The notes under the pieces are model-generated. The model saw only the letters and a program-made list of their open reading frames with translations, was not told the DNA's origin and did no database searches. This document shows positions 1-41,987 of a DNA stretch of 41,987 bases, one piece after another. The stretch is from NCBI GenBank assembly GCA_016207605.1, contig JACQPJ010000042.1, forward strand, positions 1 to 41,987. The letters run 5' to 3'. The first letter of the stretch is position 1. Each line of letters opens with the position of its first letter. Source of the DNA: Elusimicrobiota bacterium. Lineage in GTDB: Bacteria > Elusimicrobiota > Elusimicrobia > UBA1565 > UBA9628. The position numbers were made by a program, and so were the translations under genes.

Positions 1-1
1 G

Positions 2-133
2 ATGTCCGTATTCCAGACCCTGCACTTGCGATCCCTCGATCCCATGCGCAGTCTTCGCGATGGCCTTATCGATCACATTGCCTCGGGCCGACCGCCCCTG
101 GCCGCACAGTTCGCCGCCGCTTCAATCCGCTGA
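2..133 (+). CDS. Possible 3' end of a truncated gene (unidentified)
   Basis: An open frame enters from the left edge and ends in TGA at 131-133. The tail reads like a natural protein end (for example SLRDGLIDHIASGRPPLAAQ), and third codon positions are mostly G or C as in the neighbours. A second frame is also open to about 150, so the choice of frame is not certain. No family is recognised. The gene would converge with the flippase that ends at 271, and the orphan promoter-like element at about 155-200 lies between them. The ATG at 2 is probably internal. Confidence 0.35.
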   Translation: MSVFQTLHLRSLDPMRSLRDGLIDHIASGRPPLAAQFAAASIR

Positions 134-154
134 TCTATTACGCCTTTTAGTTTC

Positions 155-200
155 CCAGGGCCTAAAGGCCCACGCCCTTATAGGGCCAAAGACCCATGCC
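155..200 (+). promoter_or_regulatory. Orphan copy of the paired GGNCC-box element (site A)
   Basis: Two palindromic boxes on the plus strand: GGGCCTAAAGGCCC at 158-171 (perfect 5-bp arms, 4-nt centre) and TAGGGCCAAAGACCC at 181-195, with CATGC following at 195-199. The boxes are about 25 bp apart. This matches the layout upstream of the genes at 17597, 34797, 33711 and 41147. Here no -10-like hexamer is found 19 bp downstream and no plus-strand gene follows, so it may be a decayed promoter whose gene was lost, or a site with another role. Confidence 0.5.
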
Positions 201-270
201 TCATTGGGCGGCAGGAGTTCGCCGCGCTCGGGCTGGCGTCAGTACGTCAGACGCAAGTAGCTGGAAGTCT

Positions 271-1797
271 CTACCGCGGCGAGCGCTCCCAGCGCAGGTA
301 GCCCAGGGCCAGCTCGCGGTCCAAGGGGGGCGCGAGGCGCCAGAAAGCGGCCGCGTAGAAGACGAGCCCGGCGGCGCTCACGCCGATCAGGCGAGTCCAG
401 GTGCCGGCCCAGGCGTGGAGGGGGAACACCGCCGCCAGCAAGAGGAGCGACGCCAGCGCTGGCGCGAAGAGGCCCTCGCGCAGGAAGCGGGACGGGGGCA
501 GGTCCAGGACGCGGCGCTGGGCCCAGGCCGCGAAGACCAGGGCGGGCAAAGACTGAGCCAGCAGGGTCCCCCAGGCGATGCCGAGCAGGCCCCAGCGCGG
601 GGCCAGGAGCGCCCAGGCCAGCGAGCTTGCCGCGGCCTGCGACCAGGTGAGGACGGGGATGGACCACGGCCGGCCGCGCGCGAAGGCGGTCGTGTTGGGC
701 AGGTTGGACAGGAGGCCCGCGGCCTGGGCGAGTATGAGCAGGCGCGCCGGCCACACGGAGCGGTCGCCGAACTCGCCGCCAAGCCAGATGGAGAGGAACT
801 GGGGGATGAGGCAGAAGAGCAGGACCAGGATCGGCAGGACCAGCCCGAAGAGCACGCGCGTGGCGCGCAGGTAGAGGCGCCGGAGTCCCTCGCGGTCGCC
901 GGCCTCGAACTCGACGAGCATCGGGGCCAGCACGGTGGAGAGCATCGCGGGCAGGACCTGGAGGCGTTGGAGGAGGCCGACGGGGACGGCGTAGAGCGTC
1001 AGGCCGGCCAGCGTCGCGTGGCGCGCGGCGAAGACCCGGTCGAACTGGCCGCAGACGAGCCCGGCGACCGAGCTCACCCACTGGCTCAGGCCCCAGGACG
1101 CGAACTCCCCCGGAGGGACGCGTCCCGGCCCCTGGTCGGGCGCGGCGCGGCGCAGGAGGACGCCGGCCCAGGCCAGCGACAGCGCGGCCACGATGGCATT
1201 CCAGGCGGCGTACCAGAGCGCGACGGCGCGCAGGTCCGCGCCGAGCGCGGCCAGGACCGCGGCGCCGGCCGCCGTCGGGGCGCCCTGGAGGAAGGAGACG
1301 GTCGCCTGCGCGTCGAAGCGCTGGAGGCCCTGCAGGAGGGCGCCGGCCGCCAGGGACAGCACGAAGAAGAAGGCGCCGGCCGCGCCCAGGGCCAGGACGT
1401 CGGCGCCCAGGGCGAGCAGGGGCTCCGGGACGCGAAAGACGCGCGCCAGGAGGGGCCGCGCCGCCAGGGCGAGCGCGGCGCTTCCCGCCAGGACCGCGGG
1501 GCCGTGGAAGAGCAAGGTCAGCCGCGCGGCGCGGCGCATACCGCGCCCGTCCCCGGCGGTCTTGAGCGCGGCGATCCAGCGCACCGCGGCGGCTCCGGCG
1601 CCGAGCGTGAGCAGGGACAGCCAGCTCGCCGCGGCCTGCAGGAGGACGTAGAGGCCGTAGCGCTCCAGGCCCAGCCGGGAGACGAGAACCGGGGTGGCGA
1701 CCAGGCCCACGGCCAGGCCGGCGGCCTGGCCCAGAAGACTCCAGCGCAAGCCCCGGGCGAAGCGGAAGGAGCGCGGGAGCGCGGCATCGCCCCTCAT
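271..1797 (-). CDS. Polysaccharide flippase (Wzx/MATE-like membrane protein)
   Basis: A 508-residue, strongly hydrophobic protein with about 12-14 predicted membrane segments along its whole length. The N-terminus (FARGLRWSLLGQAAGLAVGL, then a short SRLGLERYGLYVLLQA loop) is typical of the polysaccharide_synt/MatE-type flippases that move lipid-linked oligosaccharide across the inner membrane. The ATG at 1797 overlaps the stop of the upstream glycosyltransferase (ATGA), so the two are translationally coupled. It is the last gene of the 13-gene operon, a usual place for a Wzx exporter. The substrate cannot be read from sequence. Family call is firm; the assignment to the glycan made by this operon is inference from context. 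Confidence 0.85.
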   Translation of the reverse strand: MRGDAALPRSFRFARGLRWSLLGQAAGLAVGLVATPVLVSRLGLERYGLYVLLQAAASWLSLLTLGAGAAAVRWIAALKTAGDGRGMRRAARLTLLFHGPAVLAGSAALALAARPLLARVFRVPEPLLALGADVLALGAAGAFFFVLSLAAGALLQGLQRFDAQATVSFLQGAPTAAGAAVLAALGADLRAVALWYAAWNAIVAALSLAWAGVLLRRAAPDQGPGRVPPGEFASWGLSQWVSSVAGLVCGQFDRVFAARHATLAGLTLYAVPVGLLQRLQVLPAMLSTVLAPMLVEFEAGDREGLRRLYLRATRVLFGLVLPILVLLFCLIPQFLSIWLGGEFGDRSVWPARLLILAQAAGLLSNLPNTTAFARGRPWSIPVLTWSQAAASSLAWALLAPRWGLLGIAWGTLLAQSLPALVFAAWAQRRVLDLPPSRFLREGLFAPALASLLLLAAVFPLHAWAGTWTRLIGVSAAGLVFYAAAFWRLAPPLDRELALGYLRWERSPR

Positions 1798-2810
1798 GCC
1801 GCCCCCAGGCGGCCGAGCGCGTCGCGCCAGAGTTCGGCCGGCGGGCGCTGGGAGAGAAGATAGGCCTTGGTCAGCCCTCGCGCCGCGCTCGGCAGCCGCC
1901 GCAGCGCCGCGGCGTAGAGCCTGTCGGCGGCCCGCCCGTCGCTCAAGCGCAGGACCGCGGCCGCCAGCTCCTCCGGGCCCGCCGCGCCCCGGCGGTCGAG
2001 CTCGTAGAGGAAAGTGCGCAGGGCTTGGCGCTTCCAGACCGCCAGCCAGCGGGGCGTGAACAGGCCGGCCAGGTCCGGGGCCGCCAGTCGGCGCTCCAGA
2101 CCCTCGATGACGGCCAGGCCGGACGTCCAGTCGGCGCTGGACTTGAGCGCGTAGCCCGCGTCCGACTTCCTCCAGAGCACCAGGCGCTCCGGGATGAAGC
2201 ATGCGCCATGGCGCAGGGGGATGACAAAGTTGAGCAGGCCGTCGCAGGTCGGCCCGAGCGCGGGGTCGTGGCCGCCCAGTTCCCGGTACGCCTCGCGCCG
2301 GTAGATCGCGGAGTAGGTGACCACCCAGTTTCCGCGCCGCTCGAAGGCCTTCCGCGCCGCCGCCGGAGAGAGATAGCCCGGCGCGTCGAGCGGGGCGGGC
2401 GTGCGGCAGGGGCCCAGGTCCTCGCCGTTGAGCCCGATCAGCGCGGCGAGCGCGGAGCAGAGGCCCGCTTGGGGGTAGCGGTCCAACAGGGCCAGCGACT
2501 TCTCGAAGAAGCCGGGCAGGACGCGGTCGTCGGCCGCGGGGAAGAACAGGCAGTCGCCGCGGGCCTGCTCCGCGCCGCGCCGGAAGCTGAGGGCCGCGCC
2601 CAGGTTGCGCTCGTTGCGCAGGAGGCGGATGGCCGGATAGCGGCGGCTCAGATCCTCGACCACGCGGACGCTGTCGTCGGTGGAGGCGTCGTCCACCACG
2701 AGAATCTCCCGGGCGGGCCAGGACTGGCGCGCCAAGGCCTCCAGCGACTCGAGCAGGAAGCGGGCGTGGTTGTAGTTGGCCATGACCACCGACAAACTGG
2801 GGAGGCTCAT
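1794..2810 (-). CDS. Family 2 glycosyltransferase
   Basis: A 338-residue GT-A fold enzyme. It opens with the classic LSVVMANYNHARFLLESLEA strand, has the nucleotide-binding VVDDAS at residues 38-43, and an acidic metal-binding region AADD at 92-95 in place of the usual DxD. It probably transfers a sugar from a nucleotide donor to a lipid-linked acceptor on the cytoplasmic face. The C-terminal third (after about residue 230) is an Ala/Leu/Arg-rich helical tail without recognised domain. The start at 2810 was chosen over the in-frame ATG at 2849 because it overlaps the upstream stop by ATGA and lies just before the first beta strand. Donor and acceptor are unknown. Confidence 0.85.
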   Translation of the reverse strand: MSLPSLSVVMANYNHARFLLESLEALARQSWPAREILVVDDASTDDSVRVVEDLSRRYPAIRLLRNERNLGAALSFRRGAEQARGDCLFFPAADDRVLPGFFEKSLALLDRYPQAGLCSALAALIGLNGEDLGPCRTPAPLDAPGYLSPAAARKAFERRGNWVVTYSAIYRREAYRELGGHDPALGPTCDGLLNFVIPLRHGACFIPERLVLWRKSDAGYALKSSADWTSGLAVIEGLERRLAAPDLAGLFTPRWLAVWKRQALRTFLYELDRRGAAGPEELAAAVLRLSDGRAADRLYAAALRRLPSAARGLTKAYLLSQRPPAELWRDALGRLGAA

Positions 2811-3661
2811 GCCAGCGTCTCCAGGACCTCGTCGAGAGAGGGCGGGCAAAAATCCAGCTCCGCGGCGGCGCGGGCGCAGTTCAGGCTGGTGAAGGGAGGG
2901 AGGAACCCCGCCGCCAGTCCCGGGCGCCCCTCGGTCGGCGCCACGAGCGCGCTGTCGGCGCCGAGCCGTCGCGCCAGGCGGGCGGCGGCCTCGGCGTAGG
3001 AGACGTCCTCGCGGCCGGAGAGCGGGTAGAGCCCGTCGCCGCCGCGCTCGCCGACGTCGGCCAGCGCCGCCGCGGCCGCCGCCAGGGAGAGGGGCGCCAG
3101 CGTCGCGTCGCGCAAGGGCCGCACCGTCCGCCCCGCGCGCAGGTCCGCTGCCCAGCCGGCGAGGAGTCCGGCGTCCGGAGCGAGCACCTTGGTCAGGCGC
3201 GCGACCGCGATCCCCGGCCGTCCGCGCAGGCCCTCTTCCAGCGCCGCTTTCTGGCGGCCGTAGTCCGTGACGGGGCAGGGCGGTTCCTCGGCGCGCCGGC
3301 GCGGGCGCGTCCCGTCGAAGACGCGGTCGCTGGAGAGCGCCACGACGCGCGCTCCCGCGCTGGCCAGCGCCCGGGCCGCGGCCAGCGAGCCGCGCACGTT
3401 GACGGCTGCCGAGCCTTCGGGGTCGCGGCGGCAGGCCTCCAGCGTGGACGCGGCCGCGCAGAGGAAGGCGAGAGAGACGCCCGCGGGCGGCGCCCAGCGT
3501 TCCGTTTCCAGCAAGTCCAGCCGGATGCGATCCGGGCCCGCGTCCGGCCGGCGGCTCGTGCCCAGCGCGCGCCGCCCCCGCGCTCGGAACAGGTCCAGCA
3601 ACGCCCGGCCGACCGACCCGTCGGCGCCCACGACCAGGACGGTCCCCGCCGCCCCGCCCAT
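2807..3661 (-). CDS. RmlD-like NAD(P)-dependent sugar reductase (SDR family)
   Basis: A 284-residue extended short-chain dehydrogenase resembling dTDP-4-dehydrorhamnose reductases. The nucleotide-binding glycine motif is GADGSVG at residues 12-18. SSDRVFDGT at 110-118 corresponds to the S(T)DYVFDG signature of the RmlD family, and the catalytic pair is Y134-x3-K138 (DYGRQK). It would reduce a 4-keto nucleotide sugar, fitting a partner dehydratase-like SDR at 5041-6030. The ATG at 3661 shares a base with the TGA of the upstream methyltransferase. At 284 aa it is normal length for RmlD. Exact sugar substrate is unknown. Confidence 0.75.
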   Translation of the reverse strand: MGGAAGTVLVVGADGSVGRALLDLFRARGRRALGTSRRPDAGPDRIRLDLLETERWAPPAGVSLAFLCAAASTLEACRRDPEGSAAVNVRGSLAAARALASAGARVVALSSDRVFDGTRPRRRAEEPPCPVTDYGRQKAALEEGLRGRPGIAVARLTKVLAPDAGLLAGWAADLRAGRTVRPLRDATLAPLSLAAAAAALADVGERGGDGLYPLSGREDVSYAEAAARLARRLGADSALVAPTEGRPGLAAGFLPPFTSLNCARAAAELDFCPPSLDEVLETLA

Positions 3662-4347
3662 CAGCGCCGCCGCGGGCGGCAGCCCAAGGCCAGCAGGTAG
3701 TGCGCCATCGGTGAGAAGCCGGTGTGCACGACCTCGTCGTTCATCGAGAAGACGAAGACGCCGCGGAAATGGCGCTCGAGCAGGGCCTGGAGGGCGGGCT
3801 GGTCCTTGCAGTTGACGTGGCCGGCCTTGCTCGGCGGGCTGGCATGGGCCTGGGACTGGATCGAGGGCATGCCGACCAGCAGGATTCCGTCGGGGGTCAA
3901 GGAGCGCGCGACGTGGCGCAGGAAGCGGTCCTCGTCGCGCGCGGGCACGTGCTCCAAGACGTCGAGCGCGTAGGCCGCGTCGAAGCGACCAGGCACCGGC
4001 CCGCGCAGGAGGTCGTGGACGCGCAGGTCCAGGGGCCAGTCCGGGTCTTGGCGCGCGCGGGCGTCGGCGATGAAGACGGGGTCGAAGTCCACGGCGGTGA
4101 CGCGGCCGACCGTCTGCTGGACGAGCCGGGTCGCGAAGGCGTCCCCGCAGCCCGCCTCCAGGACGCGCCGGCGGCCGGCGAGCATCTTGGCGGCGAACTT
4201 GTAGCGCGAGAGCAGGAAGAGCAGGTGGCGCGGGTCGTCGCTCCAAAGCTGGCTCGTCCCCAGGCCGAGGGAGGCCAGCCCCTTGCGGCGCTTGAGGTCC
4301 AGGCAGCGCTGGTACTGCGGCTCGCGCGTCTCGGCTTTTTTTGCCAT
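3661..4347 (-). CDS. Class I SAM-dependent methyltransferase
   Basis: A 228-residue Rossmann-fold methyltransferase. Motif I is VLEAGCGDA at residues 62-70, the acidic loop is VDFDP, and DAAYALDVLEHVPARDED carries the motif-IV-like region. HASPPSKAGHVN and HFRGVFVFSMNDEVVHTGF near the end resemble methyltransferases of polysaccharide loci. The start at 4347 (MAKKAETREP) is preferred to longer readings because a TAGAAT hexamer lies 7 bp upstream (minus strand, 4360-4355), suggesting an internal, nearly leaderless promoter. It probably O-, N- or C-methylates a sugar of the locus; which one cannot be told. Confidence 0.8.
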   Translation of the reverse strand: MAKKAETREPQYQRCLDLKRRKGLASLGLGTSQLWSDDPRHLLFLLSRYKFAAKMLAGRRRVLEAGCGDAFATRLVQQTVGRVTAVDFDPVFIADARARQDPDWPLDLRVHDLLRGPVPGRFDAAYALDVLEHVPARDEDRFLRHVARSLTPDGILLVGMPSIQSQAHASPPSKAGHVNCKDQPALQALLERHFRGVFVFSMNDEVVHTGFSPMAHYLLALGCRPRRR

Positions 4348-4354
4348 GGGGCCT

Positions 4355-4360
4355 ATTCTA
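4355..4360 (-). promoter_or_regulatory. Possible internal -10 box (TAGAAT)
   Basis: TAGAAT on the minus strand, 7 bp before the ATG at 4347, in the 14-bp gap after the upstream methyltransferase. The spacing matches the leaderless layout seen elsewhere in the window. No clear -35 is seen. Confidence 0.35.
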
Positions 4361-4361
4361 C

Positions 4362-5024
4362 CTATTCGAAGAAAATGAACGACCAGTCGCCGGCGTAGCC
4401 GGCCTGCCGGAAGATCCACTCCCACTCGTCCGGGGAGTGGAAGCTGCGGCAGGTGAGCTGCCAGTAGAGCAGGTTGGCCTTCTCGCGCTCGTCGCGGTAG
4501 CTCTCCACGATCACGTGCTTGGGCCCCCGGCCCACGCGCTCGATCTCGCGCAGGGCGTCGTGAAGCTCGTAGTTGCGCAGGTTGTGCAGGGCGTTGACCG
4601 AGACGACGAAGTCGAAGGACTTGTCCGGAAAGGGGAGTTTTTCCGCGCGGCCGACCTGGAGGAACGGCCGGACCTCCTCCTTGGCATTTTCCACGGCGTA
4701 GGCGGAGACGTCCAGGCCCGCGGCCTTGGAGTCCGGCACGGCCCGCCGCAAGTCGTAGAGGAGAAAGCCCTTGCCGCAGCCCACGTCCAGGATGCGCGCG
4801 CCGGGCTGGAGGCCGTAGTGCCGCGACATGGCCTCGGCCACGGGCCGCCAGCGCCCGTCGTAGCGGTAGCCGCCGTAGCCGAACCTGCGCTCCCCGTCCC
4901 AGTAGTCCCTGCCCCAACGGAGCGCGACCTCGGCGCAGGCGGCCTTGTCGGCCTCGTTGACGCGCGCGAGATAGTCGCGCGGCGTGGATTTATGGATCTT
5001 GGAGATGAAATCGACGTAGGCCAT
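4362..5024 (-). CDS. SAM-dependent methyltransferase of a sugar locus
   Basis: A 220-residue methyltransferase with motif I ILDVGCGKG at residues 78-86, the acidic residue in GLDVSAYAV, and FDFVVSVNALHNL downstream. The N-terminal MAYVDFISKIHKSTPRDYLA and the long charged segment before motif I are typical, in my recollection, of methyltransferases that sit beside transketolase genes in surface-glycan clusters; that memory cannot be checked here. The end (GDWSFIFFE) looks complete. A purine-rich GAGGGA lies just upstream of the ATG, so this start may use a weak Shine-Dalgarno. There are 16 bp between it and the preceding SDR gene. Confidence 0.8.
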   Translation of the reverse strand: MAYVDFISKIHKSTPRDYLARVNEADKAACAEVALRWGRDYWDGERRFGYGGYRYDGRWRPVAEAMSRHYGLQPGARILDVGCGKGFLLYDLRRAVPDSKAAGLDVSAYAVENAKEEVRPFLQVGRAEKLPFPDKSFDFVVSVNALHNLRNYELHDALREIERVGRGPKHVIVESYRDEREKANLLYWQLTCRSFHSPDEWEWIFRQAGYAGDWSFIFFE

Positions 5025-5040
5025 GAGAGGGTCCCTCGTT

Positions 5041-6030
5041 CTAGGGCTTGTGCTGGTACTCCAAGGGCTGGCGCGAGATCTCGTCCCAGTTCGCCTCGAC
5101 CCAGCCGGCGGCCTCCCCGAGTCCCTCGTCGAGCCCGACCGCTGGGCGCCAGCCCAGCTCGGTCCGGGCCTTCGAGGAGTCGAGAAGATAAGCCTTGTCC
5201 TGGCCGGGGCGCTCCTCGACGGCGGCCGTGGTCGCGGCGAAGTCCTTGCCGAGCCGGCTGCAAAGGCGGCGCACGACCTCGCGAACCTCGACGCCCTCGT
5301 CGGGCGACAGGTGGTAGACCTCCCCGAGGCGGCCCTGGTCCAGGATCGCCAGCTCCCCGCGCGAGACGTCGCGGACGTGGATGTAGGACTTGACCGCCCG
5401 CCCGCCGCCGTGGAGCGCGACGGTCCGTCCCAGGCGCAGGTAGATCGCGGTGCGCGGGATGATCTTGAAGAGCTGCTGGCGCGCGCCGTAGACGTTGGTG
5501 GCGCGCACGGTGAGCAGGGGGAAGCCGAACTGCTTCCTGTAGACCGAGAGCAGAAGGTCGGCCGCGGCCTTGGAGGCGGCGTAGGGCGTGCTCGGGCGCA
5601 GCGGCGCGGACTCGTCCACGCGGCCCGCGCAGGTCCCGTAGGCCTCCGGCGAGGAGACCTGGAGCCAGCGCCGGAGGTAGTCGCGGCGGCGCAGGTGGTT
5701 GACCAGCCGCGCCAGGGCGACCGTGTTCGTCTGGAACCAGTCCTCGGGCCGCTCCCAGCTCGGCGCGACCTCGCTTTGCGCCGCGAAGTTGACGACGGCG
5801 TCGGGCCGCTCGCGGTCGAGCAGCGCGAGGAGGGAGTCCATGTCCTGGTTGAGATCGGCCCGGACGTAGCGATAGCGCGAGAGGTCGGCGCGGGACTTGC
5901 AGCGCAGGAACAGCGCGGAGCGCTCCGGCGAACGGCTGACCCCGAGCACTTGGCGCGCGGGGTCCCCGAGCAGGAGGTCGATGAAGTCCTGGCCGGAGAA
6001 GGAGTTGGCTCCCAGCACGACGATCTTCAT
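5041..6030 (-). CDS. NAD-dependent sugar dehydratase/epimerase (extended SDR)
   Basis: A 329-residue extended SDR. The N-terminal NAD-binding loop is GANSFSG at residues 7-13, a variant of GxxGxxG. SSPEAYG at 126-132 and Y150-x3-K154 (PYAASK) form the active site, and RATNVYG follows in the substrate domain. SSPEAYG lies where dTDP-glucose and GDP-mannose 4,6-dehydratases have STDEVYG/SSEVYG, so a dehydratase is more likely than a simple 4-epimerase. Together with the RmlD-like reductase it could make a deoxy sugar. ATG at 6030 overlaps the upstream stop (ATGA), which fixes the start. Confidence 0.75.
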   Translation of the reverse strand: MKIVVLGANSFSGQDFIDLLLGDPARQVLGVSRSPERSALFLRCKSRADLSRYRYVRADLNQDMDSLLALLDRERPDAVVNFAAQSEVAPSWERPEDWFQTNTVALARLVNHLRRRDYLRRWLQVSSPEAYGTCAGRVDESAPLRPSTPYAASKAAADLLLSVYRKQFGFPLLTVRATNVYGARQQLFKIIPRTAIYLRLGRTVALHGGGRAVKSYIHVRDVSRGELAILDQGRLGEVYHLSPDEGVEVREVVRRLCSRLGKDFAATTAAVEERPGQDKAYLLDSSKARTELGWRPAVGLDEGLGEAAGWVEANWDEISRQPLEYQHKP

Positions 6031-7649
6031 GCGCTCTCGTCCTCCGCGGCCGCCGCCAGAAGCCGGCGGGCGGCCGCCAACCGGCCGGCGCGGCGCCCGG
6101 CCAGCGCTTCCTCCCCCAACGCGAAGCGCCGCCGCGCGCGCCCGGCGGGCAGGAAGTCGTTGAGCGCGATGCAGGCCCATTTCACCCGGTAGAGCGGAGC
6201 CAGCGCCGCGGCGCGGGCCGCGACGCCGTCCGGGTCGCCGACGGCCTCGCCGACGCCCCGCGCGAACTCCGCGCGCGAGCCCGCAGGCGCCGGGACGGCG
6301 GGCTGGAGGAAGAAGTCGCAGACGGTTTTGGCGGGGTCGTCCCAGCCCGCGTACTCGAAGTCGAGGAAGCGCAGGCGGCCATCGGCGCCCAGCAGGGCGT
6401 TGTGGAAGCCGAAGTCAGACGGCGAGAGCACGCGCCGCGCCGCGGGCAGGGGCGCGTCGCCGCGGGCGGAGGCGGCCCGCAGGCGCTTCTCGGCCCGCGC
6501 CAGCGCCGGGGCCAGGGCCGTCCGCGCGAAGTCCGCGGCCTCCGGCTCGGCGGCGGCGGCCAGGGCTTCCACGCGCCGCCGGACCGCGGCCGCGTGCGCC
6601 GCGAGGGTGAAGCAGGCCTCGGAGGCGTCGGGAAGCCCGGCCTCCCGCGCGGCGGCGCGGTGCCGGTTGAGGGCTTGGAAGAACTCCAGCGCCTCCCGGA
6701 CGCGCCCGGCGTCGGCCTCCCCGGGCTCCAGGCGCCGACCCTCGACCCAGGCGTAGAGCGCCGCGCCCGCCGCGGGGTCGACGGCGAGCGGACGGGGCAG
6801 GGCGCGCAGGCCGCGCTCCCAGGCGAAGCGCGAGAAGGCGGCCTCGGCGCCCAGGCGGTCGCGCGGGTCGTCGGGGCGGCGGTAGTACGCCTTGAGGAGC
6901 GCGTCCCAGCCCTCCCCGCGCAGGCGGAACACGCGGTTGTTGGCCGCGCCGGCGACGGCGTCGCATCGGAAGGGGCCGGTCAGGCCCGAGGCCTCGGCGA
7001 GGCGGCGTGCCGTCGCCTCGAGGTCTCGACCCTTCGGGCTCGGCACGGACTCGTCCAGCAGCCGGCGGCGGGCTTCCTCCCAGGAGCCCACGCGCGGCAG
7101 GTTTTCGCCGGCGCGCGCGCCGGCGGGGTCGAAGAGCAGGCGCTCGACGCCGGGGGGGAAGTCCGGCTCGGCCAGGAACTCGGGGAGGTCGTCGACGAAG
7201 TGGGTGCAGGCCTGCTCGCGGATGCGGTCGAGCTTGGCCGCCTTGGTCTCCTCCAGGAAGACGTGTCCGGCGTCCAGGGCGCCGCCCGGGCCGAGCCAGC
7301 CGCTTTTCTCCAGCCAGCCGCGCGCCGCCGCGTGGAGGTCGTGGCCCGGCCCGCGCAGGGCCCGGCGGGTGCGGTGGCTGATCACGCGCACCTGCGCGCC
7401 GCGGGCGCGGCAGGCGGCCAGGAACTCGCCCGCCCCCGGGAAGGGCCGCGCCGTCTCCATGCCCGGGCCGTAGGCCCAGCCCTGCAGCTCGGTCCAGTCC
7501 GCCTCGCGGCCCGCGGCGCGCAGGAAGTCGCGCACGCGCTCCTTGACGGGCGGCAGGTCCGCCGGGATGAGGCCGCGCGCCGCCGCCTCCCGGTGGAAGA
7601 CCTCGTCGTAACGCACCAGCGTGTTGTCCAGGTCGAGTCCGATCCTCAT
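6027..7649 (-). CDS. Fusion of HAD phosphatase-like and APH/choline-kinase-like domains
   Basis: A 540-residue two-domain protein. Residues 1 to about 200 form a HAD domain with all four motifs: D6-x-D8-x-T10 (DLDNT), S91 (VISHRT), a lysine in ETKAAK (K136 or K139) and D153-D154 (HFVDDL). Residues from about 210 form an aminoglycoside-phosphotransferase/choline-kinase fold: a probable ATP-binding lysine K253 (LLKAYY), the Brenner-type loop SDFGFHN with D412 and N417, and the metal-binding DFE at 430-432. One polypeptide therefore carries a potential phosphatase and a potential small-molecule kinase. In this operon it probably acts on a sugar or sugar-phosphate, perhaps before nucleotide activation. 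Both domains look catalytically intact. ATGA overlaps join it to both neighbours. Confidence 0.8.
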   Translation of the reverse strand: MRIGLDLDNTLVRYDEVFHREAAARGLIPADLPPVKERVRDFLRAAGREADWTELQGWAYGPGMETARPFPGAGEFLAACRARGAQVRVISHRTRRALRGPGHDLHAAARGWLEKSGWLGPGGALDAGHVFLEETKAAKLDRIREQACTHFVDDLPEFLAEPDFPPGVERLLFDPAGARAGENLPRVGSWEEARRRLLDESVPSPKGRDLEATARRLAEASGLTGPFRCDAVAGAANNRVFRLRGEGWDALLKAYYRRPDDPRDRLGAEAAFSRFAWERGLRALPRPLAVDPAAGAALYAWVEGRRLEPGEADAGRVREALEFFQALNRHRAAAREAGLPDASEACFTLAAHAAAVRRRVEALAAAAEPEAADFARTALAPALARAEKRLRAASARGDAPLPAARRVLSPSDFGFHNALLGADGRLRFLDFEYAGWDDPAKTVCDFFLQPAVPAPAGSRAEFARGVGEAVGDPDGVAARAAALAPLYRVKWACIALNDFLPAGRARRRFALGEEALAGRRAGRLAAARRLLAAAAEDESA

Positions 7650-8683
7650 GCCAGGGAGAGGTCGAGAAGCGGGCGCAGGACGCGCCCGGACTCGAGGTCG
7701 GCCAGCGCCTCGTTGACGCGCGCCAGCGGATAGGCCGCGCCCAAGAGCGGCGCCAGATCCAGCCCATGCTCGGCGATCAGACCGGCCCAGCGCGGGAAGT
7801 CCCGGTCGGGCTCGTTGTCGCCGCCCCAGGTGCCGAGCAGGCGCTTGCCCGCGTTGAGCTCGCGCGGGTCCACCGCCAACATCTCGCCGAAGCGGGCGTT
7901 GCCGGCGACCACGGCTGAGCCCCCGCGCGGCCGCACGCAGGCCAGCGCGGCGGCCATGGCTTCCGTCCGTCCGCTGGCCTCCACCGCGGCGTCAAAGCCT
8001 TCGGGGGCCAGCGCGCGCAGCTCGTCGGCCAATCCCGGGCCCGGCGCCAGCGCGCGCGTCGCGCCCAGGGCCAGCGCCGCCGCGCGCCGATCCGCGCGCG
8101 GGTCCACGACGACCGTCACGCCCGCGCCCGCGCAGCGGGCCGCGGCCGCCGCGCACAGGCCCACGCCGCCCGCGCCGAACACGGCGACGCTTTGGCCGGG
8201 CGCTAGGCGCAAGACGTTGAAGATCATGCCAAAGCCCGTGGGCAGGGCGCAGCCCATCAGGGAGGCCGCCGCGGCGGGCAGGCCGGGAGGGAGGGCGACG
8301 AGGCGGCTCTCGCTGACCACGGCCAGGCGCTGGAAGGTGGTCATTGCGCCCGCGTTGACGGTCCGGCTCCCCCAGCGGTAGACGGCGCCGCCGGCCTCGG
8401 CTCCGGAGCCTTTCATCCAGGTCAGCACGACGTCCTGGCCCGGCTTGACCTTGGAGACGCCGGGACCCGCCTCGCGCACCGTGCCCGAGCCCTCGTGCCC
8501 CAGCGCGTGCGGCAGGTGGGCGTCGGGGCCCTTCTCGCCGCGCGTTTCTAAAAGCTGGGTCCGGCACACGCCGCTGAAGGCGACCTCCACGAGGACCTGG
8601 CCGGGCTTGAGAGCCGGGATTTCGAGCTCGGCCAGGGCCAGCGGCTTGCCCGGCTCGACCAGGACGGCGGCGGGGGTCCTCAT
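7646..8683 (-). CDS. Medium-chain (zinc-type) alcohol dehydrogenase
   Basis: A 345-residue MDR dehydrogenase. Candidate catalytic zinc ligands are C40 (SGVCRTQ), H63-E64 (GHEGSG) and C145 (LMGCALPTG). The Rossmann motif is GAGGVG at 170-175. The four-cysteine lobe that binds the structural zinc in classical alcohol dehydrogenases is absent: no cysteines occur between residues 64 and 144. It would oxidise or reduce a hydroxyl/keto group with NAD(P), in context probably on a sugar intermediate. The true start at 8683 overlaps the transketolase stop (ATGA), ruling out the longer reading that begins at 8839. Confidence 0.8.
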   Translation of the reverse strand: MRTPAAVLVEPGKPLALAELEIPALKPGQVLVEVAFSGVCRTQLLETRGEKGPDAHLPHALGHEGSGTVREAGPGVSKVKPGQDVVLTWMKGSGAEAGGAVYRWGSRTVNAGAMTTFQRLAVVSESRLVALPPGLPAAAASLMGCALPTGFGMIFNVLRLAPGQSVAVFGAGGVGLCAAAAARCAGAGVTVVVDPRADRRAAALALGATRALAPGPGLADELRALAPEGFDAAVEASGRTEAMAAALACVRPRGGSAVVAGNARFGEMLAVDPRELNAGKRLLGTWGGDNEPDRDFPRWAGLIAEHGLDLAPLLGAAYPLARVNEALADLESGRVLRPLLDLSLA

Positions 8684-9609
8684 CGTCCCAGCCGCGCGAG
8701 GATCTTCCCGGCCGCGGCCGCGGCGGTCAGGCCGAAGCGCCCGCGCGCCCAGGCCTGGTCGCCGCACTCGTGGAGGAACTCGTCCCGCGCCCCGATCCGG
8801 CAGAGCCTGGCCTTGAGGCCGTCGCGCTCGCAGGCCCACTCGGCCAGCGCGGCGCCCAGGCCGCCGATGAGGCCGTGCTCTTCCATGGCCGCCACGACGG
8901 AAAAGCGCGCGAAGGCCGCGGCCAGGTAGTCCTCGTCCAAGGGCTTCAAGGTGTGGAAGCTGACCACCTCGGTCGAGACGCCGCGGGCGGCCAGGAGCTC
9001 CGCCGCGGCCAGGGCCTCGGGCAGGATCGTCCCGGCTGCCAGCAGGGCGGCGTCGCGGCCGGGCTTGAGGACCAGCGCGCGGCCGATGCGGAAGTCCGGG
9101 GCCGAGGCGTGGACCGCCGGCTCGCCCTTCTTGCCCAGGCGCAGGTACACCGGCCCTCCCGCCTCGCGGGCCAGCGCCGCGCGCAGGGCCAGCCGCGCCT
9201 CCGCGGGGTCGGCGGGGCAGACCACGGTCATGTTGGGCAGGGCGCGCAGGCAGGCGACGTCCTCCATCGAGTGGTGCGTGGGGCCCAGCGACGCGTAGGA
9301 GAGCCCCGCCCCGACCCCGGCCACCACGACGGGCAGGTCGTGGCAGCAGAGGTCCACGCGGATCTGCTCGAGCACGCGCAGGGTCACGAAGGGCGCGATC
9401 GTGTAAGCGACGGGGCGCAGGCCCTCCGCGGCCAGCCCCGCCGCGACGGTGACCATGTTGGCCTCGGCCACGCCGCAGTTGAAGAAGCGGTCGGGGTGGG
9501 CGGCCTTGTAGGCGTCGAAGAGGCGGTTGCCGATGTCGCCCGAGAGCATGACCACGCGCGGGTCCGCGTCCGCGGCCCGGGCCAGCTCCGCGGCGAAGGC
9601 GTTCCTCAC
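8680..9609 (-). CDS. Transketolase, C-terminal subunit
   Basis: A 309-residue protein covering the pyrimidine-binding and C-terminal domains of a split transketolase. GDIGNRLFDAYKAAHPDRFF is followed by GVAEANM, where E49 matches the catalytic glutamate that activates thiamine diphosphate. LGPTHHSMEDVACLRALPNM is the conserved substrate-side segment. Translation starts at a GTG (9609) that overlaps the stop of the N-terminal subunit gene (GTGA), so the pair is made as a 1:1 heteromer. Split transketolases of this size are common in surface-polysaccharide clusters, where two-carbon transfer could build an unusual sugar rather than serve the pentose phosphate pathway. Confidence 0.88.
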   Translation of the reverse strand: MRNAFAAELARAADADPRVVMLSGDIGNRLFDAYKAAHPDRFFNCGVAEANMVTVAAGLAAEGLRPVAYTIAPFVTLRVLEQIRVDLCCHDLPVVVAGVGAGLSYASLGPTHHSMEDVACLRALPNMTVVCPADPAEARLALRAALAREAGGPVYLRLGKKGEPAVHASAPDFRIGRALVLKPGRDAALLAAGTILPEALAAAELLAARGVSTEVVSFHTLKPLDEDYLAAAFARFSVVAAMEEHGLIGGLGAALAEWACERDGLKARLCRIGARDEFLHECGDQAWARGRFGLTAAAAAGKILARLGR

Positions 9610-10430
9610 GGCAGCCCCAGCTCCCGGCGCGCCGCGGCGAGCTCCGCGTCGCTCGGACTGCGGTAGTGCCAGTTGTTGTCGTCTTCCATGAAGCTCACGC
9701 CCTTGCCCTTGACCGTGCGCGCCACGAGCGCGGTCGGCCGGCCCGCGGGGTCGGGCGGGGCGGACAGGGCCGCGGCGAGCGCGCGCAGGTCGTGGCCGTC
9801 CACCTCGCGCGCGGCCCAGCCGAAGGCCCTCCACTTCTCGACGAGAGGGTCCAGGGCCATGATCTCGGCGCTGCGTCCGGTCGCCTGCCAGCCGTTGAAG
9901 TCCACCACCGCGGTGAGGCCGGAGAGCTTGTGCGCGGGGGCGAACATCGCCGCCTCCCAGACCGAGCCCTCCTCGCACTCCCCGTCGCTCATCACCACGA
10001 GCGCGCGCGTCGGGCGCTTGCGCAGGCGGGCGGCCAGGAGCAGGCCCGCGCCCCAGGACAGCCCGTGGCCCAACGAGCCGGTCGCCACCTCCACGCCCGG
10101 CGCGCAGCCCGGGCTGGGGTGCTCGGCCAGCCGCCCGCCGTCGGTCCCGTACTCCCGAAGCAGGGCGGGGTCGAAGAAGCCCCGCTCGGCCAGCGCCGCG
10201 TAGAGCGCCATGGCGCCGTGCCCCTTGCTGAAGACCAGGCGGTCCCGGTCCGGGTCCTTGGGGCGCGCGGGATCGACGCGCAGGGCCTTCCAATAGGCGG
10301 CCACCAGGATGTCCGCGCAGGACAGCGACGAACCCAGGTGCGGCGTCTGGGCGCGGTGCGACATCTCCAGGATGCGTCCGCGCACGCGCCGCGCCGCCGC
10401 CTCCAGCTCGGCGAGCTCCGCCGCCGTCAC
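9606..10430 (-). CDS. Transketolase, N-terminal (thiamine diphosphate) subunit
   Basis: A 274-residue protein holding the diphosphate-binding half of a transketolase. Visible are HLGSS (31-35), FSKGHGA with H71, GSLGHGL (118-124), and the thiamine-diphosphate/Mg motif SDGECEEG (148-155) ending in DFN with N179. Length matches other split N-terminal subunits. The start is a GTG at 10430, 10 bp after the upstream stop; an AGGAG overlapping that stop is a good Shine-Dalgarno and decides the start. The partner subunit follows with a 4-bp overlap. Confidence 0.88.
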   Translation of the reverse strand: MTAAELAELEAAARRVRGRILEMSHRAQTPHLGSSLSCADILVAAYWKALRVDPARPKDPDRDRLVFSKGHGAMALYAALAERGFFDPALLREYGTDGGRLAEHPSPGCAPGVEVATGSLGHGLSWGAGLLLAARLRKRPTRALVVMSDGECEEGSVWEAAMFAPAHKLSGLTAVVDFNGWQATGRSAEIMALDPLVEKWRAFGWAAREVDGHDLRALAAALSAPPDPAGRPTALVARTVKGKGVSFMEDDNNWHYRSPSDAELAAARRELGLP

Positions 10431-10440
10431 CGCGGACTCC

Positions 10441-11457
10441 TCATGAGAGCTTGGCCGCCTGCATCACGCGGATGTTGTGGTAGAGCGGGTCGTCGAGGTC
10501 CGTCACCTTTCCGGCCTGGAAGGCCGCGACCAGGGACTCGACGGCCTGCGCGATCGTGCGCCGGGTCTTGAAGCCCAGCTTGCGCAGGATCTTGGCCGAG
10601 GAGATCTTGTAGGAGCGCTGGTCGTCGGTGGGGACGACCTCGAGCGCGACGGGCCCGCGCTCGGGCGCCAGGCGCGCGACCACGCCCCGCGCCAGCTCCG
10701 CGAGCTCGGCCACGGTGCGGTTCTCGTCGCCGACGTTGAAGATCTCCCCGGCCACGTCCGCGTCGGGCAGGGCGAGCATCAGGCGGTAGGCGTCCACCAT
10801 GTCGGCGACGTGGATGTTGGGGCGCATCTGCGCGCCGCCGAAGATTTTCACGCGCCGGTTGAACCAGGCATGGGCCGTGAGCAGGTTGACGACCAGGTCC
10901 AGGCGCAGGCGCGGGGCGTAGCCGCACACCGTCGCCGGGCGCAGGACCACGGGGACGAAGGACGGCGCGCGCAGGGCCAGCAGGATCGGCTCGCACTGGG
11001 CCTTGCAGCGGCTGTAGTCGGTCATCGGCGCGAGCGGATGGTCCTCGGCTACCTCGGGCGCGCCGCTGACGCCGTAGACGCTGGAGGAAGAGGCGTAGAT
11101 GAAGCGCTTGACGCCTGCCTCGCGCGCCAGCCGGGCGAGGGGCTCGAAGGCGTCGCGGTTGATGGACTTGCCCAGCGCCGGATCGAGCTCGAAGCTCGGG
11201 TCGTTGGAGATGCAGGCCAGGTGGATGACCGCGTCGCAGTCCTCCAGCGCGCGGCGGACCAGGCCCTCGTCGCGCAGGTCGCCGCGGACCTCCTCGAGCT
11301 CCGGGCGGCCGCGGACCGCGGCCAGGGCCTCGCGCCCGTAGAGGCCGAGGTCGAGGGAGCGCACGCGCGCCCCGTCGCGCAGCAGCGCCGGCACCAGCGC
11401 CGAGCCCACGTAGCCCGCCCCGCCCGTGACCAGGATCCGCCGGAAGGGAGGCGTCAC
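10441..11457 (-). CDS. NAD-dependent sugar epimerase/dehydratase (extended SDR)
   Basis: A 338-residue extended SDR with TGGAGYVGS at residues 11-19, YASSSSVYG at 121-129 and the catalytic Y148-x3-K152 (DYSRCK). CISNDPSFELDP and the C-terminal PTDDQRSYKISSAK are typical of a subgroup of NAD-dependent epimerases found in surface-sugar loci. It begins with GTG (11457), overlapping the upstream kinase stop (GTGA). The substrate, presumably a nucleotide- or phospho-sugar, cannot be named from sequence. Confidence 0.8.
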   Translation of the reverse strand: MTPPFRRILVTGGAGYVGSALVPALLRDGARVRSLDLGLYGREALAAVRGRPELEEVRGDLRDEGLVRRALEDCDAVIHLACISNDPSFELDPALGKSINRDAFEPLARLAREAGVKRFIYASSSSVYGVSGAPEVAEDHPLAPMTDYSRCKAQCEPILLALRAPSFVPVVLRPATVCGYAPRLRLDLVVNLLTAHAWFNRRVKIFGGAQMRPNIHVADMVDAYRLMLALPDADVAGEIFNVGDENRTVAELAELARGVVARLAPERGPVALEVVPTDDQRSYKISSAKILRKLGFKTRRTIAQAVESLVAAFQAGKVTDLDDPLYHNIRVMQAAKLS

Positions 11458-13007
11458 TTGAGCAGGGACTCCACGTGCTTGAGCAGGGCGGCGTGGTCGA
11501 GGGGCTCGCGGTTGCCGACCACGGCCACGGCCTGCGCGCCGGCCGCGTTGCCCACCAGTCCCGTCACCTCCAGCGGAGCGCCGGCCGCGTCGCAGAGGGC
11601 GGCCACGGACAGGAAAGCGTCGCCCGCGCCCACGCGGTCCCGGACGCGGCCCGCGAAGGCCGGCACCTCGCGGAAGCCCTCGCCGCGGCTCCAGGCCAGG
11701 CAGCCGTTGCTGCCGCGCGTGACGATCACCCGCGGGAAGTTCGCGCGCCTGGAGAACAGGGGGACGAGGCGGCGCAGGTCGCCGCGGCGGTCGCGCGACT
11801 CCATGCGCATTTCGGCTTCCGTCAGGCAGGCGAGGTCGGCGCGCGGGTAGCGGTCGACGGCGTGGTAGCCCAGGTTGCCGGCGTTGGACTGGGCGTTGAC
11901 CGCCAGCCGCCGGGCCTTGCGGGCGATGAAGGCCGCGGCGTCCTCGTCGAGCATGCCGTGGCCGTAGTCGGCGACGATGACCAGGTCGTGGCGCCCCAGC
12001 TCCCGCTCCAGGGCGGCGCGCAGGGCGCGGCGCCGGGGCGCCTCCATCAGCGCGTCGTTGATCTCGTAGACCTCGAGCAGCTTCGTGAAGTGGTAGCGCT
12101 CGACGAAGCGCCGCTTGACGATCGTGGGCGAGCCGGGGCGGCGCAGGAACCGGGGCCGCACGTTGGGCCGGAGCTTGCCGCGCGCGAACGCTTCGTGGGA
12201 CGGCGAATCGCCGAGGAGGGTCAGCAGGGTCACGCGCCCGGCGAAGGCCGCGGCGTGGTTGGCGACGGCCAGCGCGCCGCCCGCGAAGCGCTCCTCCCCC
12301 TCGCGGCGCACCACGAGCGTGGGCTCCTTGGAGGACTTGCCGATGGCGTCGCAGTATACGTACTCGTCCACGATGGCCTCGCCCACGACGAGGACCTTGA
12401 GCCCCTTGGCCGCCTCTAGCGGGCGGAGCGTCTCGGCCAGGGAATGCCGCCGCCGGTAGCCCTCCAGGTAGGCGTCCACCTCGGCCGGGAAGCTGGAGAG
12501 GCGGCGGTTGAGCAGGTGCGAGGAGCTGAAAGCCAGGTCGTCGGTGAAGACCAGCCGCCCCCCGACGGCGCGGACCGCGGCGGCCTCGCGGCGTATGCCG
12601 CCGGTGGCGTCGTCGCCCGCGCGGCGGTAGTCGGCGCCCTTGGCGTAGACGCCCGGCTTGAGCAGCCGGATCGGCTCGACCGCGGTCGGCCAGCGGCTGA
12701 CCGCGGCGTAGTCCACCGCGTCGAGCGCGGCGACGGCCTCGGCGCGCAGGGCCTCCGGGAAGGCGGGGCGGTGCGGCCCCTTGTTGACGTGGCGGTCGGG
12801 GGTGACGGTCGCGACGAGCAGGTCGCCGTGGCGGCGCGCCGCCTCGAAGTGGCGGATGTGTCCGATGTGGAGGAGGTCGAAGACGCCGTGGCAGAGCACC
12901 ACGCGCCGCCCCTCGGCGCGGGCCTTGGCCAGGCGCGCGGCCAGTTCCTCCAAGGACAGGACCTTCCGACGCGCGCGAGAGGCTTTCAGCTCAGGTATTG
13001 GAACCAT
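11454..13007 (-). CDS. HldE-like fusion in inverted order: nucleotidyltransferase then PfkB kinase
   Basis: A 517-residue bifunctional protein. Residues about 15-165 are a cytidylyltransferase-type domain with CHGVFDLLHIGHIRHF, the HxGH motif being H47-I-G-H50. Residues about 200-517 are a PfkB/ribokinase domain with VVGEAIVDEY near 207-216, the glycine-rich FAGGALAVANH and the catalytic GAGDAF at 460-465 (D463). In E. coli HldE the kinase comes first, so the order here is reversed. By analogy it would phosphorylate a sugar (perhaps a heptose phosphate) and then add a nucleotide. The longer reading from 14093 is rejected because it runs through the whole preceding epimerase gene. ATG 13007 lies 22 bp inside that gene. 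Confidence 0.82.
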   Translation of the reverse strand: MVPIPELKASRARRKVLSLEELAARLAKARAEGRRVVLCHGVFDLLHIGHIRHFEAARRHGDLLVATVTPDRHVNKGPHRPAFPEALRAEAVAALDAVDYAAVSRWPTAVEPIRLLKPGVYAKGADYRRAGDDATGGIRREAAAVRAVGGRLVFTDDLAFSSSHLLNRRLSSFPAEVDAYLEGYRRRHSLAETLRPLEAAKGLKVLVVGEAIVDEYVYCDAIGKSSKEPTLVVRREGEERFAGGALAVANHAAAFAGRVTLLTLLGDSPSHEAFARGKLRPNVRPRFLRRPGSPTIVKRRFVERYHFTKLLEVYEINDALMEAPRRRALRAALERELGRHDLVIVADYGHGMLDEDAAAFIARKARRLAVNAQSNAGNLGYHAVDRYPRADLACLTEAEMRMESRDRRGDLRRLVPLFSRRANFPRVIVTRGSNGCLAWSRGEGFREVPAFAGRVRDRVGAGDAFLSVAALCDAAGAPLEVTGLVGNAAGAQAVAVVGNREPLDHAALLKHVESLLK

Positions 13008-13990
13008 TCCTTGGTCGCCTCCCGGATCGCGCCGGCGTCCCAGACGGGCGCGCCGCGCCACTGCTCGATGTTCTCCAGCACGCGGGCCACGCCCTCGGCG
13101 AAGCCGACCTTGGGGCTCCAGCCGACGCGCGCCTTGATCCGGGAGATGTCGGCGAAGGTCGCGTCGGGCTCGCCGGGGCGCTTGGGCACGCGCACGGCCG
13201 GGCCGCCCAGCAGGCGGACCAGCTCGTTGACCGAGTAGGTGCTGCCGGAGCCGACGTTGAAGGCCTCGCCCGAGGCGTCGCAGGCCGCGGCCGCGGCGAA
13301 GGCGTCGGCGGCGTCGGCCACGTAGGTGAAGTCGCGCGTCTGCTCGCCGTCGCCGACCACGGTGAAGGGCTTGCCCGCCAGCTTCTGGGCCAGGAAGACC
13401 CCGAAGACCGCGCCGTAGGTCCCCGCGGTCCGCGCGCGCGGACCGTACACGTTGAACAGGCGCAGGGAGACCGCGCTCAGCTTGTAGGTCCGCGCCCAGT
13501 GCAGGACGTACTGCTCGCCGATCCATTTGGTCAGGGCGTAGGGGTACATGGGCCGCATGGGGGCGCTCTCCGGCGTGGGGAGCGTCTCGGCCAGCCCGTA
13601 GCAGGAGGAGGAGGCGGCGTAGACCAGGCGCTTGGCCCCCGCGGCGCGCGCGGCCTCCAGCACCGCGGCCGTCCCGTCCACGTTGGCGCGGTGGTACTTC
13701 AGCGGCTCCGCGATGGACGGCACGACGTCGGCCAGGGCGGCCAGGTGAAAGACCCACTCGGCGCCCGCGAAGAGCGGGCGGATCTCCTCGACGCGCGCGA
13801 CGTCGGCGCGGCGCACGGACAGTCGCGGGTGCGCGCGGACGGCCGCCAGGTTCTCCAGCCGCCCCGTCGAGAGGTCGTCCACGACGGTCACGTGGTGGCC
13901 GTCGTCGAGCAGCCGCTCGACCAGGTGGCTGCCGATGAATCCGGCGCCGCCCGTGACCAAGGTCCTCTTCGGGGCTTGCGCGGCGGTCAT
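12986..13990 (-). CDS. UDP-sugar 4-epimerase-like SDR
   Basis: A 334-residue extended SDR and first gene of the minus-strand operon. TGGAGFIGS is at residues 13-21, AASSSCYG at 125-132 and the catalytic Y151-x3-K155 (PYALTK). RLFNVYGPR and TRDFTYVADAADAF are conserved in GalE/WbpP-type 4-epimerases and UDP-glucuronate epimerases. It probably interconverts a UDP-sugar at C4. The ATG at 13990 lies only 76 bp from the divergent ATPase gene, so the operon promoter must sit in that AT-rich gap. Confidence 0.8.
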   Translation of the reverse strand: MTAAQAPKRTLVTGGAGFIGSHLVERLLDDGHHVTVVDDLSTGRLENLAAVRAHPRLSVRRADVARVEEIRPLFAGAEWVFHLAALADVVPSIAEPLKYHRANVDGTAAVLEAARAAGAKRLVYAASSSCYGLAETLPTPESAPMRPMYPYALTKWIGEQYVLHWARTYKLSAVSLRLFNVYGPRARTAGTYGAVFGVFLAQKLAGKPFTVVGDGEQTRDFTYVADAADAFAAAAACDASGEAFNVGSGSTYSVNELVRLLGGPAVRVPKRPGEPDATFADISRIKARVGWSPKVGFAEGVARVLENIEQWRGAPVWDAGAIREATKEWFQYLS

Positions 13991-14066
13991 GGGTTATAAC
14001 GGGGTATGCGACGTATAAGTTTGATTTATTATTCATGAACTCATCAAGCTCAAGGGAAGATAGGCC
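13991..14066. promoter_or_regulatory. Divergent AT-rich promoter region
   Basis: This 76-bp gap separates the 13-gene minus-strand operon from the ATPase gene and is far richer in A and T than its surroundings. On the plus strand TATTAT at 14027-14032 is a plausible -10, and AAGGGAAGA near 14051 is a Shine-Dalgarno-like stretch before the ATG at 14067. On the minus strand TATAAC and TTATAC hexamers occur close to the ATG at 13990. Assignment of exact boxes is uncertain. Confidence 0.45.
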
Positions 14067-15581
14067 ATGAAAAAAACAGATCCGCTCGAGCACAACCCAT
14101 TGTTTGGGCAGTTGCCATTGGAGCTTTCAGAAAACATCCGCTCCATCAATCCTTGGTGGAGGGGCGAGCCTCTGCCCGATCTGCCGCGATTCCATCGGTG
14201 GGCATTCCAGCGCTTGAGGCATTTGCTGGACAAAGGAATGGCGCCCGCCGCGGTTCTTCGCGGCCCGCGGCGCGTCGGCAAAACCATCCTGCTCAAGCAG
14301 ATCATCCAGGAATTGCTCCGCGAGGGCGTCTCGCCCGACCGCATTCTTTACGTGCCCTTCGACGAACTCCCGTCTCTTGAGGGAATTCAGGAGCCGGTGC
14401 TGGCGGTCGCGCGCTGGTACGAGAAGGAGATACTGAAAGCCTCCTTCAACGCCGCGGCAAAGCAGGCGCGGCCCGTCTACGTCTTTTTCGATGAAATCCA
14501 GAACCTGGGATCGTGGGCGCCGCAGGTGAAAAGCTTGGTGGACAATCATCCGATACGCGCCTTGATCACCGGCAGTTCCTCCCTGCGCATCGAGGCGGGG
14601 CGCGACAGCTTGGCCGGCCGCATCACGAGCGTGGATCTGGGGCCTTTATTTCTTCGCGAGATCGCCGAGCTCCGGCTTGGCGCGGCGGTCGCTCCATTTT
14701 GGGGCGACAACGGCCTCGATAAAATCGTCACCCAGGATTTTTGGATGCAGGCCAAGGAGCGGACCAAAAAAGAAGCGAGCTTGAGAACGCGGGCTTTTGC
14801 CGCTTTCTCCGAACGAGGCTCCTACCCTATCGCGCATGAGAAAGCGGACACCCCATGGCCCGAGGTCGCCGATTATCTCAACGAGACCGTCATCCAGCGG
14901 GCCATTCAGCATGACCTGCGCATGGGGGTTCGGGGCCAGAAACGGGACGAGGAGCTCCTGGAGGAAGTGTTCCGTTTGTGCTGCCGCTACGCGGGGCAGG
15001 CTCCGGGACAAAGGGTTTTCGTCCCGGAAATCCATCAGGCGCTGTCCAGCAATATCGGCTGGAATAGAATTCTCAACTATTTGCGCTTCCTCGATGGGAC
15101 GCTGCTGATCCGCCTGATCAAGCCGCTGGAGCTGCGCCTGAAACGCCAGAAATCGCCGCCCAAACTATGCCTATGCGATCCTGCGTTGCGCGCGAGCTGG
15201 CTTCAGGAAGTCGTGCCGCTGGACTCAATCGGCTTGACTCAAAATCCGCACTTGACGGACTTGGCCGGCCACTTGGCCGAAAGCGCTTTAGGTTATTTCC
15301 TGGCGTCCATCCCGAACCTGGATACGGCCTATTTCCCCGCGCGGGCCGCCGAGCCTGAGGTGGACTTCGTTCTGACGATAGGGACCCGGCGCATCCCCGT
15401 CGAGGTGAAATATCGCCGGCGCATCGATGCGCACCAGGATACCCTGGGCCTGCGCGCCTTTCTGGAGAAATCCGTCTATAACGCGCCATTCGGCCTCCTC
15501 GTGACTTTGGAGGACGACGTCGAGGTGCTCGATCCCAGGATCATCACGATCTCGCTTCCGTCGCTGCTGTGGTTGAAATAG
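14067..15581 (+). CDS. AAA ATPase with C-terminal DUF4143/nuclease-like domain
   Basis: A 504-residue protein of the AAA_14/DUF4143 type. Walker A is GPRRVGKT (66-73) and Walker B YVFFDE (138-143), followed by the sensor-like LITGSSSLR. The C-terminal part contains EPEVDFVLTIGTRRIPVEVK, an E...D...ExK arrangement like PD-(D/E)xK folds. Proteins of this type are widespread, often patchily distributed and of unclear function; DNA- or defence-related roles have been suggested. Base composition is visibly lower in GC than the flanking glycan genes, suggesting recent acquisition. The gene is followed 11 bp later by asparagine synthase, but the two need not be related in function. Confidence 0.8.
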   Translation: MKKTDPLEHNPLFGQLPLELSENIRSINPWWRGEPLPDLPRFHRWAFQRLRHLLDKGMAPAAVLRGPRRVGKTILLKQIIQELLREGVSPDRILYVPFDELPSLEGIQEPVLAVARWYEKEILKASFNAAAKQARPVYVFFDEIQNLGSWAPQVKSLVDNHPIRALITGSSSLRIEAGRDSLAGRITSVDLGPLFLREIAELRLGAAVAPFWGDNGLDKIVTQDFWMQAKERTKKEASLRTRAFAAFSERGSYPIAHEKADTPWPEVADYLNETVIQRAIQHDLRMGVRGQKRDEELLEEVFRLCCRYAGQAPGQRVFVPEIHQALSSNIGWNRILNYLRFLDGTLLIRLIKPLELRLKRQKSPPKLCLCDPALRASWLQEVVPLDSIGLTQNPHLTDLAGHLAESALGYFLASIPNLDTAYFPARAAEPEVDFVLTIGTRRIPVEVKYRRRIDAHQDTLGLRAFLEKSVYNAPFGLLVTLEDDVEVLDPRIITISLPSLLWLK

Positions 15582-15584
15582 GAT
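15579..15584 (+). promoter_or_regulatory. Possible -10 box (TAGGAT) before asparagine synthase
   Basis: TAGGAT overlaps the stop codon of the ATPase gene and lies 8 bp before the ATG at 15593. No Shine-Dalgarno is visible, so a near-leaderless transcript is possible. Confidence 0.35.
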
Positions 15585-15592
15585 AAGCGCGA

Positions 15593-17527
15593 ATGTGCGG
15601 CATCTGCGGGGTCGTCTACGGGGACGCTCGGACGCCGGATCGGGCGGCGCTGAAGGCCGCCAACGACCTCATCGCCCATCGCGGCCCGGACGACGAGGGG
15701 CTCCTCGTCGACGGGCCCGCGGGCCTGGCCATGCGCCGCCTGGCCATCATCGACCTGAGCACGGGCCACCAGCCGCTCTCCTACGACGACGGGCGTCTCT
15801 GGATCGTCCTCAACGGCGAGATTTACAACTACCGGGAGCTGCGCGCGGAGCTGGAGGGCCGCGGGCACCGCTTCGCGACCAAGACCGACACCGAGGTCGT
15901 CCTGGCGCTCTACCGCGACCTGGGCCCGCGCTGCGTCGAGCGCCTGCGCGGCATGTTCGCCTTCGCGGTCTGGGACAAGCCCCGTCGGCGCCTCTTCATT
16001 GCCCGCGACCGCATCGGCAAGAAGCCGCTGATCTACGCCGAACGGCCGGCCGGCACGCTGGTTTTTGCCTCGGAACTCCGCTGTCTTTTTGCCCTCGATC
16101 CCAGCTTGTCCCGCGAGACGGACCCCGTCGCCGTGGACATGTATCTTTCCTTGCAGTATATTCCGTCCCCCAAGACGGTTTATAAATCCGTCAAAAAACT
16201 TCCGCCCGGCCACACCCTCACCTGGGAGAACGGCAGGACGACGGTGGAACGCTACTGGAACCTGCCTTTAGGAAAACCGCCGATCACCACGGACGTCGCA
16301 GAAGCGAAGTCCTTGCTTCGTGAAAAGCTGACGGAATCCGTGCGCCTGCGCATGATCTCGGACGTCCCTTTAGGCGCGTTTTTATCCGGCGGCCTGGACT
16401 CCTCCGTGATCACGGCGCTGATGAGCGGGCTCTCCTCCAAGCCGGTGAGGACGTTTTCCATCGGCTTCGAAGAGGCGCGCTTCTCCGAGACGCATTACGC
16501 GCGCCTGGTGGCCGAGCGCTGGAAGACCGATCACACGGAGTTCACGGTCAAGCCCGAGATGGCCGACGTCCTGCCTCGGCTCGCCTGGCACTACGGCGAG
16601 CCCTACGCCGACGCCTCGGCCTTGCCCACCTACTGCGTCGCGCGCGAGACGCGCAAGTTCGTGACCGTCGCCTTGAACGGCGACGGCGGCGACGAGAACT
16701 TCGCCGGCTACGTGCGCTACTTCGCCATGAAGGCCGCTCGTTTGGCCGACGCCTTGCCGGGACCCGCTCTGCGCGCGCTCAAGGCGGGCGCGGAGCTCCT
16801 GCCGGAGTGGGACGCCCCGCACGGGACCTTGTGGCGCGCCAAGCGCTTCCTGCGCTCGGCCGTGTTCAACGACCTGCCCGGCCGCCACCTCAGGATGATC
16901 GGCTACTTCGCCGAGGACGAGAAGCCAGGCCTCTACTCCCCGGAGTTTATGAAAGCGCTGGGCGCGGAGCTGGGCTCGGCCAAGGGCTATCTCGCCGCCG
17001 CCTTCGCCGCCTGCGAGGGCGAGGACTTCGTCAACCGCCTTCTCTACGTGGACTTTAAGACCTACCTCCCCGAGTGCCTGATGGCCAAGGTGGACGTCGC
17101 GACGATGGCCTGCTCGCTGGAGGGCCGCTCGCCCCTGCTCGACCACGAGTTCGTCGAGCTGGCCTACCGCCTGCCCGGGGACTGGAAGCTCAAGGGTCTG
17201 CGCGGCCACAAATGGATCATGAAGGAGGCCTTCGGCGATCTTCTCCCGGCGCCCATCCTCCGCCGCGGCAAGATGGGCTTCGGCATCCCGCTGGGCTCCT
17301 GGTTTCGCGGTCCGCTCAAGGGCTACTGGGAGGAGCACGTCCTCTCGCGCGAGGCCCTCGGCCGCGGCTGGTTTGCGGAGGAAGGTTTGCGCCGCCTGTG
17401 GCGCGAGCACCAGGGTGGCCGCCGCGACCACGGCTACCGCCTCTGGGCGCTCCTGATGCTCGAGCTCTGGCACCGCCACGCCGACGGCGCCGGCGCGCGT
17501 GCGGTTCAAGGGCCCACTTTTCCCTAG
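15593..17527 (+). CDS. asnB: Asparagine synthase (glutamine-hydrolysing)
   Basis: A 644-residue two-domain amidotransferase. The N-terminal nucleophile C2 is exposed after Met removal (MCGICG), NGEIYNY at 74-80 binds glutamine, and SGGLDSS at 265-271 is the ATP pyrophosphatase loop. Both halves are complete. It makes asparagine from aspartate, glutamine and ATP, or, like many paralogues in polysaccharide loci, amidates another carboxylate such as a uronic acid. Its location between two glycan operons makes the second option possible but unproven. The ATG is fixed by the need for Cys at position 2. Confidence 0.9.
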   Translation: MCGICGVVYGDARTPDRAALKAANDLIAHRGPDDEGLLVDGPAGLAMRRLAIIDLSTGHQPLSYDDGRLWIVLNGEIYNYRELRAELEGRGHRFATKTDTEVVLALYRDLGPRCVERLRGMFAFAVWDKPRRRLFIARDRIGKKPLIYAERPAGTLVFASELRCLFALDPSLSRETDPVAVDMYLSLQYIPSPKTVYKSVKKLPPGHTLTWENGRTTVERYWNLPLGKPPITTDVAEAKSLLREKLTESVRLRMISDVPLGAFLSGGLDSSVITALMSGLSSKPVRTFSIGFEEARFSETHYARLVAERWKTDHTEFTVKPEMADVLPRLAWHYGEPYADASALPTYCVARETRKFVTVALNGDGGDENFAGYVRYFAMKAARLADALPGPALRALKAGAELLPEWDAPHGTLWRAKRFLRSAVFNDLPGRHLRMIGYFAEDEKPGLYSPEFMKALGAELGSAKGYLAAAFAACEGEDFVNRLLYVDFKTYLPECLMAKVDVATMACSLEGRSPLLDHEFVELAYRLPGDWKLKGLRGHKWIMKEAFGDLLPAPILRRGKMGFGIPLGSWFRGPLKGYWEEHVLSREALGRGWFAEEGLRRLWREHQGGRRDHGYRLWALLMLELWHRHADGAGARAVQGPTFP

Positions 17528-17596
17528 GCCCTTTGGCCCTGCGCTTTAGGTTAAAAGGCCCATGCCGATTTTCGTGCCGCGTCCTATAATCTGTCT
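17521..17596 (+). promoter_or_regulatory. Paired GGNCC-box promoter element (site B), leaderless
   Basis: Box 1 is TAGGCCCTTTGGCCC (17525-17539). Box 2 is TAGGTTAAAAGGCCC (17547-17561), running into CATGC at 17561-17565. Exactly 19 bp later comes a perfect TATAAT (17585-17590), then 6 bp, then the GTG start at 17597. A start point 7 bp after the -10 would fall on the G of GTG, so the mRNA is predicted to be leaderless and the boxes to be DNA sites upstream of transcription. Box spacing is 22 bp, about two helical turns. Confidence 0.7.
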
Positions 17597-19366
17597 GTGC
17601 GCTTTATTCTGACGGCGTTTCTTTTTTCGTTGCCCGGGCCGCGGGTGGAGGCGATTCTTGGCGAGGGAGGGAGGCCGATGGAGTCGGCGGCGGAGGTGCA
17701 GAGCGTCCCTGTGGCCATCGTCGGTCTCGATCCTCACGTGGACTGGGCCTCGCACGAGGCGTCCGCGCTCATACCCATGTTCGCCGCCGGAGCCCACCCT
17801 CTTTTGGCTCCGGCTCTGTTTCGTCCCATGGTTGATGTCCTCAAGAGCGCGCCGGCGCATAGTCCCTCCGCGTCCGCGGGCAACGGCGCGATGGCCGGCG
17901 CGGCCGCAAACGGATCGCCGATGGCGGCGCAGACTGCGAAGCCGCGGAGTGCGAAGTCGGTTTTGGAGTCCGCCGCCGTTCGTCTGTCTCGTCCTCCGCT
18001 TGCCGGCGCGAAGGGCGGTGCCGGGCTCTCGGCGGCCGGCGAACTGGAGACGGTTTTTGACGGCGCGGATAACGCGACGGATGCAGCGGATCCAGTCGCA
18101 AGGCCCGACGATTCGAGCCTTCCCGTCCAGCGTGCCGGCCTTCGCGGCCTTGGAGAGGCTGCACGAGGACTGGCGGCCTCAATCCTCGGGCGTCTCAGGC
18201 CGGCCGTTCCCCCGCCTCCTGCGTCGGGGCTTGCCGAGCCCGCCGTTTCGCAAGGCCGCCGTTCCCTCTACAGCGTTTCGTACGAGCGCACGGTAGATAT
18301 TTCGGCCCATGCTTCGGATTGGAGCAGCGTTTTGAAGCAATCCCTGGTTCATGTGAAGGCAATCGGCCATGACGGCAGGATGTATCTGCAAGATGAGCTG
18401 CTCGATCTCGTCGTCCTTGATCGAGACGGCCGCTTGCTGCACACAATTGAGGGCCCTGCGCTCTTCGGCGGCGTTGATGGAGCGGGCAATGTTTACGTCC
18501 CCAACCCCGACGATAAGACAGTACAGGTGTACGATGATAAGGGCGTACCTGCGTATTTAATCCAGTTCTCGGTGCGACCGGACGTTATGCGTGTTGACGA
18601 CCAAGGCCAGCTCTTTATCCAACAGTTCGATGATGAATACGATCCAAAGACGGCTGGTCCCGTGCTTGTTCTTGACCGAAAAGGAAAATTCATCGGGTCC
18701 ATGAAGCTGGAGGATGCATCGCGTCAGCATTGGATCATCGACTCGCGGGGCCACCTCTACGTCCATGAAATGGATTCTTCCAATCAAGTCGTCAATATGC
18801 GCGAGTATTCGGTCGCGCGCGGCGGCAACCAGCTCTTGCGCGAACTTGCGTTTGACGTCGACAAGTTCATAAGCCCCGTATTTGCCGTTGATCGCGGGGG
18901 CCGCGTCAACCTGGTCAGCAACCTTGATACGTTTTTCGTGCTGACGCCTCAAGGGCTGCCCATGGCCGAAATGCGGCTGCGAAACGGCGAGGTGGACGGA
19001 CCGATGTTCGATGGCGCCGGAAATATTTATCTCATCGAGTCCCGCGGGAGGGTGCATGTCTTGCAGGGCGATTTTATGGATGATGGGAGCCTGCTGGACG
19101 AAGTTGTCGGCGCGATGGTCAGCGGCTTCTTGGACCAGGCAGCTGCCGCGCAAATCATGACGAGTTCTCCTCCGGCCGACGCGGTCGAGCGCCAAACCGT
19201 GCGCATGGCCATCAAGCTTCTTGCGGTGCCCACGCTGCGCAAGCGGGTCGCCGTGGAAATCCGACGCTGCATAGACGCTTCCGGGCGCATTGACTATCAG
19301 GCCCTCCGGCAAAAACTAGAGGCGAGGGTCGGGCCGCTGTCCGCGCTCGGGATAGACATCACCTAA
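17597..19366 (+). CDS. Exported protein with NHL/beta-propeller-like repeats
   Basis: A 589-residue protein starting with GTG. A signal peptide is clear (RFILTAFLFSLPG core, likely cut after VEA at residue 19). Residues about 20-200 are Ala/Pro/Ser-rich and low in complexity, with AAGAHPLLAPALFRP resembling the linkers of the exported proteins at 33811 and 33109. From about residue 250 to 500 repeated segments such as GAGNVYVPNPDDKTVQVYDD, DSRGHLYVHEMD and GAGNIYLIESRGRVHVL suggest an NHL-type beta-propeller, probably for binding rather than catalysis. A helical tail follows. GC content is lower than in the sugar genes. Function unknown; periplasmic or cell-surface location is inferred from the signal peptide. 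Confidence 0.75.
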   Translation: MRFILTAFLFSLPGPRVEAILGEGGRPMESAAEVQSVPVAIVGLDPHVDWASHEASALIPMFAAGAHPLLAPALFRPMVDVLKSAPAHSPSASAGNGAMAGAAANGSPMAAQTAKPRSAKSVLESAAVRLSRPPLAGAKGGAGLSAAGELETVFDGADNATDAADPVARPDDSSLPVQRAGLRGLGEAARGLAASILGRLRPAVPPPPASGLAEPAVSQGRRSLYSVSYERTVDISAHASDWSSVLKQSLVHVKAIGHDGRMYLQDELLDLVVLDRDGRLLHTIEGPALFGGVDGAGNVYVPNPDDKTVQVYDDKGVPAYLIQFSVRPDVMRVDDQGQLFIQQFDDEYDPKTAGPVLVLDRKGKFIGSMKLEDASRQHWIIDSRGHLYVHEMDSSNQVVNMREYSVARGGNQLLRELAFDVDKFISPVFAVDRGGRVNLVSNLDTFFVLTPQGLPMAEMRLRNGEVDGPMFDGAGNIYLIESRGRVHVLQGDFMDDGSLLDEVVGAMVSGFLDQAAAAQIMTSSPPADAVERQTVRMAIKLLAVPTLRKRVAVEIRRCIDASGRIDYQALRQKLEARVGPLSALGIDIT

Positions 19367-19460
19367 GCCGGACCGGGCTTCGCCGACATTTTCCGGGAAC
19401 CTTTCGACCCCCTGTGCGTATATAAAATGCGGGGGGAGACGATTGGCCTATGGATAAAAC

Positions 19461-19485
19461 ATACACAATGATGTATAATAATATC
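19461..19485 (+). promoter_or_regulatory. Promoter and possible operator of vapBC
   Basis: TATAAT at 19474-19479 lies exactly 6 bp before the ATG at 19486. An inverted repeat ATACA (19461-19465)/TGTAT (19472-19476) with a 6-bp centre overlaps the -10 and is a natural operator for autorepression by the antitoxin-toxin complex. Confidence 0.5.
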
Positions 19486-19725
19486 ATGAAAAGGACCCAA
19501 ATTCTCATCGAAGACAGGCAATACCGTGCGCTGATCTCCATGGCGCGGCGGACGGGGAAGGGTTTGTCTCAGCTTGTGCGGGAGGCGGTGGATCGGATGA
19601 TCGGATCCACGGTGGAGACCAAGCCGCGACGGCGGCTGGAGGACATTTGCGGCAAATGGTCCGATCCCGAGGGGCTTCCCGCCAGCGAGCATGACCGGAT
19701 CATTTACGACGAGGAGCTGCCGTGA
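19486..19725 (+). CDS. vapB: Antitoxin of a VapBC-type module
   Basis: A small protein of 79 residues if translated from the ATG at 19486 (MKRTQILIEDRQYRALISMA). This start is preferred over the in-frame ATG at 19450 because it lies 6 bp after a perfect TATAAT and because the first strand (TQILIED) should be N-terminal, as in ribbon-helix-helix antitoxins. LSQLVREAVDRMIG is the second helix. The C-terminal half (SDPEGLPASEHDRIIYDEEL) would wrap the toxin. Its stop overlaps the toxin start by 4 bp (GTGA). Autoregulation is expected for such modules. Confidence 0.75.
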   Translation: MKRTQILIEDRQYRALISMARRTGKGLSQLVREAVDRMIGSTVETKPRRRLEDICGKWSDPEGLPASEHDRIIYDEELP

Positions 19726-20126
19726 AGCGCGTTTTTGTCGACACCTCCGGCTGGATCGCTTATTTCCAGAACAACGAGCCTGCTCATGCGGAGATGCGGA
19801 TCGTCGTTGATCAGTGGCGCGGGCGGCTGGTCACGACGGACTATGTTTTCGATGAAACGCTGATTCTCGCCTTGCGGCGTCTCGGGCATCAAGCGGCGGT
19901 CGAGATCGGGGAGGCCCTGCTCGATCATGGCCAAGTCGAAATGGTGCGGCTTCTCCCGGAGGATTTCGAGGACGCGTGGGAGCTGTTCCGGAAGCAGAAG
20001 GACAAGAAGTGGTCGTTCACCGATTGCTCGTCGTTCGCGGTGATGCGGCGGCTGCGGCTGTCCGCGGCGGTGGCCACGGACCGGCATTTCCGTCAGGCGG
20101 GATTCGAAACCCTGCCCGGCGCTTGA
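19722..20126 (+). CDS. vapC: PIN-domain toxin (VapC family ribonuclease)
   Basis: A 134-residue PIN protein with all four acidic metal ligands expected for an active nuclease: D7 (FVDTSGW), E45 (FDETLIL), D101 (FTDCSSF) and D120 (ATDRHF). Length is normal for VapC. Active members cut tRNA or rRNA and are held in check by the cognate antitoxin encoded just upstream. It starts with GTG and is translationally coupled. The module stands between an exported-protein gene and a glycosyltransferase and may simply stabilise this region. Confidence 0.88.
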   Translation: MKRVFVDTSGWIAYFQNNEPAHAEMRIVVDQWRGRLVTTDYVFDETLILALRRLGHQAAVEIGEALLDHGQVEMVRLLPEDFEDAWELFRKQKDKKWSFTDCSSFAVMRRLRLSAAVATDRHFRQAGFETLPGA

Positions 20127-20132
20127 TATGAT
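20127..20132 (+). promoter_or_regulatory. -10 box (TATGAT) before the GT9 gene
   Basis: TATGAT overlaps the TGA stop of the toxin gene and lies exactly 6 bp before the GTG at 20139, the same geometry as at 17585, 19474 and 34809. It predicts leaderless transcription of the GT9-radical SAM pair. Confidence 0.5.
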
Positions 20133-20138
20133 CGGGCT

Positions 20139-21308
20139 GTGAAGCCGGCCGATCACGCCCGCAGCGTCCTGGCCGCGCTGGCGACGCGCCTGCGCGGGCG
20201 GCCGGGGCCGCGGCCGGTGCGAAGCCTCGTCGTGCTGGGCTACGGCGCCATCGGCGACACGATCTTCTTTCTGCCCGTGCTGGAGGCCCTGCGCCGCGCC
20301 CACCCGGCGGCGCGCCTGGTCTGGGTCTCCAACCCGTCGCCCATCGCCGACGAGCTGATCCCGGCGACGGGGCTGGTCGACGAGGTCTGGCGCTGGGAGG
20401 CCGCGCGGGGCGAGGACCCCGCGGGCCGCGCCGCGCTCAACGCCCGGATCGCCGCGGCGGGCTTCGACCTCGCGGTGCTGGCGCTGGGGGCGCCGGCGCA
20501 CCAGTTCACGGCCTGCCTGGGGACGATCCCGGTCGTGGCCGGCCACCTCCAGCCTTGGCGCGGCTTGCGGCGCTTCGTCGTCTTCGGCGACTACGCGCGC
20601 CGGATTCTCGTCAACCGTCCCGCCGCCGCGCCCGCCGAGGAGCACGCCCTGCGCCGCGGCGCGCGCCTGCTCGACGCGCTGGGCCTGCCGCGGCCCGACT
20701 TGGCGGTCCCGCCGCGCCTTCCCGTGCCCGACGCGGCGCGGCGCCGCGCCGCGGAGCTGTTGGACGGCGTCTCCTCCCCGGTGGTCGGCCTGCATCTGGG
20801 CCCGGTCGGAAACCAGTACGGCAAGATGTGGGCGCCCGAGCGCTGGGCGGAGCTTTCGCGCCGGATCGCGGCCGGCCGCGCCGCGCTCGTCCTGGTCGGC
20901 TCCGCCGACCCCGCCGAGGCCGAGGCCGAGCGGCGCTTCCTCGCCGCGGGCGGCGTTCGCGCCCGCTCCCTGGTCGGCAGGACGGGCCTGCTCGACTCCT
21001 TCGCGGTCCTGGAGCGCTGCGCTCTCGTCGTCGCCAACGACACGGGCGTGGCCAAGGCCGCGGGCGCGCTGGGCGTGCCCACCGCGACGCTGTGGGGTCC
21101 CTCCGACCCCGGGGAGGTGGGCATTCCCTGGGAGCCGGGCAGGCACCTCGACGTGCGCACCGGCATCTCCTGCAGTCCGTGCGCGCGTCTGAGCACGGCC
21201 GACAAGCCCTACAGCTACCTCAACTGCGGCCACCGCGATTGCCTGGGCCGGCTCGAGGCCGACTTCGCGTGGCGGGCGCTGGCCGGGCGCTATGGGAGCC
21301 TGCTGTGA
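20139..21308 (+). CDS. Family 9 glycosyltransferase (heptosyltransferase-like)
   Basis: A 389-residue GT9 enzyme. LVVLGYGAIGDTIFFLPVLE at residues 30-49 is the acceptor-side signature, and VANDTGVAKAAGALGVPTAT (from residue 298) followed by LWGPSDP is the ADP-heptose-binding signature of WaaC/WaaF relatives. A Cys-rich stretch near the end (CSPCARL and NCGHRDC) is common in this family. It probably adds a heptose or related sugar to a lipid-linked or LPS acceptor on the cytoplasmic side. It starts with GTG and overlaps the radical SAM gene by 4 bp, so the two are made together. Confidence 0.85.
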   Translation: MKPADHARSVLAALATRLRGRPGPRPVRSLVVLGYGAIGDTIFFLPVLEALRRAHPAARLVWVSNPSPIADELIPATGLVDEVWRWEAARGEDPAGRAALNARIAAAGFDLAVLALGAPAHQFTACLGTIPVVAGHLQPWRGLRRFVVFGDYARRILVNRPAAAPAEEHALRRGARLLDALGLPRPDLAVPPRLPVPDAARRRAAELLDGVSSPVVGLHLGPVGNQYGKMWAPERWAELSRRIAAGRAALVLVGSADPAEAEAERRFLAAGGVRARSLVGRTGLLDSFAVLERCALVVANDTGVAKAAGALGVPTATLWGPSDPGEVGIPWEPGRHLDVRTGISCSPCARLSTADKPYSYLNCGHRDCLGRLEADFAWRALAGRYGSLL

Positions 21309-23464
21309 TCCCCGCGCTCAAGGATGCCCTCGTCAATCCGCGGGGCTTTCCCTCCGGCGCGCCCGCCCCGATGATCGCGGACAAGGGCGCGTTCACGGAC
21401 GTGCTCTACGGCGTCGACGACGTGGTCAGCGACTGGGACGCCTACTCGGCGCAGCTCGCCCGGGCGCCGGGCCCGCGTCCGCGCGTCCTCTTCGTCAGCC
21501 ACGACATGACCGAGATCGAGAACATCACGCTGATGGCGCTGGGCGGCGTGGTCAAGGCCCTGCGCGGCGAGGCGCGCTACCTGCTCGTCAACCCCTCCAA
21601 CTGCGGCGCCCTCGACGCGGCCATCGAGTCGTTTTCGCCCGACTGGATCGGCTTCAACCTCTACACCGGCCTGACCGATCACGTCTTCGACTGGCTGCGC
21701 GGATACAAGCTGGCCGCCGCGCGGCGGACCTTCAAGAAGGACTTCGTCTCCTTCGAGGCGGCCGACCGGGCCCTCAAGGAGGCCGTGCGCGAGAGCCGCG
21801 GCCCCCTGCGCGAGGGAGGGCGCACGCTCTACGCCCCGGTCATCGTCGGCGGCCACTACAACAACCACGACTACGCGACCTCCGCCCGCCGCGGCGCCGA
21901 GTACTCCGTGCGCGGCAAGGGGATCAACCTGCTCAAGGATATCCTGGAAGGGCGCTTCGCCCCGGGCGTCTACCACGACCCCGTCTCCTATCCCAACATC
22001 CCGGTCTTCGACCGGGAGGGCTTCTACCGCGACACCTTCGCCTTCTCCGACAAGACCAAGAAGTACGCGCTCAGCCCCATCAAGTCGGTGCTCACCGCGC
22101 TGGGCTGCGCCTACCGCTGCACCTACTGCTACATCGGCTCGCTCATCGAGAACTTGGCCGATGCCTACGAAGGCAAGGGCGTCAAGCCGCCCAGCATCAT
22201 CCAGGACCGCCCCCTCGAGACCGTCCTGCGCGAGGGCCGCGACGTCCGCCGCCTCGACGCCGTCTACGGCGTCGCCACCCAGGCCGTGTTCGACCAGGCC
22301 GACATCTCCCTCAACAACCTGGACTGGTGGGAGCGTCTGCGCCCGCTCTGGACCGAGCAGGTGGGCATCCCCTTCTACATCCAGGCGCGGCCCGCCATGC
22401 TTGCGGGCGGCCAGGGCGCGGCGCGCGTGCGCTCCATCGCCCAGGACCGGCTCGTCGCGGGCATTTCCATGGCCATCGAGTCCGGCGACCCGGCCGTGCG
22501 GCGGCTCCTGCTCAAGCGCCTGGAGAGCGACGCGACGATCCTCGACGCCCTGCGCAACGTCAAGTCGTTCGGCATCCCCATTCGCACCCAGACCATCACC
22601 GGCCTGCCCGTGCTCCGGCCTCGGCGCGCGCCCAAGGCCGAGATCGGCTTGGTGGACGAGCGCGGGCGCGAGCATTACTACGACGATCCGCTCCAGGAGA
22701 CCCTCAAGGCCCTGAACCTGGTCGCCTCCTCGGGCCTCTTCGGCCCCGAGGACTACTATTGGAACTCGCTCTATTCGCCGTTTCCCGGCACGCCGCTGGG
22801 CGACTACTCCTTCCAGGCCGGCTTCCACGACGGGGCCACCGACAGCAGGGAGGCGGCCTACATGTTCACCTCCGAGGTCGGCCTCAACTGCTTCGAGCCG
22901 CCGCTGGCGCGCCGGCAGGTCGCCTTCCACCGCACCGCCAACTTCTTCGCGCACCTGCTCAACGGCCGGGACCTGATGGCCGCCTACCTGTCCGCGAGCG
23001 AGGAGTTCCCCCTGGAGGGCTTCGCCCGCTTCGTCGCGCAGCGGCGCGGGGAGTTCCGGCCCGGGCCCCGCGGCGGCCCCTCCGGCTTGGCCCAGGACCC
23101 GACGCCCGAGTCGCTGTCCGCCCTTTTCGACCACGCCTACCCCGCGCCCGAGGACGCGTGGTTCAAGGAGATCTCGCTGCGGCTGATCCCTTACTACGAG
23201 CTTCTGCTGGACGGCCTCGTCCTCGCCGCCAAGATCGCCGAGCGCTACGTCCGGGAGAAGGAGGCCGGCCGCCGCTTCAATCTCGACCAGCTCGCGCGCG
23301 TCGAGCGCGACCATTACTACGACAACAGCTACCGCATGGCCTACGTCCCGCCGCGCTTCGCGGAGTTCCTGGAGCCCTATCTGCGGGGCGGGGCGCCCGC
23401 CCGCGCGCCCGCCCCAACCTCCCCCGTGGTCGGCGCCCTCGACGACGAGCGCTCGTCGGACTAG
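21305..23464 (+). CDS. Radical SAM protein, B12-binding-type architecture
   Basis: A 719-residue protein with the radical SAM cluster motif C268-x3-C272-x2-C275 (CAYRCTYCYIG). The region before it (RVLFVSHDMTEIENITLMAL, IGFNLYTGLTD, VIVGGHYNNHDYATSARRGA) resembles the cobalamin-binding fold of B12-dependent radical SAM enzymes, but no DxHxxG ligand motif is visible, so it may not bind cobalamin base-off. A long C-terminal extension follows the barrel. The GTG start at 21305 overlaps the GT9 stop, which rejects the long shadow frame upstream. Possible roles are methylation or rearrangement of a lipid or sugar; substrate unknown. Confidence 0.75.
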   Translation: MIPALKDALVNPRGFPSGAPAPMIADKGAFTDVLYGVDDVVSDWDAYSAQLARAPGPRPRVLFVSHDMTEIENITLMALGGVVKALRGEARYLLVNPSNCGALDAAIESFSPDWIGFNLYTGLTDHVFDWLRGYKLAAARRTFKKDFVSFEAADRALKEAVRESRGPLREGGRTLYAPVIVGGHYNNHDYATSARRGAEYSVRGKGINLLKDILEGRFAPGVYHDPVSYPNIPVFDREGFYRDTFAFSDKTKKYALSPIKSVLTALGCAYRCTYCYIGSLIENLADAYEGKGVKPPSIIQDRPLETVLREGRDVRRLDAVYGVATQAVFDQADISLNNLDWWERLRPLWTEQVGIPFYIQARPAMLAGGQGAARVRSIAQDRLVAGISMAIESGDPAVRRLLLKRLESDATILDALRNVKSFGIPIRTQTITGLPVLRPRRAPKAEIGLVDERGREHYYDDPLQETLKALNLVASSGLFGPEDYYWNSLYSPFPGTPLGDYSFQAGFHDGATDSREAAYMFTSEVGLNCFEPPLARRQVAFHRTANFFAHLLNGRDLMAAYLSASEEFPLEGFARFVAQRRGEFRPGPRGGPSGLAQDPTPESLSALFDHAYPAPEDAWFKEISLRLIPYYELLLDGLVLAAKIAERYVREKEAGRRFNLDQLARVERDHYYDNSYRMAYVPPRFAEFLEPYLRGGAPARAPAPTSPVVGALDDERSSD

Positions 23465-24432
23465 CCGGGCTTTTTCGCGGCGGCAAAGAGGACGGCGCCC
23501 TGCCAGCCGCGGGCGCGGCAGGCGGCCTGGAACAGGGGGTAGACGGCGCCGGTCGCGGCGTCCAGGACGGCTTCCTTGGCCGAAACCAAGGAACGAATCA
23601 GGCGTTGGCGGCTTGAGGGTCGGCCTTTCGCCGCGGCGGTCGAGGCGTGGCGGACCTGCTCGACGCCCAGCGCGCGCGTGGCCAGGCCCAGGCGCAGGGT
23701 ATTGCGCAGCATCAGGCGCAGGAGAGGGAGGGGGTAGCCGAGAGGGCGGCACTCCAAGGTCCGGAAGCCGGCGCGCGCGAGCAGGCCCGAGAGGGCCGGC
23801 GCGCTCCAGCGCGTGAGGTGGTGGGGCGGGTCGTCGATCACGTCGAGGCCGGGGCCTTGGAAGGGGTCGAAGGTGCGGTCGCGGTTGGGCACGCCCACGA
23901 CGAGCAGGCCGCCGGGCTTGAGCAGGGACGAGGCGGCCCGGAGCCAGTCGTTGGGCGCGTCGAGGTGCTCCAGGACCTGGAAGATCGTGAGCGCGTCGAA
24001 CGCGGCGGGGGCGCGGGCCGCCAGCTCCGGCAGGGCGCCGTCGAAGATCTCGAAGCCGCGCTCGCGCAGGGCCTTGGCGCGCGCGGGGTTGAAATCGAGG
24101 CCCGAGGGAGCCCATCCCTCGGCCTTGGCGCGATGCAGGAAGCCGCCGTCGCCGCAGCCCACGTCGAGCAGGCGCGCCCCGGGCGCCCGCGCCCGGCGCA
24201 GGAGGGCCAGCGCCTCGTCGTACTCGAAGGACATCGGGTCGGTCTCGGCGCGGGCCGTCGAGGAGTAGAGGTCGGCGTTGCGCTCGTAGTAGGCGGGTCC
24301 GGGGTTTTGGAAGGGATCGCAGAAGCCGGTGCCGCAGTCCCGGCAGTCCCAGAGGCGGTGGCCGCGGGCCTCGCGCACGAAGACTTTGGGGCCGGTCCCG
24401 CCGCAGAGGGGGCAGGCCGGGCCGAAGCTCAT
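23461..24432 (-). CDS. Methyltransferase with N-terminal zinc-ribbon
   Basis: A 323-residue protein. Four cysteines in two pairs (C7, C10, C30, C33) form a probable zinc ribbon. A class I SAM methyltransferase domain follows, with LLDVGCGDGGF at 88-98, GLDFNPARA and FQVLEHLDAPNDWLRAASSL. This architecture (methyltransferase 11 type, with NPGPAYYERNADLYSS between the parts) is frequent in surface-glycan and lipid loci. The C-terminal tail PLPLLRLMLRN plus a long helix may touch the membrane. The stop overlaps the convergent radical SAM stop within CTAG. The ATG at 24432 lies 1 bp after the MarC stop, so it is cotranscribed with it. Confidence 0.8.
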   Translation of the reverse strand: MSFGPACPLCGGTGPKVFVREARGHRLWDCRDCGTGFCDPFQNPGPAYYERNADLYSSTARAETDPMSFEYDEALALLRRARAPGARLLDVGCGDGGFLHRAKAEGWAPSGLDFNPARAKALRERGFEIFDGALPELAARAPAAFDALTIFQVLEHLDAPNDWLRAASSLLKPGGLLVVGVPNRDRTFDPFQGPGLDVIDDPPHHLTRWSAPALSGLLARAGFRTLECRPLGYPLPLLRLMLRNTLRLGLATRALGVEQVRHASTAAAKGRPSSRQRLIRSLVSAKEAVLDAATGAVYPLFQAACRARGWQGAVLFAAAKKPG

Positions 24433-24433
24433 G

Positions 24434-25045
24434 TCAACCGAGCTTAAGCGCGGACAGGATGAACTGCACCCCGATGGCGGCCAGCAGGAGCCCCATGAGG
24501 CGGGTGACAATCTTAAGCAGGGTCGGGGAGAGCTTTCGGGCTCCGCTGGACAGGAGGATCAGCGTGAAGTAGCTGGCGCTGGCGACGAGGATGATGACGA
24601 CCAGGAAGGCGGCCCTCTGCAGCAGGTTCTCGGCGCGGCCCGCCAGGACGATGGAGGTGGTGATCGCGCCGGGGCCGGAGAGGAGCGGCACGGCCAGCGG
24701 GGTGATGGCGATGTCGTGCTTGTCCATGCCCTCGGCGATCTCCTCGGGCGTGCCGCGCATCGGGGAGCGCTGGGCGCGCAGCATGTCCAGCGCCGCCAGA
24801 AGCAGGACCAGCCCGCCCGCGATCTGGAAGGCGGGGACGGTGATGCCGAAGAGCGAGAAGATCGCCGGCCCCATCACCGCGAACACGCCCAGCACGCCCG
24901 CGCAGGTGACGCAGGCGGTCTTGGCCATGCGCCGCCGCTGCGCGGGGGTCTCGCGCGCGGTCAGGGCCAGGAAGCTCGGGACCGCCGCGAAGGGGTCCAC
25001 GATGGCGAAGAGCGAGCCGAAGGCCATGAGGGAATAGGCGAGCAT
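24434..25045 (-). CDS. MarC/UPF0056 family integral membrane protein
   Basis: A 203-residue protein with about six membrane segments. The N-terminal LAYSLMAFGSLFAIVDPFAA and the central LLSGPGAITTSIVLAG are the two conserved repeats of the MarC family. Function of the family is unclear; an early link to antibiotic resistance was not upheld. The ATG at 25045 is preferred to the ATG at 25066 because TACAAT on the minus strand lies 9 bp upstream and the family normally begins just before this first helix. It leads a two-gene operon with the zinc-ribbon methyltransferase. Confidence 0.85.
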   Translation of the reverse strand: MLAYSLMAFGSLFAIVDPFAAVPSFLALTARETPAQRRRMAKTACVTCAGVLGVFAVMGPAIFSLFGITVPAFQIAGGLVLLLAALDMLRAQRSPMRGTPEEIAEGMDKHDIAITPLAVPLLSGPGAITTSIVLAGRAENLLQRAAFLVVIILVASASYFTLILLSSGARKLSPTLLKIVTRLMGLLLAAIGVQFILSALKLG

Positions 25046-25102
25046 GGGGGAACGATTGTAGATCATCCGGGACTCGCCCGAAAAGATAGAATCCTCCGCG
25101 GA
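25046..25102. promoter_or_regulatory. Divergent promoter pair between MarC-like gene and GT2
   Basis: A 57-bp gap. On the minus strand TACAAT (25060-25055) precedes the ATG at 25045 by 9 bp. On the plus strand TAGAAT (25087-25092) precedes the ATG at 25103 by 10 bp. Neither start has a clear Shine-Dalgarno, so both transcripts should have leaders of only a few bases. Confidence 0.5.
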
Positions 25103-26110
25103 ATGCCTCCGCGCGTCTCGGTCCTCATCGACTGCTTCAATCATGAGCGCACCATCGAAGCGGCGATCGCCGGCGTCCTGAGCCAGGACTGGAGCGGCTG
25201 TCCTCGGGAGATCCTCGTCGTGGACGACGGCTCCGCCGACGCGACCCGGGAGCGCGTCCTGCGGTTTTCCCCCGACGTGCGCTATATCCATCAGGAGAAC
25301 CAAGGGCAGGCCCAGGCGTTCAACGCGGGATTCCGGGCGTCGAGCGGCGACATTCTCTGCTTTCTCGACGGCGACGATCTTTGGTATCCAGGAAAGATCG
25401 CCCGTACGGTCCAAGCCTTTCGGGAGCACCCGGAGGCCGTCTTCGTCCAGAACCCCCTGGAGACCGTGGACGCCGCGGGGCGGCCCCTGCGGCGCCCGCG
25501 CTTCCTGCCGCCCGCCCGGGTCGTCCTCCAGGACGTTCTCGACGGCAAATCCGTGCTGGTCGGCACCTCCGGACTCAGCGTCCGGCGCGCCGCCTTCGAG
25601 AAGATCGCGCCGGTCCCCAAGGACTTGACCACGTCCGCCGACGACTACGTGTCCAAGCACGCGCTGTTTTTCGGGCCGGCCGTGACCGTTCCGGCGATCC
25701 TTGGCGGGCTTCGGATCCACGAGGGCAATTCGTTCCAGGGACTTCTCCATCGCCCGGACCGGATCGAGCGCGTCTTGAGGATGGAAGACCGGCTGGACGC
25801 CTATTTTCAAGCCCGTCTCGACGAGCGCGGCCTCGCCTACTCCCCGGCGGGTCTGCGCGCGCGGCGTCTGGAGCGCAAGACCAAGGAGATCCTCTTGTCG
25901 GGCTGGAAGGGCGATCGCCGCCGGGCCCTCTCCGCCTGGGCCGCGCTCCGGCGCGAGCTCCCCCTCTCGCCGTTCCACGCCTTCAAGCTGGGGACGCTGC
26001 TGCTCGCGGCGCTCTCGCCGCGCGCCTACCTGGCACTCCACGACGTTTATGCCGACTCCCGCTGGCTTCCCGCTGTCCGGACGGCGATTTTCACGGATTC
26101 CTCCTCATGA
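25103..26110 (+). CDS. Family 2 glycosyltransferase
   Basis: A 335-residue GT-A enzyme. SVLIDCFNHERTIEAAIAGV is the first strand and helix, VVDDGS is at 39-44 and LDGDD at 88-92 provides the metal-binding acidic cluster. It probably transfers a sugar from a nucleotide donor during glycan assembly. It is the first gene of six overlapping plus-strand genes (25103-32312). The C-terminal 90 residues are helical and basic, perhaps associating with the membrane. Donor unknown. Confidence 0.85.
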   Translation: MPPRVSVLIDCFNHERTIEAAIAGVLSQDWSGCPREILVVDDGSADATRERVLRFSPDVRYIHQENQGQAQAFNAGFRASSGDILCFLDGDDLWYPGKIARTVQAFREHPEAVFVQNPLETVDAAGRPLRRPRFLPPARVVLQDVLDGKSVLVGTSGLSVRRAAFEKIAPVPKDLTTSADDYVSKHALFFGPAVTVPAILGGLRIHEGNSFQGLLHRPDRIERVLRMEDRLDAYFQARLDERGLAYSPAGLRARRLERKTKEILLSGWKGDRRRALSAWAALRRELPLSPFHAFKLGTLLLAALSPRAYLALHDVYADSRWLPAVRTAIFTDSSS

Positions 26111-26907
26111 GCGCGATCGACGATCGTCTCATGCTCCGGGACCCGCGCGGGCGCGTCGTCGGAGAACTCTCCTTCTTCCCCGCGCAAAAGGGCGTCTACT
26201 ACGCCGTCGCGCCCCGGAGCCAGCGCGCGGACGATCTGCTGGACCTGGAGGATTTCCGGGGAGTTCTCATGGCCGTCGCCGCGCGCTGCGCCCGGCTGGG
26301 CGCGCGGTCCGTCCGGGTCCGCTTGGTCTTCGGCCCGCAAGGCCGCGAGCTCGCCGGGATTCTGACGGCCCTGGGCTGGGGCAAGCTCCTGGAGCGCGTC
26401 GAGTTCTCCGCGCTCCTGGCGGACCTGCCCGATGAGCGCGGCGGGCCGCTGACGTGGACCCCGATTTCCCCGACAGGTCCGGTCGATCTTTCCCAGGCGG
26501 CCATCCTGCTGGGGCAGGCGGCGCAGGGCGATCCTGACTGGCTTGCCGAGGACGATCCCTGCCAAGTCCTGGAGGCCTGGCTCGCCGAACGGGAGCTCTA
26601 CGCCGCGCCGGACGCCGTCCAGATCGGCCTTCTGGAGGGACGTCCCGCCGCCGTGGTCGTCGCGCAGGCCAACCCCAAGACCGGCTGGTCCCGCATCACG
26701 TACATGGGCGTTCTCCCCGGGTTTCGCGGCCGCGGCCTGGGCGCGTGGATCCAGCGGCGCGGGTTCTCGATGCTGCGCGCCCAAGGCGGCAGGGAATACC
26801 ACGGCGGCACCGCCTCGACCAACGCTCCGATGCTCCGGCTCTTCGGCGCCCACGGCTGCCGTGAGCGCCGCCGGATGGAGGAATGGATGTTGGCCCGGTT
26901 CTCATGA
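26107..26907 (+). CDS. GNAT-family N-acetyltransferase
   Basis: A 266-residue protein whose C-terminal half carries the GNAT acetyl-CoA motif A: YMGVLPGFRGRGLGAWIQRR at residues 199-218, followed by TASTNAPMLRLFGAHGCRER, typical of motif B. The N-terminal 110 residues look like a second, degenerate GNAT fold without the Q/RxxGxG/A loop. It may acetylate an amino sugar of the glycan, consistent with a DegT aminotransferase in the same operon. ATGA overlaps link it to both neighbours. Confidence 0.75.
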   Translation: MSAIDDRLMLRDPRGRVVGELSFFPAQKGVYYAVAPRSQRADDLLDLEDFRGVLMAVAARCARLGARSVRVRLVFGPQGRELAGILTALGWGKLLERVEFSALLADLPDERGGPLTWTPISPTGPVDLSQAAILLGQAAQGDPDWLAEDDPCQVLEAWLAERELYAAPDAVQIGLLEGRPAAVVVAQANPKTGWSRITYMGVLPGFRGRGLGAWIQRRGFSMLRAQGGREYHGGTASTNAPMLRLFGAHGCRERRRMEEWMLARFS

Positions 26908-29306
26908 GCGATCCCACAAGGGGCGGCGTTCCGGGGCTCAGTGTCGTTCTTCCGGCTCTCGACGAGGCGGCGGGCCTCGCGACGCTTCTTCCACGGTTGG
27001 AAGCGCTCCTTGCGCGCCTGGGAGTTGCCGGCGAGATCCTGATCATTGACGGCGGCTCGCGGGACGCGACCGCGGCGGTCGCCGCGGCGGGCGGCGCGCG
27101 CGTTCTCCGCCAGCAGGGGCGCGGCTTCGGCGCGGCCGTGCGCGAGGGGATCGCGGCCGCCTCCGCGCCCTGGATACTGCTCATGGACGCCGACGGCTCC
27201 CATCCGCCCGAGTCCGCCGACGCGCTCTGGGCCCGGCGCGGGGATGCGGAGCTTGTCATCGGCTCGCGCTGGGCGCCGGGCGGCTCGGCCGACCTGGGGT
27301 GGGCGCGCCGGCTTCTTTCCCTCGCGCTCAATCGGACGGCGCGCCGCGTTTTGGAGCTGCCCGCGGCCGACTCCTCCAGCGGCTTCCGGCTCTACCGCGC
27401 GGAGGCGGCCAAGGCCGCGGCCGCGGCGTCCTCGGCCGCCGACCTCTCCGTCCAGCAGGAACTGCTCGTGCGCGTTCTGGCCGCCGGGGGGCGCGTCGTC
27501 GAGGAGCCGTTCCGCTACGAGGCGCGCGTGGGCGGGGTCTCCAAGTCGAGCGCGCTGCGCCTGCTGCCCTCCTACCTGCGCATGCTCGTGCGCCTCAAGA
27601 CCCTGCGCGGGGGCTGGCGGGCGGAGGCCGGCCTGGGCGCGGTCCTGGCCCTGGGCCTGGCGGCAGGGCTGTGCGGGATCGCGGGCGGAGTCCCCGGGCC
27701 GGGGCGCTGGGCCGCCCTTCCTGAGTCCCTGCGCGGCTCGCCGGAGTTCGCCCGCGCGCTGGCCGACTCCTGGGCGCGGCTCTACGCCGAGATCCGGCGC
27801 TCCCACGCCGAGATGCGCGCCGACGAGCCGCGCACCGCGGTCGCCGGCGTCGTCGAGGTCGCTCCGGGCTGGACGTTCCCGCCGGACCCCCTCGTCAACG
27901 CCTCGCGCGCGCTCCTGACCCAGTCCGTCAGCCCCGATGAGAAGAAGTCCTTCATCATTCTCTCCCGGATGCGGCCGTGGCGGCTGGACTTCGAGCCGCT
28001 GTACGCCCAATACGGCGGCGCCTTCGTGTATCCCTTGGGCGCCGCCCTCGCCGCAGCCCATGTCCTGGGTTTTGTCTCTTTGACTCCGGACCTTGCCTAT
28101 TACCTGGCCCGGCCGGAGGCCATGGGGCGTTTGTATCTGGCCGGCCGGGTCTACGTTCTATTTTTTCATCTCGGCACCCTGTTTCTTCTCTTCGAGCTGG
28201 GGCGCTCGCTCTCCGGCCGCGGGACCGCCTTCGCCGCGGCCCTGCTCTGGGCCCTGGCCCCCGTCGCGGCCGCCAACGTCCACGTCCTCAAGCCCCATCC
28301 CGTCGCCGCGTTTTGGTTCGCCGCCGCGGCCTGCGCCATGGTCCGCGCCGTTCGGGGCGGCCGGGGCGAGGACTACGCGCTCTGCGGATTCTGCGCGGGC
28401 CTGGCCGCGGGGTCGAGCTTGGCCGTCGGCTTCGGCCTGGGCCTGCCCCCTCTTGGGCGCCTGCTGGGCGGCCGCGGCTCCTGGCGCGCGGCCGCGGGCG
28501 GCTCCGTGCTGGGTCTGGCCGTCCTGGCGGCGACGAACCCATATCTCGTCCTGGCGCCGCGCAACTTCGCCTGGGAGCTGACGGTGTACGCGCCGTCGCG
28601 CTTCGCGCCGAGTCTCGCTGCGGCCCGCGCGCTGGCCGCGGGCGCCCTGCCGGAGGGCCTCGGCGTCGGGCTCGCCCTTCTCGCGGGTTGGGGCCTGCTC
28701 TCCGCTCTCTTCCGGGACGCGGGGCGTCGCGCGCTGGCTTTGACGGTCCTGGCCGGGGGCCTGTTGGTGCTGGCGCGCTTCCCGGAGCCGGACCTGGGCG
28801 CCATGAGGCTCTACTACCCGCTCGCGGCGCTGGCCGTCGTGCTGGCCGCGGACGCTTTGGCGGCCGCGCCGCGGACCGTCGCCCTGGCGCTTTTCACGGC
28901 GGTCCTCGTCGAGACAAGCGCGCGCGGCGCCGTCTATCTCGCCGATCTTGCCGCCGAGGCGGGGCCCGCGGCGACCAGGCTCGCCGCCGGGCGTTGGATC
29001 GAGGAGAACGTCCCGCCCGGCGCGAGCCTGGGGCTCCTGCGCTATCCCGAGCCCGCGCACACGCCGCTTTTCCGCTGGGACCGCCGCCGCCTGGTCGTCT
29101 TCGAGTCGGCCCGCGCCCTGGACGGGCGCGTCCCGCCCGACTGGATCGCGGCGCCCGCCCGCGGCTGGGAGGGCGTGGACCCCGGTCTTCGGATGCGTTA
29201 TGATGTCGCCCGGGAGTTTCCGTCCGCGCGCCTGTTCGGGCGGGCCGCGCGCGACGGCTCCTTCTTCGCCAACGCGACCATGCTCGTCCTGCGCCGCCGA
29301 CCATGA
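26904..29306 (+). CDS. Fusion: dolichyl-phosphate-mannose-synthase-like GT2 plus GT-C transferase
   Basis: An 800-residue protein with two glycosyltransferase modules. Residues 10-235 are a GT2 domain like DPM1 (LSVVLPALDEAAGL, then ILIIDGGSRD and MDADGSHPPE with DAD at 95-97), which charges polyprenyl phosphate with a sugar. From about residue 240 to 700 a hydrophobic multi-spanning region resembles GT39/GT83 enzymes that use such lipid-linked sugars on the periplasmic face. A soluble domain of about 100 residues ends the chain. Donor synthesis and use would thus be joined in one polypeptide. Usually these are separate proteins. ATG at 26904 overlaps the upstream stop. Confidence 0.75.
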   Translation: MSDPTRGGVPGLSVVLPALDEAAGLATLLPRLEALLARLGVAGEILIIDGGSRDATAAVAAAGGARVLRQQGRGFGAAVREGIAAASAPWILLMDADGSHPPESADALWARRGDAELVIGSRWAPGGSADLGWARRLLSLALNRTARRVLELPAADSSSGFRLYRAEAAKAAAAASSAADLSVQQELLVRVLAAGGRVVEEPFRYEARVGGVSKSSALRLLPSYLRMLVRLKTLRGGWRAEAGLGAVLALGLAAGLCGIAGGVPGPGRWAALPESLRGSPEFARALADSWARLYAEIRRSHAEMRADEPRTAVAGVVEVAPGWTFPPDPLVNASRALLTQSVSPDEKKSFIILSRMRPWRLDFEPLYAQYGGAFVYPLGAALAAAHVLGFVSLTPDLAYYLARPEAMGRLYLAGRVYVLFFHLGTLFLLFELGRSLSGRGTAFAAALLWALAPVAAANVHVLKPHPVAAFWFAAAACAMVRAVRGGRGEDYALCGFCAGLAAGSSLAVGFGLGLPPLGRLLGGRGSWRAAAGGSVLGLAVLAATNPYLVLAPRNFAWELTVYAPSRFAPSLAAARALAAGALPEGLGVGLALLAGWGLLSALFRDAGRRALALTVLAGGLLVLARFPEPDLGAMRLYYPLAALAVVLAADALAAAPRTVALALFTAVLVETSARGAVYLADLAAEAGPAATRLAAGRWIEENVPPGASLGLLRYPEPAHTPLFRWDRRRLVVFESARALDGRVPPDWIAAPARGWEGVDPGLRMRYDVAREFPSARLFGRAARDGSFFANATMLVLRRRP

Positions 29307-29824
29307 ACCGATCCCTGCTTGTTTCCTCCCGCGCCGAGCCGGGCTTGCGCCTGCGCGCGATCGTCCCGGCCGACCTGGAGGACCTCCGGATTTGGAAGAA
29401 CGCCAACAAGGCCGCCTTTTTCTTCCAGGACGAGATCACGCCCGCGATGCAGAGGGCCTGGCATGAGGGCTACCTCCGCAGGCCCGACGACTTCATGTTC
29501 ATGGTCGAGCGCGGCGGCGAGGTCCTGGGCTGCCTGGGCTTCCGTCTGCTCAAGGACGGGAGCGCGGACGCCTACAATATCATGGCCAAGCCCGGCGCGT
29601 CCGGCCGCGGCGCGATGGGCGCGGCCATGGTCCTGATGTGCTCCTTCATCCAGGCGCGCTTCACGAAACATATCGGCTGCCTCGTCGTCAAAGGCAACGC
29701 CGCCGCGCGCTACTACGCGCGCTGCGGCTACCGCGCCGCCGCCGACGGCGGCGATCATGTCGTCTTCAAGCTCGACGCGGCGGCATTCCGGCCGGTCGAG
29801 TTCAACGCCGCGGAGGGCGCATGA
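29303..29824 (+). CDS. GNAT-family acetyltransferase
   Basis: A 173-residue single-domain acetyltransferase of the RimJ/RimL-like type. LRLRAIVPADLEDLRIWKN is the usual first helix region, KPGASGRGAMGAAMVLMC near residue 95-112 is the acetyl-CoA loop, and LVVKGNAAARYYARCGYRAA is motif B. It sits directly before the DegT aminotransferase with an ATGA overlap, a common pairing for making acetamido sugars such as 4-acetamido or 3-acetamido deoxyhexoses. The exact sugar is not predictable. Confidence 0.78.
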   Translation: MNRSLLVSSRAEPGLRLRAIVPADLEDLRIWKNANKAAFFFQDEITPAMQRAWHEGYLRRPDDFMFMVERGGEVLGCLGFRLLKDGSADAYNIMAKPGASGRGAMGAAMVLMCSFIQARFTKHIGCLVVKGNAAARYYARCGYRAAADGGDHVVFKLDAAAFRPVEFNAAEGA

Positions 29825-30924
29825 TCAACGTGTTCGGCTCGCTGATGGGCTCGGAGGAGCTTGAGGAGATCCGCTCCAGCCTGGAGGCGCAGTGGATCGG
29901 CATCGGGCCCAAGACCGCGTCCTTCGAGAGGCTTTTCGCCGAGCGCCTGGGCCTGCCCGGTTTCGTCCTGCTCGACTCGGGCTCCAACAGCCTGCACCTG
30001 GCCGTCAAGCTTCTCGACCTGCCGCCCGGCTCGGACGTGATCGTGCCCTCCTTCACCTGGATCTCCTGCGCGCACGCCGTCGTGCTCTGCGGGCACCGTC
30101 CGGTCTTCGCCGACGTGGACTTGGGCACCCACAACCTCACGGCCCAGGCCGCCGCAGCCGCGCGCACGCCCAAGACCCGCGCGGTCATGGTCGTGCACTA
30201 CGGCGGCCTCCCCGTCCGCGTGGACGAGTTCGCGGCCCTGGGCCTGCCCATCATCGAGGACGCGGCGCACGCCGTGGATTCCCGATTGAATGGCCGGGCT
30301 TGCGGCGGCTTGGGCGACGTCGGCATCTACAGCTTCGACGCGGTCAAGAACCTGGCCATGGGCGAGGGCGGGGGGCTCACCGCCAAGGACCCGGCGCGCC
30401 TGGTCCGCGCGCGCCAGCTGCGCTACTGCGGCATCGGCAAGTCCGGCTTCGAGGCGTCCGCCTCCAAGGACCGCTGGTGGGAGTACTCCGTCACCGACTT
30501 CTTCCCCAAGATGCTGCCCAACGACATCGCGGCCTCCATCGGCTTGGCCCAACTGCGCAAGCTCGGCGCCATGCAGGCCCGGCGCCGGGCGATCTGGGAG
30601 CTCTACCAAAAGGAGTTCGCCGGCCTGCCCTGGCTGATCCGGCCCCAGGACGCGCCCGCCGACGCCCGGCACTCCTACTTCACCTACTGCGTGCGCGTGC
30701 CCGGCGGCCGCCGCGACGCCTTCGCCCAAACGCTTTACGAGCAGGGCATCTACACTACCTTGCGCTACCATCCCCTGCACCTCAACAAGATCTACGGCTC
30801 GACCGCGCGCCTGCCGGTCTGCGAGCGCCTCAACGAGGAGGCCCTGAGCCTGCCCATCCACCCGGCCCTCAAGGACGGGGACGTCGAGAAGATCGTCGCG
30901 GCGGTCAGGGCCTGGACAGGGTGA
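29821..30924 (+). CDS. DegT/DnrJ/EryC1 PLP-dependent sugar aminotransferase
   Basis: A 367-residue aminotransferase of sugar biosynthesis. LDSGSNSLHLAVKLL binds the cofactor phosphate, IIEDAAHAVDS holds the aspartate that contacts the pyridine ring, and SFDAVKNLAMGEGG contains the Schiff-base lysine K176 (the family usually reads SFHxTKN; here the His is Asp). The C-terminal YTTLRYHPLHLNKIYG loop is typical. It would transaminate a keto nucleotide sugar using glutamate, feeding one of the adjacent acetyltransferases. Overlaps on both sides place it firmly in the operon. Confidence 0.88.
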   Translation: MINVFGSLMGSEELEEIRSSLEAQWIGIGPKTASFERLFAERLGLPGFVLLDSGSNSLHLAVKLLDLPPGSDVIVPSFTWISCAHAVVLCGHRPVFADVDLGTHNLTAQAAAAARTPKTRAVMVVHYGGLPVRVDEFAALGLPIIEDAAHAVDSRLNGRACGGLGDVGIYSFDAVKNLAMGEGGGLTAKDPARLVRARQLRYCGIGKSGFEASASKDRWWEYSVTDFFPKMLPNDIAASIGLAQLRKLGAMQARRRAIWELYQKEFAGLPWLIRPQDAPADARHSYFTYCVRVPGGRRDAFAQTLYEQGIYTTLRYHPLHLNKIYGSTARLPVCERLNEEALSLPIHPALKDGDVEKIVAAVRAWTG

Positions 30925-32312
30925 GCGCGCCCGTCGTCGTCCTGGGCGCGGGCTGCGCCGGGCTCTACGCTGGCCGTCGCCTGCGCGAGCGCGGCCTGCC
31001 CGTCGTCCTGGTCGAGGCCGAGGACCGCGTCGGCGGCCTGGCCGGCGGCGTGCGCCTGGGTGGCGACGTCTACGAGTATGGCCCCCACATCTTTCACACC
31101 ACCGATCCGGAAATCCTCAAAGACGTCCAAGCTCTCATGGGCCCGGACCTCCTGCCCTACGAGCGCACCATCCAGATCAAGTTCCTGGGCAACTACTTCA
31201 AGTTCCCGCTCTCGGTCCCGGACGTCCTGCTCAAGCTGCCGATCGCGACCGTGCTCCACGCCGCGGCCAGCTTTGCCTGGCACTTCGCCAAGGGCCTGCT
31301 GGTCTCCGCGCCCGTGGAGAACGCCGAGACCGTGCTGAGGCGCTGCTACGGCGACGTGCTCTACCGCCTCTTCTTCAAGGACTACATCCAGCGCGTCTGG
31401 GGCGTGCCGCCCGCGGCCTTCTCGCCCGCCTTCGCGCGCGAGCGCATCCCCCGCTTCAACATCCTGGATATTCTCGACCAGCTCGCGACAAAGGCCAAAA
31501 ATCTTGTCTCCCCGCGCCGCGCCCTCAAAACCGCCGGCTTCGTCGAGAAGGTCGAGGGCCGCCTCTGGACCACGCGCAAGGGCTTCTCCCTCATCTGCGA
31601 GCGCATGGCCGAGGACTTCCAAAAGAAAGGCGGGACCCTGCGCCTGTCCGCGCGCGTGGTCGGCCTCAAGCGCGACGGCCGCCGCGTCACGGCCGTGGAG
31701 TTGGAGTCCGGCGGCCGGCGCGAGCTCCTGCCCTGCTCGGGGGTCGTGAATACCTTGGCTATCAACGAAGCGATCAACCTCTTCGAGCCGCCCCTCGACG
31801 CCGCGGCTCAATCCGCCGCGGCGTCTTTGCGCTACTGCGCCGTCGTCTTCGTGGGCCTGAAGGTCCGCCGCCCCAAGGTCCTGCGCGCCTCCTTCATGTA
31901 CTTCCGCGAGCATTCCTTCAACCGCATCACCGACCTCTCCCATTTCAGCTTCGCCCTGGAGCCCGGCACGACCCTGCTCGTGGCCGAGATCACCTGCGAT
32001 CCCAAGGACGCCGTCTGGAGCGACCAGACGCTTGCCGTCGAGTCCGTCGTCTCCGACTTGGTCCGCGAGAGCCTGATCGCCCGCGAGGAGATCGTCCAAA
32101 CCCACGTCTTCCGCGCCCGCCACGCCTTCCCGATGTACACCCTCGGCTACGAGGCGGCGCTCAAGACCTTGCTCGACGCCTTCTCCGCCCTCGACAACGC
32201 CGAGACCGCCGGCCGCCAGGGCCGCTTCCAGTATGTCAACACCCACGTCGCGATGAAGATGGGCCGCGAGGCCGCCGACCGCCTGGCCTCAAGGCTTCGT
32301 CCCGCGGCCTAG
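30921..32312 (+). CDS. FAD-dependent oxidoreductase (protoporphyrinogen oxidase/UGM-like)
   Basis: A 463-residue flavoprotein. The dinucleotide-binding motif GAGCAG is at 9-14, followed by VEAEDRVGGLAGGVRLGG, typical of NAD(P)-binding_8 amine-oxidase-type enzymes. YEYGPHIFHTTDPEILKDV resembles UDP-galactopyranose mutases and related flavoproteins of glycan loci, where a flavin forms a covalent sugar adduct. The C-terminal LDNAETAGRQGRFQYVN is conserved in such proteins. It may isomerise or oxidise a sugar. GTG at 30921 overlaps the aminotransferase stop. Its TAG stop overlaps the convergent gene stop inside CTAG (32309-32312). Confidence 0.8.
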   Translation: MSAPVVVLGAGCAGLYAGRRLRERGLPVVLVEAEDRVGGLAGGVRLGGDVYEYGPHIFHTTDPEILKDVQALMGPDLLPYERTIQIKFLGNYFKFPLSVPDVLLKLPIATVLHAAASFAWHFAKGLLVSAPVENAETVLRRCYGDVLYRLFFKDYIQRVWGVPPAAFSPAFARERIPRFNILDILDQLATKAKNLVSPRRALKTAGFVEKVEGRLWTTRKGFSLICERMAEDFQKKGGTLRLSARVVGLKRDGRRVTAVELESGGRRELLPCSGVVNTLAINEAINLFEPPLDAAAQSAAASLRYCAVVFVGLKVRRPKVLRASFMYFREHSFNRITDLSHFSFALEPGTTLLVAEITCDPKDAVWSDQTLAVESVVSDLVRESLIAREEIVQTHVFRARHAFPMYTLGYEAALKTLLDAFSALDNAETAGRQGRFQYVNTHVAMKMGREAADRLASRLRPAA

Positions 32313-33711
32313 TCCGTTTTAGAGGCGGCTTGGAGAATATCGTTCAGTCTCTCCAGCAGTGCGTTTTCGTCCGGCATCCTCAGTACAATCGGCATGTTCC
32401 ATAACCAGGGGGGATATGACTCCAACAACTCCTTTATCTTATCGGAGTTCCCCAGACCCCTATTTGTCTCGATCAAGAGCTGGTACATGCCTAGGACCGC
32501 GGCGAGGTTGGCGTTCATGTGATAGGAGACATAGCCAACGTCAAACACGTTCTTGGGAGCATGAATTTTGATGGCCGAGTGATATTCCGCAGGCGCATTT
32601 TCCTGGAGCCAATTCCACCGCTTCCCGGAATTAGGTCTTCGTGAAAACCAGCGCATATATTCCGCGATGATTCCGTAGAGGATGTCTTCCGATTGCGCGG
32701 ATACATGGGCAGGATATTGTCTCCATGAGGCAACTAGTTTTAGTCTGGCGCTGACGACATCTTTGGTCGTTATGAGAGATCGGGCGAGTTCCAGCACCTC
32801 CGCCGGCTCTTGAGGGATTCTCCATTCCGATGGGCGTTTGTACCAGAGGCGGGATGGGAGACCTCGCCAAACGGAGAGACTATCTTCATAATCCAGGCTC
32901 CAATTGACCTTCGGAACATTGTTTGTAGGGATGGAAATGTCGGGGAATACGGCGATCGCGGGGCCCAGGCGATCCAGCAGGGCGAAGCCCTCGTTTCTTG
33001 TCGCGGCGCGGTGGACGGTGAACTCTTCGCGCTGGATCGCGGCGTCATCTTCCGGGAGAAGGGCGCCGCGATAAAGGTCCTCAACGGGTTCCGGCAGCAG
33101 AACGGCGGTTATGACGCGGCCGCGTTGCCGGCCAGGCCGACCTCGGCGGAGACGGGCATATCGCCGCTTCTTCGCTCCTCTGCGTCGAGACCGTCGAAGT
33201 TGACGGCACCCGGGAGCGCCGCTGCCTCGTACGTTTGCGTCTGCGCGGCCTCGTCGGCTGATTCGCGCGGCGGTTCGGCGGAGCCGAGCACCTTGGTCGC
33301 GGAGGCGGCTGCCCGCTGGAGGGGCGCCGCGGTCGAATGAACCGCGGCTTTTCCATGGGCCGCGGCCGAGGGCGCGTTGGAGGGCCCGCCCATCGCCCGG
33401 TCAAACCGCGCCGGCCGCGCCGTCGGTTTCAACAGAGGAGACGCGACCGGCAGCGCAATGGCCGGGATCAGAGCTGCGGCGGAAAGAAATGATGCGTTCG
33501 CAAGAGGAGCATTCTGCTCGGATAGGCCCGTCAGCGGCGCGGCCAGAGACACCAGATCGACTTTGAAGCCCTGCGCTTCAGCCGCGATTTCCCCCTTGGG
33601 AGTTCCCGCGACGTCGCCCGGCCCCGCCAGCGCCGCGGGGGCGAGAACGGATTGAATCAGCGCGCCGCCCAACAACGCGCTGCCCATGCGTGAAGCGAAT
33701 CGGCGTTTCAC
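32309..33711 (-). pseudogene. Exported Ala-rich protein gene broken by a single frameshift near 33110-33125
   Basis: The first part (33711 down to 33109) begins with GTG and gives 200 residues: a strong signal peptide (RMGSALLGGALIQSVLAPAA, cut after ALA), then an Ala/Pro-rich stretch. It ends at TAA (33111-33109). My hand translation of the adjacent frame continues without stop from about 33120 to 32309 as a natural-looking sequence (VITAVLLPEPVEDLYRG, then FALLDRLGPAIAVFPDIS, and so on for about 270 residues). Loss of one base near GCGTCATAA would restore a single protein of about 470 residues. It is a real frameshift, a sequencing error, or programmed -1 shifting. No domain is recognised in the C-terminal part. 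GC is lower than in the glycan genes. The stop overlaps the convergent flavoprotein stop. Confidence 0.6.
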
Positions 33712-33790
33712 AAGGTTATTTTGGGGCGAATTCTCCTCAATCCACCCGGGTCTTTGGACCTATGCCGCGGGGCCAAAAGACCTATATCCC
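33712..33790 (-). promoter_or_regulatory. Paired GGNCC-box promoter element (site C), leaderless
   Basis: Read on the minus strand: box 1 TAGGTCTTTTGGCCC (from 33784), box 2 TAGGTCCAAAGACCC (from 33762), 22 bp apart. A CGGGT lies where the other copies have CATGC (33748-33744), then 20 bp, a -10-like CAAAAT (33723-33718), 6 bp, and GTG at 33711. GGATT after the box is shared with site D. The -10 is weaker than in site B. Confidence 0.6.
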
Positions 33791-33810
33791 CACGCCTGAG
33801 CGCGCGGCGG

Positions 33811-34797
33811 CTAGCGGAGATAGTGGATGAGGATATCGCCCATCAGCACGCCGCTGAACCCCGCGAAGTAGACGGTTGTCGGCGCGCCGTCTTGTCCGAG
33901 TCCATACAGGTTGCCGTCCGAGTTGACGCGCACGGCGATGAACCCCTGTTCGGGATCGTCGGCCATCAGCCGGAAAGTCCAGGCGGGGTAAAGCCTCCTC
34001 CGGTCGAAGTGGCGGATCAACTCCTCCCCGATCATGCCCAGCCTGTTCCCCTGTTGGTCGAGGGCGTAAGCGCTCCAGCGCGCATGGCTGACGCCGCTTC
34101 CCGTCGCGGCGAAAAGTGCCGGCCGAACGAATTCCAGGGCGCGGACCAGACGGGGGAATCTCAGCGTGAACGTGACCGGTCCGGCCGCGTCCTTTTGCGT
34201 CAGGAGGTTCGGACGGTCCTCGGCCAGAGGGACCACGGCCTTGCCCTCGTACTCGCATTGGGCGCTGACGATGCAGAGTCTGGACCCCGGCGTATGATGG
34301 ACGGCTTGAATACCCGCCCGTTCCAAGATCTCCGAGGCGGGCACGGGCCCCGCGGACGCGTCCACGGCGTTGAGGTTGAGCCGTCCCTCCTGATCGAACG
34401 CCTCGCGGAAGGCCGCATGCAGGTCTTTTGCCGTGTTTTGAAGGGCCAGGCGGGAGACTTGGTGCAGCACATCCATGCCGGAGGCGGACGGCGCGGCCCG
34501 GCGCGCGGGCTGGAGGAGTTTGACGGCGGCGTTCAAGGCGGCGGGCGCTGCCAGCGGGAGGCCGACGGCGGTGGGCGGGAGGGAGCCGTTGGGGGCCAGG
34601 AGCCCTTGATGCGAGCTCTGGTCGGGCAGCGCGGACAGAGGGGACAGCACGGTCTCGAAGCCGCGGAATAATTCGACATCCTTTGGCAAAGAGAAGTCTC
34701 TGATTGATAAAACGGCCCGTGCCGCGGGAGCAAAGAGGCCATGGAGCAGCACCAAGCCGATCGCCGAGCGCCCGGCGCGGAAGGGAGTCGTTGCCAC
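33811..34797 (-). CDS. Exported protein of unknown function
   Basis: A 328-residue protein starting with GTG. The signal peptide is RSAIGLVLLHGLFAPAARA, cut after ARA. The mature N-terminus has an Ala/Pro/Leu-rich linker (LPLAAPAALNAAVKLLQPAR) like that of the proteins at 17597 and 33711. A helical region (VLHQVSRLALQNTAKDLHAA) is followed by a beta-rich C-terminal domain of about 170 residues (TFTLRFPRLVRALEF, WTFRLMADDPEQGFIAVRVN, GDILIHYLR) without recognised family. Two cysteines (CIVSAQC) may form a disulfide. Lower GC than its glycan neighbours. Function unknown; a periplasmic or surface location is inferred. Confidence 0.7.
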   Translation of the reverse strand: MATTPFRAGRSAIGLVLLHGLFAPAARAVLSIRDFSLPKDVELFRGFETVLSPLSALPDQSSHQGLLAPNGSLPPTAVGLPLAAPAALNAAVKLLQPARRAAPSASGMDVLHQVSRLALQNTAKDLHAAFREAFDQEGRLNLNAVDASAGPVPASEILERAGIQAVHHTPGSRLCIVSAQCEYEGKAVVPLAEDRPNLLTQKDAAGPVTFTLRFPRLVRALEFVRPALFAATGSGVSHARWSAYALDQQGNRLGMIGEELIRHFDRRRLYPAWTFRLMADDPEQGFIAVRVNSDGNLYGLGQDGAPTTVYFAGFSGVLMGDILIHYLR

Positions 34798-34900
34798 GCC
34801 CGTATTTTAGCGCAACCGCCTGGAATCCGCATGAGCCTTTTGGCCCAAGGAACCTAGGTCGAAAGGTCCACAGGGCTTGTAGGCCGAAAGGCCCATGGCG
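34798..34900 (-). promoter_or_regulatory. GGNCC-box promoter element with three boxes (site D), leaderless
   Basis: On the minus strand three boxes occur: GGGCCTTTCGGCCTA, GGACCTTTCGACCTAGG and GGGCCAAAAGGCTC, the last running into CATGC (34833-34829). Exactly 19 bp follow to TAAAAT (34809-34804), then 6 bp, then GTG at 34797. Geometry is identical to site B, including a GATT just after the CATGC box. The predicted start point falls on the GTG. Confidence 0.7.
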
Positions 34901-34954
34901 GGGTCTGGCTCGACGCTCAGAGAGGAGACGCCGGCCGATGGGAAATGCTCACGG

Positions 34955-36112
34955 TCATTTCACCCGCAACGTGAAGACGCCGAGGGCGAAGGAGGCGAAG
35001 GCGCATTGGACGCCGGTGAGCACGGCGGCGATGGCCAGCACCGCCAGGTCCAGACGCAGGGAGTCCGATCCTCGCGGCAGGACATCGCCGTAGTAGGAAA
35101 GGGGAAAATAGGCTAGAGCGAGCAGGCCCAGCAGGATGAGCGCCGCTCCCAGGCCCAGGCCGCGCTCCAGGCTGAAGGTCCGGCGCAGGAAAGCATGGAG
35201 AGAATTGCCCGCGTCGAAGCGCTCCTGGTAGTCGGCTTCCTGCGCCGTCGCGCCCAGGCTGAGCGCGCCGATGCCCGTGAGCCATAGGAGCAAGGACGTC
35301 AGGATGTGGCGGGAGCCCAACCAAGCGGCGGCGTTTGGGAGGAAGCCGTCGCGCAATGTGATGCCGAGGAGGCCGGCCGCGCCCAGCGCGGTCAAGACCG
35401 CGCCGGGCGCGATGAATGTCCCGGTGGGCGAGAAGAGGAGCATGAAGCGCAGGTGCCGCCAGCCGTCGCGCCAGCGGCGCAGGTGCGGGGGGCGGCCGCG
35501 CAGGTCCCGGCGCAGGCCGCAGGGGACCTCGGCGACCTTCATCCCCATCAGGGAGGCCTTGACCACCATCTCGGTGGCGAACTCCATGCCGTCGGCCTTG
35601 AGGCCCAGGCGCTCGAAAGCCTCCTTGCGCAGGCCCCGCATCCCGCAGTTGGTGTCGCCGATGCCGGTGCGAAAGAGCAGGTTCATGACCGCGGTCAGGG
35701 CCGGGGTCCCCAGGCGGCGGTTGAGGAAGGGCATGGCTCCGGGCGCGATGGCGCCTCGGAAGCGGTTGCCCATGACCAAGTCGCAGCCTTGGCGCAGCTT
35801 GGACAGGTAGAGCGGGCTCTGTCCGAAGTCGTAGGAGCCGTCCGCGTCCCCCATAACGAGGAAGCGGCCTCGCGCCGCCGCGAAGCCGCCGCGCAGGGCC
35901 CGGCCGTAGCCCTTGCCGGCCACCGGGACGACGCGGGCGCCCAGCGAAGCGGCGATCTCCCGCGTGCGGTCGGTCGAGCCGTTGTCGGCGACGAGCACTT
36001 CCCCGGCGACGCCGGCGGCGGCGATCGCCGCCAGCGCCTCCCGCACGCAGGTCCCGACGGCGCGCTCCTCGTTGAGCGCGGGGATGACGATCGAAAGCTC
36101 AAGCTCCGCCAC
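34955..36112 (-). CDS. DPM1-like family 2 glycosyltransferase with membrane anchor
   Basis: A 385-residue polyprenyl-phosphate glycosyltransferase. LSIVIPALNEERAVG starts at residue 6, VADNGSTDRT is at 41-50 and GDADGSYD with D89/D91 binds metal. TNCGMRGLRKEAFE is typical of DPM/GtrB-like enzymes, and the last 150 residues contain about four membrane segments. It would load a lipid carrier with sugar for the divergent GT-C gene at 36170. The GTG at 36112 is chosen because TAACAT lies 7 bp upstream and the domain starts at once; the alternative TTG at 36139 is less likely. Confidence 0.85.
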   Translation of the reverse strand: MAELELSIVIPALNEERAVGTCVREALAAIAAAGVAGEVLVADNGSTDRTREIAASLGARVVPVAGKGYGRALRGGFAAARGRFLVMGDADGSYDFGQSPLYLSKLRQGCDLVMGNRFRGAIAPGAMPFLNRRLGTPALTAVMNLLFRTGIGDTNCGMRGLRKEAFERLGLKADGMEFATEMVVKASLMGMKVAEVPCGLRRDLRGRPPHLRRWRDGWRHLRFMLLFSPTGTFIAPGAVLTALGAAGLLGITLRDGFLPNAAAWLGSRHILTSLLLWLTGIGALSLGATAQEADYQERFDAGNSLHAFLRRTFSLERGLGLGAALILLGLLALAYFPLSYYGDVLPRGSDSLRLDLAVLAIAAVLTGVQCAFASFALGVFTLRVK

Positions 36113-36169
36113 GGCGGAGATGTTAGCATTCCGTTCCAAGGGGGAGGATTATGTAAAATCAGCGGCTCC
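36113..36169. promoter_or_regulatory. Divergent promoter region between DPM1-like and GT-C genes
   Basis: A 57-bp gap. On the minus strand TAACAT (36125-36120) is 7 bp before the GTG at 36112. On the plus strand TAAAAT (36154-36159) is 10 bp before the ATG at 36170. A GGGGGAGGA run at about 36140-36148 is purine-rich but lies too far from the ATG to be a normal Shine-Dalgarno. Confidence 0.45.
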
Positions 36170-37411
36170 ATGGAGCTTTCTCCCGCGCGCCGCCGCGCCG
36201 CCTGGGCGGCTATTCTCATCGCGGGCTTGGCCGTCCGCATCGGCTACGGGCTTTGGCGCGCGCCGGTTCTTTCGCCGGCGCCCAACCCCGACGAATACTC
36301 CGAGCTGGCGCAGTCCCTGGCGGCCTGCGGGATGCTGGCTCAAAGGGGCTGCGCGGCTCCCAGCGCCGCGCGCGAGCCCGCTTATCCCGTCTATCTGAGC
36401 CTGTGGTTTCGGCTGCTGGGCTCCACGCACGGGGCTGTTGTGGCGGCCAACGCCGTCCTCAGCGTCGTTCTTCTCCTGTGCCTGCTGGATTTTTCCCGCC
36501 GCGTCCTGGGAGACGAAACGGCCCTCCTGGCCGGCGCGATGACCGCCGTCTATCCGCCGCTGGTCTATTACGCGGCCGTTCCGCTGCGCGAAACCGCAAC
36601 GGCGTCCTTTTCCGTTCTCGGCGTGTGGGCCCTGGACGCGGCGCGCCGGCGAAATTCCTTGGCCGCCTACGCCGGGGCCGGCGCGGCGGCGGCCCTGGCG
36701 TCCTTGACCAACTTCACGGTGCTGCCCTATTTTTTGGTCTTGGCCCCGGCCGGCTTGCTGTGGGTCGCCCGGCGCCGCGCCGCCCGCGGTTCTTTGCGCG
36801 GGGCGTCGGCGTACGCTCTCGTGCTGGCGCTCTTCTACGGGCTTTGGCCGCTGCGCAACTGGCTTTTTTTTCACACCTGGATCATCGGCTCCTTGGGATC
36901 GGGCGGCGGATCCAACCTCTACGTCTACCAGGTTGTGCCCCAGGAGCTCGGCGGCACACCCCTTCAGGCGAAGATCCTAAAAGCGGATCCCCTCTTTACC
37001 GGCGCGCCTCCGGACCCGATCGCGCGGGATCATTATTTCTGGCGCATCGCCGCGGCGCGCGTCGTCGACAAGCCTCTCCATTACGTCCGGCTCGTATCCT
37101 GGCGTTTTTTCTGGGACATGTGGAGGCCCTTTCCTCGCCGCCGACCCTACGAACACTCCCACGCCCTCCTGCGCCTGACCGGACTGCTCACCGATGCCTG
37201 GATCATCCCCGTTGGTTTTGTCGGACTGGCTTTGGCGCTGGCGGCCGTGCCTGAGGTGATTTGGCCTCTTCTCTTCGTCCTTTCCCTGGACTTCGTTTAT
37301 TCGCTGGTCCTGACCATGCTGCGCTACCGCCTGTCTCTCATGCCGTGGCTGATCCTTGGCGCGGCGTACGCCCTGAGCCGCGGCCTCGCCGCTCTGCGCT
37401 CCAGGGATTAA
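36170..37411 (+). CDS. GT-C fold membrane glycosyltransferase (ArnT/PMT-like)
   Basis: A 413-residue protein with about 9-11 membrane segments. NPDEYSELAQ at residues 39-48 carries the acidic D41-E42 pair of the first periplasmic loop, the catalytic signature of GT39/GT83 enzymes, and REPAYPVYLSLWFRLLG matches their RxPxYP segment. It would transfer a sugar from polyprenyl phosphate, plausibly supplied by the divergently encoded DPM1-like enzyme, to lipid A, a glycan or protein. The reading frame is open far upstream (from 35306), but the ATG at 36170 with its own -10 box is the real start. Confidence 0.82.
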   Translation: MELSPARRRAAWAAILIAGLAVRIGYGLWRAPVLSPAPNPDEYSELAQSLAACGMLAQRGCAAPSAAREPAYPVYLSLWFRLLGSTHGAVVAANAVLSVVLLLCLLDFSRRVLGDETALLAGAMTAVYPPLVYYAAVPLRETATASFSVLGVWALDAARRRNSLAAYAGAGAAAALASLTNFTVLPYFLVLAPAGLLWVARRRAARGSLRGASAYALVLALFYGLWPLRNWLFFHTWIIGSLGSGGGSNLYVYQVVPQELGGTPLQAKILKADPLFTGAPPDPIARDHYFWRIAAARVVDKPLHYVRLVSWRFFWDMWRPFPRRRPYEHSHALLRLTGLLTDAWIIPVGFVGLALALAAVPEVIWPLLFVLSLDFVYSLVLTMLRYRLSLMPWLILGAAYALSRGLAALRSRD

Positions 37412-37412
37412 G

Positions 37413-37418
37413 TAGAAT
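37413..37418 (+). promoter_or_regulatory. Possible -10 box (TAGAAT) before the Wzy/TPR gene
   Basis: TAGAAT begins right after the stop of the GT-C gene and lies 8 bp before the ATG at 37427. No Shine-Dalgarno is visible. It could drive the ligase-like gene independently of the upstream promoter. Confidence 0.4.
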
Positions 37419-37426
37419 GACGCTCC

Positions 37427-40033
37427 ATGGCTGACGGCGGCAGAGCGGTCCCTCGCCAGATTCGGCCGCAGGCCGAGGCCTTCGCGCACAAGGCGATCAC
37501 GCTGTGGCTGCCCGTTCTCTACTTCCTGATCTCATCGCTGTTCTTCCTGCGCACCTACGATTCCGCGCAGGTCAAGATCACGATGATGCAGATGGGCGGC
37601 CTGGGCCTGCTGACCTTGTGGCTCTGCCGCCTGGCCGAGGCGGGGCGCGCGGCCTTCAGCCGGGACGACCTGGTCTGTCTGTCGCCCTTCCTGGCCTACG
37701 CCGTCGTCGGCGTCGCCTCCTTCCTGCACGCGCCCTACCGGATGGTGAGCACGGACTTCTTCCTGCGCCACATGTTCTACATGAGCGTGGCGCTCATCGT
37801 CGTCTACGAGCTCGACGAGGCGTCCGTCCAGAGCCTCCTGCGCTGGCTCATTCGGGCGGCCTGGGTCGCGGTGGGCTACGGCACGCTCCAGTTCGTGGAC
37901 ACGCGCTGGTTCCCGCCCGGCATCGGGATGGGCATCGACCCCTTCATCTGGCGCGGCGCCTTCGGGCCGCGCGTGTTCTCTACCTACGGCAACCCGAACT
38001 TCTACGGGGACTTTCTCGTCATCGTCTTTCCGATCCTCCTCACTCAGTATCTCAAGTCCCGGCGCTGGAGCCTCCTCCTGCTCATGGCCCTGCTCCTGCT
38101 CAACCTGGCCGCGACGGCCACCAAGGGGGCGTGGCTGGGATTCGCCATGGTCTGCGTGCTCTTCGGCGCGGTCGCGTTGGCCTGCTTCAAGGAGCGCAGC
38201 CGCCCTTATCGCGCGAAGATCCTCGGCGCCGCGGCCTTCGCCGCCCTCGTCCTGATCGGCTACACGGCCAAGGAGCTGCAGGGCCGCATGGTCTCGGTCA
38301 ATTTCCGCCTCTTCACCTGGGAGGCGACCTGGGAGATGATCCGGACCCAGCCCTGGCGCGGCTCCGGACTAGGGGCCTTCCCGCCGCTGTACCCGTCCTT
38401 CCGGCGGCCGCCGATCTTCCATGTCGAGGGCAAGCACAACACCGAGACCGACCACGCCGAGGACGAGTATCTCGAGCAGTGGCTCGACAACGGCATCCTC
38501 GGCTTCGGGATCTTCCTCTGGCTGGTGGTCAGCACGCTGGTCATCGGCTTGCGCTCCCTGGGGCAGCTCACGACCACGCTGTCGCTCAAGGACGGCCGTC
38601 CCCCGCCGCGCGCCTACGACTTGGCGGGGCTCTTCGTGTCCTTTGCCGGCATGCTCGGCCACAACTTCTTCGACGTCAGCCTGCGCTTCGTCTCCTCCGG
38701 GGTCTACCTGGGCCTGCTCTCCGGGCTGATCGTCAACGTCTCGCGCGGCCGCGCGCTCTACGAGCTCCACGGCCGCGCCGCGGCCGCGCCTGCGGACACG
38801 GAGCCGGGGGCCGGCCTCTGGAGGACGCTCTCCGATTTCCTGATCTGGCCCGCGCGCCTGGCCGCGATCGCGGGCGTGCTCTACCTGGTCTTTTTCAAGG
38901 ACTGGTCCGTTCTCCAGCGCGCCGCGGGGTTGGGCGGCATGGCCGGCGAGTTCGCCTCCCTCCTGGGGCCGCTCTCGCGCCTCTCTCTGGGCGGGGAGGT
39001 CCTGCAGTGGTGGCTCGCCTGGGGCGTGTTCGCCGGCTGCGTGGGAGGCCTGGGCTACGCCGTGATCCGGCTCTGCCTGCTCTCCGAGAACCCGGCGGTG
39101 CCGCTGATCGTCCTGGCCATGCTCGCGCCCCTGCGCCTCTTCTGGGGCTACTTCAAGGCCGACATGCACCACAATGTCGCGATCGCCTACTCCAAGGAGC
39201 GCCAGTACGACGCGGCCATCGCCAACTATCTCATCGTCAACAAGCTCAATCCGGACTTCGTCATGGCGAAGTACTTTCTGGGGAACGTGTTCAACGACCG
39301 CTTCGACATGCGCAGGACGCACAACCCCGCCTGGGGCGACTCCGGCGACGCCCCCTGGGACGACTACGACCGCGCCGTGCACTGGTACAACGAGGTGCGC
39401 CGGCGCGCGCCGAACTACGTCCAGATGCACCACCAGGTCGGCAACCTCCACCTGCGCCGCGCGCAGTGGGCGATGGATCCCAACAACCATCGGCCACCGG
39501 AGGAAGCCCAGAAATACCTGGACCTGGCCATGAACCGCTACCGCCTCTACCGACAGATCGACCCGGTCTTTGCGCCCAACTTCTACCGCATGGGTCAGAT
39601 CCACATGATGCGCAAGCAGCACGACGAGGCCGCCCGGGACTATGCCGACCTCATCGCGGCCAAGGCCTGCGCGGTGGAGCCCGGCCTCCTGGCCAACGAC
39701 GCCATGCGCCGCACCATTTTCTCCTACCAGCGCTACGTCCAGGAGGATGGGCGCTGGGTCCACCGCCACGCCATCCCCGAGGAGCCCCGGGAGGCGGCCG
39801 AGGCGTACCGGAACCTGGCCGACGCCCAGTTCCTGGGCGGGCATCTCCCCGAGGCGGAGCGCTCCTACAAGAAGTCCCTCTCCTTTGAGCCGGCCTTCGA
39901 CGTCGCCAAGAGGAACCTGGAGGTCGTCTACCGCCAGGCGCAGGCGCAGGGCCGCCTGCGCCAGGTCCCGCCGCCCGCCAAGGCGCCAGGTCCCGGGGAG
40001 CCGCCCTACACCGGCTACGAGGTCGCGCCCTAG
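37427..40033 (+). CDS. O-antigen ligase/polymerase (Wzy/WaaL-like) with C-terminal TPR domain
   Basis: An 868-residue protein. Residues about 25-450 hold 10-12 membrane segments of the O-antigen ligase/polymerase family; the large periplasmic loop with FTWEATWEMIRTQPWRGSGL (GxG and Arg-rich) and HAEDEYLEQWLDNGILGFGI is the family hallmark. Two further membrane segments follow near 480-570. The last 290 residues contain tetratricopeptide-like repeats (YDAAIANYLIVNKLNPDF at about 594, and EAERSYKKSLSFEPAFDVAK near the end). The TPR part, on the periplasmic side if topology is standard, may bind chain or partner proteins. It probably polymerises or ligates the glycan made by these operons. Confidence 0.8.
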   Translation: MADGGRAVPRQIRPQAEAFAHKAITLWLPVLYFLISSLFFLRTYDSAQVKITMMQMGGLGLLTLWLCRLAEAGRAAFSRDDLVCLSPFLAYAVVGVASFLHAPYRMVSTDFFLRHMFYMSVALIVVYELDEASVQSLLRWLIRAAWVAVGYGTLQFVDTRWFPPGIGMGIDPFIWRGAFGPRVFSTYGNPNFYGDFLVIVFPILLTQYLKSRRWSLLLLMALLLLNLAATATKGAWLGFAMVCVLFGAVALACFKERSRPYRAKILGAAAFAALVLIGYTAKELQGRMVSVNFRLFTWEATWEMIRTQPWRGSGLGAFPPLYPSFRRPPIFHVEGKHNTETDHAEDEYLEQWLDNGILGFGIFLWLVVSTLVIGLRSLGQLTTTLSLKDGRPPPRAYDLAGLFVSFAGMLGHNFFDVSLRFVSSGVYLGLLSGLIVNVSRGRALYELHGRAAAAPADTEPGAGLWRTLSDFLIWPARLAAIAGVLYLVFFKDWSVLQRAAGLGGMAGEFASLLGPLSRLSLGGEVLQWWLAWGVFAGCVGGLGYAVIRLCLLSENPAVPLIVLAMLAPLRLFWGYFKADMHHNVAIAYSKERQYDAAIANYLIVNKLNPDFVMAKYFLGNVFNDRFDMRRTHNPAWGDSGDAPWDDYDRAVHWYNEVRRRAPNYVQMHHQVGNLHLRRAQWAMDPNNHRPPEEAQKYLDLAMNRYRLYRQIDPVFAPNFYRMGQIHMMRKQHDEAARDYADLIAAKACAVEPGLLANDAMRRTIFSYQRYVQEDGRWVHRHAIPEEPREAAEAYRNLADAQFLGGHLPEAERSYKKSLSFEPAFDVAKRNLEVVYRQAQAQGRLRQVPPPAKAPGPGEPPYTGYEVAP

Positions 40034-41044
40034 GTGTCGAGCCCGGAGGATCGCGGCCTGAGCGCTCCGCTGTTCTCCGTCGTGATCCCGGCCTACAACC
40101 GAGCGGCGTCCTTGGCGGCCGCCGTGCGCTCGGTCCTGGCTCAGACGTTTCTGGATTGGGAATGCTTGGTGGTGGACGATGGCTCCACGGATGGGACGCG
40201 CAAAACGCTTTCCGTTTTCTCCGACCCGCGCCTGCGCGTCTTCCTCAATGAGCGCAACCGCGGCCAACACGCCTGCCGCAACCAGGCCATCCGCGCCGCC
40301 TCCGGGGAGTGGATCGCCTTCCTGGATTCCGACGACTTATTCCTGCCCAGCCGCCTGAAGGCGCTTGCCGCGGCCGCCGCCGCGCGGCCCCGTGTCGGCT
40401 TCTGGTTCACCAACGCGTACGTGCATCGCTGGGGCCGCCTGATCGGCACGCTGTTCGACCCCGCTCGCGAAATCCCCGAGGGCCGCGTCCCCGGCTGGTA
40501 CGCCGTGGGCGGGCGCTGGTTGCCCTACGTCACCACGATGGTCTGCATGCGCCGTTGCGCCTTCGACGAGACCGGCTTCTTCCGCGAGGACCTCAAGATT
40601 TTGGAGGATACCGAGCTCTACGCCCGCATGTTCCGCGCAGGCCTGGAGGTCGGCGTCCTGCGCGAGCCCCTGGCCGTGCGCTTCCTGCACGAGGGCCAGA
40701 TCACCCGCGACCACGAGCGCGACTTTCTGGAAGCGATGGAGGCCCTGCGCTCCTCCGGCGCCCCTCCCGACGTCGCGGCCGAGATCCGCGCCCGCGTCGC
40801 CCGGGAGGTGGCGGGCTATTTTTGGAAGTCCCTCAAGCCCGCGGCCGCGCGCGCCCTGCTGGAGCGCGAGCTGGGGCCCTCCGCCCGCCGCTCGCCTCTG
40901 TGGTGGGCCAGCTTCCTGCCTCCCGCCGCGCTCGCCCCCGCCCGCAAGGCCCGGGAGCTCTTCCTGCGCCTGCGCTGCGGCCTTTTCGCGCCCCGCGCCC
41001 TGCGCGAGGCCGGGCAAGTCGTGGACGCGCTTTTAAGGCGCTGA
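40034..41044 (+). CDS. Family 2 glycosyltransferase
   Basis: A 336-residue GT-A enzyme with FSVVIPAYNRAASLAAAVRS at residues 14-33, VVDDGSTDGT at 46-55 and the metal-binding LDSDD at 97-101. FREDLKILEDTELYARMFRA gives the catalytic ED pair typical of the family. The GTG start follows the stop of the ligase-like gene directly with no gap, so the two are coupled. A basic, helical C-terminal tail (LFLRLRCGLFAPRALREA) may bind the membrane surface. Donor and acceptor unknown. Confidence 0.83.
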   Translation: MSSPEDRGLSAPLFSVVIPAYNRAASLAAAVRSVLAQTFLDWECLVVDDGSTDGTRKTLSVFSDPRLRVFLNERNRGQHACRNQAIRAASGEWIAFLDSDDLFLPSRLKALAAAAAARPRVGFWFTNAYVHRWGRLIGTLFDPAREIPEGRVPGWYAVGGRWLPYVTTMVCMRRCAFDETGFFREDLKILEDTELYARMFRAGLEVGVLREPLAVRFLHEGQITRDHERDFLEAMEALRSSGAPPDVAAEIRARVAREVAGYFWKSLKPAAARALLERELGPSARRSPLWWASFLPPAALAPARKARELFLRLRCGLFAPRALREAGQVVDALLRR

Positions 41045-41064
41045 TGAGGCTTCTCCTCATCCTC

Positions 41065-41146
41065 CAGCCTAGGACTTTCGGCCTATCTCCTGATAGGCCG
41101 TAGGACCCATGCAGAAGCTTGGACCGCATTCCATACTTCAAGCGCC
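41065..41146 (+). promoter_or_regulatory. Paired GGNCC-box promoter element (site E)
   Basis: Box 1 CCTAGGACTTTCGGCCTA (41068-41085) and box 2 TAGGCCGTAGGACCC (41094-41108), about 24 bp apart, run into CATGC at 41108-41112. Exactly 19 bp follow to a -10-like CATACT (41132-41137), and the ATG at 41147 lies 9 bp further. The hexamer is weak but its position matches sites B and D exactly. Confidence 0.6.
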
Positions 41147-41803
41147 ATGATGACAATCACAGCGCTTGCCATGTTGACGCTCGCGGGGACCAGCCATGCA
41201 GATTCTCCGGTCACCTCTATTAAGTTCCATCGAGCTTATGCGGACGTCCCCATGGTGGCCAAGGCCCTCGAGAAGGGCGTCTTGGACAAGAAGATGGCGG
41301 ATTTTCTCTCCTCGCCGCAAAACCCCATCGGTCAGAAGGCCGCGGTCATCAACGCGCTGGGCTGGAGCGTCAGCGGCAACGGGGAGCCGCGCGACGCGCG
41401 AGCAAAGCAGAACGCGATTCTTTATGCGAGCTTTGGGTCGCAAGGTCCGCGTAAAAATCTAAACACGGACGAGATCTTTTCCTTGGGCTATCTGCTCCTC
41501 ATGGATTTATATTCCGATCCGCAAAATGCCCTCCCCTGGCTGGAGAAAGCCTATCAAGAACGCCCAAGCAGTCTGACCATCAGAATGATCTACGCCCTGG
41601 GCCAGGCCCAATACCATGTTCAGACGGGCGACTATTGCAAAGCTTGGCAAACCGTGGATTCTTCGACCCGAGGAAATAATCTCAGGAAAGACCTGCACCC
41701 CGCGGCTGTTAAGATCATCGTGGACCATATGCGGGGGTACAAACCCTATTGTTCCGAACCACTTAAGAGCCTCAAATCGAAAGGGCCGGGAATCTTGATC
41801 TGA
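41147..41803 (+). CDS. Small exported protein of unknown function
   Basis: A 218-residue protein. The signal peptide (MTITALAMLTLAGTSHA) would be cut after SHA, giving a mature start DSPVTS. The remainder is mostly helical, with SLGYLLLMDLYSDPQNALPW and LTIRMIYALGQAQYHVQTGD resembling TPR/Sel1-like helical pairs. Two cysteines (YCKAW and PYCSE) may form a disulfide in the periplasm. Two ATGs stand in tandem (41147 and 41150), so either may be used. Lower GC than the adjacent glycosyltransferase. No family recognised. Confidence 0.7.
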   Translation: MMTITALAMLTLAGTSHADSPVTSIKFHRAYADVPMVAKALEKGVLDKKMADFLSSPQNPIGQKAAVINALGWSVSGNGEPRDARAKQNAILYASFGSQGPRKNLNTDEIFSLGYLLLMDLYSDPQNALPWLEKAYQERPSSLTIRMIYALGQAQYHVQTGDYCKAWQTVDSSTRGNNLRKDLHPAAVKIIVDHMRGYKPYCSEPLKSLKSKGPGILI

Positions 41804-41828
41804 GCGGACTTCGTCAAGCCGCGGATTT

Positions 41829-41843
41829 GGCGGCGCGTCCGCC
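41829..41843. terminator. Possible bidirectional terminator hairpin
   Basis: GGCGG-CGCGT-CCGCC forms a 5-bp G/C stem (6 with the flanking T-A pair) between two convergent genes. There is no T-run on either side, so it is only a weak candidate. Confidence 0.25.
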
Positions 41844-41849
41844 AGGCGG

Positions 41850-41987
41850 CTAGCTCAGGACCTTCTCGACGGCCGCGGCGATCTCCGGGCCGGCGGGGTT
41901 CTTGTCGGGGCCGAAGCGGGCGACGATGCGGCCGGTCTTGTCGGCAAGGAACTTGGAGAAGTTCCAGGGGATATCGCCGGGGAAGCC
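41850..41987 (-). CDS. Glutathione peroxidase, C-terminal fragment
   Basis: The last 45 residues of a gene that continues past the right edge; stop TAG at 41852-41850. The reading [20 protein letters not shown] is the conserved C-terminal block of glutathione peroxidases, including the WNF motif whose Trp and Asn belong to the catalytic tetrad. The family reduces peroxides with thioredoxin or glutathione. The catalytic Cys and Gln lie outside the window. Confidence 0.88.

Follow-up and report, generated by a model that had tools for sequence, protein, structure and literature searches.

A conserved twin palindrome upstream of genes for exported proteins in the class Elusimicrobia, a likely activator operator

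Sites in the window

The window, a stretch of 41,987 nucleotides (contig JACQPJ010000042.1 of the Elusimicrobiota assembly GCA_016207605.1), carries four sites, B, C, D and E, each followed by an ORF (Table 1). The sites lie where the first-pass annotation had placed them, and they can be aligned with one another. The fixed spacing to the -10 claimed there is also borne out. It had been given as 19 or 20 bp, counted from the end of a CATGC box; counted from the end of GRCC in the right arm, it is 24 bp in B, D and E and 25 bp in C. Six bp and a GTG start codon follow the -10 in B, C and D, as had been noted, while in E an ATG follows at 9 bp. To the eye, the N-terminus of the site E target resembles a signal peptide, although it failed our crude hydrophobicity test as it has no K or R; the one Pfam match of the target is below the cut-off (ANAPC3, E 0.0026).

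Table 1. Features of the four sites and their targets, and the genes of the candidate regulator RR-A
Feature	Sequence	Position	Strand	Remarks
Site B twin palindrome	window	17525..17562	+	left TAGGCCCTTTGGCCCT 17525-17540; right arm 17547-17560 plus CA
Site B -10 TATAAT	window	17585..17590	+	24 bp past right arm
Site B target, 589 aa ORF	window	17597..19366	+	GTG, 6 bp past -10; signal-peptide-like start; no Pfam match at E<=0.1
Site C twin palindrome	window	33749..33784	-	left 33784-33769; right 33762-33749
Site C -10 CAAAAT	window	33718..33723	-	25 bp past right arm
Site C target, 200 aa ORF	window	33109..33711	-	GTG, 6 bp past -10; signal-peptide-like start; no Pfam match at E<=0.1
Site D twin palindrome	window	34834..34870	-	left 34870-34855; right 34847-34834
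Site D third arm, upstream	window	34882..34894	-	GGGCCTTTCGGCC
Site D -10 TAAAAT	window	34804..34809	-	24 bp past right arm
Site D target, 328 aa ORF	window	33811..34797	-	GTG, 6 bp past -10; signal-peptide-like start; no Pfam match at E<=0.1
Site E twin palindrome	window	41070..41107	+	left 41070-41085; right 41094-41107
Site E -10 CATACT	window	41132..41137	+	24 bp past right arm
Site E target, 218 aa ORF	window	41147..41803	+	ATG, 9 bp past -10
Fifth core copy	window	158..207		expected -10 missing on both sides
RR-A gene	window genome, C15	43656-44321		
RR-A gene	window genome, C40	10221-10874		
RR-A gene	E. minutum	1292616-1293290		

Architecture of the element

Alignment of the sites resolves the element into two palindromes, TAGGYC-N4-GRCCYA, whose centres are separated by about 24 bp. 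Between the end of the downstream palindrome, which abuts a degenerate -35 slot (TTG/TGG), and the TAnnnT -10 there are 24-25 bp. The -10 consensus, TAnAAT, is sigma70-like, and the spacer between -35 and -10 is 17-18 bp. Conservation is found mainly upstream of -36, within both palindromes. The conserved box had earlier been assigned to the -35 position, which is right in so far as conserved bases reach the -35 slot; CATGC itself consists of the margin of the right palindrome and the degenerate -35, and is not a separate box. In some copies of the element both flanks carry a -10-like box at the 24-25 bp distance.

The palindromes were also searched for by their arms only (threshold 16, -10 not used), with third-order Markov sequences as controls. 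Training of the position weight matrix and the models used 30 rows, from 28 sites (two of them in both orientations); some of these rows are counted again in the results. In the window genome 21 cores were found in 419,115 bp, against 0, 0 and 0 in three controls, a density that is not a genome-wide figure, since the 20 stretches were drawn from contigs already known to hold matches. In Elusimicrobium minutum 13 cores were found in 1.6 Mb, against 0 and 0 in controls. Of these cores, 13 of the 21 and 12 of the 13, respectively, have a TAnnnT at 24 or 25 bp outside an arm, while at offsets of 5-69 other than 22-27 the mean number of matches is 0.34 and 0.98, and the maximum 3 and 4. The arms of real sites vary, unlike those of the fixed bipartite pattern proposed earlier, and a version of that pattern with a wider gap and no -10 part found nothing in the window genome.

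The distance from the -10 to the start codon is less constrained. It was counted, like the -35, over 69 promoter rows, with some sites entering twice, once for each strand. In the window genome 10 of 21 rows have the start codon 5-7 bp past the -10, in keeping with the N6-GTG rule of the first-pass annotation, but elsewhere only 5 of 36 rows do, the distance there being usually 15-59 bp (29/36). N6-GTG is thus common only in some lineages.

Distribution and target genes

The element recurs within the window genome and in E. minutum, and was found in 94 of the 117 genomes surveyed of the class Elusimicrobia; none of 34 genomes from other classes of the phylum Elusimicrobiota has it. The window genome is a 70% GC draft and E. 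minutum a gut species of 40% GC, and the 40 bp operator is kept in both. A search of the window genome for 16S turned up none, and its assignment to the phylum draws in part on its kinship with the other genomes. Carriage by phages was considered and rejected, as viral contigs gave no exact match.

The earlier proposal of a promoter class for secreted-protein genes holds in the window genome and in others. Signal-peptide-like starts were scored by a hydrophobicity rule of our own making, in which any start codon within a window counts, for which reason the background is high (33% in the window genome, 41% in E. minutum); the rule passes at least one false case, a RuvA-like ORF on the opposite side of the site at E. 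minutum 553660. The window was 150 bases for targets and background alike, except for the E. minutum targets, for which it was 170. In the window genome 20 of 23 targets pass, against 100 of 303 background genes (GC3-based gene call, at least 120 aa, from stretches chosen because their contigs hold matches), so that matches do precede signal-peptide genes beyond expectation, a check that had been suggested. In other genomes 34 of 36 targets pass, the set being the strongest matches, which were fetched, and including two E. minutum sites that also enter the E. minutum count; in this and the window-genome count, only promoters with at least 200 bases of downstream sequence were included. In E. 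minutum the figures are 13/14 for targets and 633/1544 for the background (p 8e-5). Pfam matches are few among the target proteins. By a crude test 58 of the 303 predicted genes in the window-genome sample look secreted, so the element marks only a subset of secreted-protein genes.

Nature of the element

We consider the element to be the DNA operator of an activator, with a probability of about 0.93. An activator fits because the conserved boxes form a twin palindrome upstream of the -35 slot. From the observed sequence, spacing, distribution and targets we infer binding, cooperativity and activation, as follows. Two dimers of one regulator would occupy the neighbouring 16-bp palindromes, and the dimer farther downstream would lie next to the poor -35 of a sigma70-type promoter. 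Acting as a class II activator, the regulator would recruit RNA polymerase to the -10 at a fixed distance and so switch on a dispersed regulon of exported proteins.

The first-pass annotation allowed for an alternative sigma factor, with the conserved box as its -35. Conservation does extend into the -35 slot, but the -10 is sigma70-like, the -35 is degenerate, the spacer is of 17-18 bp and the conserved bases are mainly those of the twin palindrome farther upstream, so this reading is dropped as very improbable. Sigma-54 in particular is reported absent from E. minutum, a carrier of the element, in an excerpt of one source (PMC3162934). Scarcely any more credible is an RNA hairpin or leader element, such as a riboswitch or attenuator, working in the mRNA. 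The arms are complementary, and site E folds better than shuffled sequences (z -4.8), as does site D with its third arm (z -3.3; -1.1 without it), but sites B and C fold no better than theirs (z 0.06 and 0.10). Moreover, the -10 is downstream of the arms; arm covariation is little (0.166 against a shuffle mean of 0.142, with 54 of 500 shuffles as high), and two variable pairs are unpaired in 9 and 10 of 30 sequences. An Rfam cis-regulatory RNA was likewise rejected: there was no match at the gathering score, and the one match listed (E 0.32) lies elsewhere. The tens of matches in the window genome could also suggest a mobile or spreading repeat that is near genes by happenstance. That conservation is confined to a short core, and that the -10 spacing and the class of targets are constrained across distant genomes, make this highly implausible. 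The activator operator remains our reading in what follows.

A candidate regulator

The most likely regulator, and in our view probably the right one, is RR-A, a response regulator of the NarL/FixJ family (NarL/DevR-type, LuxR-type) encoded beside sensor kinases. It has a receiver domain (PF00072, 3.3e-30) followed by a GerE HTH (PF00196, 1.4e-15). In E. minutum its gene is adjoined by genes for a dCache-HAMP-HisKA-HATPase protein, whose dCache is below the Pfam cut-off, and a REC-HisKA-HATPase protein; ORFs of matching size adjoin RR-A in loci L280, L285 and L287. RR-A may be under the control of a membrane sensor kinase and a receiver-kinase whose genes lie immediately upstream. Each of the 34 fetched loci with a homologue at least 60% identical (31 distinct genes) has the recognition helix KT[IV]KNHLN. 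There was no sign that RR-A is autoregulated through the element, as the fetched response-regulator loci held none at score 20.

RR-A is present in 97 of the 117 class genomes and the element in 94, with both in 93, that is, in 93 of the 94 element-positive genomes (Fisher p 5e-17, uncorrected for kinship). In 21 of the 23 element-negative genomes RR-A was not found, or there was just a 44-50% homologue. By families, close homologues (at least 60%) occur in 9/9 positive versus 0/6 negative ones (p 2e-4). As the co-occurrence tracks deep clades, few independent events back RR-A. Some genomes depart from the pattern. G142, which is 79% complete, matches the element once and weakly (E 1.7e-4), and RR-A was not found there at E<=1e-60. 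In G108 and G030, RR-A is present (69% and 65% identity) but no element match reaches E<=1e-3; G030 gave partial matches alone (best E 0.002).

It is less likely, though a serious prospect, that the operator works as proposed but is bound by another factor (TetR-, LexA-, XRE- or unrecognised) common to the positive families. The case for RR-A consists of co-occurrence and analogy only, and a crude E. minutum HTH screen lists further proteins outside the orthologue survey (TetR-like, LexA-like, XRE/S24 and sigma-like). Against this, the distributions of CRP/FNR, RR-B and MarR do not fit. For CRP/FNR, PF13545 has no match in the site-rich gut genomes G019, G042, G044 and G055. RR-B, which we take to be an NreC-like regulator, has 59-73% identity in family f2 and at most about 40% in other loci examined; it was not found in the window genome (75% complete) or the f3 loci examined. 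The MarR protein at E. minutum 862095 is present in just 21 of the 117 class genomes. The XRE/CI class is weakly disfavoured, by its per-genome counts, which do not track the element, and by inspection of the three E. minutum proteins.

More tentatively, and at rather long odds, RR-A might belong to a class-wide response of the Elusimicrobia, in which an extracellular signal would pass through a dCache-like sensor kinase and the receiver-kinase to RR-A, and from there to neighbouring Flp/TadE-like pilus genes and the twin-palindrome regulon of fast-changing orphan exported proteins. Lineage-specific proteins could then join one ancient circuit simply by gaining an operator. A 40-bp operator kept from 70% to 40% GC makes the regulon readable from sequence alone, and it picks out exported proteins mostly without a Pfam family. 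The candidate regulator is testable in E. minutum, a cultured species, and together with the element offers a route into how the largely uncultured Elusimicrobia handle their surroundings.

Comparison with known systems

Among the matches listed in the open-access literature, no Elusimicrobia regulon or operator is described and no described regulator could be matched to the element, in agreement with the first-pass annotation. Several known systems resemble it in part. In phage lambda, two CI dimers about 24 bp apart at OR1/OR2 activate PRM, with the proximal one centred near -42. The distance is like that between the palindrome centres of the element, but CI is of a protein family unrelated to RR-A, and XRE counts do not follow the element. 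The NreC-type site, TAGGG-N4-CCCTA, shares with the element a TAGG...CCTA palindrome around N4. An excerpt of one review describes the NreC site only as a 'GC rich palindromic region' (PMC8139620). The difference is that NreC-like RR-B was not found in the site-rich window genome or the f3 loci examined.

The likeness to DevR/DosR extends to both site and protein. The DevR consensus is TTSGGGACTWWAGTCCCSAA. The element, too, has a palindrome around N4 and two close sites, the proximal one at -35 in DevR promoters and abutting the -35 slot here. An excerpt of one study describes DevR promoters as having closely packed sites, the proximal overlapping the -35, with cooperative binding and activation (PMC3029386). 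RR-A matches DevR at E 5e-30, and the KTxKN of its recognition helix is also found in DevR. On the other hand, the aligned half-site is GGYC/GRCC as opposed to the GGGAC of DevR, the targets are exported proteins, the phylum is different, and RR-A is closer to VraR (E 3e-40) than to DevR.

Twin palindromes at a fixed distance from the -10

When sites B, C, D, and E, the window copies of the promoter element ahead of secreted-protein genes, are aligned to one another, each shows two copies of the palindrome TAGGYC-N4-GRCCYA followed by a -10-like box; the four sites put forward in the first-pass annotation are present and mutually alignable. Between the right palindrome copy, which closes with GRCC, and the -10 lie 24 bp in B, D, and E and 25 bp in C; site D has a third arm upstream. 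The 6 bp from the -10 to the start codon claimed for B, C, and D hold; in E the distance is 9 bp. At E≤0.1, Pfam has no family for the B, C, and D targets and a single match, below cut-off, for the E target.

A model built from the four sites on sequence alone gives 52 matches in the window's own genome at E≤10, a count that takes in both strands because the core is nearly symmetric. A second model of 30 aligned rows (21 own-genome rows from 19 sites and 9 from loci matched by an exact-pattern search) gives 76 at E≤0.1. So as not to train on the -10, an arms-only search required two arms 9-13 bp apart and ignored the -10. In 419,115 bp of own-genome sequence (the window plus 20 stretches from contigs with known matches), this search found 21 cores at threshold 16, against 0 in each of three third-order Markov controls; at threshold 15 there were 31, against 6, 3, and 2. 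In E. minutum, threshold 16 yielded 13 cores in 1.6 Mb and 0 in two Markov controls. The distance from an arm outward to TAnnnT is 24 or 25 bp in 13/21 of the threshold-16 cores of the own genome and 12/13 of those of E. minutum, which bears out the proposed fixed spacing. At exactly 24 bp, E. minutum has 11 TAnnnT matches, compared with a mean of 0.98 and a maximum of 4 at other offsets (5-69 without 22-27).

Features located in the analysis (G, genome; C, contig; L, fetched locus; G000, own genome; G034, E. minutum; G055, another genome of the class)
Feature	Location	Observation
Fifth twin-palindrome core	window 158-207	close to contig start; no -10 24-25 bp away on either side
Rfam match, togavirus frameshift element	window 38521-38548	sub-threshold, E 0.32; almost certainly chance
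Core with two -10-like boxes	C44:4772 (L048)	
Core with two -10-like boxes	C40:604 (L050)	
Own-genome site missed in target count	C22:10985	signal-peptide-like by eye
Three sites in succession	G055:C11 22458, 23871, 25336 (L112; also L057)	about 1.4 kb spacing
Two sites of this trio	L057 6488, 7901	lead clearly related exported proteins
RR-A, two own-genome copies	G000:C15:43656-44321; G000:C40:10221-10874	
RR-B	G034 328400-329047	

Promoter anatomy

With the -10 (consensus TAnAAT) taken to begin at -12, the palindrome centres fall at about -42.5 and -66.5. Directly 3' of the right arm, 17-18 bp upstream of the -10, comes the -35 slot, which among 69 rows reads T (51/69), then T or G (64/69), then G (47/69). 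The first-pass annotation had inferred an alternative sigma factor or an activator. The former is disfavored, because the -10 and the weak -35 fit a sigma70-type promoter with an activator site; judged from its sequence, the element is a promoter of this type whose weak -35 abuts an activator site, and not a new sigma promoter. Nor does an RNA element fare better: the paired arm positions covary little more than in shuffles, which favors an element acting as DNA. Some cores have a -10-like box 24-25 bp out on both sides, and the two such cores in the table are apparently divergent promoters with two dimers in common. The start codon falls 5-7 bp past the -10 in 10 of 21 own-genome rows, so that many own-genome mRNAs from these promoters would be leaderless, as against 5 of 36 rows from other genomes.

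Target genes and distribution

Targets were counted for promoters scoring at least 36 with at least 200 downstream bases. In the own genome, a signal-peptide-like ORF start follows 20/23 sites, compared with 100/303 background genes handled by the same procedure (binomial p 1.3e-7); when ORFs with a further membrane segment are excluded, 17/23 and 58/303 remain. Of the three misses, site E and the one in the table are signal-peptide-like by eye; at the third, the stretch searched contains no 60-aa ORF. In fetched loci of other genomes, 34/36 targets are signal-peptide-like, and none of the 34 has a further membrane segment. At a looser threshold E. minutum has 17 cores: such an ORF follows 13 of the 14 with TAnnnT at 24-25 bp (633/1544 background ORFs; p 8e-5), and one of the remaining three. 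In these samples, signal-peptide-like starts behind the element are well above background.

Among 54 target proteins, 17 Pfam families were matched. The ankyrin families alone have more than one target (4 members); single targets match M14 peptidase, S8 peptidase, metallo-beta-lactamase, outer-membrane barrel, and others. With nearly all families single-member, most targets lack a match, an estimated 40 or so of the 54; the Pfam result is not broken down protein by protein. The element marks some of the exported proteins, and most of the proteins it marks are orphans. The G055 trio belongs to a tandem gene family whose members have each kept an operator of their own.

Across 84,980 species genomes, the exact core pattern matched 10 stretches from 9 genomes. 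Nine carry the name Elusimicrobia, Elusimicrobium, Elusimicrobiaceae, or Elusimicrobiales; the tenth, from an "uncultured bacterium", has two sites whose element matches sites of G055 exactly. At E≤1e-4 in 60 genomes of the phylum, the model detects the element in 23/26 genomes of the window's class, Elusimicrobia, and in 0/34 of other classes of the phylum; in seven chosen genomes of other classes nothing appeared even at E≤1. Of the three class negatives, searched at E≤1, G030 and G032 have weak partial matches only (best E 0.002 and 0.016) and G053 has none. At E≤1e-3, 94 of 117 class genomes have the element (G030, G093, and G095 were assigned among the 23 negatives by difference from the RR-A genome list). 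The proposed promoter class for secreted-protein genes is thus real and class-wide in extent. We put at about 0.93 the probability that the element is, across the class, the operator of a sigma70-type promoter that drives exported-protein genes and apparently depends on an activator.

Candidate regulator

Several families were considered as the regulator. No CRP/FNR protein was found in the site-rich gut genomes, and per-genome XRE counts, which are counts and not orthologues, do not track the element. Screening E. minutum crudely for helix-turn-helix proteins pointed, among others, to two NarL-type response regulators, RR-A and RR-B. GerE matches at E<1e-14 occur in all 23 element-positive class genomes of the 60-genome set; of the negatives, G053 has none, G032 one at 1.3e-8, and G030 one strong match. 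RR-B, whose helix we take to be NreC-like, has close homologues only in the gut family f2 among the loci examined. Orthologues of RR-A with 62-85% identity occur in the own genome and in those element-positive genomes that were examined. At E≤1e-60 it is found in 97/117 class genomes, of which 93 have the element and 4 lack it (G108, 69% identity; G030, 65%; G063, 50%; G086, 44%). Of the 20 class genomes without RR-A at this threshold, 19 also lack the element; in G142 (79% complete) RR-A was not found, yet there is a single element match at 1.7e-4. An E. minutum MarR protein taken as a control occurs in 21/117. This distribution, together with the geometry of the family, makes RR-A the likeliest candidate regulator of the element, at moderate confidence.

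RR-A has a receiver-GerE architecture and adjoins a sensor kinase (HAMP, HisKA, HATPase; a dCache match is below the Pfam cut-off) and a receiver-kinase. Flp/TadE-like genes, so labeled from reading the sequences and not from Pfam, lie beside it. The own genome and the 12 other surveyed genomes of its genus have two RR-A matches each, and members of f2 have one.

Comparison with known systems

Among the literature matches listed, none describes this regulon, operator, or regulator. The nearest solved relatives of RR-A are VraR, DevR, ChrA, and NarL. DevR promoters are reported to have closely packed sites, bound cooperatively, with the proximal site overlapping the -35 (PMC3029386), a geometry like that of the element here. 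Response regulators that act as class II activators from twin sites are a known kind of system.
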